From Metabacillus sp. B2-18 (GTDB lineage Bacteria > Bacillota > Bacilli > Bacillales > Bacillaceae), in assembly GCF_021117275.1 (NCBI RefSeq), contig NZ_CP088245.1, positions 3,199,501 through 3,263,500 on the forward strand: 64,000 nt of DNA, in the 5' to 3' direction. Both the position numbers and the translations under genes were made by a program. Below the pieces are notes generated by a model. The model had not been told where the DNA came from, made no database searches, and was given only the letters and a program-made list of their open reading frames with translations. Shown piece by piece: positions 1 to 64,000 of the stretch. How positions within the stretch are numbered: the stretch's first letter is position 1; each line of letters starts with the position of its first letter.

Positions 1-19
1 TGGGACTGTAACACATGTT

Positions 20-1621
<1,602 letters not shown>

Positions 1622-1629
1622 TAATGAAG

Positions 1630-1658
1630 AACCCCTCTTAGGTAAAGAGGGGTTTTTT
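1630..1658 (+). terminator. rho-independent terminator of fer
   Basis: A 10-bp perfect stem (AACCCCTCTT with AAGAGGGGTT) and a 5-nt loop are followed by TTTTTT, ten bases after the fer stop codon. Confidence 0.9.
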
Positions 1659-1662
1659 ATCT

Positions 1663-2250
1663 TTATATTGATCTTGTATTGAATTGCAATTGGTTGGTTA
1701 ACCATAATTTTAGCCTTGAAGTAATAAGAAGTAATATCAAGGTCATAAGTATCCCCTTTATTAAATTAAACGGCATAATTGATGCAACAACAAGTTGTTT
1801 AGTTGCCTCAGCAGTCATAGCCGGTGAATTTAAAAACAGTGTATAAGCAGGCATAATTACATAATAATTTAAGACGCTCATAACAATTGTCATAAGTAAC
1901 GTCCCAATAACTAGTCCTATCAAAAGACCCTTTATTGATTTATAACGTCTAAACATGTACGAGGAGGGTAATATAAATAAAGCCCCCGCTATAAAATTAG
2001 CTACCTGACCAACAGGTACACCTGTAGCACTCCCTTGAATTAGGTAATGTAAGACGTTTTTTATCGCTTCAACCATTAAGCCAGCTGCTGGTCCAAAAAC
2101 GATTGCTGCAATTAATGCAGGAGCATCACTAAAATCGATTTGCAAAAAGACCGGAAATCCTGGAAATGGAAAATCAAGCATCATAAGCACATATGCTATA
2201 CTGCTTAACATCCCGACTGTCACATGCTTTCTTACCTTACTTTGATTCAT
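1663..2250 (-). CDS. ribU: riboflavin ECF transporter S component RibU
   Basis: A hydrophobic 195-residue protein with five to six predicted membrane helices, the substrate-binding S subunit of an energy-coupling-factor transporter that imports riboflavin. It matches RibU (formerly YpaA): the N-terminal MNQSKVRKHVTVGMLSSIAY and the conserved FPGFPVFLQIDFSDAPALIA segment are typical. The frame opens further upstream, but the ATG at 2250 has AAGGGAGAG in front of it and fits the family length. The gene lies next to fer as in B. subtilis and is controlled by the FMN riboswitch upstream. The energising ECF ATPases and T subunit are not in this window. Confidence 0.93.
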   Translation of the reverse strand: MNQSKVRKHVTVGMLSSIAYVLMMLDFPFPGFPVFLQIDFSDAPALIAAIVFGPAAGLMVEAIKNVLHYLIQGSATGVPVGQVANFIAGALFILPSSYMFRRYKSIKGLLIGLVIGTLLMTIVMSVLNYYVIMPAYTLFLNSPAMTAEATKQLVVASIMPFNLIKGILMTLILLLITSRLKLWLTNQLQFNTRSI

Positions 2251-2345
2251 TTTACTTCTCTCCCTTTTCTGATCGCACCCGAAAAAGAAGAAGCTCTTAG
2301 ACTTCGATTTTTGATAAGTTTCTTCCAAAAAAACTCATCAAAAAA

Positions 2346-2387
2346 CCCTGACAATAATGATTCTTTTAAAATCATTATCAATCAGGG
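2346..2387 (-). terminator. attenuator terminator of the ribU FMN riboswitch
   Basis: On the minus strand a long stem (CCCTGATTGATAATGATT paired with AATCATTATTGTCAGGG, with one bulge) is followed by TTTTTT. It lies between the FMN aptamer and the ribU ribosome-binding site, so it is the expression platform that ends transcription when FMN is bound. An inverted repeat at 2411-2440 (AACGTTTAAA with TTTAAACGTT) lies between aptamer and terminator and probably takes part in the switch. Confidence 0.85.
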
Positions 2388-2450
2388 CGTTTTTTTGAAA
2401 AGTCTAAATAAACGTTTAAAAACTAATTCTTTAAACGTTTGAACCTCCAT

Positions 2451-2576
2451 CTTCTCACATCCAGACTATACTGTCGGCTCTGGAGTCGCACCAGATCCTG
2501 CCACTATTACGGCTCGCGGACTTAGAAATACATATTTCATCACCGCCGGTCGGGAATTGCACCCTGCCCCGAAGAT
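2451..2576 (-). promoter_or_regulatory. FMN riboswitch (RFN element) for ribU
   Basis: The minus strand carries the RFN hallmarks in order: ATCTTCGGGGCAGGGTG at the 5' end, CCGACCGGCGGTGA, AGTCCGCGAGC, GGATCTGGTGCGACTCCAGA, GCCGACAGT and ATAGTCTGGATG ending in GAGAAG. It is a direct FMN sensor repressing the riboflavin importer. A second copy with the same core controls ribE at 40912-41058. Confidence 0.96.
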
Positions 2577-2656
2577 TGATCATATTATTTTTTTATACGT
2601 ATTTATTATATAAGGAAATGAAATATATGTATAGAAGAATGATTTATACAATTTTC

Positions 2657-3514
2657 TTAATATATCCTTCCCTCATTATCATTTATTTCTAAGTTATAAA
2701 ATGTTGCACAATTCCCCCCAAGTACTCTTTCTTTTATTTCAGAAGGAAATCTTTCAAGATAACGTATAACAATATTCATTGTTGTCTGATAATCACTGCT
2801 AACGGTACAAACAGGCCAATCAGAACCAATCATTACTCTTTTTGAACCAAATGATTCAAAAATATGGTCAAGATAAGGGTAAAAGTCTGTCTCTTTCCAG
2901 TTCAACCAATCTGCCTCCGTTACCATACCTGATAATTTACAGTACACATTGCCATAAGAAGCAAGAGTTGTAACATCTTCAGCCCAACCTTTTATGACCT
3001 GATTTTTTATATCTGGTTTTGCAAGATGATCCAGGACAAATTTTTGATTAGGAAATTTTTCTACTAATTGGATGGCATTAGGAATATGCTTGGGGAAAAT
3101 TAATAAATCATAGGTTAAGCCGTAAATTGAAAGTAATTCTATGCCTTTTTGAAAGTGCTTTCTTAGTATAAATTTGTCATCAAGTTCATCATGTAAAACA
3201 TGGCGAACTCCTTTAAAATATGGATTTTTTGCATACATTTCTAATTGATGTTGTAGAGAAGTGGAACATAGATCCACCCACCCTACTACCCCCTTAACTA
3301 TATCGCTCTTTTCTGCAAGATCTAAAAGAAACTCATTTTCCTCTAAACACTGCCTAGCTTGAACAGCGATACATCCATCAAAATTTAATTTCTTTATAGC
3401 TGGTTCTAAATCTTTTGGAAAAAATGACCTTCTTAACTGGCACATTTCATTTGAAATCCAACTATATTCCAACTCATTATATTCCCAGAAATGCTGGTGT
3501 GAATCGATACGCAT
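2657..3514 (-). CDS. amidohydrolase, L-fuconolactonase/sugar lactonase-like
   Basis: A 285-residue TIM-barrel metal hydrolase of the amidohydrolase superfamily (cog3618 group). The N-terminal MRIDSHQHFWEY carries the HxH metal pair (His6, His8). A DHLAKPD segment lies near residue 165, and GSDWPVC near residue 235 supplies the catalytic aspartate. This group includes L-fucono-1,5-lactonase and L-galactono- or L-rhamnono-lactonases. The gene ends the run aldo/keto reductase - zinc dehydrogenase - fucU - lactonase, so a role in opening the lactone made by sugar oxidation is likely. The ATG has a clear GGAGG. Substrate is inferred from context only. Confidence 0.8.
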   Translation of the reverse strand: MRIDSHQHFWEYNELEYSWISNEMCQLRRSFFPKDLEPAIKKLNFDGCIAVQARQCLEENEFLLDLAEKSDIVKGVVGWVDLCSTSLQHQLEMYAKNPYFKGVRHVLHDELDDKFILRKHFQKGIELLSIYGLTYDLLIFPKHIPNAIQLVEKFPNQKFVLDHLAKPDIKNQVIKGWAEDVTTLASYGNVYCKLSGMVTEADWLNWKETDFYPYLDHIFESFGSKRVMIGSDWPVCTVSSDYQTTMNIVIRYLERFPSEIKERVLGGNCATFYNLEINDNEGRIY

Positions 3515-3568
3515 TTTAAACCTCCATATTTTTTTACTCTATCTTATGATTGTTTTACTTGACTCTAA

Positions 3569-3997
3569 TCAGCCTAATACTCCCTTTTTCAAAATCATAT
3601 TTGCATACAAAGCCTTTTCTCCAGTTGCTACAATAGCGTAAGCAGTTTTTGCTCGTTCATAAAAAGCAAATCGTTCCATCATTTCTATATTTACTGGTTC
3701 ACCGTTCTTTTCATTTATTATCTTTTTATATTCTTCCCAAATTGTTGGCTTAACCGAATCTCCTGGCGTAACAGCCATAAGAGCTACTGGTTTGTCAACA
3801 TAGCTATCTAATGGATATAATTGTAAAATCGCAGTTAATAACTCGGGAATACCATGACCATCACATCTTATTAATTTTTTACTATGGCTCGCCGAAGGGA
3901 AATTCCCGTCGGCAATGACTATTTCATCACTATGTCCCATCTCCATTAACACTTTTAATAGCTCTGGTGATAAAATACTTGGAATACCTTTTAACAT
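3569..3997 (-). CDS. fucU: L-fucose mutarotase FucU (RbsD/FucU family)
   Basis: A 142-residue protein of the RbsD/FucU family, which interconverts sugar anomers. The N-terminal MLKGIPSILSPELLKVLMEM followed by GHSDEIVIADGNFPS has the conserved His22 and the GHGD-like motif. The C-terminal FYERAKTAYAIVATGE is typical of FucU rather than RbsD. It would supply the alpha or beta anomer needed by L-fucose isomerase or by the 1-dehydrogenase encoded two genes upstream. ATG start with TGGAGG. It lies 52 nt after the zinc dehydrogenase and 54 nt before the lactonase, consistent with one operon. Confidence 0.9.
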   Translation of the reverse strand: MLKGIPSILSPELLKVLMEMGHSDEIVIADGNFPSASHSKKLIRCDGHGIPELLTAILQLYPLDSYVDKPVALMAVTPGDSVKPTIWEEYKKIINEKNGEPVNIEMMERFAFYERAKTAYAIVATGEKALYANMILKKGVLG

Positions 3998-4049
3998 GAT
4001 TAAATACCTCCATGATCTGTATTTTTATATCTTAATATTTTACAAAAAG

Positions 4050-5063
4050 CTATAATTCTACCAATGCTTTAATTACTCTAGATTCTGGTAGTAACCAACT
4101 TTCAAATAAATCTACCATTTTATCAAATGTGCAACGATGGCTTATAAATTCATCTGCATTTATCTCGCCTGATTTTAAGACATCTAATACATATTCAAAA
4201 TCTTCTCTAGTTGCGTTTCGACTCCCCATAAGAGTTAATTCTTTCTTATGAAAATCAGGGTCAGAAAATGTTATGTCACCCTTTACCAACCCAACATATA
4301 CTAATCTTCCACCATGGGCCACATAGTTAAAAGATTTTGTCATTGAATACAAATTCCCAGTTGCATCGTATACGACTGTTGGGTATTCACCATCTGTTAA
4401 TTCGAAAAGCCTTTCAAGCGGATTATTGAGTCCATTAACCGTATGATCTACTTTTGCCCATCTTTTACAAAACCCTAGTCTTTCTTCATTAATGTCCATC
4501 GCTATTACATTGGCACCTTTCTGTTTGGCAAATTTCATAACTCCTAAACCGATTGGTCCAGCACCAATTACTAAAGCATTTTCACCTTTTACAATCGATG
4601 ACCGATTTACTGCATGAGCACCTATACTTAGTGGCTCAATAAGTGCAGCTAAATCTAATGAAATATCATTTACTTTAACTAAATGATCAGTAGGAATCGA
4701 AACACTTTCACACATGCCCCCGTCTATATGAACACCAAAAACTTTCATATTTGTACAACAGTTTGTTTTTGAATTTTTACAAGCTATACAATTCCCACAT
4801 TCGAGATACGGAATTACTGTAACTTGATCTCCCTTGACCAAACCTTCTTGGTTTACTCCAATTTCTTCTATAATTCCAGACAATTCATGTCCTAACACTC
4901 TTGGATATGTAAAATATGGTTGATTCCCTTTATACGCATGTAAGTCTGTTCCACAGATTCCAATTCTGCGTATTTTTACTAATGCTTCACCGTCTTTAAA
5001 TTCTGGATTATCTAGGGTAATCATCTTAAGTTCATTTGGTTGTTCACACACAATTCCTTTCAA
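4050..5063 (-). CDS. zinc-dependent medium-chain sugar/sugar-acid dehydrogenase
   Basis: A medium-chain zinc dehydrogenase of 337 residues. CGTDLHAY and GHELSG give catalytic zinc ligands; ECGNCIACKNSKTNCC gives the four-cysteine structural zinc site; VIGAGPIGLGVMKFA is the NAD(P) Rossmann motif. An ATG exists eight codons upstream at 5087 but has no Shine-Dalgarno, while AAAGGGGAG lies just before the TTG at 5063, so TTG is chosen. The family holds L-threonine, sorbitol and L-galactonate-5-dehydrogenases. Following an aldose dehydrogenase and lactonase, oxidation of an L-aldonate, or lactaldehyde turnover, are both possible. Exact substrate is not determinable here. Confidence 0.8.
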   Translation of the reverse strand: MKGIVCEQPNELKMITLDNPEFKDGEALVKIRRIGICGTDLHAYKGNQPYFTYPRVLGHELSGIIEEIGVNQEGLVKGDQVTVIPYLECGNCIACKNSKTNCCTNMKVFGVHIDGGMCESVSIPTDHLVKVNDISLDLAALIEPLSIGAHAVNRSSIVKGENALVIGAGPIGLGVMKFAKQKGANVIAMDINEERLGFCKRWAKVDHTVNGLNNPLERLFELTDGEYPTVVYDATGNLYSMTKSFNYVAHGGRLVYVGLVKGDITFSDPDFHKKELTLMGSRNATREDFEYVLDVLKSGEINADEFISHRCTFDKMVDLFESWLLPESRVIKALVEL

Positions 5064-5111
5064 AGTAGCTTCTCCCCTTTTATTCATTAAATTAATATAA
5101 AAACTCCAACT

Positions 5112-6017
5112 CTACCATGTTTGGTTATGTATTGGAGCAAGTATTTTTAATACTTCTTCCAAAAGTTTTTGATCGATTGGTTCTGATGCCCACCGTATAT
5201 TTTTAGCAATATTATCTGAACTTGCAGTACTTACTAGTGTTGTTGGAATCACTTTATTAGAAACTGAAAATTGTATTGCTAATTTGGCAATATCTTCTCC
5301 GTTTTCTCTACAAAATGTTGCCGCTTTATTACATAATTGTTTGATTTCTTCACTAGCAGGATGCCAAGATGGAACACCTTTATTTGTTAACAACCCCATT
5401 GAAAGAGGTGAAGCATTTATTAACCCGACTTTCCTTTCTTCAAGTAAAGGTGTAATATCTAGTAAAGAAGTATCGTTTAATGAGTAGTGACAATATGAGA
5501 GAATAACATCTAAATTTGTCTGTTCGAGAGTTTTATTGAAGATATCCAAAGGTAAACCAGAGACCCCAAAATAACGTATTTTCCCCTCTTTTTTTAGTTT
5601 CTGTAATGTAGGAATTCCTTCTTCTACTATTTGGTTAAAAGAACCAAACTCAATATCGTGTAATAATAAAACGTCAACATAATCTGTTTTTAACCTTTTT
5701 AAGCTTTCTTCCAAACTTTCAGTAATATGGTCACCTGAAAAATCAAATTCACTATCTCCAAACCTTCCTGCTTTTGTAGAAAGGAAAAATTTCTCACGCT
5801 GAATACCCTGAATAGCCCTTCCAAGAACAGTTTCCGCTTTTGTTAATCCATAATATGGCGATACATCAATAAGATTAATTCCCATATCTATTGCCGTATG
5901 AACTGTACGAATTCCTTCCTCTTCATTTATCTCTCGAAAGACAGAGCCTAAAGAAGATGCACCAAAACTTAAATTTGATACCTTCAAGTCAGTGTTACCG
6001 ATTTTCCGATAATCCAT
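5112..6017 (-). CDS. aldo/keto reductase, L-fucose/L-galactose 1-dehydrogenase-like
   Basis: A 301-residue aldo/keto reductase. The catalytic tetrad is visible: Asp and Tyr in DVSPYYG, Lys in LSTKAGRFG, His in LLHDIEFG. The sequence resembles the L-galactose/L-fucose/D-threo-aldose dehydrogenase branch, which oxidises C1 of the aldose to a lactone. It is first in the oxidative gene set followed by the zinc dehydrogenase, fucU and the lactonase. Of two ATGs two codons apart, the second (6017) sits eight bases after AGGAG and is preferred. Branch assignment is by overall resemblance and context. Confidence 0.78.
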   Translation of the reverse strand: MDYRKIGNTDLKVSNLSFGASSLGSVFREINEEEGIRTVHTAIDMGINLIDVSPYYGLTKAETVLGRAIQGIQREKFFLSTKAGRFGDSEFDFSGDHITESLEESLKRLKTDYVDVLLLHDIEFGSFNQIVEEGIPTLQKLKKEGKIRYFGVSGLPLDIFNKTLEQTNLDVILSYCHYSLNDTSLLDITPLLEERKVGLINASPLSMGLLTNKGVPSWHPASEEIKQLCNKAATFCRENGEDIAKLAIQFSVSNKVIPTTLVSTASSDNIAKNIRWASEPIDQKLLEEVLKILAPIHNQTW

Positions 6018-6215
6018 TTTCATCTCTCCTAAATCTGTATTAGTTTTTCATTAATTTTCCATAGATTTTTTTGGTGAATTTGTTGCGTATTAGGTAGGTT
6101 GATTGAAAAATTATCTTTTATGTTTTACAAATATGAGTAGAACTTAGAGGTGATTTTAATAGTAGACTTAGTAAATTGAAGAGAAATATAGTAATTGAGA
6201 ATTTTAATTATATTA

Positions 6216-6245
6216 GAAACACAATCAAATAATAGACTGTGTTTC
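6216..6245 (-). terminator. probable terminator after araB-like gene
   Basis: Inverted repeat GAAACACA/TGTGTTTC with a 14-nt loop, 14 nt downstream of the ribulokinase stop. It is followed on the minus strand by an A/T-rich stretch rather than a clean T run, so termination may be partial. The rest of the interval up to the aldo/keto reductase start holds no gene. Confidence 0.5.
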
Positions 6246-6258
6246 CAATAGTTCAAAA

Positions 6259-7935
6259 CTAATTTAAGACTTGTGCTTTTAATTGTTTAAGTTTTTTCAT
6301 AATATTATTTTTCCCTCGACCGAAATAATCATATAAATTCAGGTATTCTTTGTACATTTCATCATAGATCTTTACATGATTTGGATTAGGGACAAATGAC
6401 TCCTCTTTTAAACGCGCCATGCTTGATGCCGCCTCCGTAATTGTTGAATAACCACCTCGTTCAGTACCTGCTACTACGGCACCAAACATCGCTGAGCCTA
6501 TTGCAGGTGTTAAAGTAGTATCGGAAATTTTTATTTCCATATTTGTTACATCAGCATAAATTTGCATTAACATACGGTTCCTATGTGGTAAACCGCCACA
6601 TGCAACTAACTCATGAATGTCTACTCCTTGACTCTTCAACGTATCAATAATTAAACGTGTTCCAAATGCAGTTGCTTCAATTAAAGCACGATAAATTTCT
6701 TCCGGCTTCGTTAACAATGTTTGACCTACTATTAATCCTGAAAGTTCGGTATCTACTAATGGTGTTCTATTTCCATTATGCCAATCTAATGCTAACAAGC
6801 CACTTTGACCCGGTATAAATGTATCCGCTTTCTTTTCTAGTAACTGATGTATACTAATTCCACATTCTTTCGCTTCTTCCATGACAGAAGTTGGAACACT
6901 GTTTTCGACAAACCATGCAAATATATCTCCAACAGCAGCTTGCCCTGCTTCATATCCATAAAACCCTGGAATAATCCCATCTTCTACAACACCACTTATA
7001 CCATCAACAAGTACTTCTTTCTCACTGATTAACATATGACACGTCGAAGTTCCCATAACCATTACCATTCTGCCTGGTGTGGCAACTCCTGCTCCTGGTA
7101 CACCAGCATGTGCATCAATTGCACCAACTGCGACAGCCGTTCCCTTTTTTAAGCCTACTAAATTAGCAAACTCTTCTGTTAATTCACCTGCTTTTGTACC
7201 AAGGGAAACTACATCCCCTCGAAGCTTTGTCTCATAGAGATCAGAAAGATCTGGGTGCAAAGCATTTAAAAATTCTTGTGATACATATCCTTTTTGTTTA
7301 TGCCAAGTTCCTTTATATCCGGCAGCACAACTATTTCGCACCACATTTCCTGTCATTTGTGCAGTAACCCAATCTGCAGCTTCCAAAAATAGATATGTAG
7401 CTTCATAAACGTCTGGAGCTTCATCTAATACCTGCCAAACTTTTGGGATAGCCCATTCTGAAGAGATTTTCCCACCATAACGCTTTAACCACTCTTCACC
7501 TCTTTGTTCCGCAAGTTGATTCATTTTTGTTGCTTCATCTTGGGCAGCATGGTGTTTCCAAAGCTTTACCCAAGAATGTGGATTATAGTTCCACTCTTCT
7601 TTTGTACAAAGAGGAACTAAATCTTGATCTACTGGAAGGATTGTACATGCAGTAAAGTCAATACCTACTCCAATTACATCTTCAGCTCTTACTCCAGATT
7701 GATTAAGAATGTTAGGGATTGATTCTTTTAATACAAGCAGATAATCGTCTGGGTGTTGCAAAGCAAAATCATTTGGTAATTTTTCTAACGAATTAGGAAG
7801 CTTCTCATCAATTACCCCATGTGGATAAGGAGTAGTGTGTTTCGCCACTACTACTCCCGACTTGATATCAACAAGAACAGCTCTTCCCGATTCTGTTCCA
7901 TAATCAACCCCAATTGTATATTTTGACTGTCCCAA
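6259..7935 (-). CDS. araB: ribulokinase, AraB type (FGGY kinase)
   Basis: A 558-residue FGGY carbohydrate kinase with the length and motifs of L-ribulokinase. The N-terminal phosphate loop is [15 protein letters not shown], the second domain has [14 protein letters not shown], and [19 protein letters not shown] is characteristic. Ribulokinases of this type phosphorylate all four 2-ketopentoses, so here it could act on D-ribulose made from D-arabinose by the neighbouring fucose isomerase. No araA or araD is present, unlike a standard arabinose operon. The start is TTG (ATG four bases earlier runs into a stop), with GAGGG seven bases upstream. It follows the DeoR regulator by 25 nt. Confidence 0.88.
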
Positions 7936-7960
7936 TTTACATCCCTCACCTTTGGTATAG

Positions 7961-8749
7961 TTAATTGCTAATAACCACTTCTATCCCCTGATTTTCAATT
8001 GATTTTACAAGAGCGTCTTCTATCCCATTGTCCGTAATGATTCTATGGATTTTTTCTAAAGGTGCAGTTTGTATTAGTGCTTTTACATTTAACTTACTAC
8101 TATCGACCAGTAAATTCACTTGACCGGCAATTGAAAGTAACTTCCTTTTAAACATTGCTTGCTGCTCATGACTTTCACTAATACCCCAATTCACATCAAA
8201 TCCCTTACACGATAGAAATAATTTTCCGATATGAAGGCCTTCTATTGAATTTTCAGCTGAATGGCCAAAAAACGCGTGATGGTCTGCATTATAGTAACCT
8301 CCTGTACAAAGCACAGAGACATCTTGCTTTTGACCTAACTCTTGAACGACAAAGAATCCATTTGTGAGAACAGAAACCTTTTTATCACCAATATTTTTTG
8401 CTAACTCAAGACAGGTTGAACTCGAGTCCAATGCGATAATATCCCGATCATTAACATAATTAGCAGCCATTTGACCAATCTTTATTTTTTGCTCAATGTT
8501 TTTGACCGTTCGTTCTAAAAACGGCAATTCAATTGAACTTTCACTTAAAGGAACAGCACCTCCGTGAACTCTTTTCAGTTGACCCTCAGCTTCTAACTTT
8601 TCTAAATCTCTTCTAATTGTTTCTTCAGTTACTCCAAAAACCTTACTTAATTGAGCAACACGTACTGCTCCAGAATTAGTTAACAGTTTAAGAATTTCTT
8701 TTTTTCTATTCATTCCAAGTAAACCTTCCTGTGAGACGACTTTTTTCAT
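7961..8749 (-). CDS. DeoR family transcriptional regulator
   Basis: A 262-residue DeoR-type repressor. The N-terminal winged helix ([20 protein letters not shown], then [19 protein letters not shown] and KRVHGGAV) is followed by a sugar-phosphate-sensing domain of the DeoRC fold. Such regulators of sugar operons usually respond to a phosphorylated intermediate, here perhaps fuculose-1-phosphate or ribulose-5-phosphate. Start: GGAGGTGA lies before the ATG at 8749; an ATG at 8713 with AGGAAGG is an alternative. It forms a two-gene unit with the ribulokinase and is a candidate to bind the 20-bp repeated operator at 14000 and 17923. Confidence 0.88.
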
Positions 8750-8828
8750 TGTACTCACCTCCACCTATTTATTTTTTAAGTCCAATTTAATATCCTGATA
8801 TTACCAGACTTACACCTTGATAAAAATT

Positions 8829-8855
8829 CCCCCTGAAAGATCTTTGTTCAGGGGG
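8829..8855 (-). terminator. rho-independent terminator of fucI operon
   Basis: CCCCCTGAA paired with TTCAGGGGG, a 9-nt loop and a minus-strand T-rich tail (AATTTTTA), 15 nt after the fucI stop. It separates the fucI unit from the deoR-araB unit. Confidence 0.88.
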
Positions 8856-8869
8856 CAATTGATATCATA

Positions 8870-10660
8870 TTATCGATATAATGGTCCAAAATTAGTACAT
8901 GCACGATAATCTGAAGCTTCTGCATCCGTTGTACCAAACATACCCCATGCACTTGGTCTAAAAATCTTTTCCTCAGAAACATTATGCATATTAACTGGAA
9001 TTCTTAACATTGAAGCGATGGTTATTAAATCTGCACCTATATGACCGTAACTCATAGAACAGTGGTTTGCTCCCCAATTGTTCATTACCGAATATACATC
9101 CTTAAATACACCTTCTCCAGTTAGGTTAGGTACAAACCAGGTTGTCGGCCATGTTGGATCTGTACGTAAATCAAGCGTATCATGAACACTTTCTGGTAAC
9201 TCAACAGTATAGCCTTCTGCAATTTGAAGAACCGGCCCAAGCCCCTTAACTAAATTTATTCTTGCAATTGTTACTGGCATCTCTCCTTCTGTTAAGAAAT
9301 CCGTTGAATATCCACCGCCTCTGAAATATTCAGTAGAGGCAGGTCTCAACAATGTAGCGTCAAGACAGTCTTTAACTTCTTGCTCTGTTATTTCCCAGAA
9401 TGGTTTCAGAACAGGCTTACCGTCTTTTCTTTGTTTTCCAGTACCATCAAGAGCTGCTGGACCTGAGTTAATTAAATGGATAAACCCATTCTTTGATTTA
9501 CCCTCTACTTCATGACCTGTAACGCGTTTTACAGCATCAGGACTCCAATAAGTTCTAACATCAGCAAATACCTGTGCAGTATTTGTTAGTAAATAACCTA
9601 AAAGCATAGTTACACCGTTTAAACTATCGTTTTCGGTAGCTACAATATACGGAGCTCTAACTCCATTCCAATCAAATGATGAATTTAAGATTGCTTCCAT
9701 AAAATCTCCATTTGGAAAATGATCAGTCCATTGACGTTGCCCTTGGAATCCTGCAGCAATTGCATTATGCCCCATTGCTTCTTCACCGTAACCGATTTCC
9801 TCAAGCTTTGGATTACCAACCATTAGATCCCTGGCAATCAACGTCATTTTCACACTAGTTTCTAAATCTTTTTCCTTTTCTTCATCAGTTCTCTTGTGGG
9901 TATCTTTATTATTATCTTCTCCCATTTTACAGTTCTCTTTTACCCAATTTAATGCCAAGTCATATTCTTCTTTATCATAAATCTCTTTATCAAATCTTCT
10001 AACAAATTCAGTCATATCAATATATTCATTTCTCATTCCTAAATAGTCTTGGAAAAAGCTTTCGTCAATCATACTACCAGCAATCCCCATTGAAACTGAA
10101 CCCATAGATAGATAAGATTTGCCTTTCATCATTGCTACTGTTAAACCTGCTTTTGTGAAACGCAATAACTTTTCTTGAACATCTTCAGGAATTTCTGTAT
10201 CTCCAACATCTTGGACATCTTTACCATATATTCCAAAAGCAGGTATACCTTTTTGATTGTGAGCAGCTAGAACAGCAGCTAAATATACTGCTCCCGGGCG
10301 ATTCGTACCGTTAAAGCCCCAAACTGCCTTAGGAATAGAAGGATCTGTATCCATTGTTTCTGTGCCATAGCACCAACACGGTGTTACCGTTATAGAAACA
10401 CCTACTCCTTCTCTAGCAAATTTTTCAGCAGCTTGAGCAGCTTCTGCAACCCCTCCAATACAAGTATCTGCAATAACACATTCAACTTGTTCTCCATTAT
10501 AATATGATACATTTTCAGTAATTAATTTAGCAACTGATTTAGCTAAGTTCATTGTTACCTCTTCAAGTGATTCTCTTACCCCATTACGTCTTCCATCAAT
10601 TGTCGGACGAATACCGATTTTAGGTAATTGACCATAGTATCTATTGTTTTTGTTACTCAT
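8870..10660 (-). CDS. fucI: L-fucose isomerase
   Basis: A 596-residue enzyme matching L-fucose (D-arabinose) isomerase in length and sequence from start to end: [20 protein letters not shown] at the N-terminus, the long conserved block [20 protein letters not shown] around residue 100, and [20 protein letters not shown] near residue 545. The family is Mn2+-dependent, hexameric and cytosolic; it converts L-fucose to L-fuculose and also D-arabinose to D-ribulose. ATG with AAGGAGGAA. It is last in the unit oxidoreductase - aldolase - kinase - isomerase and has a strong terminator. This is the gene that best fixes the identity of the island. Confidence 0.96.
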
Positions 10661-10688
10661 TTATTTTTCCTCCTTCAATAACTTCAAT

Positions 10689-12155
10689 TTAGATTAATTT
10701 TAAAAATCGATTATAAGCCTCGCTTAAGTTAATTTGATTTTGAGGGTAATACGTTTTAGTTGAGAATGATCTTTGGACAATTTCTCTTGCTTCCTGAATA
10801 TCCTTAATTTCTCCTAAAGCAATCCATTGCGATAAAGCGTTTCCAATTGCACTCGCTTCAACTGGACCAGCATGTACAGTACGATCAGTTGCATTCGCAA
10901 TAAATTGACATAATAGGTGGTTCTGTATTCCACCCCCACCCATATGTATTTCTTCTAAAGAAGTATTGGTCAAAATTTCAAGTTTTTCTAAAACCCATTG
11001 ATACTTAAATGCTAAGTTTTCTAAAATACATCTAAGTATTTCACCTTTCGTTTCAGGTGGTGTTTGACCCGAATTTATACAATAATCTTGTATAGCCGTT
11101 ACCATATTTTTAGGGTTAAAAAAGGTTTGATCATCAGGATTAATAAAATGTTGTAACGGCTTAGCCTCATTCACTAATAAATTTTGTTCTTCATAGCTAA
11201 TCCCATGACCTTCTCTTTCCCAAACTTTATGACATTGTTGTATTAGCCATAAACCCATATTATTTTTTTGTAGTCGATAATGACCTTCTAATGTCCCCTC
11301 ATTTGTAAAGCCCCAGGCAAGAGCATCCTCAGATACAACTGGTTGTTCTACTTGAATACCTACTAATACCCATGTTCCACAGCTCATAAAAGCTGTGTTT
11401 TTCTTATTGATTGGTAGAGCAGCAAGTGCACAAGCCGTGTCATGACCTGCAATATTAATAACCTGAACAGGATCAATTTGAAGTTCTTTATTAATTTCTT
11501 CAAGTGTAGGTCCCAATATTGTACCTGATGGTGTAATATCTCCTAAAATATCTACTGGGATATTTAATTTATCAAGCATTTCAGTGTCCCATTTTTTTTG
11601 TTTATAACTATACAACTGGCTCGTAGATGTAATGGTAAATTCATTTTTCTTTACTCCTGAAAAAAAGTAACTTATTAAATTTGGAGTAAATAGGAGACTT
11701 ATTGCACCTTTTAAAAGGTCAGGTTTTTTCTTTTGTATTGTATAAAGCTGACAAATTGTATTTATTGGAGCAGGCTCTACACCAGTTCTCGAAAACAGTT
11801 CACTTTTGGAAATTTCTTCAAGCATTTCTTCCATTCCGTCTTGAAAATGTTCGTCACGATAAGAATATGGATTTCCTATCAATTCTCCAGTGGGAGATAA
11901 CAACCCAAAATCAACCCCCCATGTATCAACCCCCATACTCATAACATCCTTATGTCCCATTTTGACACTTTTGGTTATTCCATTTTTCATTTCTTGAAAG
12001 ATTCTTAGAATATCCCAATAATAATGAGTATTTATATGTACTGGGGAGTTAGGAAAACGATGAATTTCTTCCAAGTTTATCTTTTCGCCATTAAAACTTC
12101 CCAACATTAATCGCCCATTGGATGCACCTAAATCAAAAGCCCATACTTTGCCCAT
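10689..12155 (-). CDS. rhamnulokinase/L-fuculokinase-type FGGY kinase
   Basis: A 488-residue FGGY kinase of the RhaB-like group. The N-terminal ATP loop is AFDLGASNGRLMLGSF; MGVDTWGVDFGLL, AGHDTACALAALP and HMGGGGIQNHLLCQFIANAT are the group motifs. In Firmicutes, RhaB-like kinases next to fucI and a fucA-like aldolase serve as L-fuculokinase, making L-fuculose 1-phosphate; no rhamnose isomerase is present here, which favours that reading. The frame opens seven codons earlier at a TTG, but the ATG at 12155 has GAGGGGTG upstream and begins the conserved sequence. It starts 27 nt after the aldolase stop. Confidence 0.86.
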   Translation of the reverse strand: MGKVWAFDLGASNGRLMLGSFNGEKINLEEIHRFPNSPVHINTHYYWDILRIFQEMKNGITKSVKMGHKDVMSMGVDTWGVDFGLLSPTGELIGNPYSYRDEHFQDGMEEMLEEISKSELFSRTGVEPAPINTICQLYTIQKKKPDLLKGAISLLFTPNLISYFFSGVKKNEFTITSTSQLYSYKQKKWDTEMLDKLNIPVDILGDITPSGTILGPTLEEINKELQIDPVQVINIAGHDTACALAALPINKKNTAFMSCGTWVLVGIQVEQPVVSEDALAWGFTNEGTLEGHYRLQKNNMGLWLIQQCHKVWEREGHGISYEEQNLLVNEAKPLQHFINPDDQTFFNPKNMVTAIQDYCINSGQTPPETKGEILRCILENLAFKYQWVLEKLEILTNTSLEEIHMGGGGIQNHLLCQFIANATDRTVHAGPVEASAIGNALSQWIALGEIKDIQEAREIVQRSFSTKTYYPQNQINLSEAYNRFLKLI

Positions 12156-12182
12156 AAATACACACCCCTCAAACAACGATCG

Positions 12183-12833
12183 TTACTTGGCATCTTTTAA
12201 TAGATTGGAACGATATCTTTCTGATGAAAGATTACGCAAATCTTCTACTTCAATATCTGTTAAAATACGTGGTGAACCAACAGTAGAGGCAATCGTAAAT
12301 ACCTTTGCTGATTCTTCGATAATTTGCATAAAGAAGTAAGCCTCTTTCATCGTTTTTCCGACTGTAAGTACTCCATGATTCCTCATTACCACAACATCTG
12401 TATCTGGAATAACTTCTCCAACTGCATTGGCTAAAACCTCTGTTGTAGGAATGAGATATTCAAGATAAGAAACATTTCGTATCATTGCTGGTGCATCCGG
12501 AAAAAGCATTGGAATATCATTACCAGAGCTTGATACACCTACTGAGTAACTCGGATGAGCGTGTAACACAGCAGTTATATCAGAACGTTTCCGATAACAT
12601 TCTAAATGCATTAATAACTCAGATGATGGCTTTAAATCTCCTAATACCTCTCCTGTTTTAATATCCACTTTTACCCATTGGGTATCATCAATTTCTTGGA
12701 GATCAAATCCACTAGGAGAAATATACATATACTCCCCATCTCTCATACTTAGATTTCCACCAGCACCTACAACTAAGGCTGTTTCCACAATTTTATTTGC
12801 ATACATTTTTAACTGTTGTTTAACACCTGACAT
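12183..12833 (-). CDS. fucA: class II aldolase, L-fuculose-1-phosphate aldolase-like
   Basis: A 216-residue zinc aldolase of the AraD/FucA family. GGNLSMR near residue 26 and SPSG near residue 39 bind phosphate. Glu72, His91, His93 (HAHPS) and His153 (RNHG) correspond to the acid/base and zinc ligands of E. coli FucA, and the length is almost identical. It would split L-fuculose 1-phosphate to dihydroxyacetone phosphate and L-lactaldehyde. ATG with AAGGAGGA. It lies between the Gfo/Idh oxidoreductase and the kinase in one operon. The AraD-type epimerase shares these motifs, but context and size favour FucA. Confidence 0.88.
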   Translation of the reverse strand: MSGVKQQLKMYANKIVETALVVGAGGNLSMRDGEYMYISPSGFDLQEIDDTQWVKVDIKTGEVLGDLKPSSELLMHLECYRKRSDITAVLHAHPSYSVGVSSSGNDIPMLFPDAPAMIRNVSYLEYLIPTTEVLANAVGEVIPDTDVVVMRNHGVLTVGKTMKEAYFFMQIIEESAKVFTIASTVGSPRILTDIEVEDLRNLSSERYRSNLLKDAK

Positions 12834-12860
12834 TTCCCATCCTCCTTTGCAAAATAAAAA

Positions 12861-13844
12861 CTATAAAGTAATTAATTCTTTTTTCCGAAGAGATTGATAG
12901 ACAGCATCTATAACTCTCATATTTGCTAAAGTATTCTCTTCAGTATAAGAAGGACTAATTTGATTTAAAATGCAATCCGAAAAATGCTCAACCTCAGCCA
13001 AATACTGATCTGTACTCACAAGATATTCAGTACTTTTATATTCATTTTTTACTATTACACTTCCAATATGTCCATTTAAATCAGGTCTAAAAGCATGAGG
13101 TACGCTAATACTACCTTTTGTACCAACTATTTCGTATTCATTCCTTAACGTTCCTTCGAAGCTGCAGTCGATAGTAGCCAAGACATTATTAGGAAACTCC
13201 ATAATCATTGTGGCTGATGTATCAACACCATTTGAACTTAGCACACCTCGAGCTGTTACATGAGTCGGTTCTTTCTCCAAAATGTACCGAATGGAATTTA
13301 TACAATAACACCCAACATCATAAATTGAGCCGCCTCCAAGGGATGGATTTAACCGAATGTCATCACTTTTATTTAATAAATTAAAAGAGAAACTTGAACG
13401 AATAATTTTTATATCCCCTATTACATTATCATCGACTAATTCCTTAACTTTTTTATGCTGTTCATGAAAGCGATACATAAAAGCTTCCATAAACAAAACA
13501 TTATTTTTTTTACAAGTAGAAATCATTTCTTCCATTTGACTAGCACTTAATGCTGCTGGTTTTTCACAAAGAATATGCTTTTTTGCTTTAGCCGCTTTAA
13601 TCGTCCATTCGTAGTGCATATTATTTGGAAGTGGAATATAAACTGCATCAATTTCAGGATCTTCTAACATCTCTTGATAGTTTTCAAAAAATTTCGGTAT
13701 TTGCAGATACTCTGCTGTTCTTCTTGCTTTACCGCTACTGCTAGCAATAGCATGAACTCCCCCGTTACTAGACCGTTTTATTGCTGGAATAACTGCATCT
13801 ATTGCAATATTAGCCGTACTTAGAATTCCCCATTTTATCCTCAT
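12861..13844 (-). CDS. Gfo/Idh/MocA family oxidoreductase
   Basis: A 327-residue NAD(P)-dependent oxidoreductase. The N-terminal Rossmann fold begins IKWGILSTANIA. The family signature EKPAALS around residue 95 carries the conserved lysine. A C-terminal alpha/beta dehydrogenase domain includes GGGSIYDVGCYCIN with the Asp-x3-His/Cys-like active-site segment. Members oxidise or reduce sugars, inositols and their derivatives; the substrate cannot be named. It is the first gene after the promoter at 14010-14038 and is probably co-transcribed with fucA, the kinase and fucI. ATG with AGGGAG. Confidence 0.82.
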   Translation of the reverse strand: MRIKWGILSTANIAIDAVIPAIKRSSNGGVHAIASSSGKARRTAEYLQIPKFFENYQEMLEDPEIDAVYIPLPNNMHYEWTIKAAKAKKHILCEKPAALSASQMEEMISTCKKNNVLFMEAFMYRFHEQHKKVKELVDDNVIGDIKIIRSSFSFNLLNKSDDIRLNPSLGGGSIYDVGCYCINSIRYILEKEPTHVTARGVLSSNGVDTSATMIMEFPNNVLATIDCSFEGTLRNEYEIVGTKGSISVPHAFRPDLNGHIGSVIVKNEYKSTEYLVSTDQYLAEVEHFSDCILNQISPSYTEENTLANMRVIDAVYQSLRKKELITL

Positions 13845-13999
13845 AATTATCTCCCTATCATCTTATTTAAAGAATAGTAAAACAATAGTTTAGGTCTTTA
13901 AATATTTGTGCTGAGTAACATTAAGATTTAAACACTTTGCACATGTAGTTTAATTGTTTTTCATAACAGAAAACATTTGCTAAATCTTTTGTTTTATTT

Positions 14000-14019
14000 G
14001 TTAATGTTGATTATAAACA
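14000..14019 (-). promoter_or_regulatory. 20-bp operator-like repeat, copy A
   Basis: GTTAATGTTGATTATAAACA on the plus strand, identical to the copy at 17923-17942. It is an imperfect palindrome on the minus strand (GTTTAT-N7-ATTAAC) and covers the -10 box of the fuc operon promoter and the likely start point, a position suited to repression. The DeoR or GntR protein of the island is the likely binder; which one is inference. Confidence 0.68.
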
Positions 14020-14038
14020 CAAAAACAAACATTTTCAA
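14010..14038 (-). promoter_or_regulatory. sigma-A promoter of the oxidoreductase-fucA-kinase-fucI operon
   Basis: Minus-strand -35 TTGAAA (14033-14038), 17-bp spacer, -10 TATAAT (14010-14015). The match is close to consensus. The -10 lies within the shared 20-bp repeat. Confidence 0.72.
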
Positions 14039-14154
14039 TATAAAAAACAACATTTTTTTGATTGTAAGCTCCTTTATTATTAAGAGTTATGTACTATTAT
14101 ATTATTTGGTTTGAATAAGGGGGCTGCCCCTTAGAGCATCCCCCACTATTATAC

Positions 14155-15165
14155 TTATTCGTATAACACTGCCTGAATTTCTTCATCATCAATATTTTCT
14201 TTATCGTACCAGTAGAAGCCCGTGTCGATTGACTCTTCTACTTCTTCTCCCTTAGCTGCTTGAATTGCGGCTTTTACAGTTTCATAACCAATACCGATTG
14301 GATTTTGCGTGATAGCTCCCGCCATTGTTCCATCTTTAATTGCTTCGATTTGTTGTTTTCCAGAGTCGAAACCAATTACAACAACTTCTCCATCTTTGCC
14401 TAACTCTTTTACAGCATTAACTACACCAATCGCTGAACCTTCATTTGCCCCATAGAAACCTTTTACATCCGGATGTGCAAGTAAAATTGCTTTTGCAAGG
14501 TCAGTTGATTTTAAATGGTCTCCACCACCGTATTGAATATCAACGATTTCAATATTCGGATATTTTTCTTCCATTTGATTTACAAAGCCATCACGACGAT
14601 CTATTCCTGTAATACTTGTTTGATCATGTACAATTAATGCGACTTTACCTTCTTCACCGATTAGCTCCGCCATTTTATCTGCAGCAAGAGCTGAAGCAGC
14701 TTTATTATCAGTTGAGGCTGTTGATACTGGAATTTCACTATCTACACCAGAGTCAAAAGCAACAATTGGAATATTCTTTTCTTGAGCTTGTTGCAATAAT
14801 GGAATGGAAGCCTGACTATCAAGTGCAGCAAATCCAATTGCACTTGGTTGATTATCAAGTGCAGCTTTTAACATTTCAATCTGTTTATCTACCTGTGCTT
14901 CTGTTTCAGGGCCCTCAAATGTAATCTCCGCCCCAAATTCTTCAGCAGCTTGTTCTGCTCCTGTTTTTACCGCTTGCCAGAACTGATGTTGGAACCCCTT
15001 TGAGATAACTGGAATATAAAGTTTGTCACTTCCACCTTCTGCAGATTCATTTGTCCCTTCAGATCCACTTGATCCCTCTTGTGTACCTGATGATGAGGAA
15101 TTACACCCCGCTAATGCTGTTAGTGCTAACAACATTAACATCATAAAAATGGCTAACTTTTTCAA
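14155..15165 (-). CDS. sugar ABC transporter substrate-binding lipoprotein (RbsB-like)
   Basis: A 336-residue periplasmic-binding-protein of the ribose-type (type I) fold, membrane-anchored. The N-terminus has a lysine-started hydrophobic segment and lipobox LTALAGC, then a Ser/Gly/Glu-rich linker. The mature domain has YIPVISKGFQHQFWQAVKTG and GFAALDSQASIPLLQQA, VAFDSGVD and GFDSGKQQIEAIKDGT. It captures the sugar for the permease and ATPase encoded just upstream. The start is TTG with AAAGGGGAG. The ligand is likely L-fucose or a related aldose, from context only. Confidence 0.9.
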   Translation of the reverse strand: MKKLAIFMMLMLLALTALAGCNSSSSGTQEGSSGSEGTNESAEGGSDKLYIPVISKGFQHQFWQAVKTGAEQAAEEFGAEITFEGPETEAQVDKQIEMLKAALDNQPSAIGFAALDSQASIPLLQQAQEKNIPIVAFDSGVDSEIPVSTASTDNKAASALAADKMAELIGEEGKVALIVHDQTSITGIDRRDGFVNQMEEKYPNIEIVDIQYGGGDHLKSTDLAKAILLAHPDVKGFYGANEGSAIGVVNAVKELGKDGEVVVIGFDSGKQQIEAIKDGTMAGAITQNPIGIGYETVKAAIQAAKGEEVEESIDTGFYWYDKENIDDEEIQAVLYE

Positions 15166-15236
15166 ACTGCTTCTCCCCTTTTGTTATCATTTATTTTTAT
15201 TTAACTCCTAATGGAGATTAAACCAGATTTATAGTT

Positions 15237-16232
15237 TTATGCTTTCTTTCTTCTTAAGATATCTGCATAAACCGCTAATATAATAACAAATCCTACAACA
15301 ACAGTTTGCCATTCTTGTGGAACTGATAAAATTCGTAGGCCATTCGTTAGAACACTCATGATTAGCGCTCCAATTACTGTACCTACAATCGTTCCTTTAC
15401 CACCACTAAGTGAGGTTCCACCAATTACAACTGCTGCAATTGCTTCTAATTCATACCCCATCCCTAACGCAGGCTGTGCAGAATTTAATCGAGAGGCCAT
15501 TAGTACGCCGGCAATCCCCGTAAATACACCAGCCATTGTATAAATAATGATTTTCCATCGATCAACATTAACACCTGATAATCTAGTAGCTTCTTCATTA
15601 CTGCCTAGAGCAAAGTTATATCTTCCAATGATTGTTTTACTCAAGATTAAAGATCCAATGATGGCTACAGCAAAAAAGATAATAACACCATTCGGAATTC
15701 CGAATCCAGGAATTATATTTCCTAGAGAAATATCAGAGAAACCTGGAGAATCTGTGAAGTAGATCGGCTTTGTTCCAGAGATTACTAGAGCTAGACCTTT
15801 AGCAATCATCATCATAGCTAATGTTGCAATAAAAGGTGGTATTTTCATTTTGGAAATAGCTAGACCACAGAGAAATCCACAGAATGCACCTGTAAGAATT
15901 CCCCCAATTACCCCAATTAGAGTTGGTACACCCCACATAGTTATAAAGACCCCTGTCATTACAGAACACAATGTCATAACCGTACCAACTGACAAATCAA
16001 TTCCTCCGGTAATAATAACGAACGTTGCACCTAACGCAAGGATACCAATAACTGCTGTAGAAAGAAGTATTCCCACAATATTTGAAAATTGTAAAAAGTT
16101 AGGTGATGCTAAAGAAAAAATAATGACCAAAAGTATTAAACTAGCAAATGCTAATAATTGTTGTAACATTCCAGATTTAATAGGTAGTTTTTTACTCTTT
16201 AAAGGTACATTTGTCGTTGTTTCCGCCTTCAT
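15237..16232 (-). CDS. sugar ABC transporter permease (RbsC-like)
   Basis: A 331-residue integral membrane protein with about eight to ten hydrophobic helices. It has the ribose-family permease motifs ATFVIITGGIDLSVGTVMTL and EATRLSGVNVDRWK (the cytoplasmic coupling loop with the ATPase) and EAIAAVVIGGTSLSGGKGT near the C-terminus. ATG with GGGGGGAG. It lies 21 nt after the ATPase gene and 71 nt before the binding-protein gene, giving order ATPase-permease-binding protein. One permease gene implies a homodimer. Confidence 0.92.
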   Translation of the reverse strand: MKAETTTNVPLKSKKLPIKSGMLQQLLAFASLILLVIIFSLASPNFLQFSNIVGILLSTAVIGILALGATFVIITGGIDLSVGTVMTLCSVMTGVFITMWGVPTLIGVIGGILTGAFCGFLCGLAISKMKIPPFIATLAMMMIAKGLALVISGTKPIYFTDSPGFSDISLGNIIPGFGIPNGVIIFFAVAIIGSLILSKTIIGRYNFALGSNEEATRLSGVNVDRWKIIIYTMAGVFTGIAGVLMASRLNSAQPALGMGYELEAIAAVVIGGTSLSGGKGTIVGTVIGALIMSVLTNGLRILSVPQEWQTVVVGFVIILAVYADILRRKKA

Positions 16233-16253
16233 TTTTCTCCCCCCATTAACCTT

Positions 16254-17756
16254 TTAACTTATGCGTTTTGTCGCATAGCTCATAATCGCTTCTTGTGAAG
16301 CGTTTTCATAACTTAGTTCACCAGTAATTCTCCCCTCACACATAACAATGACTCTATGGCTCATGCGAAGAATCTCCGGTAATTCAGATGAGATCATAAT
16401 TATAGATTTCCCTTGTTTCGCTAACTCATTTAGAAGTTTATAAATTTCTCCTTTTGCTCCAACATCGATTCCGCGAGTTGGTTCATCAAAAATCAAAACA
16501 TCACAATCACGGGTTAACCATTTTGCAATAACCACTTTTTGCTGATTACCACCTGAAAGATTCTTCAAGAGCTGATTAATGCTAGGAGTTTTTACCCCAA
16601 GCTTCTCTACCATTTCTTTGGAAACTTCACTAATTTTATCATCATTAGCCCAACCAATAGGATTTAAAAACTCTTTAATAGATGAGATCGCTATATTTGT
16701 TTTCACATCCATATCAATCATTAGCCCAAATCTTTTTCTATCTTCTGATAAGTAGCCTATACCATTTTCAACAGCATCATTTGGACTTTTAATCTGAACT
16801 TTTTCTCCATTAATAAAGATTTCACCAGAATCGATTCGATCGGCCCCAAAAACGGCACGTGCAACTTCGGTTCTACCTGCTCCCATTAATCCAGCAAAAC
16901 CAAGTATTTCTCCTTTCTTCAAGTTAAAGTTTATATCTTTTAGAACTTTACCACGGTTTAGATTCTTAACCTCTAATACTACTTCATCAGTAACTTTCTC
17001 TATAACTGGTTTTGAAGTACCATAAATCTGACGACCAACCATTAATGAGATAATCTTATCAATAGGAACCTCTTTTGTAATGACCGTATCTATGTATGCG
17101 CCATCTCTCATGACGGTAATACGATCTGTTATACGCTTTAACTCATCCATACGATGTGAAATATAAACAATTCCTACACCATTACTACGTAATCGATTAA
17201 TAATTTCAAATAAGGTTTCAATTTCTGAATCAGTTAAGGCAGCAGTAGGTTCATCCATTATTAGTACTTTCGCATTAAAAGACAGAGCTTTTGCAATTTC
17301 AACCATTTGTTGCTTAGCAACTGTTAAATCAGAAATCAATGCACGAGGATTTAAATTTAAATTAAGTTGATCAAAAAGTTCCTGTGTTTTTCTATTAAGC
17401 TCGTTTTCATCCAAAAATAATTTAAACTTACTTCTTGGCTCACGACCTATAAAGATATTTTGAGCAACTGTTAGATCGGGCATTAAATTTAATTCTTGAT
17501 GTATGATACTTATCCCTAAATTTTGTGCCATTTTAGTATCAGTGATTTCCACTTCTTTTCCTTGATAAATAATTCTACCTTCGTCTTTTTGATAAATACC
17601 TGTAAGCACTTTCATTAAAGTCGATTTTCCAGCCCCATTTTCACCAAGTAATGAATGCACTTCACCAGAGCGTAATTCAAACTTTACATCAGATAGCGCC
17701 TTAACACCTGGAAAGCTTTTAGAAATTCCCTCCATCTCGAGTAAAACATTACTCAT
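16254..17756 (-). CDS. sugar ABC transporter ATP-binding protein, two-domain (RbsA-like)
   Basis: A 500-residue tandem ATPase of the ribose/galactoside class. Domain 1 has Walker [13 protein letters not shown] near residue 38, the degenerate signature [15 protein letters not shown] and Walker [15 protein letters not shown] [11 protein letters not shown]. Domain 2 lacks a classical Walker A ([14 protein letters not shown]) but has a good signature [14 protein letters not shown] and [15 protein letters not shown]. This asymmetry is normal for RbsA-like proteins. It is the first gene of the importer operon, behind the promoter and operator at 17923-17961. ATG with GGTGA-type ribosome-binding site. 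Confidence 0.93.
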
Positions 17757-17922
17757 ATTTTCACCATCCTTTATTTTGTTATATGTAGTACCTATCTGTG
17801 TTCTTTTGATAAAACCAACAAAAAAAATTTTATTCTGAGGTTAGTCAGTAACCTTCTATTATTATAAAATATTAAACAAATAATTATGTTGGTTTTTTCT
17901 TTGTTTTTCTTTATTTAACTTC

Positions 17923-17942
17923 GTTAATGTTGATTATAAACA
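17923..17942 (-). promoter_or_regulatory. 20-bp operator-like repeat, copy B
   Basis: Identical to 14000-14019 over 20 bases while the flanks differ. It overlaps the -10 of the importer promoter in exactly the same register as copy A. Conservation beyond the TATAAT box (the ATTAAC arm) points to regulator binding rather than promoter resemblance alone. Confidence 0.68.
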
Positions 17943-17961
17943 AATAGGTTCCTAAAATCAA
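17933..17961 (-). promoter_or_regulatory. sigma-A promoter of the ABC importer operon
   Basis: Minus-strand -35 TTGATT (17956-17961), 17-bp spacer, -10 TATAAT (17933-17938), about 175 nt before the ATPase start codon. Confidence 0.68.
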
Positions 17962-17987
17962 TCTTTATTTTTTAAAAAATCAAAATA

Positions 17988-18002
17988 ATGAATACGCTTC
18001 CA
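17988..18002. promoter_or_regulatory. candidate cre site (CcpA binding)
   Basis: ATGAATACGCTTCCA matches the consensus WTGNAANCGNWNNCW at all fixed positions but one. It lies about 70 bp upstream of the predicted importer start point, so CcpA could modulate the importer according to glucose status. Single-site evidence only. Confidence 0.5.
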
Positions 18003-18171
18003 AAACCACCTTTTCACATATTTCTATATATTTATTAGATTTCCTCTATTTTTACCAAAAAAAAAGAAAAATACCCAAGAAAACTGAAATTATAGTTTTT
18101 GGTATTCTTCTATCTTTTATGTTTTCTAACATTAAATTATGTGATAATATGAGAAAATCTTTTTTACTATT

Positions 18172-19680
18172 CTAAATACGCAAATCAATATCTTTTAACT
18201 TTACATACAGTTCTTTGAATATTTTTAGTCTTTGTTGATAAATATCACCATGTTTTTCTAATGGCTCATAATGTTCCTTAAATCTTATTAATTTTTTCCC
18301 TTCTTCATAGTTACGAAATAAACCAACTCCCACTCCTCCAGCAATAGCTGCACCAAGTGAAGTTGCCTCAGAGCTTTTTTCACTTAAATAAACTGGTCTT
18401 TGTAAAACATCACTTAGTACCTGGTTAAAGACCTTATTGTTTGACATTCCACCGATTAAATTATACTTAGTAACTGGATCAGAATAATTTAATATTTCTG
18501 CGATTCCGGTAAGGGAAAATGAAATGCCTTCCAAAACTGCCTTCAATAAATCAAACCTATTATGGTTTAAGCCTATTCCAAAAAAGCTGCTCCGGATCAT
18601 ATCATTCCATATTGGTGAACGTTCTCCTAGTAAATAAGGATGATAGATTACACCATTTGCGCCTGGGGGTACTTTAAGCAGTAACTTTTCAAATCTCTCA
18701 TATTCTGGTTTTGATTCCAAATTCACCCAATCCGTTAAGGTAGAGAATTGTTTTATTGCCCATTCGTATGCTGCGCCAGCTGTTTTCATTGTCCCAAGTA
18801 CATTATAATGTTTTTCATTTAAATCACAGATAGTAAAGACTCTCTTGTCAGAATCAATGAATGGCTCATTCGTAACTTTTGAAACCCAAGCAGTAGTCCC
18901 AATATTGATATAGCTATCTCCTACACTAAAACACCCAGCACCAATTGTCGCACATGCTCCATCTCCTCCTCCTATAACAACAGGGGTTCCTTGACGCAAA
19001 CCAGTTTCTTCATGTACGTCTTTTTTAATATGACCAATTACTGATGAAGAAGGCAGAATATCCGGCATTTTATTTTGGGAGAGTTTTAACTCTGAAAAAA
19101 GCGGGTATTCCCATTCTTTTTTGGTTAAGTTCATCATTCCTGTTAACGAAGCATCCGAATAATCAGTAACACCAAGTGTTCCTGTCATTCGATATGCTAA
19201 ATAATCTTTTGCTTGTAAAAAATAAGCAGTTTTCTTATAAACCTCAGGTAAATACTTTTTCAACCAGTATATTTTCAGAACAGGGTAGTGAGCATCAATT
19301 CGATTTCCAGTTATCTTGTACAAATGGTTTTCATTTAATATTTGAAAAACATCTGGTTCTACAGATTTACTCCTTGAGTCAGCATGAATAATAGAATTAT
19401 ATAATACCTCTCCATCCTTATTAACAGGCAAACATCCGTTCATATGGGCACTAAAAGAAACGACAGCAATGTTTGTTGGTGCTACATTTTGTAAAACTTC
19501 TTTTGTCGTTTCTATAACATTATCCCACCATCCATTTGGATCCTGTTCCGCTACTCCACCCTCTCCATATTTCGTAACTGTTAAGCGAGTGCTCGTTGCT
19601 ATAATCGTACCGTCGTCTTGAAAAACAGTACATTTATGATTTGTAGTTCCAAGGTCATGAGCTAAAATATAAGACTTCAT
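18172..19680 (-). CDS. FGGY family carbohydrate kinase (xylulokinase/gluconokinase-like)
   Basis: A 502-residue FGGY kinase, the third in this island. The N-terminal phosphate loop is AHDLGTTNHKCTVFQDDG; GGGDGACATIGAGCF and NIGTTAWVSKVTN are the central nucleotide and sugar motifs; NLIGGMSNNKVFNQVLSDVL precedes the C-terminal SSEATSLGAAIAGGVG. It resembles XylB-like kinases, but substrate within this superfamily cannot be read from motifs. It lies with the aldolase-like gene upstream (81-nt gap) and before the importer. ATG with AAAGGTGAT. Confidence 0.82.
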   Translation of the reverse strand: MKSYILAHDLGTTNHKCTVFQDDGTIIATSTRLTVTKYGEGGVAEQDPNGWWDNVIETTKEVLQNVAPTNIAVVSFSAHMNGCLPVNKDGEVLYNSIIHADSRSKSVEPDVFQILNENHLYKITGNRIDAHYPVLKIYWLKKYLPEVYKKTAYFLQAKDYLAYRMTGTLGVTDYSDASLTGMMNLTKKEWEYPLFSELKLSQNKMPDILPSSSVIGHIKKDVHEETGLRQGTPVVIGGGDGACATIGAGCFSVGDSYINIGTTAWVSKVTNEPFIDSDKRVFTICDLNEKHYNVLGTMKTAGAAYEWAIKQFSTLTDWVNLESKPEYERFEKLLLKVPPGANGVIYHPYLLGERSPIWNDMIRSSFFGIGLNHNRFDLLKAVLEGISFSLTGIAEILNYSDPVTKYNLIGGMSNNKVFNQVLSDVLQRPVYLSEKSSEATSLGAAIAGGVGVGLFRNYEEGKKLIRFKEHYEPLEKHGDIYQQRLKIFKELYVKLKDIDLRI

Positions 19681-19761
19681 GATATCACCTTTCTTAATTA
19701 CGATAATAGAGATCTAAGATCGGCAAACAAATCTATTAAGTTTTTATATTATTAACTTATG

Positions 19762-20427
19762 TTATTCTAAATTGGAAGTTACTAGTGTTTGATAAGTAGT
19801 CCAGTCTTCGCTAAATTGTAAACGACCTTTATCTGTCATAGGGTGCTCAATCATTTGCATTAACACTCGGTAAGGCATAGTTACCGCTTTTGCTCCTAGT
19901 GATGCAACATCAACAATATCATGACTTCCCCTTAAACTTGCTCCAATTACCTTTGTGGAAATATTTTGAACCTGAAATACATTTACTATCTCTTGAATAA
20001 GATTCAAACCGGACAGGCCAATATCATTTATTCTACCAACATAAGGACTAACATAGGCTGCACCTGCATTCGCAGCTAAAATTGCCTGTGAAACTGAATA
20101 AACAAGTGTCATATTTGTTTCAATTCCTTGATTCGTTAGAACTCTTGTGGCTTTTAGGGCTTCTACACACATTGGTAACTTAATAACTGGCTTGTCTAAT
20201 ATTTCAATTATTTGAAGTGCTTCCTTTACCATTTCATCAGATGTTTCACTTACAACTTGATACCATACCTTCCCATTAACAATTGAGTTTATCTTTGCCA
20301 AGACTTCTTTGTGTGGTAAGTTTTGTTTTGATAAGATTGATGGATTGGTAGTAACTCCATCCAAGATAGATAAAGATTGAGCCTCCTCGATTTCATTAAA
20401 ATTTGCTGTATCAATATAAATTTCCAT
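19762..20427 (-). CDS. fructose-6-phosphate aldolase/transaldolase-like protein (FSA/TalC family)
   Basis: A 221-residue small transaldolase-family protein. MEIYIDTANFNEIEEAQSL and DGVTTNPSIL are the family opening. The Schiff-base lysine is Lys83 in VIKLPMC. Gln57 in WYQVV occupies the place of Gln59 of E. coli FSA, where true transaldolases have Glu, so aldolase activity is the better guess. YVSPYVGRINDIG carries the conserved Tyr and Arg. It may act on a ketose phosphate made by a kinase of the island. ATG with AAGGA; a TTG three codons earlier is ignored. Confidence 0.86.
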   Translation of the reverse strand: MEIYIDTANFNEIEEAQSLSILDGVTTNPSILSKQNLPHKEVLAKINSIVNGKVWYQVVSETSDEMVKEALQIIEILDKPVIKLPMCVEALKATRVLTNQGIETNMTLVYSVSQAILAANAGAAYVSPYVGRINDIGLSGLNLIQEIVNVFQVQNISTKVIGASLRGSHDIVDVASLGAKAVTMPYRVLMQMIEHPMTDKGRLQFSEDWTTYQTLVTSNLE

Positions 20428-20538
20428 TATTATCAATCCTTAATTTTAATATTTTTTATTTCAGAAATTTAAATCTCAAGTTTTACATAGTTTTATTCCT
20501 TCCATGTAACTAGGACGTTTTTATTTGGACAATGTTTA

Positions 20539-21276
20539 TCAATAAGTTAAATTAACTGTAAAACTACTAAAGTCTCCCCTGTATCTAGCTATCGTATATT
20601 CAAAAGGTTGATTATTCTTTAAATAACCCGTTGTTTTGATTGACATAACAGCTGCACCAATTTCTAGACTTAGACTTTCTGCATCTTTCTCCTCCACATT
20701 TATTGCCTCTAAAACTCGTGTTGCCCTATCAATCTGTAGATTATATTTACTACATAATAATTCATAAAGAGATGAATTTGTTAAATCATCATCTTTTAAT
20801 GAAGTTGCCAGTTCTATTGGAACATATGTTGATACTAGAACAATAGGCCTGTTTTCAATTAATCTGATTCTTTCAATATAAGTAAATCCTTTATAAGAAG
20901 TTCCAAAAATACTTTCTAACATTGGTAAAGGGGCTAATTGTTTTTGAGTGACAACCTGAGTTGTAAACGGAAGCCCCATCTGCTTCATATCATTATTAAA
21001 GCTTGTTAAAGTTTCCAAAAATTGTTGAAATACTTTCGGTTTGGCAACAAAAGTTCCAAGACCTTTCCTTCGAATTAATGATCCATCATTTACAAGCTCA
21101 TTAAGTGCTTGTCGAACAGTAGGTCTACTAATTTCAAAAGTTTCGGAAAGCTCCCTCTCTGAAGGAATAGTATGCTCTGGTTGCAAGTATCCATTTTCAA
21201 TGGAGTTTTTAATAATATCCTTTAGTTGATAATAGAGTGGAAGTGGACTTTCCTTATTTATCTTTCCTTTTAGCAT
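20539..21276 (-). CDS. GntR family regulator with UTRA domain
   Basis: A 245-residue HutC-subfamily repressor. The N-terminal winged helix (PLYYQLKDIIKNSIENGYL, SERELSETFEISRPTVRQAL, LIRRKGLGTFVAK) covers about residues 10-75. The C-terminal UTRA ligand domain has TYIERIRLIENRPI and FEYTIARYRGDFSSFTVNL. It is first in the minus-strand run leading to the transaldolase-like and kinase genes, so it probably controls them. The ATG at 21276 is favoured over an upstream in-frame GTG that overlaps the Shine-Dalgarno. An inverted repeat straddling its own -10 suggests autoregulation. Confidence 0.88.
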   Translation of the reverse strand: MLKGKINKESPLPLYYQLKDIIKNSIENGYLQPEHTIPSERELSETFEISRPTVRQALNELVNDGSLIRRKGLGTFVAKPKVFQQFLETLTSFNNDMKQMGLPFTTQVVTQKQLAPLPMLESIFGTSYKGFTYIERIRLIENRPIVLVSTYVPIELATSLKDDDLTNSSLYELLCSKYNLQIDRATRVLEAINVEEKDAESLSLEIGAAVMSIKTTGYLKNNQPFEYTIARYRGDFSSFTVNLTY

Positions 21277-21299
21277 ATTGTTTTTCACCTCATCATCGT

Positions 21300-21339
21300 T
21301 GGTAAAGTTTTATGTTAAGATGATAAGTTGTCTTTACCA
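21300..21339 (-). promoter_or_regulatory. gntR promoter with flanking inverted repeat operator
   Basis: TGGTAAAG at 21300-21307 and CTTTACCA at 21332-21339 form a perfect 8-bp inverted repeat with half-site centres 32 bp apart (about three helical turns). A -10-like TATCAT lies between them and TTAACT 17 bp upstream could be the -35. The layout fits a dimer-pair operator for the GntR regulator. Confidence 0.52.
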
Positions 21340-21414
21340 CTAAGTTAATTAAATCATAATTTATTTCTAATTTTCAGTCAATAAAAAATTGATATTCCAT
21401 AATAAAATTTTATC

Positions 21415-21450
21415 AAAAACAAACAGCCCCTTTTTGGGCTGTTTGTTTTT
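21415..21450 (-). terminator. rho-independent terminator of the M23 peptidase gene
   Basis: A 15-bp stem (AAAAACAAACAGCCC with GGGCTGTTTGTTTTT) and a 6-nt loop, 15 nt beyond the peptidase stop. Its symmetric A/T ends mean it could work on both strands. Confidence 0.85.
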
Positions 21451-21465
21451 TCATTTAATTCAGGT

Positions 21466-22269
21466 CTAATGAATATCGCTAAATTGCTTTTCCTCAGTAT
21501 CCAAAGAATGAAAAGCATAGTTATCTTCATTCAAATATAAAGTTAATTTTTGTTCTGGATAAATAAGATCAGTTTCAAGATCATTCCATTCCTGCAGAGA
21601 CTTTATTGATACATCATACTCACTGGATAGTCCCCAAAGAGTATCACCTTTAGTTACCGTAATTACCTTCTTCTGAACTTCTTGTTTTTTTATCTTGTTT
21701 TTCTTAGATTCTTCTTGTATTTGATTATGATCTTTATTTTCCATTTCCTTCTTTTCTTGATTAGCATGTGCAGTATGAGATTCTAATACAAATAATGGAT
21801 CTAATGCGTGTTCTTTTTCATACGTCCATTCACCTTCATGTAATTCAAAATGTAAATGTGTTCCTGTAGAAATTCCCGTGTTACCAATAATCCCCACTAC
21901 TTGTCCCTTTTTAACAGTCTCGCCTTCTTCAACATTTCTTTTACTTAAATGAGCATATACTGTTTCATAGCCTTCTGGATGTTCTATAAAAACAACGTTT
22001 CCATATGAATCTGAATAATAAGATTTTGTTACTTTTCCAGCTGAAACAGATACAATCTCCTCACCCTCTGGAGCAGCAATATCTATTCCTTTATGTTTTC
22101 CATGTCGTGTTCCGAATGTATCTGTTATTGTCCCATTAACAGGTTGTACCCATTGATCTTCCAGCTCTTTTATGTATGATTTTGCTTGCACATAATTCTT
22201 TTCTATTACTAACATCCCAATCACCATACTCAATGTTAATAAAACTAAACTCATTCTTCTAACTAGCAT
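21466..22269 (-). CDS. M23 family metallopeptidase with C-terminal LysM domain
   Basis: A 267-residue secreted or membrane-anchored cell-wall enzyme. A hydrophobic helix (about residues 5-25) comes first. The M23 (LytM-type) domain spans about 40-150 with the zinc ligands in HGKHKGIDIAAPEG and THLHFELHEG. A Lys/Glu-rich linker follows, then a LysM peptidoglycan-binding domain (VTKGDTLWGLSSEYDVSIKS) near 205-250. All catalytic ligands are present, unlike SpoIIQ. It most likely cleaves peptide cross-links. ATG with AGGAGGAG. No partner gene is attached; two copies of CCATATCTATA lie upstream. Confidence 0.88.
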   Translation of the reverse strand: MLVRRMSLVLLTLSMVIGMLVIEKNYVQAKSYIKELEDQWVQPVNGTITDTFGTRHGKHKGIDIAAPEGEEIVSVSAGKVTKSYYSDSYGNVVFIEHPEGYETVYAHLSKRNVEEGETVKKGQVVGIIGNTGISTGTHLHFELHEGEWTYEKEHALDPLFVLESHTAHANQEKKEMENKDHNQIQEESKKNKIKKQEVQKKVITVTKGDTLWGLSSEYDVSIKSLQEWNDLETDLIYPEQKLTLYLNEDNYAFHSLDTEEKQFSDIH

Positions 22270-22456
22270 TTTTCTCCTCCTGTTTCATTTTTTGGCTTAT
22301 AGTTTTTATTTAATAGCCATATCTATAGAATTTTCCGAGGAATTCCCTTTTTACATTAACCATATCTATAAAATTTACTCAATGGTCATTGTATAAAGGC
22401 CCGTCTTAAAAAAGAACATGTGTAGTATGTAACATTATTTTCCTAACTATACATAA

Positions 22457-22484
22457 AAAGAGACTCAAAATTTTGAGCCTCTTT
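22457..22484 (-). terminator. rho-independent terminator of sigX-rsiX
   Basis: AAAAGAGACTCAAAA pairs with TTTTGAGCCTCTTT (one G-T/C mismatch) directly after the rsiX stop, with a minus-strand T run. Confidence 0.82.
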
Positions 22485-22486
22485 CG

Positions 22487-23719
22487 TTATTTAATCGGAT
22501 TTGGTGAGTATGGTACCTCAATTGGGTTTGTAATATCCATAACACCAATTCTTTCTTCATTTATCCCATTAAACTTAACTGTTTTATAACCAAACTCTTT
22601 CGCGGTTAACAAGAGTGATTCTAACATCATAATACTTTGTTCGTTGTTTTCAATTTTTGTCTTATCATCAAATTCAATATTCAGTTGATTATCATTTTCT
22701 CTAATATTAATCATTATATTATTTCCAATAGATGGTGATAAATTGTATTCTGGTAATCCATTCTTCATTAAATCAATTGCTTCAATCATTGTCTTCAATG
22801 GATCAGGCGAAGGGACTAGTAGCTTTTTTGTACTCTCATCGTGTTGATATATCAAGTAGGCTTTTTTCCTTAATTGAGGAATATCTATTTCGGTGACCAA
22901 TCCTGAATTTCCGAATAAAATACCTTCCTTCCCATTTGTTGAAAGATTTGCCTTTTTCACACCAATCCAACGAAATGTTTCTTGAATTGTTTCCTTAAAC
23001 ATCACCTCTCCTGAAGAAGAAGTGATGCCTCCCTCTCCTTTATAATCAATATAAATTTCTGAAGGGTCTTCTTTTGTAGAAAGTTCCGAATTCTTAAGCT
23101 CAAAGGAAACTGGTCCTAACTCATCAAAGAAATCCTCGGGTATAAACTCAAGTATTCTCTCTAGTTTTTCTTCGTTGTTATTTCCTTGCAAAGTAACTGG
23201 AATAACATTTTGAGCCATTTCATCAGTTAACCCAACTGTTACAGTTCTTTCAGGATCAATAGCATTTGTGACATAAGTGATGTTTTCTTCCTCTAACAAT
23301 GTTTTCTCTTCCATGTTTTCTGTATCAAGAGCGATGCTTTCATTTTGATCCTCAATTATTGTAGATTCATTTATGTTTTTTTCCTCTACTTCTGATGCTT
23401 CCGATGCTTTTTGTGCTTCTGGTGCCTTTGCCATTTCATTTTTTGAGGTTTCCTCTGAAGATGTAGTGGCCATATCCATTGCGCTTTCCTCACTAGAGGA
23501 GGTGAAGCCATTAAATAAATATGGAGTCATAATCGCAAAGATCATAAGAGCTGCAACAGTTGCAATTGCAGGAGCAATCCAGGTTTTCGTTCTCTTTTTA
23601 ACACGTTGTTTATATTGTATCTGTTGATAAATTTGATCAGCAGTTCGTTTATCCTTGACAGAGGGTAACTGCTGTAAAAGCTGCTCAAGCTGGTCTTCAT
23701 TCAACTCCCGTTTTCTCAA
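22487..23719 (-). CDS. rsiX: anti-sigma-X factor RsiX
   Basis: A 410-residue single-pass membrane protein. The cytosolic N-terminus (about 1-45) would bind sigma-X, a transmembrane helix covers about 47-70 (WIAPAIATVAALMIFAIMTP), then a long acidic Ser/Glu-rich stretch and a folded extracellular part with GerMN-like character at about 180-400. It overlaps sigX by 23 nt and starts at TTG seven bases after AGGAGGGG, which indicates coupled translation. Position right after sigX is as in B. subtilis. The linker is longer than in B. subtilis RsiX. Confidence 0.9.
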   Translation of the reverse strand: MRKRELNEDQLEQLLQQLPSVKDKRTADQIYQQIQYKQRVKKRTKTWIAPAIATVAALMIFAIMTPYLFNGFTSSSEESAMDMATTSSEETSKNEMAKAPEAQKASEASEVEEKNINESTIIEDQNESIALDTENMEEKTLLEEENITYVTNAIDPERTVTVGLTDEMAQNVIPVTLQGNNNEEKLERILEFIPEDFFDELGPVSFELKNSELSTKEDPSEIYIDYKGEGGITSSSGEVMFKETIQETFRWIGVKKANLSTNGKEGILFGNSGLVTEIDIPQLRKKAYLIYQHDESTKKLLVPSPDPLKTMIEAIDLMKNGLPEYNLSPSIGNNIMINIRENDNQLNIEFDDKTKIENNEQSIMMLESLLLTAKEFGYKTVKFNGINEERIGVMDITNPIEVPYSPNPIK

Positions 23720-24248
23720 TCGAAAGCCCCTCCTTTTCAGACAAATTGTTTATATGTTTTTGCAATTGCTTAATTGCACGGTGTTGTGTTGTTTTTACTT
23801 TACTCACAGTCCAACCTAATACCTCTGCTGTTTCCGTAATCGATAACTCTTGAATATATCGTAAAATTACGACACTACGTTGATCAATTGAACAAGAATG
23901 TAACGCTCGGTATATCCATTGAACTTGTTCATTTTGAATAGCGACTTCATCAGGTAATGGTTGTTGTTCATCTTCAATCTGTTGTTTATCCCAATCAAAT
24001 CGCTCTAGTATTCTTTGACGGATTGTTTTTTGTTTGCGAAACCAATCAATAGCCACATGTCTCGCAATAGAAATAAGCCATGTTTTTTCACTGCTTCTAC
24101 CTTCAAATTTGTCATACGATTTTAATACACGAATATAAACTTCCTGAACAAGATCCTCTGCTTGTTCACGGTTTTTTACCATATAAAACAAAAATTGAAA
24201 AAGATCATGATGATATTTTTCATATAATTGTTGAAAGGTATCCTCCAT
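23697..24248 (-). CDS. sigX: ECF RNA polymerase sigma factor SigX
   Basis: A 183-residue ECF sigma factor. Region 2 (about residues 5-75) contains HDLFQFLFYMVKNREQAEDL and FEGRSSEKTWLISIARHVAI; region 4 (about 120-170) contains the helix-turn-helix SITETAEVLGWTVSKVKTTQ. Similarity to B. subtilis SigX is strong throughout, including the RKQKTIRQRILERFDWD linker. SigX directs cell-envelope modification genes (for example dlt and pssA in B. subtilis). It sits upstream of rsiX in the standard order and has a matching autoregulatory promoter. ATG with GGAGGG. Confidence 0.95.
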   Translation of the reverse strand: MEDTFQQLYEKYHHDLFQFLFYMVKNREQAEDLVQEVYIRVLKSYDKFEGRSSEKTWLISIARHVAIDWFRKQKTIRQRILERFDWDKQQIEDEQQPLPDEVAIQNEQVQWIYRALHSCSIDQRSVVILRYIQELSITETAEVLGWTVSKVKTTQHRAIKQLQKHINNLSEKEGLSIEKTGVE

Positions 24249-24273
24249 GAATTACCCTCCGTTCATAAATATA

Positions 24274-24299
24274 GTCGTAAAGAACAATGTAAGGTTTCA
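24274..24299 (-). promoter_or_regulatory. autoregulatory sigma-X (ECF) promoter of sigX
   Basis: Minus-strand TGAAAC (24294-24299), 16-bp spacer, CGAC (24274-24277). This is the ECF pattern of the B. subtilis sigX promoter (TGTAAC-16-CGAC) with one change in the -35. It lies 26 bp upstream of the sigX ATG. Confidence 0.78.
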
Positions 24300-24523
24300 C
24301 CTAAAAGGTACGTAATTTAATTGAAATATTTATGTAATATTTGCCATAACTATCTTCTACTTTACCATGTTTTATAGAACTATTATATAGTTTATAATCG
24401 TATTCTCTTAAACTTCTAATTACTATAAGATCTTTATCATTTCACCATTTAGTAGGGGTCTTTACCTTTTATTACATCTATCTTTGACTCCTGGCTGATA
24501 AAGGCTCATGTTTTTCAAAAAAC

Positions 24524-24561
24524 AAAAAATCGCATGCTTAACAAGTAGCATACGATTTTTT
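24524..24561 (-). terminator. rho-independent terminator of the adenosyltransferase gene
   Basis: AAAAAATCGTATGCTACTTG on the minus strand pairs with a near-perfect complement ending in CGATTTTTT. It is 26 nt after the stop of the upstream gene and so isolates sigX. Confidence 0.88.
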
Positions 24562-24586
24562 CCTATCCGTTATATTATATTAATCA

Positions 24587-25177
24587 TTAAGAATCTTTTT
24601 TCTCTTTACTAGAAGACTTCGTTTTGAACACAAGAGCACTTCGCTCATATTCAACGTCCTTAACACCTAATCGATGATTGATTACCCTTGCAATGGCAAA
24701 AAAATAGTCCGACAATCGATTTAGATATTTTAATACAACTTCGTTTATTTCCATCTCTTTTTGTAATGAAACGGTGCACCTTTCTGCCCGTCTTGTGACA
24801 GTTCTTGCGATGTGAACAGCTGCTGCAGCAGGGCTTCCACCTGGAAGAATGAATCGCTCTAATTCAGGGGCTTCCTTTACATAAGCATCAATGCGATTTT
24901 CTAAGAACTCAACCATTTCATTGTTTGCTTTATAAGGGTATTTTTCTTTCACAACGGCTAAATCCCCCCCACAATCAAACAGCTCATGCTGGATTTTTTC
25001 AAGCTCTTGATATATATCCTGAAAAAGAGGTTCTGTCAGATGTGTCATCGCTTGACCAACAAAGCAATTAGCTTCATCAATTGTCCCATAAGCTTCTACA
25101 CGTAAATGATCTTTATCAACACGTCCTCCTATTATACTCGTTTTTCCACTATCACCTGTTTTTGTATATAAATTCAT
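24587..25177 (-). CDS. cob(I)yrinic acid a,c-diamide adenosyltransferase (PduO type)
   Basis: A 196-residue PduO-family ATP:corrinoid adenosyltransferase (YvqK-like). MNLYTKTGDSGKTSIIGGRV is the ATP-binding N-terminus; YGTIDEANCFVGQA and the helical-bundle motif AAAVHIARTVTRRAERCTV followed by LKYLNRLSDYFFAIARVIN are the active-site segments. It makes adenosylcobalamin from reduced corrinoid and ATP. An open frame reaches six codons upstream, but GGAGAGTGA precedes the ATG at 25177. It lies between resE and sigX, which are adjacent in B. subtilis, with its own terminators on both sides, so it appears to be an inserted single-gene unit. Confidence 0.93.
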   Translation of the reverse strand: MNLYTKTGDSGKTSIIGGRVDKDHLRVEAYGTIDEANCFVGQAMTHLTEPLFQDIYQELEKIQHELFDCGGDLAVVKEKYPYKANNEMVEFLENRIDAYVKEAPELERFILPGGSPAAAAVHIARTVTRRAERCTVSLQKEMEINEVVLKYLNRLSDYFFAIARVINHRLGVKDVEYERSALVFKTKSSSKEKKDS

Positions 25178-25262
25178 TTGTATCACTCTCCACATTTTTT
25201 AACTTACTATTATTAAACCATGTGTATGTTTTAAGGTCTAATGAATATATGCTAAAAAACAG

Positions 25263-25292
25263 ACAATCTTGTTTCTTATGAAACAAGATTGT
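25263..25292 (-). terminator. rho-independent terminator of resDE
   Basis: ACAATCTTGTTTC pairs with GAAACAAGATTGT over 13 bp, with a 4-nt loop and a downstream minus-strand TTTTTT, 10 nt after the resE stop. Confidence 0.9.
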
Positions 25293-25301
25293 TCGTCAGT
25301 A

Positions 25302-27101
25302 TTATTCAGATTCTAGCTTTTTTCGAGGTAAAAAGAAACTAAATGTCGTACCTTCACCTATTTTGCTATGAACAGTTATTTTTCCTTGGTGTGCTTCAAC
25401 AATGTTTTTAACAATCGCTAATCCAAGGCCTGTACCAGCTCTTCCTCTTGTTCTTGCTTTGTCTGCCTTATAAAAGCGTTCAAAGACAAATGGCAGATCC
25501 TCTTCAGGAATTCCACTTCCAGAATCTTGTACATCCATCGCTAAGCCATCTTTTTCTGATGTTACAGTTATCGACACAATTCCATTTTCATTCGTGTGAC
25601 GAATGGCATTATCTATTAAGTTCGTAAGCACCTGCTCAATTCGATCTGGATCTATTACATAATTGGTTTCATTAAGATGAATATCTGTTTGAAGATGAAT
25701 CATTTTATCCTTAGCAGGACCTTGAAATTTTCGGCTTATTTTGTCAATAAACTGTGGTATAGATACTTCATCCAAATTCAAGGATATATGTCCTGCTTCC
25801 ATTCTAGCCAAATCTAATAATTCGTTAACAAGTCTTCCCATTCGTAACGATTCATCATATATAACTTGAGCAATTTCCTTTTTCTCATCTTCCGTACTTG
25901 CAATGTCGTCAACGATGGCTTCACTATATCCTTGCAACATGGAAATAGGTGTTCTAAGCTCGTGACTAACGTTAGCAATGAAATCCTTTCGCAGCTTATC
26001 AAGTCGACGTTCTTCTGTCATGTCTCGTAGAACTGCAACAGCTCCTCTTACATATGATTGATTATATAAGGGTGTCATTAAAATAACCCAGCTTCTTCCT
26101 TGTATCATAATTTCAGTCATTTGTTCTTTTTCAGTATTAACAACTCGTTGAAATAAACCTTTTGCTTCAGGTGGGAGCTCTTCATCATTTTTGACTTGCA
26201 TTCCCTGCTCGTAATACCAGGCTTGTAAAAATCTTTCAGCAGGTGGGTTTGTTACTAAGATCGTACCATCAATATTTAAAGTGATAACACCATCAGCCAT
26301 ACTGCTTAAAATATTTGTTAAATGCTCTTTTTCCTGATTAAGAGCGTTAATATGAAACTTAAGCTGTTTTCCCATCTGATTAAAGGCTATTCCTAACTCC
26401 CCAATTTCATCGTTTGACATAATAGGAACTTTTGATTCAAATTTCCCTCTTGCCAGCTCCTGAGCTACCTCACGCATTTTTCTTAATGGATAGGTGATTC
26501 TTGTTGATAAGAAGAAGGCAAAAATAGTTGTTAAGATGATGGCAACTCCAGCGGCTAGGATGATATATTTTGTTGTCTCTTTTGTTGTTTCATGAACAGC
26601 TTGTAGAGATTGCGAAATATAGACTGCTCCTTTTTCTGTTTCTGACACCTTATATGGAATACCAACAATTAGTACCTCATCTTCACCGTTAGCAAAAACA
26701 TCATTTGGAGAATCTAAATTTGTACGTTTACTAATTTTTTCTCCTGCTGTAAGAGGTAATGATAATTCTTGATCATCTTTTATATCTTCAAATTCTAAAT
26801 GAGGCAGATCTTCGTCTATGATAGGCGAGTTCCAGTAAGAATCTTTATCTTCAATAATTAAAATATGAGTTAATTCATCTGTTAATTCCCACGCAATTGA
26901 TCTTGCTAAAGATTGATCCTCGTGACTTTCCATTATGGCAGAAACCTTTGTACTTAATTGTTGCAATTCATTTTCGGCTTCATCCACATGATAATTCTCA
27001 ATGAACTCTAGCATTAAAATCGTTAATACAAATAAAACAAAGGAAACGAGTAAAAGTATCGTTCCCCACAGTTTCCCTACTACACTTCTCCAGAGAATCA
27101 T
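25302..27101 (-). CDS. resE: sensor histidine kinase ResE
   Basis: A 599-residue membrane kinase. Two transmembrane helices (about 8-30 and 172-195) enclose an extracellular sensor region. HAMP follows at about 195-247, a PAS domain at about 255-355 ([20 protein letters not shown]), HisKA with the H-box [20 protein letters not shown] near 375, and the HATPase with [18 protein letters not shown] and [16 protein letters not shown]. It phosphorylates ResD in response to oxygen limitation and nitric oxide in B. subtilis. The ATG overlaps the resD stop by 4 nt. Gene order resA-B-C-D-E is complete. Confidence 0.95.
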
Positions 27102-27820
27102 GTATGATTTACCTCAAATTTATACCCTACTCCCCACACCGTAACAATCATCTTTGCTGCCTCTGGAGAAACTTTACTCAACTTCTCTCTTAATCGTTTA
27201 ACATGTGTATCCACTGTTCGTAAGTCACCAAAAAATTCATATTGCCATACTTCCTTCAATAACTTTTCCCGATCATACACTTTATCAGGAGTTTTAGCCA
27301 GAAAATACAATAATTCATATTCTTTAGGAGTTAAACTAACTTCATTTCCATCTGCAGTTACTCTATGTGCATCATGATCTATTGATAAATGAGGAAAAAC
27401 GATTACATTTTTTGCTTTTGTTTCTGTTTTTAAATATGAAGTTTGAGAAGATCTTCTTAGTAATGCTTTTACCCTTAGAACAACTTCTCTCGGGCTGAAA
27501 GGTTTTACAATATAATCGTCCACACCCGCTTCAAAGCCTTGTACCCTGTTTGCTTCTTCACCTTTTGCTGTTAACATAATAATCGGTGTTGCCTTTCTTT
27601 CACGTAATTGCTTGCATACCTCAACACCATCAATACCAGGCATCATTACATCTAACATAATTAAATCGTATTCATTGTTCAATGCTAATTCAAGTGCTTC
27701 ATCACCGTTCTCAGCTTCTTCAATTTCATAATTTTCTCTTTCTAAATACATCCGTAAAAGTCGACGAATTCGATCTTCATCATCAACGACTAAAATTCTG
27801 GCAAATTGGTTCTCTTCCAT
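27098..27820 (-). CDS. resD: response regulator ResD
   Basis: A 240-residue OmpR/PhoB-type regulator. The receiver has acidic Asp13/Asp14, phospho-acceptor Asp57 ([10 protein letters not shown]), TAKG near 84 and Lys in [11 protein letters not shown]. The C-terminal winged helix (about 135-235) has [20 protein letters not shown] and [14 protein letters not shown]. It controls aerobic and anaerobic respiration genes. An upstream in-frame ATG lacks a ribosome-binding site; AAGGAGGG precedes the ATG at 27820. A terminator upstream at 27895-27925 suggests its own promoter besides read-through from resABC. Confidence 0.95.
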
Positions 27821-27894
27821 AATAAGAACCCTCCTTATAGGTAAGTGTTTCATATTTGGTATCTAATTATTATGTATGTACTAAGAGTATAACA

Positions 27895-27925
27895 AAAAGC
27901 CTTCACTGCAAAGAGTGAAGGCTTT
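27895..27925 (-). terminator. rho-independent terminator after resABC
   Basis: AAAGCCTTCACT pairs with AGTGAAGGCTTT, a 6-nt loop and then TTTTG on the minus strand, lying between resC and resD. Confidence 0.88.
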
Positions 27926-27996
27926 ATTAGCAGTGTTTATACTGATTGTATGTTTATAACTGATTATTTTGCTATTATTAAGCCAACTTATAGCAA

Positions 27997-29172
27997 TTAT
28001 GCATATGAGTGTAAGCCTGCAATAACTAAGTTAACAAAGATCAAGTTAAACATGATGATCGCAAAACCTACAACTGCAAGCCAAGCTGATTTTTCCCCAT
28101 GCCATCCTTTTGATAATCGAAGATGCAAATAAGCTGCGTAAAATAACCATGTTATAAGAGCCCATACCTCTTTTGGATCCCAACCCCAAAACCTTGTCCA
28201 GGCAATCTGAGCCCAAATCATCGCAAAGATAAGTGCACCAAGGGTAAACACTGGAAATCCAATTGCTACAGAGCGATATCCGATTTCATCAACAAGCTCA
28301 AGGTTCACATTTTTGGTGAATGGCTTTATCATTTGTCCGATGCGTTTTCGGAATATAAGTCGAACTAATCCATATAGAATTGTACCAACAATAACTGACC
28401 ATATAACTGTGTTAAGTTTTACTGCAGAAATGATTGCAGGCATCTTAACTAATGGTTCAAACTTTCCATCTGTCACTAGTTCACCCTTATGCGGTCCTAC
28501 TAATGCCGGTATCGTATAAGTCATAACAGCTTCTTGCTCATTTTTATCAATCCAATTAAAATCTGCTTGATAATCAAGACCTCTAAATGTACTTGTTATA
28601 ATAATGAATCCTAGTGTTACAACAAGGACGTACATAATAGATTCCAACCAAAAGGTTTTCTTTGATGCTTTTGTTTGATCAACAACTGTCACAAGGTGAA
28701 TAATTCCTGCCACAGCACTAATAGCTAAAATCGCTTGCCCTAAGGCAGCTGTTGTCACATGAATATATAACCAATGACTTTGTAGTGATGGGATTAGTGG
28801 ATTTATATCCGTTGGAAACATACTACCGTATGCAATAATTAATACGACAATAGGTAGAGTAAATAAACCTAAAATTGCCACCCTATAAATAAAGAATAAG
28901 ATAATAAAAGCAAGAACAAGCATCATACCAAAAGCTGTTGTAAATTCAAATAAGTTACTAACAGGTGCATGTCCTGATGCAATCCATCTTGTGATGAAGT
29001 AACCTAGTTGTGATAGAAAACCTAAGATGGTTGCTGCAACGGCTGCAATTGTCCACTTACTTATTTTATCCGATTTATTTCTTTTATCACGAATGGAGCC
29101 ACCGAACAAAAAGATAGCAACTAAATAGATAATAAAAGCAACCTCTAATAATGTACTACTTAATGCTGCCAC
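27997..29172 (-). CDS. resC: cytochrome c biogenesis protein ResC (CcsA-like)
   Basis: A 391-residue polytopic membrane protein with about eight helices. The CcsA haem-handling signature [20 protein letters not shown] (WWD-type tryptophan-rich motif) lies near residue 340, with conserved histidines in HVTTAALGQ and HLRL. With ResB it forms the system II complex that delivers and ligates haem to apocytochrome c. The start is GTG with GGAGGGG; it begins 19 nt after resB. Confidence 0.94.
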
Positions 29173-29191
29173 AATTTCCCCTCCTTTAACA

Positions 29192-30814
29192 TTATTCTTT
29201 TTCTTTCTGATCTTTAGGCATATTCAAAGTGGTATCTTCTACTAGACTTTTAAGCTCTTTAGATAGACCATACCAGTTTTTATTTGTATGACCCGCAATT
29301 AAAACTTTGTCATCTTCACGCTTAATCCAGATTCGTCGGTGATTCCAATACATCCCTTGAATGACACCGATCATAAAGATCGCTCCACCAACACCTAGTA
29401 TCCATAGTGTTAGATCTTTTCGAACAGTCAGCGCTGTCAAATCTTTCGTTTCTATACCTTCAAATTTCATTTTAAATTTATTTTCGCCTGAAGGTTCAAT
29501 TGTTTGCTGAATAGCTACAAAACTTGACTCTCCCTCAGGAGTCTCAGGAGTGAACATTTTAAAAACAAATGCCGGATTATCAGGTATTCTCGTTTTCGTG
29601 GCAGGAACGCCCTCTTCATCAAAATAGAAGTCTGGTAAATATGTTGAGATTTCAACTTTATATCCATTTCCTAAATCATATTTTGTTTGAGGATCTAAAA
29701 GATCTACCGTGATTTTCCCATAGATTTTTTCTGTTTCTTTATCTATTAAACTGAATGTCATTTTATTTAGTTCATTTAGTTTATAGTCCACTTGATAAAG
29801 AGAAAATGATTCAAATTTCAACGGCTCATTTACTCTAATTTCTTCTTCCTTAACTTCTGTTAACTCAGGCGTTGCTCCGTGTACAATTTCCCCTTTTCTT
29901 TCATACAAGACAACATCTGATTGGAAATTTTTCACTACGCTACCGTCACCAACACGTGTAATTGCTTCTTCAAAAACTTCACTTTCTTTGTTTTTCTCGT
30001 AAACTTCCATAATAAAATCTTTGTTTTCAAGATAATAACGACCTTCGGTACCAGGGATAACCGCTGTTTCCCCTTCTCTAACCCAAAGTACCTCATCAAC
30101 ATACATTCCTGGAACAAAGCGAAGCATAGCACCAAATAAAAAGAGTATTAGCCCACAATGATTCACATAGGGACCCCATCTTGAGAATCGGCCTTTTTCA
30201 GCTAAAATATTTCCGTTTTCCACCCGAACACGATAGCGCTTTGAAGTTAGGCGTTTCTTTAGTAATTCTACATCATATTCTCTTGTCGCTGTGGAAGAAT
30301 ACAGCCTTTGGCGTTTCATAAATGAGGAATGTCTTGTAACACCTTGCTTTTTTAACGCTTTGTATAAAGGAACAAAGCGGTCTAAGCTGGCTATTACTAA
30401 GGAAATCCCTATTGATGCTACTAAGATCATGTACCACCATGATCCATATAAATTATGAAAACCTAATTCATAATAGATTTGGCCAAGAAAGCCATATTCA
30501 TCTTTATAAAACTCACTCGCTGTAACAGATCGTGGGATGTACATCTCCTGCGGAAACACAGTTCCCAACGCAGAAGCTAATAAGGTTAAGAAGATTAACC
30601 ACACACCTACCTTTACAGAGGAAAAGAAGTTCCAAATTTTATCGACAAATGTTTTTTTATATGTTTGAGAGCGTCTTGCAGACCCTTCGTATTTCATATC
30701 CAATAGTTTTTTATCTTCTTTTTTCTCTTTTTCTCCTATTGGATTACCACAAGATTCACATAATAGAGTTCCTTCCGGATTTGCATGACCACACTCACAT
30801 GTTACCTTATTCAT
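29192..30814 (-). CDS. resB: cytochrome c biogenesis protein ResB
   Basis: A 540-residue membrane protein of system II. The N-terminus carries a zinc-ribbon ([18 protein letters not shown]), as in B. subtilis ResB. Transmembrane helices occur at about 70-95, 127-150 and 215-235, followed by a large extracytoplasmic domain (about 240-470) and a last helix near 475-495. It works with ResC in haem delivery to the outer face. ATG with GGGGAG, 17 nt after resA. Confidence 0.95.
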
Positions 30815-30831
30815 GCTGAAAACTCCCCGTT

Positions 30832-31353
30832 TTAAGGTTTTATCTTTTCCATATAATCTCTAATCATTCTTTCTGTTAAGGTTCCTGAAGTAATATCGAC
30901 TACAACTCCATCAGGATTAATCAAGAAGGTTGTTGGTAATGGTCCAACTCCATAAGCGTTTAATACTTGACGATCTTTGTCAAGGGGAATTGGGAAAGAT
31001 AATTCATGTTTGTTAACGAAGCTCTGAACAGCAACGTTTGACTCAGCAATGTTTACTGCTAACACCTCTACTCCCTGATCCTTATAATAATCATATTGGT
31101 TGTCCATATATGGCATTTCTCGCTCACATGGCTTGCACCATGTTCCCCAGAAGTTTAAGAACACTCCTTTTCCTTTGTAATCAGAAAGTTGATGCTCTTT
31201 TCCTTCTAAATCTACTAATACAAAATCTGGAGCTTTTGAACCGACCTTTACCTTTTCTTTACTAACAAAAAAGTTTGAATATAGCGTATATCCCAATGCA
31301 CCAATTAATAAAATTAATATGATAGAGCGCATAAGTAAACGTTTTTTCTTCAT
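30832..31353 (-). CDS. resA: thiol-disulfide oxidoreductase ResA
   Basis: A 173-residue membrane-anchored thioredoxin-like protein. An N-terminal anchor (about 8-28) precedes a thioredoxin fold with active site Cys73-Lys-Pro-Cys76 in [12 protein letters not shown] and cis-Pro in [10 protein letters not shown]. It reduces the haem-binding cysteines of apocytochrome c on the outer side. ATG with GGGGAG. First gene of resABC; rluB ends 94 nt upstream. Confidence 0.95.
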
Positions 31354-31447
31354 TTACATACTCCCCTACTATTCCAACATTCTAGGTCATTATATCACTA
31401 TCCAATTACACGATATGATAAATTTTTTGAAGTTTATGTGAAAATTA

Positions 31448-32179
31448 CTATGCCTGTTTTCCATGTTGTGCAAGAGCTCGAAGCTGTTTTACTTCATGTG
31501 GAGTTAGCTCCCTAGAATCACCTGTTGCTAGTCCACTTAAATTTAAAAAGGCAAATTTTTCTCTTTTTAGTTTCATTACCGGATGACCAATCGCTTCAAG
31601 CATGCGTCTTACTTGACGATTACGTCCTTCATGGATTTTTAATTCTACAATACATGTTCCCTTCTTTTTATCAACAGATAATACTTTCACATGTGCAGGC
31701 GCTGTTTTCCCATCTTCAAGATGAATACCTCGCTCAAGCTGACGAACCTTTTCTCTTGTTGGAATTCCTTTTACTTTTGCAACATAAGATTTCTCTACCT
31801 CATATTTTGGATGCATTAATATATTGGCAAATTCACCATCATTTGTTAATAAAAGGACTCCAGATGTATCATAGTCCAGTCTACCGATTGGGTAGATTCT
31901 CTGTTTTATGTAAGGGAAAAAGTCTGTAACAACCTTTCTTCCTTTATCATCCTTAACAGCTGAAATAACACCAGTTGGTTTATAAAGAAGTAAATAAACT
32001 GGTTCTTCCCGCTCTAGTGGAATACCTTCAACTTCTACTCGGTCTTGATCCGTAACTTTAATTCCAAGTTCCTTCACAACTTTCCCGTTCACTTTTACTT
32101 TTCCTTCTAAAATTAATTCCTCAGCCTTACGTCTAGAAGCTATACCAGCATGAGCAATTACTTTTTGTAAGCGTTCCAT
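31448..32179 (-). CDS. rluB: 23S rRNA pseudouridine synthase RluB
   Basis: A 243-residue RsuA-family enzyme. An S4 RNA-binding domain (MERLQKVIAHAGIASRRKAE) occupies residues 1-60 and the catalytic aspartate is in YPIGRLDYDTSGVLLLTND near 105. RNRQVRRMLEAIGHPVMKLK is the family motif III. It modifies 23S rRNA (U2633 in B. subtilis). A GTG three codons upstream overlaps the Shine-Dalgarno, so the ATG at 32179 is used. Same place upstream of resA as in B. subtilis. Confidence 0.94.
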   Translation of the reverse strand: MERLQKVIAHAGIASRRKAEELILEGKVKVNGKVVKELGIKVTDQDRVEVEGIPLEREEPVYLLLYKPTGVISAVKDDKGRKVVTDFFPYIKQRIYPIGRLDYDTSGVLLLTNDGEFANILMHPKYEVEKSYVAKVKGIPTREKVRQLERGIHLEDGKTAPAHVKVLSVDKKKGTCIVELKIHEGRNRQVRRMLEAIGHPVMKLKREKFAFLNLSGLATGDSRELTPHEVKQLRALAQHGKQA

Positions 32180-32479
32180 CTCTTTCACCTCGATAACATA
32201 TTACTGCTTTCTATGTATTTTCACAAGTTACGACAATTAGGATGCTCGGTTTAAGTTATTCTTTATTCCTAAAAAACCATAGTTAATAATAACAAGCTAA
32301 AATAATAGATACATCAGTTTCAAACCTGTTCGACAAAATTTTGCTTTATCATCATACCATAATTTCAATAGCATGTAGTAATGACTCATTTAAATTTCTT
32401 TTGCTATCGACTATTAAAACTTATCCTTTCTAATAGTACAAAAGAAAGGAACTTGACGTAAGCCAAGTTCCTAGTAATC
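32180..32479. other. intergenic region between spmB and rluB
   Basis: About 300 bp. The spmB terminator lies at its spmB end; the remainder up to rluB is A/T-rich and presumably carries the rluB promoter, but no convincing pair of boxes stood out and no small gene was seen. Confidence 0.5.
32447..32472 (-). terminator. rho-independent terminator of dacB-spmA-spmB
   Basis: AGGAACTTG pairs with CAAGTTCCT, an 8-nt loop and minus-strand TTTCTTTT, close behind the spmB stop. Confidence 0.85.
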
Positions 32480-33010
32480 CTATGCAAATAATAATGTGAC
32501 AATCACAATTGCTGCAATTATTCCAACGAGATCTGCAAGTAATCCTACTTTTAATGCATCCCCCATTTTTCTAATTCCCACTGCACCAAAATAGACAGTT
32601 AAAACATATAATGTCGTGTCAGTACTTCCTTGCATGGTTGCAGCTAACATTCCGATAAAAGAATCTGGCCCATATGTTGCAATTATATCGGAAGTTAATC
32701 CGAGTGCAGCTGTACCGGATATCGGTCTAATAAATGCTAAAGGCACTATTTCTGCGGGTATATTTAACAGCTCTAATGCAGGCTTCATAAAATTCATAAG
32801 AAACTCTAAAGCACCCGAAGCTCTAAATACAGAAATTGCGACTAACATCCCTACAAGGTAAGGTATGATCGAAAAGGAAATAGTAATTCCTTCTTTACCG
32901 CCTTCTACAAATGATTCGTAAGTAGGCACCTTCTTTAAAGTACCGTAAATAAGAATAAAACCAATAATAACAGGTATAATCCATAATGAAATGACTCCTA
33001 TAATCCCCAA
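32480..33010 (-). CDS. spmB: spore maturation protein B
   Basis: A 176-residue integral membrane protein with about five helices, of the nucleoside-recognition (Gate) family. Conserved FIRPISGTAALG and MLAATMQGSTDTTLYVLTVY are typical of SpmB. With SpmA it is needed for proper spore core dehydration. The start is TTG with AAAGGGTG overlapping the end of spmA; translation is probably coupled. Confidence 0.94.
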   Translation of the reverse strand: MGIIGVISLWIIPVIIGFILIYGTLKKVPTYESFVEGGKEGITISFSIIPYLVGMLVAISVFRASGALEFLMNFMKPALELLNIPAEIVPLAFIRPISGTAALGLTSDIIATYGPDSFIGMLAATMQGSTDTTLYVLTVYFGAVGIRKMGDALKVGLLADLVGIIAAIVIVTLLFA

Positions 33011-33016
33011 GTTCGA

Positions 33017-33604
33017 TCACCCTTTTCTGTTTCTCCTGTAATAAAAGAATCGATCTATCATGATTGCCCCGACAGTTGATAGAAATGTTGCAATTAAAGT
33101 TGGTCCTACTATACTGGTTGGTGACGATGAGCCATAGGTCATCATAATGGCAATGACTGTAGTTGGAATTAAGGTTAAGCTTGAAGTATTAATGGCTAAA
33201 AAGGTAATCATCGAACGACTAGCTTTGTCAGATCCTCCATTTAGTACTTTTAGCTGTTCCATCGCTTTAATCCCAAGCGGTGTTGCCGCATTACCTAGTC
33301 CAAAAAGGTTCGCCATCATATTTGAGAGCATATAGCCCATAGCAGGATGATCTGGTGGTACTTCGGGAAACAATCTTGTCACAATCGGCTTAAACAAATT
33401 ACCTAGTTTTTCTAATAATCCAGCTTCTTCAGCAACCTTCATTAAACCTAGCCAAAATACCAACACACTAATCAATCCAATTGAAATAGTAACTGCCTCT
33501 TTTCCACCTTTAAAAATTGCTTCGTTTACTTCATCCATTGTTCCATTAAACATGGCAAAAACGATCCCAATAACTGTTAATAACACCCATATTAAATTAA
33601 CCAT
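33017..33604 (-). CDS. spmA: spore maturation protein A
   Basis: A 195-residue membrane protein with about four to five helices, Gate-domain family. NLFGLGNAATPLGIKAMEQL and FLAINTSSLTLIPTTVIAIM are the SpmA hallmarks. It acts with SpmB in spore dehydration. Its ATG overlaps the dacB stop, and dacB-spmA-spmB form the sigma-E operon known from B. subtilis. Confidence 0.94.
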   Translation of the reverse strand: MVNLIWVLLTVIGIVFAMFNGTMDEVNEAIFKGGKEAVTISIGLISVLVFWLGLMKVAEEAGLLEKLGNLFKPIVTRLFPEVPPDHPAMGYMLSNMMANLFGLGNAATPLGIKAMEQLKVLNGGSDKASRSMITFLAINTSSLTLIPTTVIAIMMTYGSSSPTSIVGPTLIATFLSTVGAIMIDRFFYYRRNRKG

Positions 33605-34746
33605 TAGCTAACACCTGTTATTGCAAAAAATAAGTTTTTAAAAAGATCCCAAAATGAGCCTTTAGGCTTTTCGACCTTTCCATTATCAAAATAAATCGGG
33701 ATGTCAGCTATCTCTCGCTCTTCAACTTTGACAGACAGTTCTCCTACTACATTCGGAACTTTTTCAAGATCTTCCCATTCTTCTTGTGGTTTTTGCAATG
33801 AAATATTAATTCGAACGTTTTCTTGCTCTTCTTTTGTAAGCGGGTAAAGTACATCTCGGTTTATAAAGACTTTATTATCATAAAATTCATTTTCTATATC
33901 ACTAAGTGTACCTTGATGCTTTAGATTTACTAACTCATAGTTATTAAATGCATAGTTATGAAGATTCATATGATCTTTCCAATCATCCGGATCATTTAGT
34001 GTTACCACAATCGTATCCATTCCACCCTTTGATGCAGTTGAAACCAACGTTCTTTTTGCTCTAACTGTATAACCCGTTTTACCACCCGTACTATATTTAT
34101 AAAGGCTAGTTAACAATTTATTTTTGTTATGCCATACTCTGTCCCATTTTTCATTAGGATTAGGAGCTTTATGAGTTTCAGTCCCAGAAATTTCTTGATA
34201 AGTATTATTCTTCATTGCATATTGAGTTAGAATGGCCATATCATATGCTGTTGAATAATGATTTTCATGATCATCAAGCCCATGAGGGTTAGCAAATTCA
34301 GTATTTGACATCCCAATTTCTTCTGCTTTTTGGTTCATCATGACAACAAACCCCTCTAGACTACCTCCTACATGTTCAGCAATAGCGACTGCTGCATCAT
34401 TTCCAGATCGCAGCATCAGTCCATAAACTAAATCTTCTAGTTTAATTTTTTCACCCTTCTGTAAATATACCGATGACCCCTCAGCTCGAATGGCTTGTTC
34501 ACTAACTGTTGCCATTTCATTTAGTTTTCCAGACTCTATGGCAAGAATGGCTGTCATGATTTTTGTAATACTAGCAATACGCATTTTTTTATGTGCCTGC
34601 TTTTCATAAAGAATTCTTCCAGATTCCTGCTCTATTAATATGGCAGTTTGAGCACTAACACCAACAGCAGATGTTTGCTTAGGAACGATTCCCATTAACA
34701 AAAAAATGATGATAAAACCTGCTGTCACTTTCTTAATATGCGGCAT
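33604..34746 (-). CDS. dacB: sporulation D-alanyl-D-alanine carboxypeptidase DacB (PBP5*)
   Basis: A 380-residue low-molecular-weight penicillin-binding protein. A signal peptide (about 1-30) is followed by the serine peptidase domain with SITKIM (SxxK), RSGND (SxN) and GGKTGYT (KTG), then a C-terminal beta domain and a final hydrophobic helix. Position before spmA-spmB identifies it as DacB, which trims cortex peptide side chains. The open frame runs 16 codons further upstream; ATG 34746 starts the signal peptide though its ribosome-binding site is modest. Confidence 0.93.
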   Translation of the reverse strand: MPHIKKVTAGFIIIFLLMGIVPKQTSAVGVSAQTAILIEQESGRILYEKQAHKKMRIASITKIMTAILAIESGKLNEMATVSEQAIRAEGSSVYLQKGEKIKLEDLVYGLMLRSGNDAAVAIAEHVGGSLEGFVVMMNQKAEEIGMSNTEFANPHGLDDHENHYSTAYDMAILTQYAMKNNTYQEISGTETHKAPNPNEKWDRVWHNKNKLLTSLYKYSTGGKTGYTVRAKRTLVSTASKGGMDTIVVTLNDPDDWKDHMNLHNYAFNNYELVNLKHQGTLSDIENEFYDNKVFINRDVLYPLTKEEQENVRINISLQKPQEEWEDLEKVPNVVGELSVKVEEREIADIPIYFDNGKVEKPKGSFWDLFKNLFFAITGVS

Positions 34747-34830
34747 AATACATCCACGTCCCCTTACTCGTTCGTTTTGTACAAGTTTATGCACGTGGAC
34801 AAAGCTTATGAATGAAAATTTGTAAAAATG

Positions 34831-34864
34831 AAGGCTTTCACTAATTTATAATAGTGAAAGCCTT
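34831..34864 (-). terminator. rho-independent terminator of ypuI
   Basis: AAGGCTTTCACTA pairs with TAGTGAAAGCCTT over 13 bp with an 8-nt loop; the minus-strand 3' side continues CATTTTTAC. Confidence 0.82.
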
Positions 34865-34893
34865 TGTTTTTCTTATATCCATAGAAGCTTATT

Positions 34894-35361
34894 TTATAAT
34901 TGTGACTGAACCCCAAAATCTATTTCTTCACGAATGGTTATAAAATCCTTTTCCAAGGAATAAATAAATCGAACGAATGAGGGAGGGGCAGTTTTTCTAA
35001 AAACGATCATTTCTGAATCAGTATAAGAACAACGACTATTTTCATACCATGTGTCATTTTTGGGATGAAAAAACCTTTCAATACACTGATAATAAATTTT
35101 CTCAAATAGCTGCCTTGCATAAGAGGGTGTTATGATCGAATTTCTTATCATTTGACGACAAGCATCAAGTGCCTCCTCACAAAAGACTAACAAACTTCGT
35201 GCAGCTCTTAGTAACTCAAGTAAATATGGTTTTTCACACTCAACTTCATCTTCTAAAGACCGTATCGTGACTGAATTCATGTAAGTTGTCATTTTTTCAA
35301 CTACATTTTCTAAAAAGAATGCCACTTTTTCTGTCTCAGCTTTAATTAATGTGTTGTCCAT
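34894..35361 (-). CDS. ypuI: YpuI family protein (DUF3907)
   Basis: A 155-residue soluble protein of unknown function at the ypuI position between scpB and dacB. It is helical in the first two thirds (FFLENVVEKMTTYMNSVTIR, LLELLRAARSLLVFCEEALD) and ends in a beta-rich part. No catalytic motif or signal peptide is visible. Three starts lie close together (35385 TTG, 35370 ATG, 35361 ATG); AGAGG nine bases before the last one favours 35361. Confidence 0.8.
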   Translation of the reverse strand: MDNTLIKAETEKVAFFLENVVEKMTTYMNSVTIRSLEDEVECEKPYLLELLRAARSLLVFCEEALDACRQMIRNSIITPSYARQLFEKIYYQCIERFFHPKNDTWYENSRCSYTDSEMIVFRKTAPPSFVRFIYSLEKDFITIREEIDFGVQSQL

Positions 35362-35436
35362 AGGACACATCCTCTTCCCTTCCAAGCAGGTTTATTTACC
35401 TCTTATGTCATCATTAGAATATTATTACTTTCATAT

Positions 35437-35502
35437 AAAAAAAGACTGCTCAATTTAAAATATTTTCCCTCTATCTAGGCAAGATATCTTAAATCAGCAG
35501 TC
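35437..35502 (-). terminator. long hairpin terminator after scpB
   Basis: Minus-strand GACTGCTGATTTAAGATA pairs with TATTTTAAATTGAGCAGTC (one bulge) around a loop of about 30 nt, then seven T. It follows scpB directly. Confidence 0.75.
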
Positions 35503-35506
35503 AATA

Positions 35507-36103
35507 TTATTTTAATTCCTCTAATGTTTCATTAAATTTTTCAAAGAATAAATCTGCTTCTTCTTGTTCAAATGCATCATCTGATTTCTCTGGAAGTGGT
35601 GGAAGTTCTTTAATTGATTTTAGACCAAAATACTCTAAAAATTCTTTTGTGGTTCCATAAAGAATTGCCCGTCCTGTTCCTTCGGCTCTTCCTACCTCTT
35701 TAATTAGAATCTTGGAAACCAGCGTTTGAATAGGTCTTTCTGTTTTCACTCCGCGAACTTCTTCTATTTCTGCTCTTGTGATTGGCTGTCGATACGCCAC
35801 AATAGCTAATGTTTCCAATGCTGCTTGTGAAAGTGAAGCATTTCCTGGGGATTCAACTAATTTTTTCAAATATGTTGCATGTTCTTTTTTTGTTGTTAGT
35901 TGATAATGCCCTGCCACTTCAACAAGCTCTATACCTCTATTTTTTTGTTTATAACTGTCAGAGAGCTCACTTAAGATATCCTTAACTTCTTGTTCTTCGA
36001 GCTCCAACACCATCGCTAACTGTTTTAGGGAAAGACCCTCGTCTCCTGAAGCAAATAATAATGCTTCAACGATTGAATTCCACTCAATCACACCTAAGGC
36101 CAT
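35507..36103 (-). CDS. scpB: chromosome segregation and condensation protein ScpB
   Basis: A 198-residue protein made of two winged helices. [20 protein letters not shown] begins the first; [29 protein letters not shown], split by the conserved proline, is the family block. With ScpA and Smc it forms the condensin that resolves replicated origins. It starts 3 nt after the scpA stop with GGGGAG inside the end of scpA. The C-terminus is an acidic tail. Confidence 0.95.
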
Positions 36104-36106
36104 GAA

Positions 36107-36850
36107 TTACTCACTCCCCATTATATAAATATCTGCAAAATTATTTTCTTGTTCAATTAAAATTAAATGTGATTTCATTAATTCTAAAATAGCCAAAAAG
36201 GTAACAACTAAGTGATCTTTACTGTTTGAAGGAAACAAATCACTAAAACGGCGCCTACCTGAATGTGTACGCAAATCAGTGAGAATTTCCTCCATCCGCT
36301 TCTCGATCGGAATTTCTTGACGAGCAATTTTTGTTTGTACAGGCTTTTGAATTTTCTTTCTCCGAAGCATCTTTTGAAAAGCCCCTAACATATCATAAAT
36401 GGTTACATTTAAAGAGTCGATTTGCTGCTGTGAATCTGATACATATTCACTCAAGTCACTTGGAGCCTTTGTGAAAACTTGGGAACGACCTTCTTCAAGA
36501 GTTCTTAAATCATCTGCAGCTTCTTTATATTTCCTGTATTCAATTAACCTTCTCATTAATTCATCACGTGGGTCTTCTTCTGGTTCTTCACCAAATTCAT
36601 CCTCAAATAGCTCTTCTTCTTGTTTCGGAAGAAGCATTCTACTTTTAATAGAAAGAAGCGTTGCAGCCATAACCAGATACTCTGACGCAATATCAAGGTG
36701 AAGCTCCTGCATCGTGTGAATATAAAGCATATATTGTTCCGTTATTTCTGAAACAGGTATATCATATATATCAATTTCTAAGCGATTTATTAAGTGAAGT
36801 AACAGATCTAAAGGACCTTCAAAAGCATTAATTTTAACATGATATTGCAA
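36107..36850 (-). CDS. scpA: chromosome segregation and condensation protein ScpA (kleisin)
   Basis: A 247-residue bacterial kleisin. The N-terminal VKINAFEGPLDLLLHLINRL and EIDIYDIPVSEIT bind the Smc coiled-coil neck; an acidic middle (PKQEEELFEDEFGEEPEEDP) and a C-terminal winged helix (VVTFLAILELMKSHLILIEQ) bind the Smc head. The start is TTG seven bases after GGTGGG; no ATG is available that keeps the N-terminus. Same pair and order as in other Firmicutes. Confidence 0.95.
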   Translation of the reverse strand: MQYHVKINAFEGPLDLLLHLINRLEIDIYDIPVSEITEQYMLYIHTMQELHLDIASEYLVMAATLLSIKSRMLLPKQEEELFEDEFGEEPEEDPRDELMRRLIEYRKYKEAADDLRTLEEGRSQVFTKAPSDLSEYVSDSQQQIDSLNVTIYDMLGAFQKMLRRKKIQKPVQTKIARQEIPIEKRMEEILTDLRTHSGRRRFSDLFPSNSKDHLVVTFLAILELMKSHLILIEQENNFADIYIMGSE

Positions 36851-37017
36851 ATTCTATCCCACCATTCTTACAACTAGCCACCATATAGTATAGAGCAATT
36901 TTTCGACATGTCCAATAGTTATTTCATTCGTTTGATCATAAGTTGGCAATGATCAATTAAATAAGCCATTTTCGATTATTTAAATAAAAATACCCTGTTT
37001 CTAGTCATTAGCCCATA

Positions 37018-37043
37018 CACATCAGCGTTTTGCTCATATATTA
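37018..37043 (+). promoter_or_regulatory. candidate sigma-K promoter of the YjcZ-like gene
   Basis: CATATATTA at 37035-37043 matches the sigma-K/sigma-E -10 consensus CATANNNTA, and an AC dinucleotide 16 bp upstream (37017-37018) fits the sigma-K -35. It lies 36 bp before the ATG of the microprotein. Confidence 0.5.
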
Positions 37044-37079
37044 CAAGTGTAACAGCTAATCATTAAGGAGGAATAAAAC

Positions 37080-37172
37080 ATGGGTGAACATGGTTTTAAC
37101 TATAGCGGAGGATTCGCGTTAATCGTTGTATTGTTTATTTTATTAATTATCGTTGGTGCTGCTTGGTTATAA
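37080..37172 (+). CDS. YjcZ family sporulation microprotein
   Basis: A 30-residue protein, MGEHGFNYSGG followed by a single hydrophobic helix ending in AAWL. This is the YjcZ-family pattern: glycine/tyrosine-rich head and one transmembrane-like helix, found in several tiny Bacillus spore proteins. AAGGAGG lies eight bases before the ATG, a terminator follows directly, and a sigma-K-like promoter precedes it, so it is a complete single-gene unit expressed in the mother cell or spore by inference. It is too short for standard gene calling, but the ribosome-binding site, frame and terminator all agree. Confidence 0.85.
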   Translation: MGEHGFNYSGGFALIVVLFILLIIVGAAWL

Positions 37173-37182
37173 TAGCAACAAG

Positions 37183-37209
37183 AAAGCTGCTGACATTCAG
37201 CAGCTTTTA
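37183..37209 (+). terminator. rho-independent terminator of the YjcZ-like gene
   Basis: AAAGCTGCTGA pairs with TCAGCAGCTTT over 11 bp with a 3-nt loop, 10 nt after the stop; the T tail is short (TTTTAA). Confidence 0.85.
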
Positions 37210-37276
37210 ATCTGTTTTCGGAAAAATTTATGGTACACTACTTACACAAATTAATTATGGTGGAGGTGAAACAACT

Positions 37277-37798
37277 ATGTATGATGCTGCATACATTGAT
37301 TATCTCATTTATTTTCACTGTGAAAGAGACTATTTTGAATGTCATGAGGTGTTAGAGGAACACTGGAAACAGGATCCACCGAAAGAAAGAAAAAAACATT
37401 GGGTGGGATTCATTCAAATTGCTGTTTGTGCTTATCATCATAGAAGGGGAAATTTTGCAGGGGCTTTGAAAATGATATCGAATGCGATACATATCCTTGA
37501 AAATGATTCATTAAATATCAAGAAATTAGGCTTACATAATGAAGAGTTAATTAAAACCCTAAAGAAACGCAAACATGAAATTCTTGATCATAAACCCTAT
37601 TATAGTTTTAACCTACCTATAAGAGACGATAAATTAATGAGTCTTTGCCTAAAGCGTTGTTCTGAGAAAAACCTTAGTTGGGGTGTGGATAGCGACTTAA
37701 CTGATGAATTTTTGTTAAATAAACATACAAAACGTAATCGCACAGATGTTATTAATGAAAGATTGCACCAGCTGAAAATCCGTAAAAATAAAAATTGA
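37277..37798 (+). CDS. ypuF: DUF309 domain protein YpuF
   Basis: A 173-residue protein. The N-terminal two thirds are the DUF309 helical domain with the conserved FHCERDYFECHEVLEEHWK and HWVGFIQIAVCAYHHRRGNF motifs, rich in His and Glu that resemble a metal site; the C-terminus is basic. The function of the family is unknown. It lies between scpA and ribT in the same relative place as B. subtilis ypuF. ATG with GGAGGTGA. Confidence 0.88.
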   Translation: MYDAAYIDYLIYFHCERDYFECHEVLEEHWKQDPPKERKKHWVGFIQIAVCAYHHRRGNFAGALKMISNAIHILENDSLNIKKLGLHNEELIKTLKKRKHEILDHKPYYSFNLPIRDDKLMSLCLKRCSEKNLSWGVDSDLTDEFLLNKHTKRNRTDVINERLHQLKIRKNKN

Positions 37799-37802
37799 AA
37801 TG

Positions 37803-37837
37803 AAGAAGCCGGAAATCACAATGATTTCCGGCTTCTT
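37803..37837. terminator. bidirectional terminator between ypuF and ribT
   Basis: A 16-bp perfect stem (AAGAAGCCGGAAATCA with its complement) around a 3-nt loop, with T runs on both sides, serving the convergent genes ypuF (+) and ribT (-). Confidence 0.93.
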
Positions 37838-37838
37838 T

Positions 37839-38198
<360 letters not shown>

Positions 38199-38236
38199 TC
38201 ATTAACGAATTAGCTTCCTCTAAGAAAGCAAAAGTA

Positions 38237-38321
38237 TTAAATCGATAAAACCTATACATATTTTCCCAAAAATTAAAAATCACTTCTCAAAACATTATAT
38301 ACAGTTTTTTATCGATTTTAA
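38237..38321. repeat. inverted repeat between ribH and ribT
   Basis: TTAAATCGATAAAA at 38237-38250 and TTTTATCGATTTTAA at 38307-38321 are complementary arms (12 bp plus one bulge) around about 56 bp. Each arm has the ATCGAT palindrome. It could be an RNA processing or attenuation hairpin in the rib transcript; there is no T run suited to termination on the minus strand. Confidence 0.5.
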
Positions 38322-38336
38322 ACACTTTTACCAAAA

Positions 38337-38801
38337 TTAATCAAGGGACTTTAACAAATTACCCATTTCAATTGCCGTAACAGCTGCCTCATAACCTTTA
38401 TTTCCGGCTTTTGTGCCTGCTCTCTCAATAGCTTGCTCAATCGTCTCTGTTGTTAATACTCCAAAGACCACCGGAACACCTGTAGATAAGGATGCTTGTG
38501 AAACACCTTTGGCAGCTTCGTTACAAACATAATCATAATGTGTAGTAGCCCCTCTAATGACCGTTCCCAATGTAATAACAGCATCGTACTTACCGGATTC
38601 AGCTAATTTCTTTGCTACTAGAGGAAGTTCAAACGCTCCGGGTACCCATGCAACAGTTATATCGTTTTCCTCTACACCATGCCTTTTTAAACCATCTTCA
38701 GCTCCACCTAGAAGCTTTGATGTAATAAATTCATTAAATCTTGCTACAACGATTGCTACCTTTAATCCACTACCAATTAAATGACCTTCAAATGTATTCA
38801 T
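38337..38801 (-). CDS. ribH: 6,7-dimethyl-8-ribityllumazine synthase
   Basis: A 154-residue lumazine synthase, which joins 3,4-dihydroxy-2-butanone 4-phosphate with the pyrimidine to form lumazine and assembles into an icosahedral shell. [49 protein letters not shown] (with the catalytic His) and [20 protein letters not shown] are all intact. The ATG at 38801 has TGGAGGAA. It is 36 nt after ribBA. Confidence 0.96.
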
Positions 38802-38837
38802 ATCTAATTCCTCCAATGTAATGTTACATAACCTTCT

Positions 38838-40031
38838 TTAAAAATGTAGGAAATGCCCTAGTTTTTCATATTTTGTTCGTAAATACTGTTCATTTTCTTC
38901 TCTTGATGGCATTTGTATAGGAACTCTGTCTTCAATTGTAAGACCATATCCTTCTAAGCCAGCAATTTTACGAGGATTATTTGTTAAAAGCTTCATTTTT
39001 TCGATACCAAGATCTTTTAAAATTTGTGCTCCAATCCCGTAATCTCTTAAATCTGGTGCAAAACCTAATTTTTCATTAGCCGCAACTGTATCATAGCCTT
39101 GTTCTTGAAGCTTGTAGGCTCTCATTTTATTAATTAATCCGATTCCTCTACCTTCCTGACGCATATACAAAAGAACCCCTTTTCCCTCTTTTTCAATTTG
39201 GGAAAGAGCTGCATGTAATTGTGGGCCACAATCACATCGGTAAGAACCGAATACATCTCCTGTTAAGCATTCAGAGTGAACTCTTACTAGAGTAGCTTCA
39301 TCAGGGTTAATATCACCTTTTACAAAGGCCACATGTTCCTTCTCATCTAAAGAATTTGAATACCCAATGGCACGAAATGTTCCAAACTCAGTAGGTAATT
39401 CAATTTCAACCTCTCGATTAACAAGTTTTTCTCTGCGGTTTCGATATTGAATTAAATCCTTAATCGTGATAATTTTCAAATTAAACTCTTTTGCAATCGT
39501 TAATAAATCAGGCACTCGAGCCATTGTACCATCTTCTTTAATAATTTCACATATAACTCCTCCTGGCTTTGCACCGCAAAGACGAGACAAGTCTACGGCA
39601 GCCTCAGTATGGCCCGCACGACGTAATACACCACCTTCTTTAGCTACTAACGGAAAGGTATGGCCTGGTCGTTTAAAATCAGATGGCTTTGAATCATCAT
39701 CTAATAACGCTATAACTGTATCTGCACGCTCAAATGCACTAATTCCTGTTGTATTTGTTTTATGATCAACACTAACTGTAAAGGCAGTCCCATGAGGGTC
39801 TGTATTATGAGTAACCATAGGAGCAAGGCCTAGTTTTGTTGCTTGCTTTTCAGTAATTGGTACACATACAAGGCCCCGACCATGCTTAATCATAAAATTT
39901 ATTGCTTCAGGAGTTACCCGATCGGCTAAAGAAACAAAGTCCCCTTCATTTTCTCGATCCTCATCATCTACAACAATAACGACTTTCCCTTCCCTAAGGT
40001 CTGTTATCGCTTCTTCGATAGTATGAAACAT
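38838..40031 (-). CDS. ribBA: bifunctional DHBP synthase/GTP cyclohydrolase II
   Basis: A 397-residue fusion. The RibB part (1-200) has [17 protein letters not shown] and [14 protein letters not shown]; the RibA part (200-397) has the zinc site [19 protein letters not shown] and [20 protein letters not shown]. It supplies both riboflavin precursors from ribulose 5-phosphate and GTP. Of two ATGs two codons apart, 40031 has the correct distance from AGGGGGG. It lies between ribE and ribH. Confidence 0.96.
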
Positions 40032-40061
40032 GATCATACCCCCCTCTATCTAATTATCCCG

Positions 40062-40709
40062 CTATGCAAATCCATTTTCTTTTAAAAATGATTGGCTTAT
40101 TGAAGAATTTGTTTGGGCTGTTTGCTGAGTAACGAATTTCTTTATATATTTCCCAATCATATCACATTCAATGTTCACAATATCCCCTACACCTTTAGAA
40201 CCGAGAATCGTTTCTTGTAAAGTGTGTGGAATAATTGAAATAACGACCTTGTCTTTTTCTAATCCAAAGATTGTTAAACTAATTCCATCAATTGTGATTG
40301 ATCCCTTATGTATCAATGTATCTGTAAGTTCTTCCGGTAATTGAAGTTCATAATAAACAGCATTAGATACTTGTTGTTTTTTCACAATTTTCGCTATTCC
40401 ATCAACATGTCCGGAAACAAAATGACCTCCAAAACGTCCATTTGCTGCCATCGCTCTTTCTAAGTTAACTGCTGAACCTTGTTTTAGTTGCGCTAAAGAA
40501 GTGCTTCTCACGGTTTCAGGCATAACGTCAACAGAAAAAGCTTGATCTGTATACTCTGTTATTGTTAAACACACACCATTAACAGCAATGCTATCTCCTA
40601 ATGCTACATCGTGTAAAATGTTCTTTGCTCCTATTGAAAAAACAATCGCATCTTTAGAACTTTTCACACTTAAAACTGTTCCAATTTCTTCAATGATTCC
40701 AGTAAACAT
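40062..40709 (-). CDS. ribE: riboflavin synthase alpha subunit
   Basis: A 215-residue protein of two repeated lumazine-binding barrels. MFTGIIEEIGTV and VNGVCLTI with MPETVRSTSL form the first; FVSGHVDGIAKI and IDGISLTIF with IPHTLQETI form the second. It dismutates two lumazines to riboflavin. It is the first gene after the FMN riboswitch, a place held by ribD in B. subtilis. ATG 40709 with AAAGGAGGA; a TTG three codons earlier is ignored. Confidence 0.95.
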   Translation of the reverse strand: MFTGIIEEIGTVLSVKSSKDAIVFSIGAKNILHDVALGDSIAVNGVCLTITEYTDQAFSVDVMPETVRSTSLAQLKQGSAVNLERAMAANGRFGGHFVSGHVDGIAKIVKKQQVSNAVYYELQLPEELTDTLIHKGSITIDGISLTIFGLEKDKVVISIIPHTLQETILGSKGVGDIVNIECDMIGKYIKKFVTQQTAQTNSSISQSFLKENGFA

Positions 40710-40785
40710 AAAGTTCAATTCCTCCTTTCTGTATAAATAAAAATCATATATTCCGTTACATTACCTTACTCATTGAGTAAAGAAC

Positions 40786-40814
40786 AAAAAAACCCAAAGT
40801 CTATAGACCTCGGG
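40786..40814 (-). terminator. attenuator terminator of the ribE FMN riboswitch
   Basis: Minus-strand CCCGAGGTCTATAGACTTTGGG folds as a 10-bp hairpin (two G-U pairs) followed by TTTTTTTG. It lies between the aptamer and ribE, so it is the FMN-dependent attenuator. Confidence 0.86.
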
Positions 40815-40911
40815 CTTTATTATTTGAAAAATTGATATTTGAATATGTCAAATAAGAGTATTAATATTCCATTTTAAAACAGAATTTAATACACCGCAAA
40901 AAGTTCGCGCA

Positions 40912-41058
40912 ATTCTTCTCCCATCCAGACTTTAACTGTCGGCCCTAGATTCTCACTAGATCCACCGTTAACAATTGTTAACGGGTCACGGACTTAGAAG
41001 ATGCGTTTTTTGCACCTTCATCACCGCCGGTAGGGAATTCCACCCTGCCCCGAAGAAT
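40912..41058 (-). promoter_or_regulatory. FMN riboswitch (RFN element) of the rib operon
   Basis: Minus-strand order: ATTCTTCGGGGCAGGGTGG, CCTACCGGCGGTGATGAAGG, CTAAGTCCGTGACCC, GGTGGATCTAGTGAGAATCT, AGGGCCGACAGT and CTGGATGGGAGAAGAAT. P1 closes with ATTCTTC/GAAGAAT. FMN binding should end transcription ahead of ribE. The 600-bp interval 40710-41310 contains this element, its attenuator and the ppiB terminator, and no coding sequence. Confidence 0.96.
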
Positions 41059-41271
41059 GTAAAACGAAATATGAAGTTATAAATTTATTTTATCCGTATA
41101 ATGTGAATGTTGCAATCTTTATGTTTGATTTTAATTATGTATATTAAATATTTAAGCTTGTTATTGTAACCTTAAATGCTCCAGAATTAATACTTGCAAG
41201 GTTGACTTGCGCTCCAATCAACTTAAATAGTCTTGTTCATATAAACTAAATAAATACAAAAGTAGCCATAT

Positions 41272-41305
41272 AAAAAGACTGTGCTAATTAATACACAGTC
41301 TTTTT
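41272..41305 (-). terminator. rho-independent terminator of ppiB
   Basis: AAAAAGACTGTG pairs with CACAGTCTTTTT over 12 bp; a T run follows on the minus strand, just behind the ppiB stop. Confidence 0.9.
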
Positions 41306-41310
41306 CAATC

Positions 41311-41745
41311 TTATTCTTCGTATACTTTTACTTCTTTCATAACATCATTTGGCTTAATTTTGTAAACAGCTTCTAAATTGTCTGTTACTTTACCAAAAAC
41401 TGTATGAACACCGTTTAAATGTGGTTGTGGCTCGTGAACGATGAAGAATTGGCTGCCACCAGTATCTTTTCCTGCATGTGCCATAGACAATGATCCTGCT
41501 TCATGCTTATGAGGATTTCCTTGTGTTTCACATTTAATTGTGTAACCTGGTCCACCAGTACCAGTTCCACTTGGACAACCACCTTGTGCTACGAAACCTG
41601 GAATAACACGGTGAAATGTTAATCCGTTATAAAATCCTTCGTTCGCTAATTTTTCAAAATTAGCAACTGTTCCTGGCGCTTCATTTGGATATAATTCTAA
41701 TCCTAGTACATCGCCATTTTCCATTGTAATTTGTGCTTTTTTCAT
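41311..41745 (-). CDS. ppiB: peptidyl-prolyl cis-trans isomerase, cyclophilin type
   Basis: A 144-residue cytosolic cyclophilin. [20 protein letters not shown] carries the active-site Arg and Phe; [20 protein letters not shown] and [12 protein letters not shown] complete the binding pocket. It speeds proline isomerisation during folding. An open frame runs 16 codons further up, but TGGAGG precedes the ATG at 41745 and gives the usual family length. Confidence 0.95.
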
Positions 41746-41871
41746 ATGTATGAAACCTCCATTAAGTATAATCCGTCTAATAGACATGAACACCTACCTA
41801 TTCTACTATAATCAAAGGAGGAACGCCAAATAGATCACTTAAATTCTTATAAAAACTTCACCTTTAACGTA

Positions 41872-41898
41872 TTGACAAATATAAAAAAGATCTATAAT
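41872..41898 (+). promoter_or_regulatory. candidate promoter of ypuA
   Basis: TTGACA at 41872-41877 and TATAAT at 41893-41898 are both perfect sigma-A hexamers, but the spacer is only 15 bp, two shorter than ideal. It lies about 50 bp before the ypuA start. Confidence 0.5.
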
Positions 41899-41946
41899 AG
41901 ATGAAGTAGAGTTGTTTTGTCCTAAAATGGTAAGGAGGCATTAACT

Positions 41947-42831
41947 TTGAAAAAATATGTTTTAAGTTTCGTTGCTTTTCTAATGATTGCTTTTCCATCA
42001 CTAAGTTACGCAGATGCTGTAGTTGGTGATATGATTATTACTCTTGGAGAGAATTTAACTGAACAACAAAAACAAACAATATTGAATGAAATGAATGCAA
42101 CTAAAGAGGATCAGGTTATTACTGTTTCAAATGAGGAAGAACACAAATATTTAGGTGATTATATTCCAAAAGCAACTATTGGAACAAAGGCGATCTCTTC
42201 TACCAGTATCGTGATTGAAGAAGCAGGTTCAGGTCTTGAGGTAAAAACGAAAAACATTAATTGGGTTACAGACGAAATGTATTTAAATGCATTAATGACA
42301 GCAGGAGTAAAAGATGCTTCTATCTATGTAACGGCTCCATTTGAAGTATCCGGTACTGCAGCTTTAACTGGTTTAATCAAGGCTTACGAAATCTCATCCG
42401 AAGAAGCTATTCCAGAAGATGTAAAACAAGTTGCCAATGAAGAGCTTGTCACAACTGCTAAGCTTGGAGATGAGGTTGGAGCAGAAAATGCATCGGCTTT
42501 AATGGCAAAAATCAAAGATGAAATTGCTAAAAATGGTGTTCCTGAAACAGATGCAGAGCTACGTACTCTCATTGAAAATGCTGCAAACGAACTTGGAATT
42601 ACTCTATCTGAAGCAGATATTAATAGTTTAATTGAGCTTTTCAATAAAATGAAGGACCTAAATATTGATTGGAATCAAGTAGGTCAGCAACTTGATCAAG
42701 CAAAAGATAAAATTTCTAATTTCCTTAACTCTGAGGAAGGTCAAACCTTTTTAAAACAACTAGAGGACTTTTTCGTTGCTCTATGGAATGCGATTATTTC
42801 CATTTTTACGAACGACGAACAAACAACTTAA
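41947..42831 (+). CDS. ypuA: DUF1002 secreted protein YpuA
   Basis: A 294-residue exported protein. The signal peptide MKKYVLSFVAFLMIAFPSLS is followed by YADA, a likely cleavage region. The mature part is the DUF1002 domain (GDMIITLGENLTEQQKQTIL, SSTSIVIEEAGSGLEVKT, LMTAGVKDASIYVTAPFEVS). Function is unknown; B. subtilis YpuA occupies the same place near ppiB and lysA and has been tied to cell-wall stress. The start is TTG eight bases after AAGGAGG. Confidence 0.9.
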   Translation: MKKYVLSFVAFLMIAFPSLSYADAVVGDMIITLGENLTEQQKQTILNEMNATKEDQVITVSNEEEHKYLGDYIPKATIGTKAISSTSIVIEEAGSGLEVKTKNINWVTDEMYLNALMTAGVKDASIYVTAPFEVSGTAALTGLIKAYEISSEEAIPEDVKQVANEELVTTAKLGDEVGAENASALMAKIKDEIAKNGVPETDAELRTLIENAANELGITLSEADINSLIELFNKMKDLNIDWNQVGQQLDQAKDKISNFLNSEEGQTFLKQLEDFFVALWNAIISIFTNDEQTT

Positions 42832-42843
42832 TATTAATACATT

Positions 42844-42876
42844 AAAAAGAGCAGCTAACTCTGGCTGCTCTTTTTT
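42844..42876. terminator. bidirectional terminator between ypuA and lysA
   Basis: AAAAAGAGCAGC pairs with GCTGCTCTTTTT (12 bp, 8-nt loop) with T runs on both strands, between two convergent genes. Confidence 0.93.
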
Positions 42877-42881
42877 AATCC

Positions 42882-44204
42882 TTATTTTGTTACTTTAGAC
42901 TTTAATGGTAAGTCATTTACAATAAGATCCTCAAAGCTTTCTCTTTTAACAACTAGCTGAGATTCACCATTTTCTACAAAAACTACGGCAGGACGAGGAA
43001 TTCTATTATAATTGTTTGCCATTGAGTATCCATAAGCACCCGTACAAAATACAGCTAAAATATCATCCGGTTTCACCTCTGGTAAAGGTAAATCCCAAAT
43101 TAACATATCTCCGCTTTCACAGCATTTTCCCGCAATTGACACAGGCTTATCATGTTTTTCTGTCACACGATTTGCTAATACGGCCTCATATTTCGCTTGA
43201 TATAATGCCGGTCTGATGTTATCACTCATACCACCATCAATAGCCACATATTGTCTAATGTTAGGAACTGTTTTTTGAGATCCAATTGTATATAAAGTTG
43301 TACCTGCATCTCCTACAAGTGAACGACCTGGCTCAATCCAAATTTCCGGCATACTAATGCCCATCGCACTTACTTGGGTTTTCACAGCATCTACAATCTT
43401 TTCAACATAGAAAGTTGCTGGTAGTGGCTCATCTTCTTCTGTATAACGAATACCAAATCCACCACCTAGATTTACTACTTCAGGGGTAAACGAAAATCTT
43501 TCTTTCCATTCTTTGATTTTTTCAAAAACACGTTCTGCTGCCAAAACAAAGCCAGCTGTATCAAAAATTTGGGATCCGATATGACAATGAATACCTAATA
43601 AATGAATAGAATTAGATTTTAGTACAGAATCAATCGCTTGCTCCACTTGACCATTTAACAAACCAAAGCCAAACTTTGAATCCTCTTGACCAGTTGTAAT
43701 ATAGTCATGTGTATGCGCCTCTACACCAGGTGTAACTCGTAATAATACAGGTACTTTACTACCTGCTTTATCCTTTGATATTTCTTCAATTAACTCAATT
43801 TCATAGAAATTATCAACTACAATACAGCCGACTCCATGGTCCAGTGCCATTTTGAGTTCTGCACGACTTTTATTGTTTCCATGAAGATGAATTCTAGAGG
43901 CAGGAAAACCCGATGCAACTGCAGTATATAACTCTCCACCTGACACAACATCTAGCGACAAACCTTCTTCTTCAATTAACTGAAACATTGCAACTGATGA
44001 AAAAGCTTTACTCGCATATGCAACTTGAGCCTTTACACCCATTTTTTCAAAAGATTCTTTAAAACTTCTAGCACGTTCTCTAATTAATGCAACATCATAC
44101 ACGTACAAAGGTGTACCATATTCATTAGCTAACTGAATCGTATCTACTCCGCCTATTTCTAAATGTCCCTTATCATTTATCTTACTAGTTCCATGTAAGA
44201 ACAA
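42882..44204 (-). CDS. lysA: diaminopimelate decarboxylase
   Basis: A 440-residue PLP enzyme catalysing the last step of lysine synthesis, meso-diaminopimelate to L-lysine. The PLP lysine is Lys66 in AYASKAFSS; GIHCHIGSQIFD, NLGGGFGIRY and EPGRSLVGDAG are the fold-III motifs, and CCESGDML supplies the cysteine at the dimer active site. The start is TTG seven bases after AGGGG; there is no in-frame ATG nearby. It stands alone between two terminators. Confidence 0.96.
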   Translation of the reverse strand: MFLHGTSKINDKGHLEIGGVDTIQLANEYGTPLYVYDVALIRERARSFKESFEKMGVKAQVAYASKAFSSVAMFQLIEEEGLSLDVVSGGELYTAVASGFPASRIHLHGNNKSRAELKMALDHGVGCIVVDNFYEIELIEEISKDKAGSKVPVLLRVTPGVEAHTHDYITTGQEDSKFGFGLLNGQVEQAIDSVLKSNSIHLLGIHCHIGSQIFDTAGFVLAAERVFEKIKEWKERFSFTPEVVNLGGGFGIRYTEEDEPLPATFYVEKIVDAVKTQVSAMGISMPEIWIEPGRSLVGDAGTTLYTIGSQKTVPNIRQYVAIDGGMSDNIRPALYQAKYEAVLANRVTEKHDKPVSIAGKCCESGDMLIWDLPLPEVKPDDILAVFCTGAYGYSMANNYNRIPRPAVVFVENGESQLVVKRESFEDLIVNDLPLKSKVTK

Positions 44205-44304
44205 ATTGTATCCCCTCTTTCTACAGCTAGGCTCTTTTTTATCTTATAGACTATTAATTAGTAAATATATAATAGGCCTTGTTAGGTATTTACAAGGAAA
44301 AAAA

Positions 44305-44335
44305 GACAGTTAACACCAGCTGGTCATTAACTGTC
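44305..44335 (-). terminator. rho-independent terminator of the spoVA operon
   Basis: GACAGTTAA pairs with TTAACTGTC around a loop that itself contains CCAGCTGG, followed by TTTTTTT on the minus strand. It lies about 70 nt beyond the spoVAF stop. Confidence 0.88.
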
Positions 44336-44408
44336 TGTTATAAAATTTCCTGCATGAAATTAAACATACAATATCATAAAAGAGGGGTTCTTTCAATGTC
44401 ACTTTACC

Positions 44409-45887
44409 CTATTTCGGCTGTTTTTTTACATTTTGAGGGTGCACAATGCTTGGTCTTAGCTTCGCACCTGGTACAGATGTCCTAATAATGATTTGCCACA
44501 AGGCTTTTGCATTAAATGGTAGAAATGGCCATAAGTAAGGTGTGTTTAATGAACGGATACTTGCTAGAAGAAGTACAAACAATGTACATCCAATTACAAA
44601 CCCCTCTAACTGAAAGGCTGCAACAGCAATTAATAGAACTAACCTCGCTATCTTATTTGCTAAACTAAGCTCATAACTTGGTGTTGCAAAGGATCCAATT
44701 GCTGCGACCGCAACATACAGAATAACCTCAGGAACGAATAAGCCTACATCTATCGCAATTTGTCCAATTAACGCGGCTGCTATTAAGCCCATAGCTGTAG
44801 AGAGAGATGTTGGTGTGTGTATAGCTGCCATTCTTAGAAACTCTATACCAAAATCAGCAAGGAAAATTTGAACAACAATTGGTATATTTTTTTGTTCATT
44901 GGGACCTATAAAAGCAATTTCCTTTGGTAATAAAGAAGGTTCCTGTACAAATAGAAACCATAGTGGCAGTAAGAAGATAGACGCGACAATTCCTAAAAAT
45001 CGAACCCATCTAAGAAAAGTACCAACAGCTGGTGCTTGACGATACTCCTCTGCATGCTGTACATGATGAAACATTGTAGTAGGAGTAATAATGACACTCG
45101 GTGAGGTATCAACAAGAATCAATACATGTCCTTCCAGCAAATGATTTGCGGCAACATCCGCTCTTTCCGTATATCTTACTAAAGGATAAGGATTAAATCC
45201 TTGGTGTACCAGAAACTCTTCTACTGTTTTGTCTGCCATGGTAATACCGTCAATTTCAATTGCTTCTAGTTCCTGTTTAATTGTCTTGACTAATTCAGGA
45301 TTGGCAACGTCCTTTACATATGCAACACAAACATCTGTCTTTGATCGTTCCCCAATCTGCATAATTTCATAGCGAAGTCGCTCATCCCTTATCCTTCTTC
45401 GAATTAATCCCGTGTTAACAATGATGTTTTCTACAAATCCATCTCTAGCACCACGGACAATTTTTTCAGTATCAGGCTCCTGTGGCTGTCTTCCGGGATA
45501 GCTTCTTACATCTGCGGCAAGAGCATAGTCAATGCCTTCGATAAAAAATAAAATAAGGCCGGATAAAAGTTGATCAACTGCATCATCTAATGATTTAACC
45601 TTAGAAACTGATTGGTTTACAATTCGATTTTCTAAGATTTCCTTAAACTTTATGTGATCTACTTCATCATCACTTATTGATGTTATCTTTTTTAATATCT
45701 CTGTAATGTATTTTGTATCACATAGACCATTTAAAAAATACATATTCACTTGAAAATCTAATACTTGAAGCTTTCGTATTCCAATATCAAATGACGTATT
45801 AAGACCTGCATGTTCAATAAAAAACTTTTCATTCTCAGCAAGGTTTCCAGATATCGGATATTTCTTTTCCTTAGTCTCCGTTGCCAC
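44409..45887 (-). CDS. spoVAF: spore germination protein SpoVAF (GerA family)
   Basis: A 492-residue inner-membrane protein of the GerA/SpoVAF family. The cytosolic N-terminal half (about 1-285) is followed by about five transmembrane helices from [20 protein letters not shown] onward. [20 protein letters not shown] is a family motif. It takes part in spore germination, modulating nutrient-receptor output. GTG start with AGGAGCGG, overlapping the end of spoVAEA by 17 nt. It is last in the operon, which ends with a terminator. Confidence 0.94.
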
Positions 45888-46449
45888 GATATCCGCTCCT
45901 TTCTAATATTACTTCCACTGCCTTTAAAGTTATTGGGCACCCGTTTTTCACACTATCCTTCCGTGCCATTTTTCCTATGTCGCCAATCCCAACAATAATA
46001 GGAACATTTAACTGATCTAAACAATACACGGTGTCCCCGCTTATTCTTCCAAGTTCAAGATCTTTTAGTCCACTTTTGTCAACACCATACTCTGTTAATT
46101 CACCAAATCGGTCAATACTTACGTCAACCCGTGTCCATTCCGTCTGGTGTGTTTTTGATGCAACAGCAATAATACCAAGCACTTCTATATTAGGATGTTC
46201 TGCTACATATTTTAAAGCTACCTCTCCAGCTCCTTCTCCTAATAAACCACAGTCATCAAACATGACAAAAACAGGGTCATTATTAGCCTGGAGAATAAGC
46301 TGAACAATTTGTGACCCACTTAAGGTCGTTGGATTACCCTGTGTTTGCGAAATTGTTCTTCCACCTATTTCAGATGCTACATATTCAATTGTTCTTGCAG
46401 CATACTCATCTCCATCTGTAACAAGGATGACCCTTCGTTTATTTGTCAA
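45871..46449 (-). CDS. spoVAEA: stage V sporulation protein SpoVAEA
   Basis: A 192-residue soluble protein of the SpoVAEA (SpoVAE N-terminal) family. [20 protein letters not shown] and [20 protein letters not shown] are conserved. It is part of the channel system for dipicolinic acid in spores, though its own job is unclear. Start is TTG shortly after AGGATAGGG, nine bases after the spoVAEB stop. Confidence 0.92.
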
Positions 46450-46457
46450 TGTTTACC

Positions 46458-46808
46458 CTATCCTTTCGGTTTAAAGATAAGTGCCATAATAAATGCAAAT
46501 AGAATTGCTGCTGATATACCTGCAGATGTTAACTCAAAAATTCCGATTCCGATTCCAATAAAACCATGTTCTTTTGCTTGTTCCATAGCTCCATGAAGCA
46601 GTGAATGCCCAAAGCTTGTAATCGGTACAGTTGCACCTGCCCCGGCAAATTCAATGAACTTGTCATAAACCCCAAATCCATCTAGAATTGCACCTGTTAC
46701 AACAAATGAACTCATTACATGAGCTGGAGTAAGCTTTACAAAATCTAATAGAAGTTGTCCAATTACACAAATGGCACCACCTACAACAAATGCCCATAAA
46801 TACTCCAT
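46458..46808 (-). CDS. spoVAEB: stage V sporulation protein SpoVAEB
   Basis: A 116-residue membrane protein with three helices, homologous to Spo[23 protein letters not shown] and [20 protein letters not shown] form the shared SpoVAC/SpoVAEB motif. It is a predicted subunit of the dipicolinate channel in the spore inner membrane. The ATG overlaps the spoVAD stop, with AAGGAGTGA inside spoVAD. Confidence 0.94.
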
Positions 46809-47830
46809 TAGTTGCTCACTCCTTTATCAGCTCTTTCGAATACAACTCCGTGTGCTATGGTTGGAATTGATTCTTTTTGTTGAATCATCGTTGGGCTTAA
46901 TAATGCACCAGTTGCTACAACAAATACACGATCTAAATTTCCTTGTTTAAGTTCTTCAAAAATGTGACTGTATGTGACTACAGCTGAGCAACCACACCCA
47001 CTTCCACCAGCAAATACTTTCTGATCAGGTCGATATACCATTAATCCGCAATCATTATGTTTATTATGAACATCATATCCTTCTTCTTTTAGAAGCTCTT
47101 TAACAATAGGACTACCTACACCCGATAAATCGCCTGTAAGAAATAAATCATAATCATCAGGTGTACGGTTTAAATCTTTTAAATGCTGAGCAATTGTATC
47201 TGCAGCTGCCGGTGCCATTGCTGAGCCCATATCAAAAGGATCTTTAATTCCCAGATCAGCAACCTTCCCTATAGTCGCTGCAGTAATTTTTATATTACTG
47301 ACTTCTTTACTTATTAAAACAGCCCCTGATCCGGTTACTGTAAAGGTAGCTGTATCTGGTTTTTGTCCTCCATACTCAGTTGGATAACGAAACTGTCTTT
47401 CAGCGGTTGCATTATGACTACTTGTTGCAGCAATAACATTACTTGCAAAACCTCCGTCAACTAAAGCAGAACCTAAAGCAACGGTCTCCATTGACGTTGA
47501 ACATGCTCCGAACATACATAGAAATGGAAGACTTAAATGTCTTGCAACATAATTTGAAGTTACATTTTGATTGAGTAAATCTCCAGCTAAAAATAAATCA
47601 ACATCATCTGTCGTTTTATTTCCTTTTTTAAGACATTGTTCAATTGCTTGCTCCATTAATCTTCTTTCTGCTAATTCCCAATTATCTTCACCACAGTGAA
47701 GTTCCTTATGTTTGATATCGAAACCTTTTCCTAGAGGTCCTTCTGCTTCCATTGGACCAACAGCTGTTCCACTTGAGTGAACAAATAATGGATTTTCAAA
47801 TTGCCAAGTTTGTTTACCAGTTAGTTTCAA
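46808..47830 (-). CDS. spoVAD: stage V sporulation protein SpoVAD
   Basis: A 340-residue protein with a thiolase-like fold that binds dipicolinic acid. [20 protein letters not shown] at the N-terminus, [20 protein letters not shown] and [20 protein letters not shown] are conserved. The open frame extends further, but the TTG at 47830 follows a long GGTGGGGGTGG Shine-Dalgarno and gives the same N-terminus and length as in B. subtilis. It lies 16 nt after spoVAC. Confidence 0.94.
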
Positions 47831-47846
47831 AATATCCACCCCCACC

Positions 47847-48296
47847 TTAGAAAGATAAACCGTAAAAATAGCGAATGATTCCAACAACGTAAGCTGCTAC
47901 AACACCAAATACGATAACGCTTCCTGCAAGTTTAAACATATTTGTTGCAACTCCTAGCACAATTCCTTCACTTCTATGCTCAATGGCAGCACTTGTCATG
48001 GAATTAGCGAAACCCGTTATAGGAACTGCTGAGCCTGCTCCAGCAAATTGTCCTAGCTTGTCATAAATACCAAATCCCGTCAACAAAGCAGAAATTAAAA
48101 TCAGTGTCCCAGCTGTGGGGTTTCCAGCATCTTTTTGAGAGAAATCAAATACATTAATATAGAAATTTTGAATACCTTGTCCACATAGACAAATAAACCC
48201 ACCAACTAAGAATGCTTTTATGCAATTTAGTAGATATGGTGGTTTAGGCTGATAATTTTTAATTTGATTTTTATAATCTTCTTTCATCTTTGCCAT
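47847..48296 (-). CDS. spoVAC: stage V sporulation protein SpoVAC
   Basis: A 149-residue membrane protein, in B. subtilis a mechanosensitive channel for dipicolinic acid release. GFGIYDKLGQFAGAGSAVPI and FANSMTSAAIEHRSEGIVLG are the family motif, within about four helices. Two ATGs are two codons apart; the second, at 48296, has the right spacing from AGGAGGG. Confidence 0.94.
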   Translation of the reverse strand: MAKMKEDYKNQIKNYQPKPPYLLNCIKAFLVGGFICLCGQGIQNFYINVFDFSQKDAGNPTAGTLILISALLTGFGIYDKLGQFAGAGSAVPITGFANSMTSAAIEHRSEGIVLGVATNMFKLAGSVIVFGVVAAYVVGIIRYFYGLSF

Positions 48297-48310
48297 CGTC
48301 ATTACCCTCC

Positions 48311-48736
48311 TTAATGATTAACAAAATAAACCCAATGAAATAGTGATCCAGCAATTTTCCCAAATACAATTGCCATTAATAAAATGACAATCTTTTCTCC
48401 CAAGCCAATTCTTTTTGCTAAAATAGGAAAAACATTCAAAACCTCTGTTAACGCTGCTGCTAACATTCCAATAAATACCCCGCATAAAAGTCCAATTGGA
48501 ATCAACCATAGCTCAGATTGAAAAAGGGTTGTATCCCTTAAACTAATCCATCCCGTTATAACAGTTCCTAAAATAATTGCCCCTTCATAGACGTGAATGT
48601 ACTGGTATGTCTTTGTTAACTGTGTTAATCTTGGGATGATTCCAAGCACTGCTAAGAATGCAACATACCCCGAACCTACAACAAGGCCGCCAGATAAACC
48701 AATAATGATCAGAATAATATTATTTAGAATCATCAT
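48311..48736 (-). CDS. spoVAB: stage V sporulation protein SpoVAB
   Basis: A 141-residue membrane protein with about four helices ([75 protein letters not shown]). Its role within the SpoVA complex is not known. It overlaps the end of spoVAA by 17 nt and has only a weak ribosome-binding site, so coupled translation is likely. Confidence 0.93.
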
Positions 48737-49346
48737 TTTTTCCGTTTATATTCTCTTTATTTTCATTCATGGCAACATACTGATCCAGGTCCAGTTGATA
48801 ATTAAAGATCTCTACTTCTAAGGGGCTTGGTTCTTCATTAATTCTTTTCTTAAACAAATGATTAAAAAACAAAACCATTCCTAAACCTAAACCAAGTGAA
48901 TAAGGAATTTGTAAAATTAATGGTTGTGCATTTTCTTTTCCAGTGACAATTTTATAAATCCGCTGATGAACAGCTTGCATGCTTACATCTTCATGAAAGT
49001 TCATAATTGCAAGACCTGCTCCAATAAAAAGCAGAAGCCATACTAGACAAAATAAAAGCGGAGAAAGCTTCTTTTTTTGGTACATAATTTCTACTATCGT
49101 TTGAGTAGCTCCAATTGCCTGTACGTCTATTTGGCGGTCATATTTATGTATTTCTCTTAAAACATGCATAACATCAATAACCACCATATTTTTATCGCTA
49201 AGCTGAATTTTGTGAATAACAATTTTATTTAATTTTTCGGTCAACTCCTTATCGCCGACAACTAGTGCAATTTTATCAATTGTGATGACATCGTTAGGAT
49301 GTACTTGAATGCGGTGACGAAGTCTAATGTATACCGTCTTTTCCAT
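48720..49346 (-). CDS. spoVAA: stage V sporulation protein SpoVAA
   Basis: A 208-residue protein, first in the spoVA operon. The N-terminal half is a soluble domain ([20 protein letters not shown]), followed by two helices (about 100-120 and 150-170) and a short tail. It is needed for dipicolinate uptake into the forespore. The ATG at 49346 is chosen over a TTG immediately before it; AGGAAG lies nine bases upstream. Confidence 0.92.
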
Positions 49347-49404
49347 CAAGAGTCACTTCCTAATGATTGTTTTTAGTTCATTTACATTTAATGATTGTTA
49401 TATG

Positions 49405-49434
49405 TAGTATGCATTGCCTTATTTTAATCATGCA
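49405..49434 (-). promoter_or_regulatory. candidate sigma-G promoter of the spoVA operon
   Basis: Minus-strand TGCATG (49429-49434), 17-bp spacer, CATACTA (49405-49411), which fits the forespore sigma-G -10 CATNNTA exactly. It lies about 60 bp upstream of spoVAA, which is a known sigma-G operon. Confidence 0.65.
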
Positions 49435-49479
49435 GATCTGTCTATAAGTCCAACAATTACCATCTGTGAAAATTCAAAT

Positions 49480-49523
49480 AAAAAAGAGGAAAACATTGTT
49501 TAATCAATGTCTTCCTCTTTTTT
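49480..49523 (-). terminator. rho-independent terminator of spoIIA-sigF
   Basis: AAAAAAGAGGAAGACATTG pairs with CAATGTTTTCCTCTTTTTT with one G-T wobble. It begins within the last bases of sigF coding and ends in a T run, closing the spoIIA operon before spoVA. Confidence 0.9.
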
Positions 49524-50283
49524 AAACTTGATTCATTTTATCTTTCATTTGCTGCAATATTTTCTTTTCCAACCTTGATACTTGAACTTGGGAAATCCCT
49601 AGTCGATCAGCCACCTCGGATTGGGTTTGATCCTTATAATAACGTAAAAAGACGATAAGCCTTTCTCGTTCATCTAAGTCTCGTATTGCATCCTTTAAAA
49701 CCAATTTATCAAACCATTTTGTTTCTGTATTATCAGCAATCTGATCTAACAAAGTAATAGGATCTCCGTCATTTTCGTAAACTGTTTCATGTATGGAAGA
49801 AGGTGCTCTTACCGCTTCCTGAGCTAGCACAACGTCCTCAGGTGATATATCCAGGTGGTTTGCAATTTCTGCAACTGTCGGTACCTTCCCCAACGTTTTT
49901 GACAATTCATCTCTTGCTCGTCGTATTTTATTTCCTAATTCCTTCAATGAACGGCTTACTTTAACCGTTCCATCATCGCGGATAAATCGTTGAATTTCCC
50001 CAATAATCATTGGCACAGCATAGGTAGAAAACCTTACATCATATGATAAATCAAATTTATCAACAGATTTTAATAAACCAATACTTCCAATTTGGAACAA
50101 GTCATCAGGTTCATATCCACGATTCAAAAATCGTTGAACTACAGACCAAACTAGACGCATGTTTTTTTGAATAATTAAATCACGTGCCTCTTGGTCCCCT
50201 TCTTGACTACGACGAATTAATTCCTTCACTTCATGGTCTTTTAACTGTGTATTTGATTGATCGTTCTTGACCTCCACATCCAT
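49522..50283 (-). CDS. sigF: RNA polymerase sigma-F factor
   Basis: A 253-residue sigma-70-family factor of the first forespore stage. Region 2 has NMRLVWSVVQRFLNRGYEPD, DLFQIGSIGLLKSVDKFDL and YDVRFSTYAVPMIIGEIQRF; region 3 has GTVKVSRSLKELGNKIRRAR; region 4 has the helix-turn-helix QSEVADRLGISQVQVSRLEK. It is kept inactive by SpoIIAB encoded just upstream. ATG with AAGGGAG, 13 nt after spoIIAB. Confidence 0.97.
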   Translation of the reverse strand: MDVEVKNDQSNTQLKDHEVKELIRRSQEGDQEARDLIIQKNMRLVWSVVQRFLNRGYEPDDLFQIGSIGLLKSVDKFDLSYDVRFSTYAVPMIIGEIQRFIRDDGTVKVSRSLKELGNKIRRARDELSKTLGKVPTVAEIANHLDISPEDVVLAQEAVRAPSSIHETVYENDGDPITLLDQIADNTETKWFDKLVLKDAIRDLDERERLIVFLRYYKDQTQSEVADRLGISQVQVSRLEKKILQQMKDKMNQV

Positions 50284-50296
50284 AGCAAGTCTCCCT

Positions 50297-50737
50297 TTAA
50301 TTGCATAAAGCTTTACTTTTCGATAAGTGTTTTGTCAATCTAACAGTAGTTCCTCTTGTAGCTGATGATTCGACTGTAATTTCATCCATAAAGTTTTCCA
50401 TAATGGTAAAGCCCATTCCTGATCTTTCAAGTTCAGGCTTCGTTGTATAAAGAGGTTGTCTCGCCTCTTCAATATCAGCAATACCTATTCCTTCATCACG
50501 GATCGTTAATTGAACAATCCCATCTTCTAACGTAACAGAAATGTAAACAATCCCACTTGGATCATTATCATATCCATGAATGATGGCATTAGTAACAGCC
50601 TCTGAGACAACTGTCTTAATCTCGGTTAACTCATCCATTGTTGGATCCAGTTGAGCAATAAAAGACGCAACCGTTACCCTTGCAAATGATTCATTCTGAC
50701 TAAGCGCTGAAAATTGAAGGTTCATTTCATTTCTCAT
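50297..50737 (-). CDS. spoIIAB: anti-sigma-F factor SpoIIAB
   Basis: A 146-residue GHKL kinase and anti-sigma factor. The N-box is [14 protein letters not shown], the G1 box DEGIGIAD and the G2 part [14 protein letters not shown]. It binds sigma-F, and phosphorylates the serine of SpoIIAA. The ATG overlaps the spoIIAA stop (ATGA), consistent with 1:1 coupled translation of the switch partners. Confidence 0.97.
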
Positions 50738-51087
50738 GATGCCACCCCCAACGTTTGTAACGCTTTATGCTCGTCTTCTTCTAATCGAATAATCTTAAAT
50801 AAACCAGACATATCAAATAATCGTTTGACTGCAGGTGAAATTGCACAAACAACCATCTCTCCACCTGAAGCCTTAATTTGTTTGTATCTACCAAGAATTA
50901 CGCCCAAACCTGAGCTATCCATAAATGATAAATTCTCTAAATTTAATACAATATGCTGGATCTGATTTGCTGCAAGAGTTTCCGTCACCTTCGTACGTAA
51001 TTCTTCTGCCGCATGATGATCAAGCTCACCTGAGAGTCGTATACAAAGTACTGCTTCTTTTACATCAAGTTCAATCGCTAGACTCAA
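50734..51087 (-). CDS. spoIIAA: anti-anti-sigma-F factor SpoIIAA
   Basis: A 117-residue STAS-domain protein, the same length as in B. subtilis. The phosphorylated serine is Ser58 in [19 protein letters not shown]. Unphosphorylated SpoIIAA frees sigma-F from SpoIIAB. The open frame begins 12 codons upstream, but the TTG at 51087 follows AAGGAGGGG and begins [20 protein letters not shown], matching the family N-terminus. Confidence 0.96.
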
Positions 51088-51122
51088 GGTTTTACCCCTC
51101 CTTAATTTCTGGATAAGAGTCA

Positions 51123-51150
51123 ATTCTTGATTGAACTTTTAATTTCCTGC
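51123..51150 (-). promoter_or_regulatory. sigma-H promoter of the spoIIA operon
   Basis: Minus-strand GCAGGAAAT (-35, 51142-51150), 12-bp spacer, CAAGAAT (-10, 51123-51129), close to the sigma-H consensus RNAGGAWWW-N11/12-RNNGAAT with one mismatch. It sits 36 bp upstream of the spoIIAA start, in the same gap as in B. subtilis. Confidence 0.72.
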
Positions 51151-51152
51151 TT

Positions 51153-51179
51153 GATGACAAAACTAGTTATATTTCGTCA
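51153..51179 (-). promoter_or_regulatory. Spo0A boxes upstream of spoIIA
   Basis: TGACGAA (51173-51179) matches the 0A-box core TGNCGAA, and TTTTGTCATC (51153-51162, minus strand) is a weaker second copy. They lie just upstream of the sigma-H -35, the position used by phosphorylated Spo0A to activate spoIIA in B. subtilis. Confidence 0.6.
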
Positions 51180-51182
51180 ACA

Positions 51183-52346
51183 TTAGCTAGACTTTGTAAA
51201 ATTACCCATTACCCGCTTAAATAATGTCCACCAGCTGGCCTCATCAATATCTTTCTCCGCTACTAGTTCACTTTCAGCTATAACTTTACCGTCTTTCACT
51301 AGTTGAAGAGACCCAAGTTCATCACCTTTTTTTACAGGAGCTTTGATGTCTTTTTTCATCACTATTTCCTGTTTAACATCATCTACCTTTTCACCCTTTT
51401 TCGTAAGGACTGAAATAGGTTCTGATGTCATTACATTCACTTCTTTATCGCTACCCTTACTAACTTTTGTTTTTGTCAGTAAATGATCTTTCTCAAACAA
51501 GGGATGTGTTTGATACTGACTAAATGCATAATCTAACATCTTCGTAACTTGTGCATTTCGATCTTTCGGTGTATCTGCTCCAAATACCACCGCAATGACA
51601 CGCATATTATCTTTTTTAGCTGTTGCTGTTAAGCAATATTTCGCTTCATTCGTAAATCCAGTTTTTACCCCATCGACTCCCGGATAAAACTTAACAAGTC
51701 GATTGGTATTAACAAGCCAAAACTTTTTATCAGTTCCTTCACGTAAATAATCCTCATACTTACCTGTGAAATTTGTAATCTCTTCGTATTTTAATAGTTC
51801 CTTTGCCATTAAGGCCATATCATGAGCAGAACTATAATGATCTGCTTCTGGTAAACCTGTTGGATTTTTGAAGTGTGTATTTTTCAGTCCTAGCTCTTCA
51901 ACTTTTTTGTTCATCATATTAACAAATTCATCTACTGAACCTGCGATTTTCTCAGCCATCGCAACTGATGCATCATTACCAGATCCAATAGCAATTCCTT
52001 TTAACATTTGTTCAACAGTCATTTCCTCTCCTGGCTCAAGGAAAATTTGCGAACCCCCCATTGAAGCAGCATATTCACTTGTGCGAACTTTTTCATCCCA
52101 GGTGATTTGTTCCTTATCCAGTGACTCCATAATTAGAAGCATGGTCATAATCTTTGTCATACTTGCAGGGGGCAATTTTTCATCACTGTTTTTATCGTAA
52201 AGGATTGTTCCTGTATCTCGTTCGATTAAAACAGCTGATTTTGCTTTATCTGCTAATTCAGCAGTCGTAGATTCATTGGCAAGTGCCATCGGTGTTACAG
52301 AAAGAAGCATTGTTATAAGTGTCAAACACGAAATTATCCGTTTCAT
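51183..52346 (-). CDS. dacF: D-alanyl-D-alanine carboxypeptidase DacF
   Basis: A 387-residue low-molecular-weight penicillin-binding protein. A signal peptide (MKRIISCLTLITMLLSVTPM, cut near ALA-NE) precedes the peptidase domain with SMTKIM, GSGNDAS and GVKTGFT, a C-terminal beta domain, and an amphipathic anchoring tail (WWTLFKRVMGNF). DacF is forespore-specific and reduces cortex cross-linking. It is directly upstream of spoIIAA as in B. subtilis, so read-through from its promoter also raises spoIIA expression late. ATG with GGAGGG. Confidence 0.95.
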   Translation of the reverse strand: MKRIISCLTLITMLLSVTPMALANESTTAELADKAKSAVLIERDTGTILYDKNSDEKLPPASMTKIMTMLLIMESLDKEQITWDEKVRTSEYAASMGGSQIFLEPGEEMTVEQMLKGIAIGSGNDASVAMAEKIAGSVDEFVNMMNKKVEELGLKNTHFKNPTGLPEADHYSSAHDMALMAKELLKYEEITNFTGKYEDYLREGTDKKFWLVNTNRLVKFYPGVDGVKTGFTNEAKYCLTATAKKDNMRVIAVVFGADTPKDRNAQVTKMLDYAFSQYQTHPLFEKDHLLTKTKVSKGSDKEVNVMTSEPISVLTKKGEKVDDVKQEIVMKKDIKAPVKKGDELGSLQLVKDGKVIAESELVAEKDIDEASWWTLFKRVMGNFTKSS

Positions 52347-52376
52347 TTCATAAGCCCTCCATTCTTTATACTTTCC

Positions 52377-52404
52377 ATTTTTTCCAGCAGGAGGAAATTT
52401 ATAC
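52377..52404 (-). promoter_or_regulatory. candidate sigma-F promoter of dacF
   Basis: Minus-strand GTATA (52400-52404), 14-bp spacer, GGAAAAAAT (52377-52385), fitting the sigma-F pattern GYATA ... GGNNANAAT. It lies about 30 bp before dacF, which is a known sigma-F gene. Spacer is one shorter than typical. Confidence 0.6.
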
Positions 52405-52422
52405 TAGGATTGGGAGGTTTTT

Positions 52423-53397
52423 TTATTTAGGGTATAGAGTGATATGATACTTTCTGTTACATGTAGTACCAGATGTTTTGAAGGTTAATGATGATAGCAG
52501 TTTGTAGGAGGTCGTACTTGATGAGAGATTGGCGAAGTTTCTAAATTGCTTGTTTGTTATATAAGTACATATAAGAAGATAATAATCGTTTATTGTTTGA
52601 GTATGAGCAGTTTTAGAAGTTTTTTCACAGCTATTACATTTCCATTTCCCGCCTGCTCTTTTCATAGATAAAGTTTCGCACCCTTCACAAAATACCCCTG
52701 ATAAAATATCATTTACGTTGATATTAAATTCGTTAAGGATATTTAAAACTGGTGGTGTATGTAGGTTTAGGATGAAATCTGATAGCTGACTCAGCTGTTT
52801 CTTATTTTGCTTTTTTCTATGATTGTGTATCTCATTTAACCTTTCAATTTCAAATAATATATTTGAACTTTTAATAATAGACGGTGTGTTCCTTCTTTCT
52901 TCACCTATTACTTTTATAATCGTATTCGAATTAGTTATCACAACACATGTCTCAATTGCAAAATCATGTAGCTTTTTCGAATTCAACCAATTCTTTAGCT
53001 GATATTCTTGATGTTTTACCTGACTGATAGGATCCTGAAACCCTTCTACTTTCCCATTCACCTCTCTAATAAGCTGATTATGCTTTTGGTCAAAAGTAAG
53101 TGTACCTGAAATATTTTTAGATTCAATAATAAGCATGATACGGGGAGTTATAATTAGTACATCTATTTGGAAATAGTAAGTTTCACCTTTTAATCTAATA
53201 TCATGGAAAATATAGTAATCTTCCCCTAAAAAGCTTAAGTAATAATCTAGTGATTTTTCTCCTTTGTATCCAGCCATCCTTTTAGAATACTCATTTTCAA
53301 TTAAAACTCTTTTTGGATGGTCACTCGGGATTCTCCTTAATAATGCATTTAATGCTAGAATTCTTTCCGTTATTTGTTTTTCTTTAACCATTACCAC
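52423..53397 (-). CDS. NERD domain protein with zinc ribbon
   Basis: A 324-residue protein. The N-terminal region (LLRRIPSDHPKRVLIENEYS, then AGYKGEKSLDYYLSFLGEDY) and FQIDVLIITPRIMLIIESKN make the NERD (nuclease-related) domain at about 30-150; the Asp...Glu-x-Lys arrangement resembles endonuclease-like active sites. A basic helical linker follows, then a zinc ribbon of two CxxC pairs (FCEGCETL ... KWKCNSCEKT) near residue 245, and a C-terminal domain. Function is unknown; DNA processing is a guess. Start is uncertain: TTG 53403, GTG 53397 or ATG 53391, with AAGGGAG best spaced for the GTG. B. subtilis has no gene here. Confidence 0.78.
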   Translation of the reverse strand: MVMVKEKQITERILALNALLRRIPSDHPKRVLIENEYSKRMAGYKGEKSLDYYLSFLGEDYYIFHDIRLKGETYYFQIDVLIITPRIMLIIESKNISGTLTFDQKHNQLIREVNGKVEGFQDPISQVKHQEYQLKNWLNSKKLHDFAIETCVVITNSNTIIKVIGEERRNTPSIIKSSNILFEIERLNEIHNHRKKQNKKQLSQLSDFILNLHTPPVLNILNEFNINVNDILSGVFCEGCETLSMKRAGGKWKCNSCEKTSKTAHTQTINDYYLLICTYITNKQFRNFANLSSSTTSYKLLSSLTFKTSGTTCNRKYHITLYPK

Positions 53398-53617
53398 TTT
53401 CAAATCACTCCCTTATCTTTTATAAAGTAATTCAATGACTATAGTTATAATACCTCTAATATTGTTAAAATCGCTTTTTAGCAAGAATATGGTATACATT
53501 AATTTTTATAAATTGTACTATTAACTTTCAGTAATGATATTTTCAATGTAGGAAATGTTTTTTTAAATGAAGGTAGATGGTTTTTTATATTTGTGTGTTG
53601 TGGTTTTGTTTGTCTAG
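53398..53617. other. A/T-rich gap between NERD gene and repeat array
   Basis: About 220 bp with no gene. It should carry the NERD-gene promoter; no convincing pair of boxes was picked out. The first recognisable, degenerate repeat unit begins at 53618. Confidence 0.45.
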
Positions 53618-54527
53618 TCAGTCTATTTTTCATGGTTCGGTCATTTTCCTATTTGGTCAGGTCGTTCTACCGGATCATCATGTCGTTTTTCCCTTGATTC
53701 AGGTCATTTTCACATTCGGTCGCGTCGTTTCCTTTTGGTCTGGTCATTTTCACATTCTATCGCGTCGTTTCCTCTCGGTCACGTCATTTTCCTGATTGAT
53801 CACGTCGTTTTGCTGTTTTATCACGTCGTCTTTCGCTTGAGTCAGGTCATTTTCTCCTTCTATCGCGTCGTTTCCTCTTAGTCAGGTCATTTTCCTAATT
53901 GGTCACGTCGCTTTGCCGTTTTATCCCGTCGTCTTTCGCTTGAGTCAGGTCATTTTCTCCTTCTATCGCGTCGTTTCCTCTTGGTCAGGTCATTTTCCTA
54001 ATTAATCACGTCATTCTGCCGTTTTATCACGTCGTCTTTCACTTGAGTCAGGTCATTTTCACATTCTATCGCGTCGTTTCCTCTTAGTCAGGTCATTTTC
54101 CTAATTGGTCACGTCATTCTGCCGTTTTATCACGTCGTTTTTCCCTTGAATCAGGTCATTTTCTCCTTCTGTCGTGGCGTTTCCTCTTGGTCAGTTCATT
54201 TTCCTGATTGATCACGTCATTCTGCCTATTGATCCCGTCGTCTTTCCCTTGAGTGGGTCATTTTCATCTTCTATCGCGTCGTTTCCTCTTAGTCAGGTCA
54301 TTTTCCTGATTGGTCACGTCATTCTGCCGTTTTATCACGTCGTTTTTCCCTTGAATCAGGTCATTTTCACATTCTATCGCGTCGTTTCCTCTTAATCAGG
54401 TCATTTTCCTAATTGGTCACGTCATTCTGCCGTTTTATCACGGCGTCTTTCCCTTGAGTCAGGTCATTCTCTCCTTCTATCGCGTCGTTTCCTCTTGGTC
54501 AGGTCATTTTCTCCTCCTATCGCGTCT
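53618..54527. repeat. phased tandem array: ~44 degenerate 21-bp units in a 103-bp higher-order repeat
   Basis: On the plus strand nearly every unit begins TC(A/G)(C/G)GTC(A/G)TT and is 21 bp long. Five unit types recur in fixed order: TCAGGTCATTTTCCTAATT.., TCACGTCATTCTGCCGTTT.., TCACGTCGTCTTTCCCTTG.., TCAGGTCATTTTCTCCTTC.. (21 bp each) and TCGCGTCGTTTCCTCTT.. (19 bp), giving 103 bp. Five-unit blocks start at 53779, 53882, 53985, 54088, 54191, 54293, 54396 and 54499, so spacing is 103 except for one block of 102. The 5' end (53618-53778) is older looking, with a simpler two-unit 40-bp alternation. 103 is not a multiple of three and stops occur in every frame, so it is not protein coding. No spacer diversity, so not CRISPR. 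It lies between the NERD gene and the pdp terminator. Confidence 0.95.
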
Positions 54528-54591
54528 CCCACCAACTAAGTATTACCTTTCTTTATAATCACGCCTAACTTACTACCGACCCAAATACAAA

Positions 54592-54618
54592 AATACCACA
54601 GCAATAAGCTGTGGTATT
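54592..54618 (-). terminator. rho-independent terminator of drm-punA-pdp
   Basis: AATACCACAGC pairs with GCTGTGGTATT over 11 bp with a 5-nt loop and a minus-strand TTTTTG tail, just after pdp. The repeat array begins about 65 bp beyond it. Confidence 0.92.
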
Positions 54619-54630
54619 TATTATCAACAT

Positions 54631-55932
54631 CTATTCAACTGTAGCGTAAATCAATTCTGGTGCTTTTACCTCTTCGTTACTAACAGTGATGCTTTCATAA
54701 AGAGTCTTTCTTACATCTTCTACATTTTCTTCATTACTATGAATCGTAACTAGTGACTCTCCTTGTTTCACACTGTCCCCTATTTTTTTATTTAGTACTA
54801 GACCAACAGCAAGATCGATTTCTGATTCTTTTGTTGCTCTTCCTGCACCTAATAGCATTGCAGCTGTACCAACTGAGTCAGCAATAATTTCAGAAACATA
54901 ACCATCAGATTTTGCTTCTAGTTCAAATTGATATGCTGCTTGCGGCAACTTTTCAGGTTGATCTACAACTGATCCATCTCCACCTTGTGCCTCTAAAAAT
55001 GTTTTTAATGTTGTTAAAGCTTCACCGTTTTCCATGACTTCAACCAACATCTTTCGGGCTTCCTCAAGGGAGTTGGCTTTTTCAGCCAAATAAACCATAT
55101 AACTTCCTAATGTTAAGCAAAGTTCTTCTAGATCTTTCGGTCCTTTACCACTTAAAGTATCAATCGCCTCTTTGACTTCTAGTGCATTTCCAATTGCATA
55201 TCCTAGTGGTTGACTCATATCTGAAATAACTGCCATTGTTTTACGGCCAACAAGGTTCCCGATATCAACCATTGCATTGGCTAAGTCTTTAGATTCCTCT
55301 AAATCTTTCATAAAAGCACCGGCACCTGTTTTTACATCTAATACAATTGCATCTGCACCTGCTGCAATTTTTTTACTCATGATGGAGCTTGCGATAAGTG
55401 GAATGCTATTCACTGTTGCCGTCACATCTCGTAATGCATATAAGCTTTTGTCTGCAGGGGTTAGGTTGCCACTTTGTCCAATTACTGCTATTTTGTTTTG
55501 ATTTACCAATTCAATAAATTGTTTGTTCTCAATTTCCACATGAAAGCCAGGAACAGATTCAAGCTTGTCAATTGTTCCACCAGTATGACCTAGTCCTCTT
55601 CCGGACATTTTTGCCACTGGAACGCCAACCGCTGCCACTAATGGACCCAATACAAGTGTTGTTGTATCACCAACACCACCGGTACTGTGTTTATCAACTT
55701 TTATTCCTTGAATTTCACTTAAATCAATGGTGTCACCCGATTGGACCATTGCCATTGTAAGTTCAGCACGTTCATTATCTGTCATTCCTTGAAAATAAAT
55801 AGCCATTGTAAAAGCACTCATTTGATAATCAGGGATGTCACCTGTTGTATAGCCTTTGATAATGTGTTGAATTTCTTCTTTTGTTAATTCTTTTCCATCA
55901 CGTTTTTTTTCAATCAAGTCAACCATTCTCAT
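54631..55932 (-). CDS. pdp: pyrimidine-nucleoside phosphorylase
   Basis: A 433-residue dimeric enzyme splitting uridine, thymidine and deoxyuridine with phosphate. [20 protein letters not shown] and the phosphate-binding [20 protein letters not shown] (residues about 80-100) are diagnostic, with [18 protein letters not shown] next. It is last in the nucleoside salvage operon drm-punA-pdp, 21 nt after punA. ATG with AGGTGAGAG. In B. subtilis pdp is at another locus, so operon make-up differs. Confidence 0.95.
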
Positions 55933-55953
55933 AAGTCTCTCACCTTTTTTTCA

Positions 55954-56775
55954 TTAGAAATTTATTTTTTCTACAATGCTTTTTACAAGGTTTAAAAAGT
56001 TTGCTCTTACTTTTTCAGTTGTTTCTATTACTTCATCATGTGATAATGGCTGATCTAAAATACCAGCTGCCATATTTGAAATACAAGAGATCCCTAATAC
56101 TTTTAATCCAGTATGTCTGGCAACGATTACTTCTGGAACTGTAGACATTCCGACTGCGTCTCCACCAAGTATACGAAGGGCACGAACTTCTGCAGGAGTT
56201 TCATACGATGGACCAGTGTTTCCAACGTATACTCCTTCTTGAAGCTTAATATGTAATTCACTAGCAATTCCCCTTGCTAACTCTCTAAGTTGTTTATCAT
56301 AGCTTTCAGACATGTCAGGGAAACGAGGTCCCATATCAGAATCATTTGGGCCAATTAACGGGTTTGTCCCCATATTATTAATATGATCGCTAATCAACAT
56401 AAGATCTCCGGCTTGGAAGTTTTCATTCACTCCGCCAGCTGCATTTGTCACAATTAATGTCTGAACTCCTAATTCCTTCATGACTCTTACAGGAGCTGTT
56501 ACTTTATCCAGACTGTATCCTTCATAGAAATGAAAACGTCCTTGCATAGCAACAACTTTTTTCCCTTTTAAACTTCCAAAAACAAGTTGACCAGCATGTC
56601 CTTCAACCGTTGAAACAGGAAAATTAGGGATTTCATTGTATGGTATTTTTACAGGATTCTCTATTTCGTCCGCTAATACACCTAAACCTGATCCCAAGAT
56701 TAGTCCTATTGTCGGTTGCTCACTATATTTTGATGTTAAGTAATTTGCTGCTTCTTTAATTAATTTACTATTCAT
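55954..56775 (-). CDS. punA: purine nucleoside phosphorylase
   Basis: A 273-residue trimeric-type purine nucleoside phosphorylase. LILGSGLGVLADEIENPVKI carries the phosphate Ser, MQGRFHFYEGYS the substrate loop, VTNAAGGVNENFQAGDLMLI and GGDAVGMSTVPEVIVARHTG the base-binding Glu/Asn region. It releases ribose 1-phosphate, which Drm converts to ribose 5-phosphate. ATG with AGGAGGG, 11 nt after drm. Confidence 0.95.
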   Translation of the reverse strand: MNSKLIKEAANYLTSKYSEQPTIGLILGSGLGVLADEIENPVKIPYNEIPNFPVSTVEGHAGQLVFGSLKGKKVVAMQGRFHFYEGYSLDKVTAPVRVMKELGVQTLIVTNAAGGVNENFQAGDLMLISDHINNMGTNPLIGPNDSDMGPRFPDMSESYDKQLRELARGIASELHIKLQEGVYVGNTGPSYETPAEVRALRILGGDAVGMSTVPEVIVARHTGLKVLGISCISNMAAGILDQPLSHDEVIETTEKVRANFLNLVKSIVEKINF

Positions 56776-56786
56776 TTTATACCCTC

Positions 56787-57971
56787 CTATTCCAACTCTG
56801 AAAGAAAGCTTTTTCCATGAGCTGGCATTTTCACATTAAAATTATCGGCAATTGTTGCTCCTACATCTGCAAATGTTTCTCTTACTGGAAGCTCTTTTCC
56901 TTCTTTCATTTTTGGGCTATATATTAATAAAGGAACATATTCCCTTGTATGATCGGTTCCGTGGTGAATAGGATCATTCCCATGGTCTGCAGTTATAATC
57001 AATAGATCATTTTCTGTTAATTTTTCTAGTACTTCTGTAAGTCTATTATCGTATTCTTCAAGTGCTTGACCATAACCAGCAGGATCGCGTCTATGACCGA
57101 AAAGGGCATCAAAATCAACAAGGTTTAAAAAGCTTAATCCTGTAAAATTCATATTAATTGTATCTTTTAATTTATCCATACCATCCATATTTGACTTTGT
57201 TCGAAGAGATTGTGTTATTCCTTCTCCATCATAAATATCAGCGATTTTACCTATAGAAATCACATCATATCCACTATCCTTAAGCTCATTCATAACGGTA
57301 CGCTCAAAAGGTTTCAGTGCATAATCATGACGGTTAGCCGTTCGTGCAAATTCACCTGGCTTTCCAAGGAATGGACGCGCGATAATTCTACCAACCATAT
57401 ATTTGTCATTCATCGTCATTTGACGTGCCAGCTCACATATATTGTACAATTCCTCTAGCGGAACAACTTCTTCATGTGCAGCAATCTGTAATACAGAATC
57501 AGCAGATGTGTAGACAATTAATGAACCCGTTTTCATATGTTCTTCTCCAAGTTCATCTAGAATTTCAGTTCCAGAGGCAGGTTTGTTTCCGATTATCTTA
57601 CGCCCTGTTTTCTCTTCTAGTTCTTGAATCAAATCATCTGGAAATCCATCCGGAAACACTTGGAATGGTTGGTCTATTTTGAGGCCCATAATTTCCCAAT
57701 GTCCAGTCATCGTATCTTTACCATTTGAGGCTTCCTGCATTTTTGTATAGTAAGCTAGTGGTTGATGTTGCACTGGAATCCCCTTTATTTCTCGAATATT
57801 GCTTAATCCCAGTTTTGCCGTATTAGGCATATTTAGGCCACCCATATGCTCAGCTATATGTCCGAGTGTATCAGCACCAACGTCATTAAATTCTTTTGCA
57901 TCAGGTGCTTCTCCAATCCCTACCGAATCTAAGACAATTAAAAATACTCGTTTATATGTATAATTTGACAT
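56787..57971 (-). CDS. drm: phosphopentomutase
   Basis: A 394-residue metalloenzyme of the alkaline-phosphatase fold that interconverts ribose 1- and 5-phosphate (also deoxyribose). [20 protein letters not shown] has the first metal site and [20 protein letters not shown] the others; [14 protein letters not shown] holds the phospho-threonine. First in the salvage operon; xerD ends about 200 nt upstream with a terminator. ATG with AAAGGAGGA. Confidence 0.96.
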
Positions 57972-58142
57972 TGATATCCTCCTTTACATTACCTTATTTT
58001 ACTTTTCCATTTATCATGACATTCCATTCTCAGGAACAACTTGTCAGAAGTCTGACAACCAATCCTTCTCTTCCATTATAATCTTTAACAAACTGGATTG
58101 ACAACTACTCTACTAATCTAACCTGAGAAAAAACAAAAATAA

Positions 58143-58168
58143 AAGCACCTCCTTTATGGATGGTGCTT
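58143..58168 (-). terminator. rho-independent terminator of xerD
   Basis: AAGCACC pairs with GGTGCTT, with a 12-nt interior that also partly pairs, then TTTATTTTTG on the minus strand, directly after the xerD stop. Confidence 0.75.
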
Positions 58169-58169
58169 C

Positions 58170-59063
58170 TTAAGCACGAGGATGAAATTGTTTATAAACA
58201 TCCTTTAACCTTGTTTTTGTCACATGTGTGTAAATTTGCGTTGTTGAAATATCAGCGTGTCCAAGCATTTCTTGGACAGCTCTTAAATCTGCTCCATTTT
58301 CAAGGAGATGTGTTGCGAACGAATGTCGTAAAGTATGAGGAGTTAATTCATTTTGAATATTGGCTTCAAGCGCAATTTTCTTTAAGTTTTTCCAAAAACC
58401 TTGCCTAGAAATTCTTTTACCATGGTGATTAATAAATAATGCGTCTGTTGGCTGTTTAGCGCTTATTAATTTTGATCGCCCTTTTTCTATATATTCCATC
58501 AGAGCTTCAGTAGCTGTCCGGCCGATCGGTACAATTCGCTCTTTATTTCCCTTTCCGTAGCACCTAATAAAGCCCATTGTCAGATGCACGTCAGCTAGAT
58601 TTAAGTTTATCATTTCACTTACCCGAATTCCTGTTGCATATAAAAGTTCAAGCATCGCTTTGTCTCGATAGCCAAATGGATTTGTTAATTTTGGGGTATC
58701 AAGAAGCTTTTCAACCTCTTTTAATGAAAGAATCTTCGGAAGATTTCTCTCTAACTGAGGAGATTCTATCATTACGGATGGATCTTGGTCTGCTTGCTTT
58801 TCTCTAAGCAAAAATTGGTGGAAGTTTCTAATAGACGCAGTGTGTCTGGCAATTGTTTTACTTGACTTTCCTGCTTCCTTTAACTCTTTTAAGAACTCAA
58901 TAATATGAAGGCGGGTTACTTGATTAAAGGAAGTAATATGTTGTTTCTCTAATAAGTGCTTTTGATAGCTATTTAAGTCTCGTTCATATGAAACAATTGT
59001 ATTGTTTGATAAACCTCTTTCTACAATTAAGTAGTGGATAAAATCTTTAATTTGATCTTTCAA
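58170..59063 (-). CDS. xerD: site-specific tyrosine recombinase XerD
   Basis: A 297-residue tyrosine recombinase acting with CodV/XerC at dif to resolve chromosome dimers. The N-terminal SAM-like domain ([20 protein letters not shown]) covers 1-90. Catalytic residues are Arg in [12 protein letters not shown], Lys in [14 protein letters not shown], His-x2-Arg in [12 protein letters not shown], His in MLGHADIST and Tyr in TQIYTHV. It is in the B. subtilis location next to yqzK and fur, so it is the housekeeping gene, not a phage integrase. TTG start with GGGGAG. Confidence 0.95.
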
Positions 59064-59069
59064 ATATCT

Positions 59070-59297
59070 CTACTCCCCATTATCAATAAAGAACATTAGC
59101 CTATTATACCAGCTTTCTTCTTCATTATTTACCATGTTTGTTACCTTTAAAGCCGCACCTTCTGGTTGATCATAGCGATGCATTTCTTGATACTCTAAGT
59201 TCACCCAAATAATAGCATAATAGAATAAAATCGTAAATCCAGTAAACAAGATAAATACCTTTATCATATCCCCAACCGTTTTCATCCAGCGAATCAT
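59070..59297 (-). CDS. yqzK: small membrane protein YqzK (DUF4227)
   Basis: A 75-residue protein with one transmembrane helix (VFILFTGFTILFYYAIIWVN) and a soluble C-terminal tail with HRYDQPEGAALKV. It sits between fur and xerD exactly like B. subtilis yqzK. Function unknown. ATG at 59297 with GGAGG; an upstream in-frame TTG overlaps that site. Confidence 0.88.
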   Translation of the reverse strand: MIRWMKTVGDMIKVFILFTGFTILFYYAIIWVNLEYQEMHRYDQPEGAALKVTNMVNNEEESWYNRLMFFIDNGE

Positions 59298-59489
59298 GGG
59301 AACCTCCAATAAATATTTTTCACACGTTCAATTCGTCGCTATTTATTTTGTGTGATTATTAGAAGATATGCCAAAAAGGACAAACTTTATACATACAATT
59401 TCACTTTAAATCTGCCGCATATTTTTACCGAGTGTGGCTGAGGATTTTCAGAGGATAACATACCTATAGTTTTTTCGGTAAAAATAAAA

Positions 59490-59513
59490 AGCCTAACTAT
59501 AATAAGTTAGACT
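59490..59513 (-). terminator. rho-independent terminator of fur
   Basis: AGTCTAACT pairs with AGTTAGGCT (one mismatch) with a 6-nt loop and minus-strand TTTTATTTTT, right behind the fur stop. Confidence 0.8.
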
Positions 59514-59519
59514 AGTTGG

Positions 59520-59993
59520 TTATTCTTGATTTTCTTCTTTTGCCTCATTTTCTTCTTTTTCCTGACATTTTACACAGATGCCATGAAAAGTTAGGCGATG
59601 ATCTTTTATTTTAAACTTCCAGTCACGCTCAACAATTTCTTCAACATCTTCTAAAAGATCTTCCTCAATTTCTGCAACTGATCCACATTCAATACAAACT
59701 AGATGATGATGAAAATGCGCCGCTCCTTCTTTGCGAAGGTCATACCTGGAAACACCGTCTCCAAAATTTATTTTATCAACAACTTTTAATTCCGTTAACA
59801 ATTCCAAAGTTCGATATACAGTTGCTAGTCCAATTTCGGGCGCTTTTTCTTTTACTAAAAGATATACATCTTCTGCACTTAAATGATCTTCTTCATTCTC
59901 GAGCAAGACCCGAACTGTTGCCTCACGTTGTGGTGTAAGTTTATAGCTGGCAGTATGTAACTGCTTTTTAATCCGATCAATGCGGTTTTCCAT
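59520..59993 (-). CDS. fur: ferric uptake regulator Fur
   Basis: A 157-residue Fur-family repressor. The winged helix contains KLTPQREATVRVLLENEEDH and EIGLATVYRTLELLTELKVV. The metal sites are in HFHHHLVCIECGSVAEIEED and HGICVKCQEK: CxxC pairs for structural zinc and the histidine cluster for sensing iron. The C-terminus is very acidic. Genome position next to yqzK-xerD identifies Fur rather than PerR or Zur. ATG 59993 with GGGAGG. A PerR-like box lies upstream. Confidence 0.95.
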   Translation of the reverse strand: MENRIDRIKKQLHTASYKLTPQREATVRVLLENEEDHLSAEDVYLLVKEKAPEIGLATVYRTLELLTELKVVDKINFGDGVSRYDLRKEGAAHFHHHLVCIECGSVAEIEEDLLEDVEEIVERDWKFKIKDHRLTFHGICVKCQEKEENEAKEENQE

Positions 59994-60092
59994 AACACTT
60001 TTCCTCCCTCGCCGCGTTCCCAAAACCATTATATATCATAGGCAAGGAAAGTGTCCAACTAAAATGATTTTAATGTAATAAAAATAATGTTT

Positions 60093-60113
60093 ATTATATA
60101 ATAATAATTATTA
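60093..60113 (-). promoter_or_regulatory. fur promoter with PerR-type box
   Basis: TAATAATAATTATTA (60099-60113) matches 12 of 14 defined positions of the PerR box TTATAATNATTATAA. A TATAAT -10 (60093-60098, minus strand) directly abuts it, placing the box in the spacer as expected for repression. It overlaps the spoIIM stop codon. Fur is PerR-regulated in B. subtilis. Confidence 0.62.
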
Positions 60114-60764
60114 TTTACTAACGAATTCTACTACATTTTTCATTAAAAACGGAGAAGCATACGCTTCAAAGCTTGATGCAACGACTGCTAGAATTCCTAT
60201 AAACAAAAAAACAGATACATATCTCATAAACAAAGAAAACGGTGCTTCCATTGAGTTTGTTTTCTTCATAAATAGCTGTTTGATCATTTTTAATGTAAAC
60301 GATATGGCTACAGAGCACATGATAATAAAAGCAGGGATTAATAAAATATTTTGTGGCAACACTGTAACAAATGAGAGCAAGAACCCCTTTAATCCTAGCT
60401 GATTCACTAAAAATCCTACCGTAAATCCTACAACCATACCTTTAATAAAGAGCATAACTAATATAACTGGCAGGCCGATAATGGAAATTCCCAGTATCCA
60501 CATTAAGCCTAAATATTTTAGATTGTGAAAAAAGCTTTGCTGAAACATGTCAGCTGAACTCGCCACTTTTCCTTCTGCTACTTGTCCAAAAAATCGATTT
60601 AAATAATAATAAAGGTCCTCTTTTTGACTCAAGTTCATACTGTTTACAATAATGGCACCAAAAATAACTCCCATTAAAAATAAAACAAAAACAAACAAAT
60701 ATATTGAAGAATGCTCTTTAAGATGCTGTTTAATCGTTGCACTAATCGGCAGTTGTCTTTGCAT
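60111..60764 (-). CDS. spoIIM: stage II sporulation protein M
   Basis: A 217-residue membrane protein with about five helices, part of the SpoIIDMP machinery that thins septal peptidoglycan during engulfment. Conserved parts are [40 protein letters not shown] and [20 protein letters not shown]. The open frame reaches eight codons further, but GGGAGG sits nine bases before the ATG at 60764. Next to fur, as in B. subtilis. Confidence 0.95.
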
Positions 60765-60852
60765 GTAAAAATTCCTCCCGTTTTTCACTTACTAGAGTAT
60801 ATGAGAGGAACCTGTTTCTATGACTTAAAAATGGTTTTCTTTTCTAGTTTAC

Positions 60853-60864
60853 TAGTATATACTA
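60853..60864. repeat. 12-bp perfect palindrome upstream of the GNAT gene
   Basis: TAGTATATACTA, lying 35 bp before the acetyltransferase ATG and between two divergently transcribed genes. It is a possible operator; no family can be named. Confidence 0.4.
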
Positions 60865-60898
60865 CTAAAAAATATGACATATAAAGGATGTGTCAAGA

Positions 60899-61471
60899 AT
60901 GAACCCTATTTTACTAGATTTCCCTACCGAATTCACAACGAAACGTTTACTACTTCGAGCTCCAAAAGCTGGTGATGGAAAAGCAGTAAATGAGGCAATT
61001 ATTGCATCTCTTCCTGAATTAAAACAATGGATGCCCTTTGCGCAAAAAGAACCAACGCTTGAAGAAACAGAACAAAATATCCGAGAAGCTGTTGCACAAT
61101 TTATTTTAAGAGAAGATCTTAGAATTCTCATATTTGACCGACAATCAGGCCAATTTATTGGCAGTACTGGACTTCATCGAATGAATTGGAAGGTTAGAAG
61201 CTTTGAAATTGGATACTGGATTGATACTAGATACAGTGGTCAAGGTTATATAACCGAAGCAGTTGAGGGGCTTATTAATTTCGCTACTAGCGAACTAAAG
61301 GCTAGAAGAATAGAGATTAGGTGTGACACCAGAAATGAACGTAGCCGAAAAATCCCTAATAAACTTGGATTTACTTTGGAGGGAACTTTTCGTTCAGATG
61401 ATATGTCAGTTGACGGTAAAAATGTTAGAGATACATTTATTTTTGCAAAAACATTTGAACAAAATATCTGA
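60899..61471 (+). CDS. GNAT family N-acetyltransferase (RimJ/RimL type)
   Basis: A 190-residue acetyltransferase of the RimJ/RimL/YdaF type. FTTKRLLLRAPKAGDGKAVN is the typical opening, SFEIGYWIDTRYSGQGYITE the core strand and acetyl-CoA loop, and IRCDTRNERSRKIPNKLGFT the C-terminal signature. The substrate may be a protein N-terminus or a small amine. GTG at 60890 is too close to AAGGA; the ATG at 60899 has good spacing. Single plus-strand gene between spoIIM and yqxK. Confidence 0.88.
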   Translation: MNPILLDFPTEFTTKRLLLRAPKAGDGKAVNEAIIASLPELKQWMPFAQKEPTLEETEQNIREAVAQFILREDLRILIFDRQSGQFIGSTGLHRMNWKVRSFEIGYWIDTRYSGQGYITEAVEGLINFATSELKARRIEIRCDTRNERSRKIPNKLGFTLEGTFRSDDMSVDGKNVRDTFIFAKTFEQNI

Positions 61472-61488
61472 TGAAGGGGGCATCCCCC

Positions 61489-62655
61489 CTACATTCCTGT
61501 TATTTTCCCGTACGTTCCCCCCCCACCTGAATCGACCTTTAATCGACCTTCTCTTGCAGCAACAATATATTCCGCTATTTTTTCCGAAACAACCTTTTGG
61601 AACGCTGTCTCGGGTACTTCGTGTAAAATATTCATTTCTGTTCCAAACAAATCCTTCAGCTTTTCTAGTGTTTTAGGTCCAAGCCCTGGAATAAATTGAA
61701 GCGGCACTTGATGTATATAAGGTGGACGGGGATTGTTATTTTTGAGTCCGTTAGATAACTCTTTTAATCGTTTAGAAACCCCTTTTGTAAATCTCTCGCT
61801 TCCGCAGCTTTCACAAATTATTGCACTATTTTCAGGCTTTTGTCCACACTTTTCACATGTTGTTTCATAGTACTTTCCTAAATATGGATTCAACCCATAA
61901 TTCGCTAAAATCCTACGACCATTTTCATTTCCCAATGCCTTCTTTAGTTCTAAAAAGTTTGGATCATTTAACAATAACTTTTGATATTCACGACCAATTT
62001 TCGGTAATGAATGGGCATCCGAATTTGTTAAAAAAGCAAAACGATGTAACTCAGCTATTTGATCGGCCATTATTGTATCAGAGCTTAACCCTAACTCTAC
62101 TGCATCAATCTGATCTGGGTTGAAAACTTCCGTTATTGAGTGAGATACGCCACTACCATATAAGCTTTTATGCGGTGTGAAGATATGTGCAGGTATAAAT
62201 AATCCTTCCAGCTCTTTTACAACTGTTTGTAATGTTTTTCCGGTTTCATATATTCTTTGTGAACTTAATGTGTTATTTGTTACTCTTTTGGAAAGCCAGA
62301 TTGAGAATTCCTTCATTTTTTGAAGTGTTGGAAAATAAACTAAAACATGAATTGGCCCTTTACAGCTTTCATCATAAATTTCCAGCTCACTTCCAAGAAT
62401 TAGTGTTGTTTGCTGAAATCGTATGCCACCACCTTCTAACTCTACACAACTCCCATCTTCAAGGAGTTTCTCGAGAGTTAACATGATTTCCGGCACATGA
62501 CAATCAATAATTCCTACAATATCAATCCCTTTATGTTCACTTGCTTCAATTAAAATGTTTTCCAAGGTAAGTGACCTTGAAGCAGTAATTTTCACTGGCT
62601 TCCCTGATTTTGTTTGTCCTATATGAATATGTAAGTCAGCAAAATAACTGTTCAT
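61489..62655 (-). CDS. yqxK: YqxK, endonuclease Q-like protein
   Basis: A 388-residue protein with an N-terminal PHP-type metal-binding domain (YFADLHIHIGQTKSGKPVKI, DIVGIIDCHVPE, FLTNSDAHSL), a zinc ribbon of two CxxC pairs (TTCEKCGQKP ... IICESCGSER) near residue 295, and a C-terminal helix-hairpin-helix (QFIPGLGPKTLEKLKDLFG). Archaeal and Bacillus EndoQ enzymes of this make-up nick DNA 5' of deaminated bases. The ATG at 62655 is taken; an upstream ATG abuts the GAGG. Confidence 0.9.
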   Translation of the reverse strand: MNSYFADLHIHIGQTKSGKPVKITASRSLTLENILIEASEHKGIDIVGIIDCHVPEIMLTLEKLLEDGSCVELEGGGIRFQQTTLILGSELEIYDESCKGPIHVLVYFPTLQKMKEFSIWLSKRVTNNTLSSQRIYETGKTLQTVVKELEGLFIPAHIFTPHKSLYGSGVSHSITEVFNPDQIDAVELGLSSDTIMADQIAELHRFAFLTNSDAHSLPKIGREYQKLLLNDPNFLELKKALGNENGRRILANYGLNPYLGKYYETTCEKCGQKPENSAIICESCGSERFTKGVSKRLKELSNGLKNNNPRPPYIHQVPLQFIPGLGPKTLEKLKDLFGTEMNILHEVPETAFQKVVSEKIAEYIVAAREGRLKVDSGGGGTYGKITGM

Positions 62656-62684
62656 AAATGCTAACATCCTCTAATTTTTAATGG

Positions 62685-63242
62685 TTATTTACTTGAATTT
62701 TGCCTAGCTTGTTTTAATTGCAAATACTGAACAGCATAGGCCGTTTTCGCATCGTAGATTCGTTTATTGGCAATCATTTGTTCAGCTTCCTCTAGTGTTA
62801 CCTCCATCACCTCAACAAATTCATCTTCATCTAATTCTGCTGCCTCTGAAAGCTTTTCAAGATTTTCCGCAAGAAATAAATGAACAAGTTCATCTGCAAA
62901 ACCAGGAGATGTATAAAAAGAAATTAGTGGCTCTAAATGAGTACAAGTGTACCCTGTTTCTTCTTCAAGTTCTCTTCGTGCTGTTGTTTCAGGCTCTTCC
63001 CCTTTTTCTAGTTTTCCAGCTGGGATTTCCACTAAATTACGTTCTAACGGCTTGCGAAATTGCTCTACCATAACAATTTTGTTTTCCGGAGTAATCGCTA
63101 TAACTGCTACTGCCCCTGGATGCTTAACAATTTCTCTTGAACTTGTCTTTCCGTTTGGAAGTTCAACTTGTTCTACATATAAATCAATAATTCTTCCTTT
63201 AAAAATTTCTTTAGATGATAATGTTTTTTCGTTCAAATTCAT
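62685..63242 (-). CDS. nudF: ADP-ribose pyrophosphatase NudF
   Basis: A 185-residue Nudix hydrolase, the same length as B. subtilis NudF. The Nudix box GKLEKGEEPETTARRELEEE plus TGY is complete (GX5EX7REUXEEXGU). FRKPLERNLVEIPAGKLEKG and FYTSPGFADELVHLFLAENL are ADP-ribose features. It hydrolyses ADP-ribose to AMP and ribose 5-phosphate. The ATG at 63242 with AGGAG is preferred to a start 15 codons upstream. Confidence 0.94.
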   Translation of the reverse strand: MNLNEKTLSSKEIFKGRIIDLYVEQVELPNGKTSSREIVKHPGAVAVIAITPENKIVMVEQFRKPLERNLVEIPAGKLEKGEEPETTARRELEEETGYTCTHLEPLISFYTSPGFADELVHLFLAENLEKLSEAAELDEDEFVEVMEVTLEEAEQMIANKRIYDAKTAYAVQYLQLKQARQNSSK

Positions 63243-63324
63243 CGTTACTTCAGCTCCTGTTCTATAAGCTTTTTTATCCTCATACATTCTATCATATCTT
63301 AACTGGAAGGGAATGGATTGCCGG

Positions 63325-63504
63325 GTGAAAATCTATCGACACGATCAAGGAATCACTCTTGTAGGTAAGGCTTGGGAAATTAGAGCAAAGTTAAAGGAAT
63401 ATGGAAACATTTACTCAACGGTGAATGAATGGGTTCAAAACGAAAAGCACAATAAAAAGAAAAGAAATCGTCGTGGCACCTTTACTAATAACACTTTTAA
63501 CTAA
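63325..63504 (+). CDS. mciZ: MciZ, mother-cell inhibitor of FtsZ, with extended tail
   Basis: A 59-residue protein whose first 40 residues carry ITLVGKAWEIRAKLKEYGNI, nearly identical to the core of B. subtilis MciZ (VVLVGKAWEIRAKLKEYG), a 40-residue sporulation peptide that caps FtsZ filaments in the mother cell. Its place between nudF and yqkF is the same as in B. subtilis. Here a basic tail (KHNKKKRNRRGTFTNNTFN) adds about 20 residues. Start: GTG 63325 matches the family N-terminus; ATG 63313 is nearer to GGAAGGG but adds MDCR. No terminator is obvious after it. Confidence 0.86.
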   Translation: MKIYRHDQGITLVGKAWEIRAKLKEYGNIYSTVNEWVQNEKHNKKKRNRRGTFTNNTFN

Positions 63505-63594
63505 GGATAAACAGCAGTGTCTTTCAGTTGATTTTCACCAGGCTTTGTACTAATCTCAATGATATGACTTGATATTATACTGGAGTGATTATGT

Positions 63595-64000
63595 TTGCGA
63601 AAAAGACAACTCGGTAAATCTGATTTATTTGTGAGTGAAGTTGGCCTTGGTTGTATGTCACTAGGTACAGATGAAAAACATGCCCTTTCACTTGTTGATA
63701 GGGCGATTAACTTGGGAATTAATTATTTAGACACAGCTGATTTATATGATGCAGGGGTAAACGAGGAGCTTGTTGGCAAAGCGATTAAACATCGACGCAA
63801 CGAAATAATCTTAGCCACAAAAGTCGGAAACAAGTGGAAAGAAGATAAAAGCGGCTGGACATGGGATCCATCTAAGGCATATATAAAAACTGCTGTAAAA
63901 GAAAGTTTAAAACGTCTACAGACAGATTATATTGACCTTTATCAGTTACATGGAGGCACAATTGAAGATCATATTGATGAGACGATTGAAGCTTTCGAAG
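63595..64000 (+). CDS. yqkF: aldo/keto reductase YqkF, 5' part (runs off the window)
   Basis: The first about 135 codons of an aldo/keto reductase. MRKRQLGKSDLFVSEVGLGC opens it; LGINYLDTADLYDAGVNEEL has catalytic Asp and Tyr, IILATKVGNKW the Lys and YQLHGGTIEDHIDETIEAFE the His. Similarity to B. subtilis YqkF and the position after mciZ are clear. The ATG at 63591 is in another frame and hits a stop, so the TTG at 63595 with TGGAG about nine bases upstream is the start. The substrate of YqkF is not known. Confidence 0.9.
   Translation, partial: MRKRQLGKSDLFVSEVGLGCMSLGTDEKHALSLVDRAINLGINYLDTADLYDAGVNEELVGKAIKHRRNEIILATKVGNKWKEDKSGWTWDPSKAYIKTAVKESLKRLQTDYIDLYQLHGGTIEDHIDETIEAFE

Follow-up and report, generated by a model that had tools for sequence, protein, structure and literature searches.

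The window (64,000 nucleotides from Metabacillus sp. B2-18; genome G000) carries a phased tandem array between a hairpin and the leftward-read gene of a NERD-domain protein, with the edge of the array approximately 220 bp upstream of the NERD gene start (Table 1). The hairpin lies behind an ORF that we take to be pdp (pyrimidine-nucleoside phosphorylase; named by resemblance), which was matched in all 21 genomes of the genus. The preliminary description of this DNA had considered a transcript that reads through from pdp. Because the terminator-like hairpin separates pdp from the array, such read-through appears unlikely. The informative neighbor is the NERD gene on the opposite side.

Table 1. 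Features of the pdp-NERD site (positions in the window)
Feature	Position	Strand	Basis
NERD-domain protein of 326 aa with a zinc ribbon and a predicted winged helix; probably reads the array	52423..53403	-	Pfam, alignment, AlphaFold
GGGAGTG, probable ribosome-binding site before the NERD gene	53406..53412	-	Sequence inspection
Candidate NERD gene promoter, sigma-H-like	53428..53457	-	AGAGGTATT, ~12 bp, then TTGAATTA
Phased array, 43 units of AAYGACSYGA	53625..54508	-	Tandem-repeat search and unit scan
Hairpin AATACCACAGC-AATAA-GCTGTGGTATT separating pdp from the array, probable terminator	54592..54618	.	Sequence
pdp, neighbor behind which the array begins, outside the system	54631..55932	-	ORF

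A scan of the minus strand for AAYGACSYGA (two mismatches or fewer) yielded 43 units, whose 42 spacings comprise 32 of 21 bp, 9 of 19 bp, and 1 of 20 bp; the unit finder is restricted to steps of 18 to 23 or 38 to 44 bp, and its step tables are conditioned accordingly. These values bear out the earlier claim of a 21-bp helical phasing with one 19-bp unit per block. Degenerate units extend the array to approximately 53618 and 54527, and a looser scan that includes these ends gives 46 units. The 19-bp step falls at each fifth unit, producing a block of 103 bp, and Tandem Repeats Finder recovered the same higher-order period (103 bp, 7.7 copies, 53723 to 54511; score, 1205) as well as a period of 21 bp (36 copies). 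A 40-bp alternation, which had been assigned to one end of the array, is indeed present as a period of 40 bp, but it occurs at both ends (53699 to 53810 and 54405 to 54526). At lag 21, the spacer behind pdp has a self-identity of 0.486 (z = 15.8 relative to shuffled sequences). Since the unit finder and the array chaining used below fix the allowed steps, the period is documented with less bias by this lag statistic and the Tandem Repeats Finder output. Within the unit, conservation is strongest at G4, C6, A10, and A20, followed by A2, G9, and A5. The steps in the 103-bp block average 20.6 bp, corresponding to two turns of 10.3 bp each, and the 19-bp step may be a correction that holds one DNA face across long arrays.

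A coding repeat was rejected, as had been claimed, since the 19-bp units disrupt the frame and no ORF of at least 60 aa spans the array (the overlapping ones are two plus-strand ORFs of 72 and 73 aa). The exclusion of CRISPR likewise stood, given that the linkers come in a fixed order that repeats every 103 bp and unique spacers are absent. A known RNA family was ruled out on the basis of an Rfam search, which returned nothing at E values of ≤1 within 52400 to 56000.

The same array was found elsewhere in the genus. A DNA search of 60 genomes (including that of the window) detected the window array in two others (G006 and G015), at the same pdp-NERD site and with the same 103-bp block; thus, 2 of the 20 other species of the genus carry this array at that site. 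Because the array, its period, and its place recur in two other species, it is neither a product of chance nor an assembly slip in a single genome. Across the 21 genomes of the genus, lag 21 was the best lag (range, 15 to 29) in 9 of the 20 testable spacers at the pdp site (one tied). Some of the other congeners have arrays there that differ in sequence and proceed at a similar step, with super-periods of 82 bp (3 × 21 + 19) in G001 and 61 bp (2 × 21 + 19) in G011. Two-unit matches to the exact window core occurred in 4 of 80 family genomes, of which 3 have the array and 1 (G084) has a single match. A three-unit pattern scan of genome contigs returned 44 stretches, and the one inspected (L114) is a coding repeat.

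The preliminary description had proposed looking for the core and its phasing at other loci, and both recur: the three species with the window array also have GAC-core arrays at further chromosomal places. Triple-unit GACKTGA arrays elsewhere in the chromosome were found in only 3 of the 21 genomes, namely, those with the window-type gene (in G006, as a damaged copy), and in 0 of the 18 others. The GAC-core arrays at pdp, at yaaC, and at a third place have a common 21-21-21-21-19 order. Between different places, identity is 0.83 to 0.89 for the cores and 0.25 to 0.40 for the linkers. Of the steps in these arrays, 200 of 206 are 19 or 21 bp, a count conditioned by a chaining procedure that accepts 17 to 23 bp and favors 19 and 21 bp, and copy number ranges from 17 to 46 units in six arrays. 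The window-type NERD gene of G006 (L014) has frame changes and is missing the winged helix; the arrays in this genome keep the 21-21-21-21-19 order despite the broken gene. The gene may have been disrupted recently; alternatively, the arrays may not depend on the NERD protein. Remnants of NERD genes were also observed at the pdp site in G005 (L051), G008 (L050), G019 (L048), and G020 (L061). The array is short in G008 and G019 and no longer visible in G005 and G020, as if gene and array were decaying together.

The window protein matches the Pfam NERD domain (PF08378) at 74.8 bits (cutoff, 22.1), which is the sole Pfam domain above the cutoff; no Rep initiator was detected by Pfam. Its AlphaFold model (mean pLDDT, 94.9) has a C-terminal winged helix, of which helices 283 to 290 and 295 to 303 are the second and third. 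A PDB sequence search gave nothing below an E value of 0.05, and the fold resembles those of nucleases. Across 58 aligned sequences, E48, D80, K95, and the four cysteines C238, C241, C255, and C258 are invariant. The protein has the fold and residues of the PD-(D/E)XK type, with E93xK95 conserved, and PADLOC matches its NERD part to MkoA and weakly to PglW. Conservation of the E-D-ExK residues that belong to the nuclease fold makes DNA cleavage by this protein possible; the nuclease-like part could cleave the array, act in defense, or have a purely structural role. The query aligns over 72% of its length with a homolog from Metabacillus litoralis, at 91% identity. Within the genus, NERD matches were obtained in each of the 21 genomes (in G016, a fragment only). 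In the order, 163 of 199 genomes have a match to the window protein at E ≤ 0.001, a count that includes weak matches to NERD alone, and individual genomes have up to 12 matches; in a phylum sample, 38 of 299 genomes match. Outside the order, the near-full-length rows among the matches listed all come from one genome (G439, another family of the class). Its distant NERD gene (L375; 27% identity) has marked upstream tandem repeats, with subunits of approximately 20 to 22 bp inside a longer block and without a clean 21-bp lag.

A blind scan of noncoding parts of G000 and G008 (approximately 400 kb of each genome) revealed more 21-bp arrays with other words. One NERD gene of G008 is flanked on both sides by arrays of one core, which prompted a family-wide test. 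The first set comprised 103 genes for proteins with the ribbon and winged helix (97 testable upstream), and the held-out set consisted of 40 genes (34 testable upstream), giving 143 genes and 131 testable spacers in the pooled set; L216 (without an ORF match), first-set spacers shorter than 110 bp (6 upstream and 32 downstream), and 6 held-out upstream spacers were dropped. The best lag was determined over the range of 12 to 40, and values of 20, 21, 39, or 40 were counted. Upstream spacers gave one of these lags in 109 of 131 cases (86/97 in the first set and 23/34 in the held-out set), compared with 1/12 for the other NERD class, 89/564 for G000 spacers, and 18/105 for other spacers at the same loci. 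With the stricter requirement of z ≥ 2.5 (here, a strong signal), the upstream count was 93/131 (76/97 and 17/34, respectively) and the control counts were 0/12, 30/564, and 4/105 (pooled-set Fisher P values, 1e-6, 3e-57, and 5e-29, respectively; relatedness among genes is ignored here). The remaining 38 of the 131 testable genes show no strong upstream signal, and the held-out rate is below that of the first set. Strong downstream signals were obtained for 22/71 genes of the first set and 12/27 of the held-out set. None of 15 sampled loci of the ~303-aa NERD class had a strong signal on either side. Genome-wide, lag 21 is not enriched in G000, where it was the best of 16 lags in 102 of 1,597 noncoding windows. 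The window array is one instance of a gene-array pairing that extends across the order.

The cores vary among the genes of a genome. G012, G001, G003, and G011, for example, each have four genes with four different cores, and orthologs at one site often have a common core. A strong downstream array was obtained for 34 genes, and for 22 of them the upstream array was usable as well. In 13 of these 22, the downstream core falls within the 5% of loci closest to the gene's own upstream core (all loci ranked). Twelve of the 13 have the two arrays in the same orientation, and one (L335) has them reversed; in the other 9 of the 22, the cores are unmatched under the 5% rule.

Several arrays were seen apart from these loci or differ in detail. 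Nineteen-base-pair steps among 21-bp steps also occur in the unrelated arrays of L240, L242, L249, L305, and L306. At L116, an array is present and no NERD gene was seen within the stretch examined. An array in G008 (L144, positions 15638 to 16069) has a period of 124 bp (5 × 21 + 19) and the core GTGGTTCAA; no NERD gene was seen within approximately 1.8 kb, and similar cores accompany NERD genes of other species (L225 and L273). In the genome of the window, a short 21/42-bp array with the core AATCGAAGATAAA lies behind a 5S rRNA-like stretch (L156, positions 17835 to 17933). No adjoining NERD gene was seen there, and the core resembles those of NERD-linked arrays of relatives.

We compared core similarity with protein similarity for pairs of less than 60% identity, using 78 windows of 16 aa and partial correlation given overall identity. 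Proteins of partial length or without solid arrays were dropped, leaving 67 of 84 full-length proteins in a first run and 80 proteins (from 143 genes) in a later one. In both runs, residues 285 to 300, which span the second helix into the third, tracked core similarity best (partial r = 0.184 and 0.177, respectively), a weak correlation from which the shuffles remove shared ancestry incompletely. Shuffled labels matched the maximum in 2/200 and 1/200 trials, and they matched the value of this segment in 0/200 trials in both runs. The segment also ranked first of the 78 when each pair included one or more held-out members. Among single columns, R288 ranked at the top, followed by L223, T314, and K197 (outside the recognition helix), and residues 295, 296, and 299 were within the first nine. 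On this basis, we have moderate confidence that the stretch entering the predicted recognition helix is tied to the choice of core. Four residue-base rules were tested post hoc, the best of which paired Y/F with GCAA (11/12 versus 6/77), and a fifth (R with [TG]CA) was recognized by eye only. At the held-out loci, these two rules were unconfirmed (1/2 versus 1/29, P = 0.13, and 4/7 versus 7/24, P = 0.18, respectively).

The spacers in front of the genes also contain candidate regulatory sites. Sigma-H promoters have the consensus RNAGGAWWW-N11/12-RNNGAATWW. The motif GCAGGA was found within 200 nt before the start of 49 of 137 family genes (3.2 expected) and of 0 of 15 genes of the other class, at a median of 60 nt upstream of the start and with GAAT mostly at +23/+24 (26 cases), a geometry like that of sigma-H promoters. 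The strict sigma-H pattern was present in 9 of 100 genes, and the candidate in the window is imperfect, with a mismatch in its -35 part relative to the consensus. The Spo0A box motif TGTCGAA (PMC3485338) occurred in 26 of 137 spacers (3.7 expected). Among the 25 cases measured, 17 have the box 5 to 29 bp ahead of the first unit; an exact Spo0A box is absent from 53300 to 54700 in the window. Since the GCAGGA/GAAT sites and the Spo0A boxes exceed expectation, part of the family is likely expressed during the sporulation phase. The distance between array and promoter varies widely, which is untypical of a classical operator.

In the plasmids F and P1, iterons flank the rep gene on both sides. 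TubR and ParR are plasmid centromere-binding proteins with repeated sites by their own operons. The putative DNA-binding protein described here resembles the latter in that its gene adjoins phased direct repeats; it differs in that the system is chromosomal, the sites are approximately 20.6 bp apart, and a partner motor gene was not noticed at the window locus. As in iteron-Rep systems (F, P1, RK2, R6K, and Vibrio ori2), tandem direct repeats of approximately 17 to 22 bp adjoin the gene of a putative reader. Iterons are described as direct repeats of 17 to 22 bp with a winged-helix reader, for which separation of two sites by half a turn abolishes cooperative binding (PMC4980987), and as lying near the initiator gene, with handcuffing that involves titration sites and with autorepression (PMC6090056). 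The present system is not placed among the iteron-Rep systems because its protein is no Rep by Pfam. A NERD nuclease-like protein takes the place of the Rep initiator, the arrays reach 43 units or more, and several pairs with different cores occur per genome. Unlike plasmid iterons, the arrays lie in chromosome-size contigs (5.05 to 5.23 Mb). The neighbor is a member of the NERD class (PF08378) by Pfam, and the array-bearing subfamily has a zinc ribbon and a predicted winged helix in addition. CRISPR loci also have tandem repeats that adjoin a nuclease-like gene, whereas the linkers here recur every 103 bp and are not unique. We found no literature report of arrays beside NERD genes (judged by title and the opening of the abstract, with subscription papers mostly outside the scope). 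In Bacillus methanolicus, a NERD gene to which no start site is assigned lies 456 bp behind upp, and the passage that reports it does not mention repeats (PMC12802215).

The pairing of gene and array, the gene-specific cores, the core common to both sides in 13 of 22 loci, and the fixed spacing with free linkers can be read directly from the sequences compared. On balance, we judge the array to be, with fair probability, a private iteron-like docking platform of the neighboring NERD protein, in line with the protein-binding platform suggested in the preliminary description; binding itself is predicted from sequence. NERD copies would bind the repeated cores via the predicted winged helix and, because the cores are approximately two helical turns apart, would form a row side by side on one DNA face. 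Binding would presumably be cooperative, the array may act as an operator through which the sigma-H-type promoter is autoregulated, and bound protein could bridge the gene's array with dispersed arrays of the same core.

The arrays might instead be the target of the NERD nuclease. Gene and repeats would then form a cassette, selfish or defensive in nature, by which DNA at the repeats is cut, copied, or marked, and arrays would grow through the repair of cuts. The conserved E48, D80, and E93xK95 in a nuclease-like fold, the PADLOC matches to MkoA and weakly to PglW, the arrays on both sides of some genes, and the patchy presence with remnants at the pdp site are consistent with such a cassette. 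If unprotected, tens of units next to an expressed nuclease gene would, however, amount to self-harm, and the spacing is nearly free of indels, unlike repair scars; we regard this explanation as rather improbable. A platform for another shared host factor (e.g., Spo0A or a nucleoid protein), with the NERD gene as its customer, seems more doubtful still. One factor would suggest one core, yet cores differ within a genome, and a helix region of the NERD protein tracks core similarity, even though the position of Spo0A boxes ahead of the first unit (17 of 25), the common sigma-H-like promoters, and the persistence of the G006 arrays beside a broken gene all point toward such a factor.

It is very improbable that the arrays are a neutral satellite that arose without meaning from slippage and unequal crossing-over in spacers. 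Copy number does vary (17 to 46 units in the six GAC-core arrays), and the higher-order blocks and the concerted change within a locus are what such a process would produce; unequal crossing-over, the mode of growth proposed in the preliminary description, is thus plausible for copy number. It does not account for the retention of cores and spacing across loci whose linkers have close to chance identity, for the concentration of strong signals beside the family (93/131 versus 4/105 and 30/564 elsewhere), or for the core common to both sides in 13 of 22 loci.

If the docking platform is taken as the working interpretation, an apparent satellite becomes the readable half of a two-part system, and the pairing supplies many NERD genes with a candidate DNA target that is readable from sequence. 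It would also yield a large natural collection of winged-helix proteins whose tandem target words differ. The NERD domain is common, yet its bacterial role is unstudied to the knowledge of one group of authors (PMC9040797); another article terms NERD a characterized nuclease, citing Grynberg and Godzik (PMC12567373). A wider picture, which we offer tentatively and consider unlikely to hold in full, is that the order contains orthogonal nuclease-address pairs. Several NERD-ribbon-winged-helix proteins per genome would each read their own array only, extra arrays of the same address elsewhere in the chromosome would be tied together by the protein at the start of sporulation, and changes in a few helix residues would alter recognition, providing a natural code for new DNA addresses.

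A second family of arrays is present in spacers of the window's genome, with a period of 52 bp (approximately five helical turns). Its units mostly have the inverted ends GAAGACCA...TGGTCTTC, and it was observed at L118 (5440), L135 (3294), L162 (422 to 886), L163 (5458 to 5790), L165 (8775 to 9208), and L172 (1548 to 1919).
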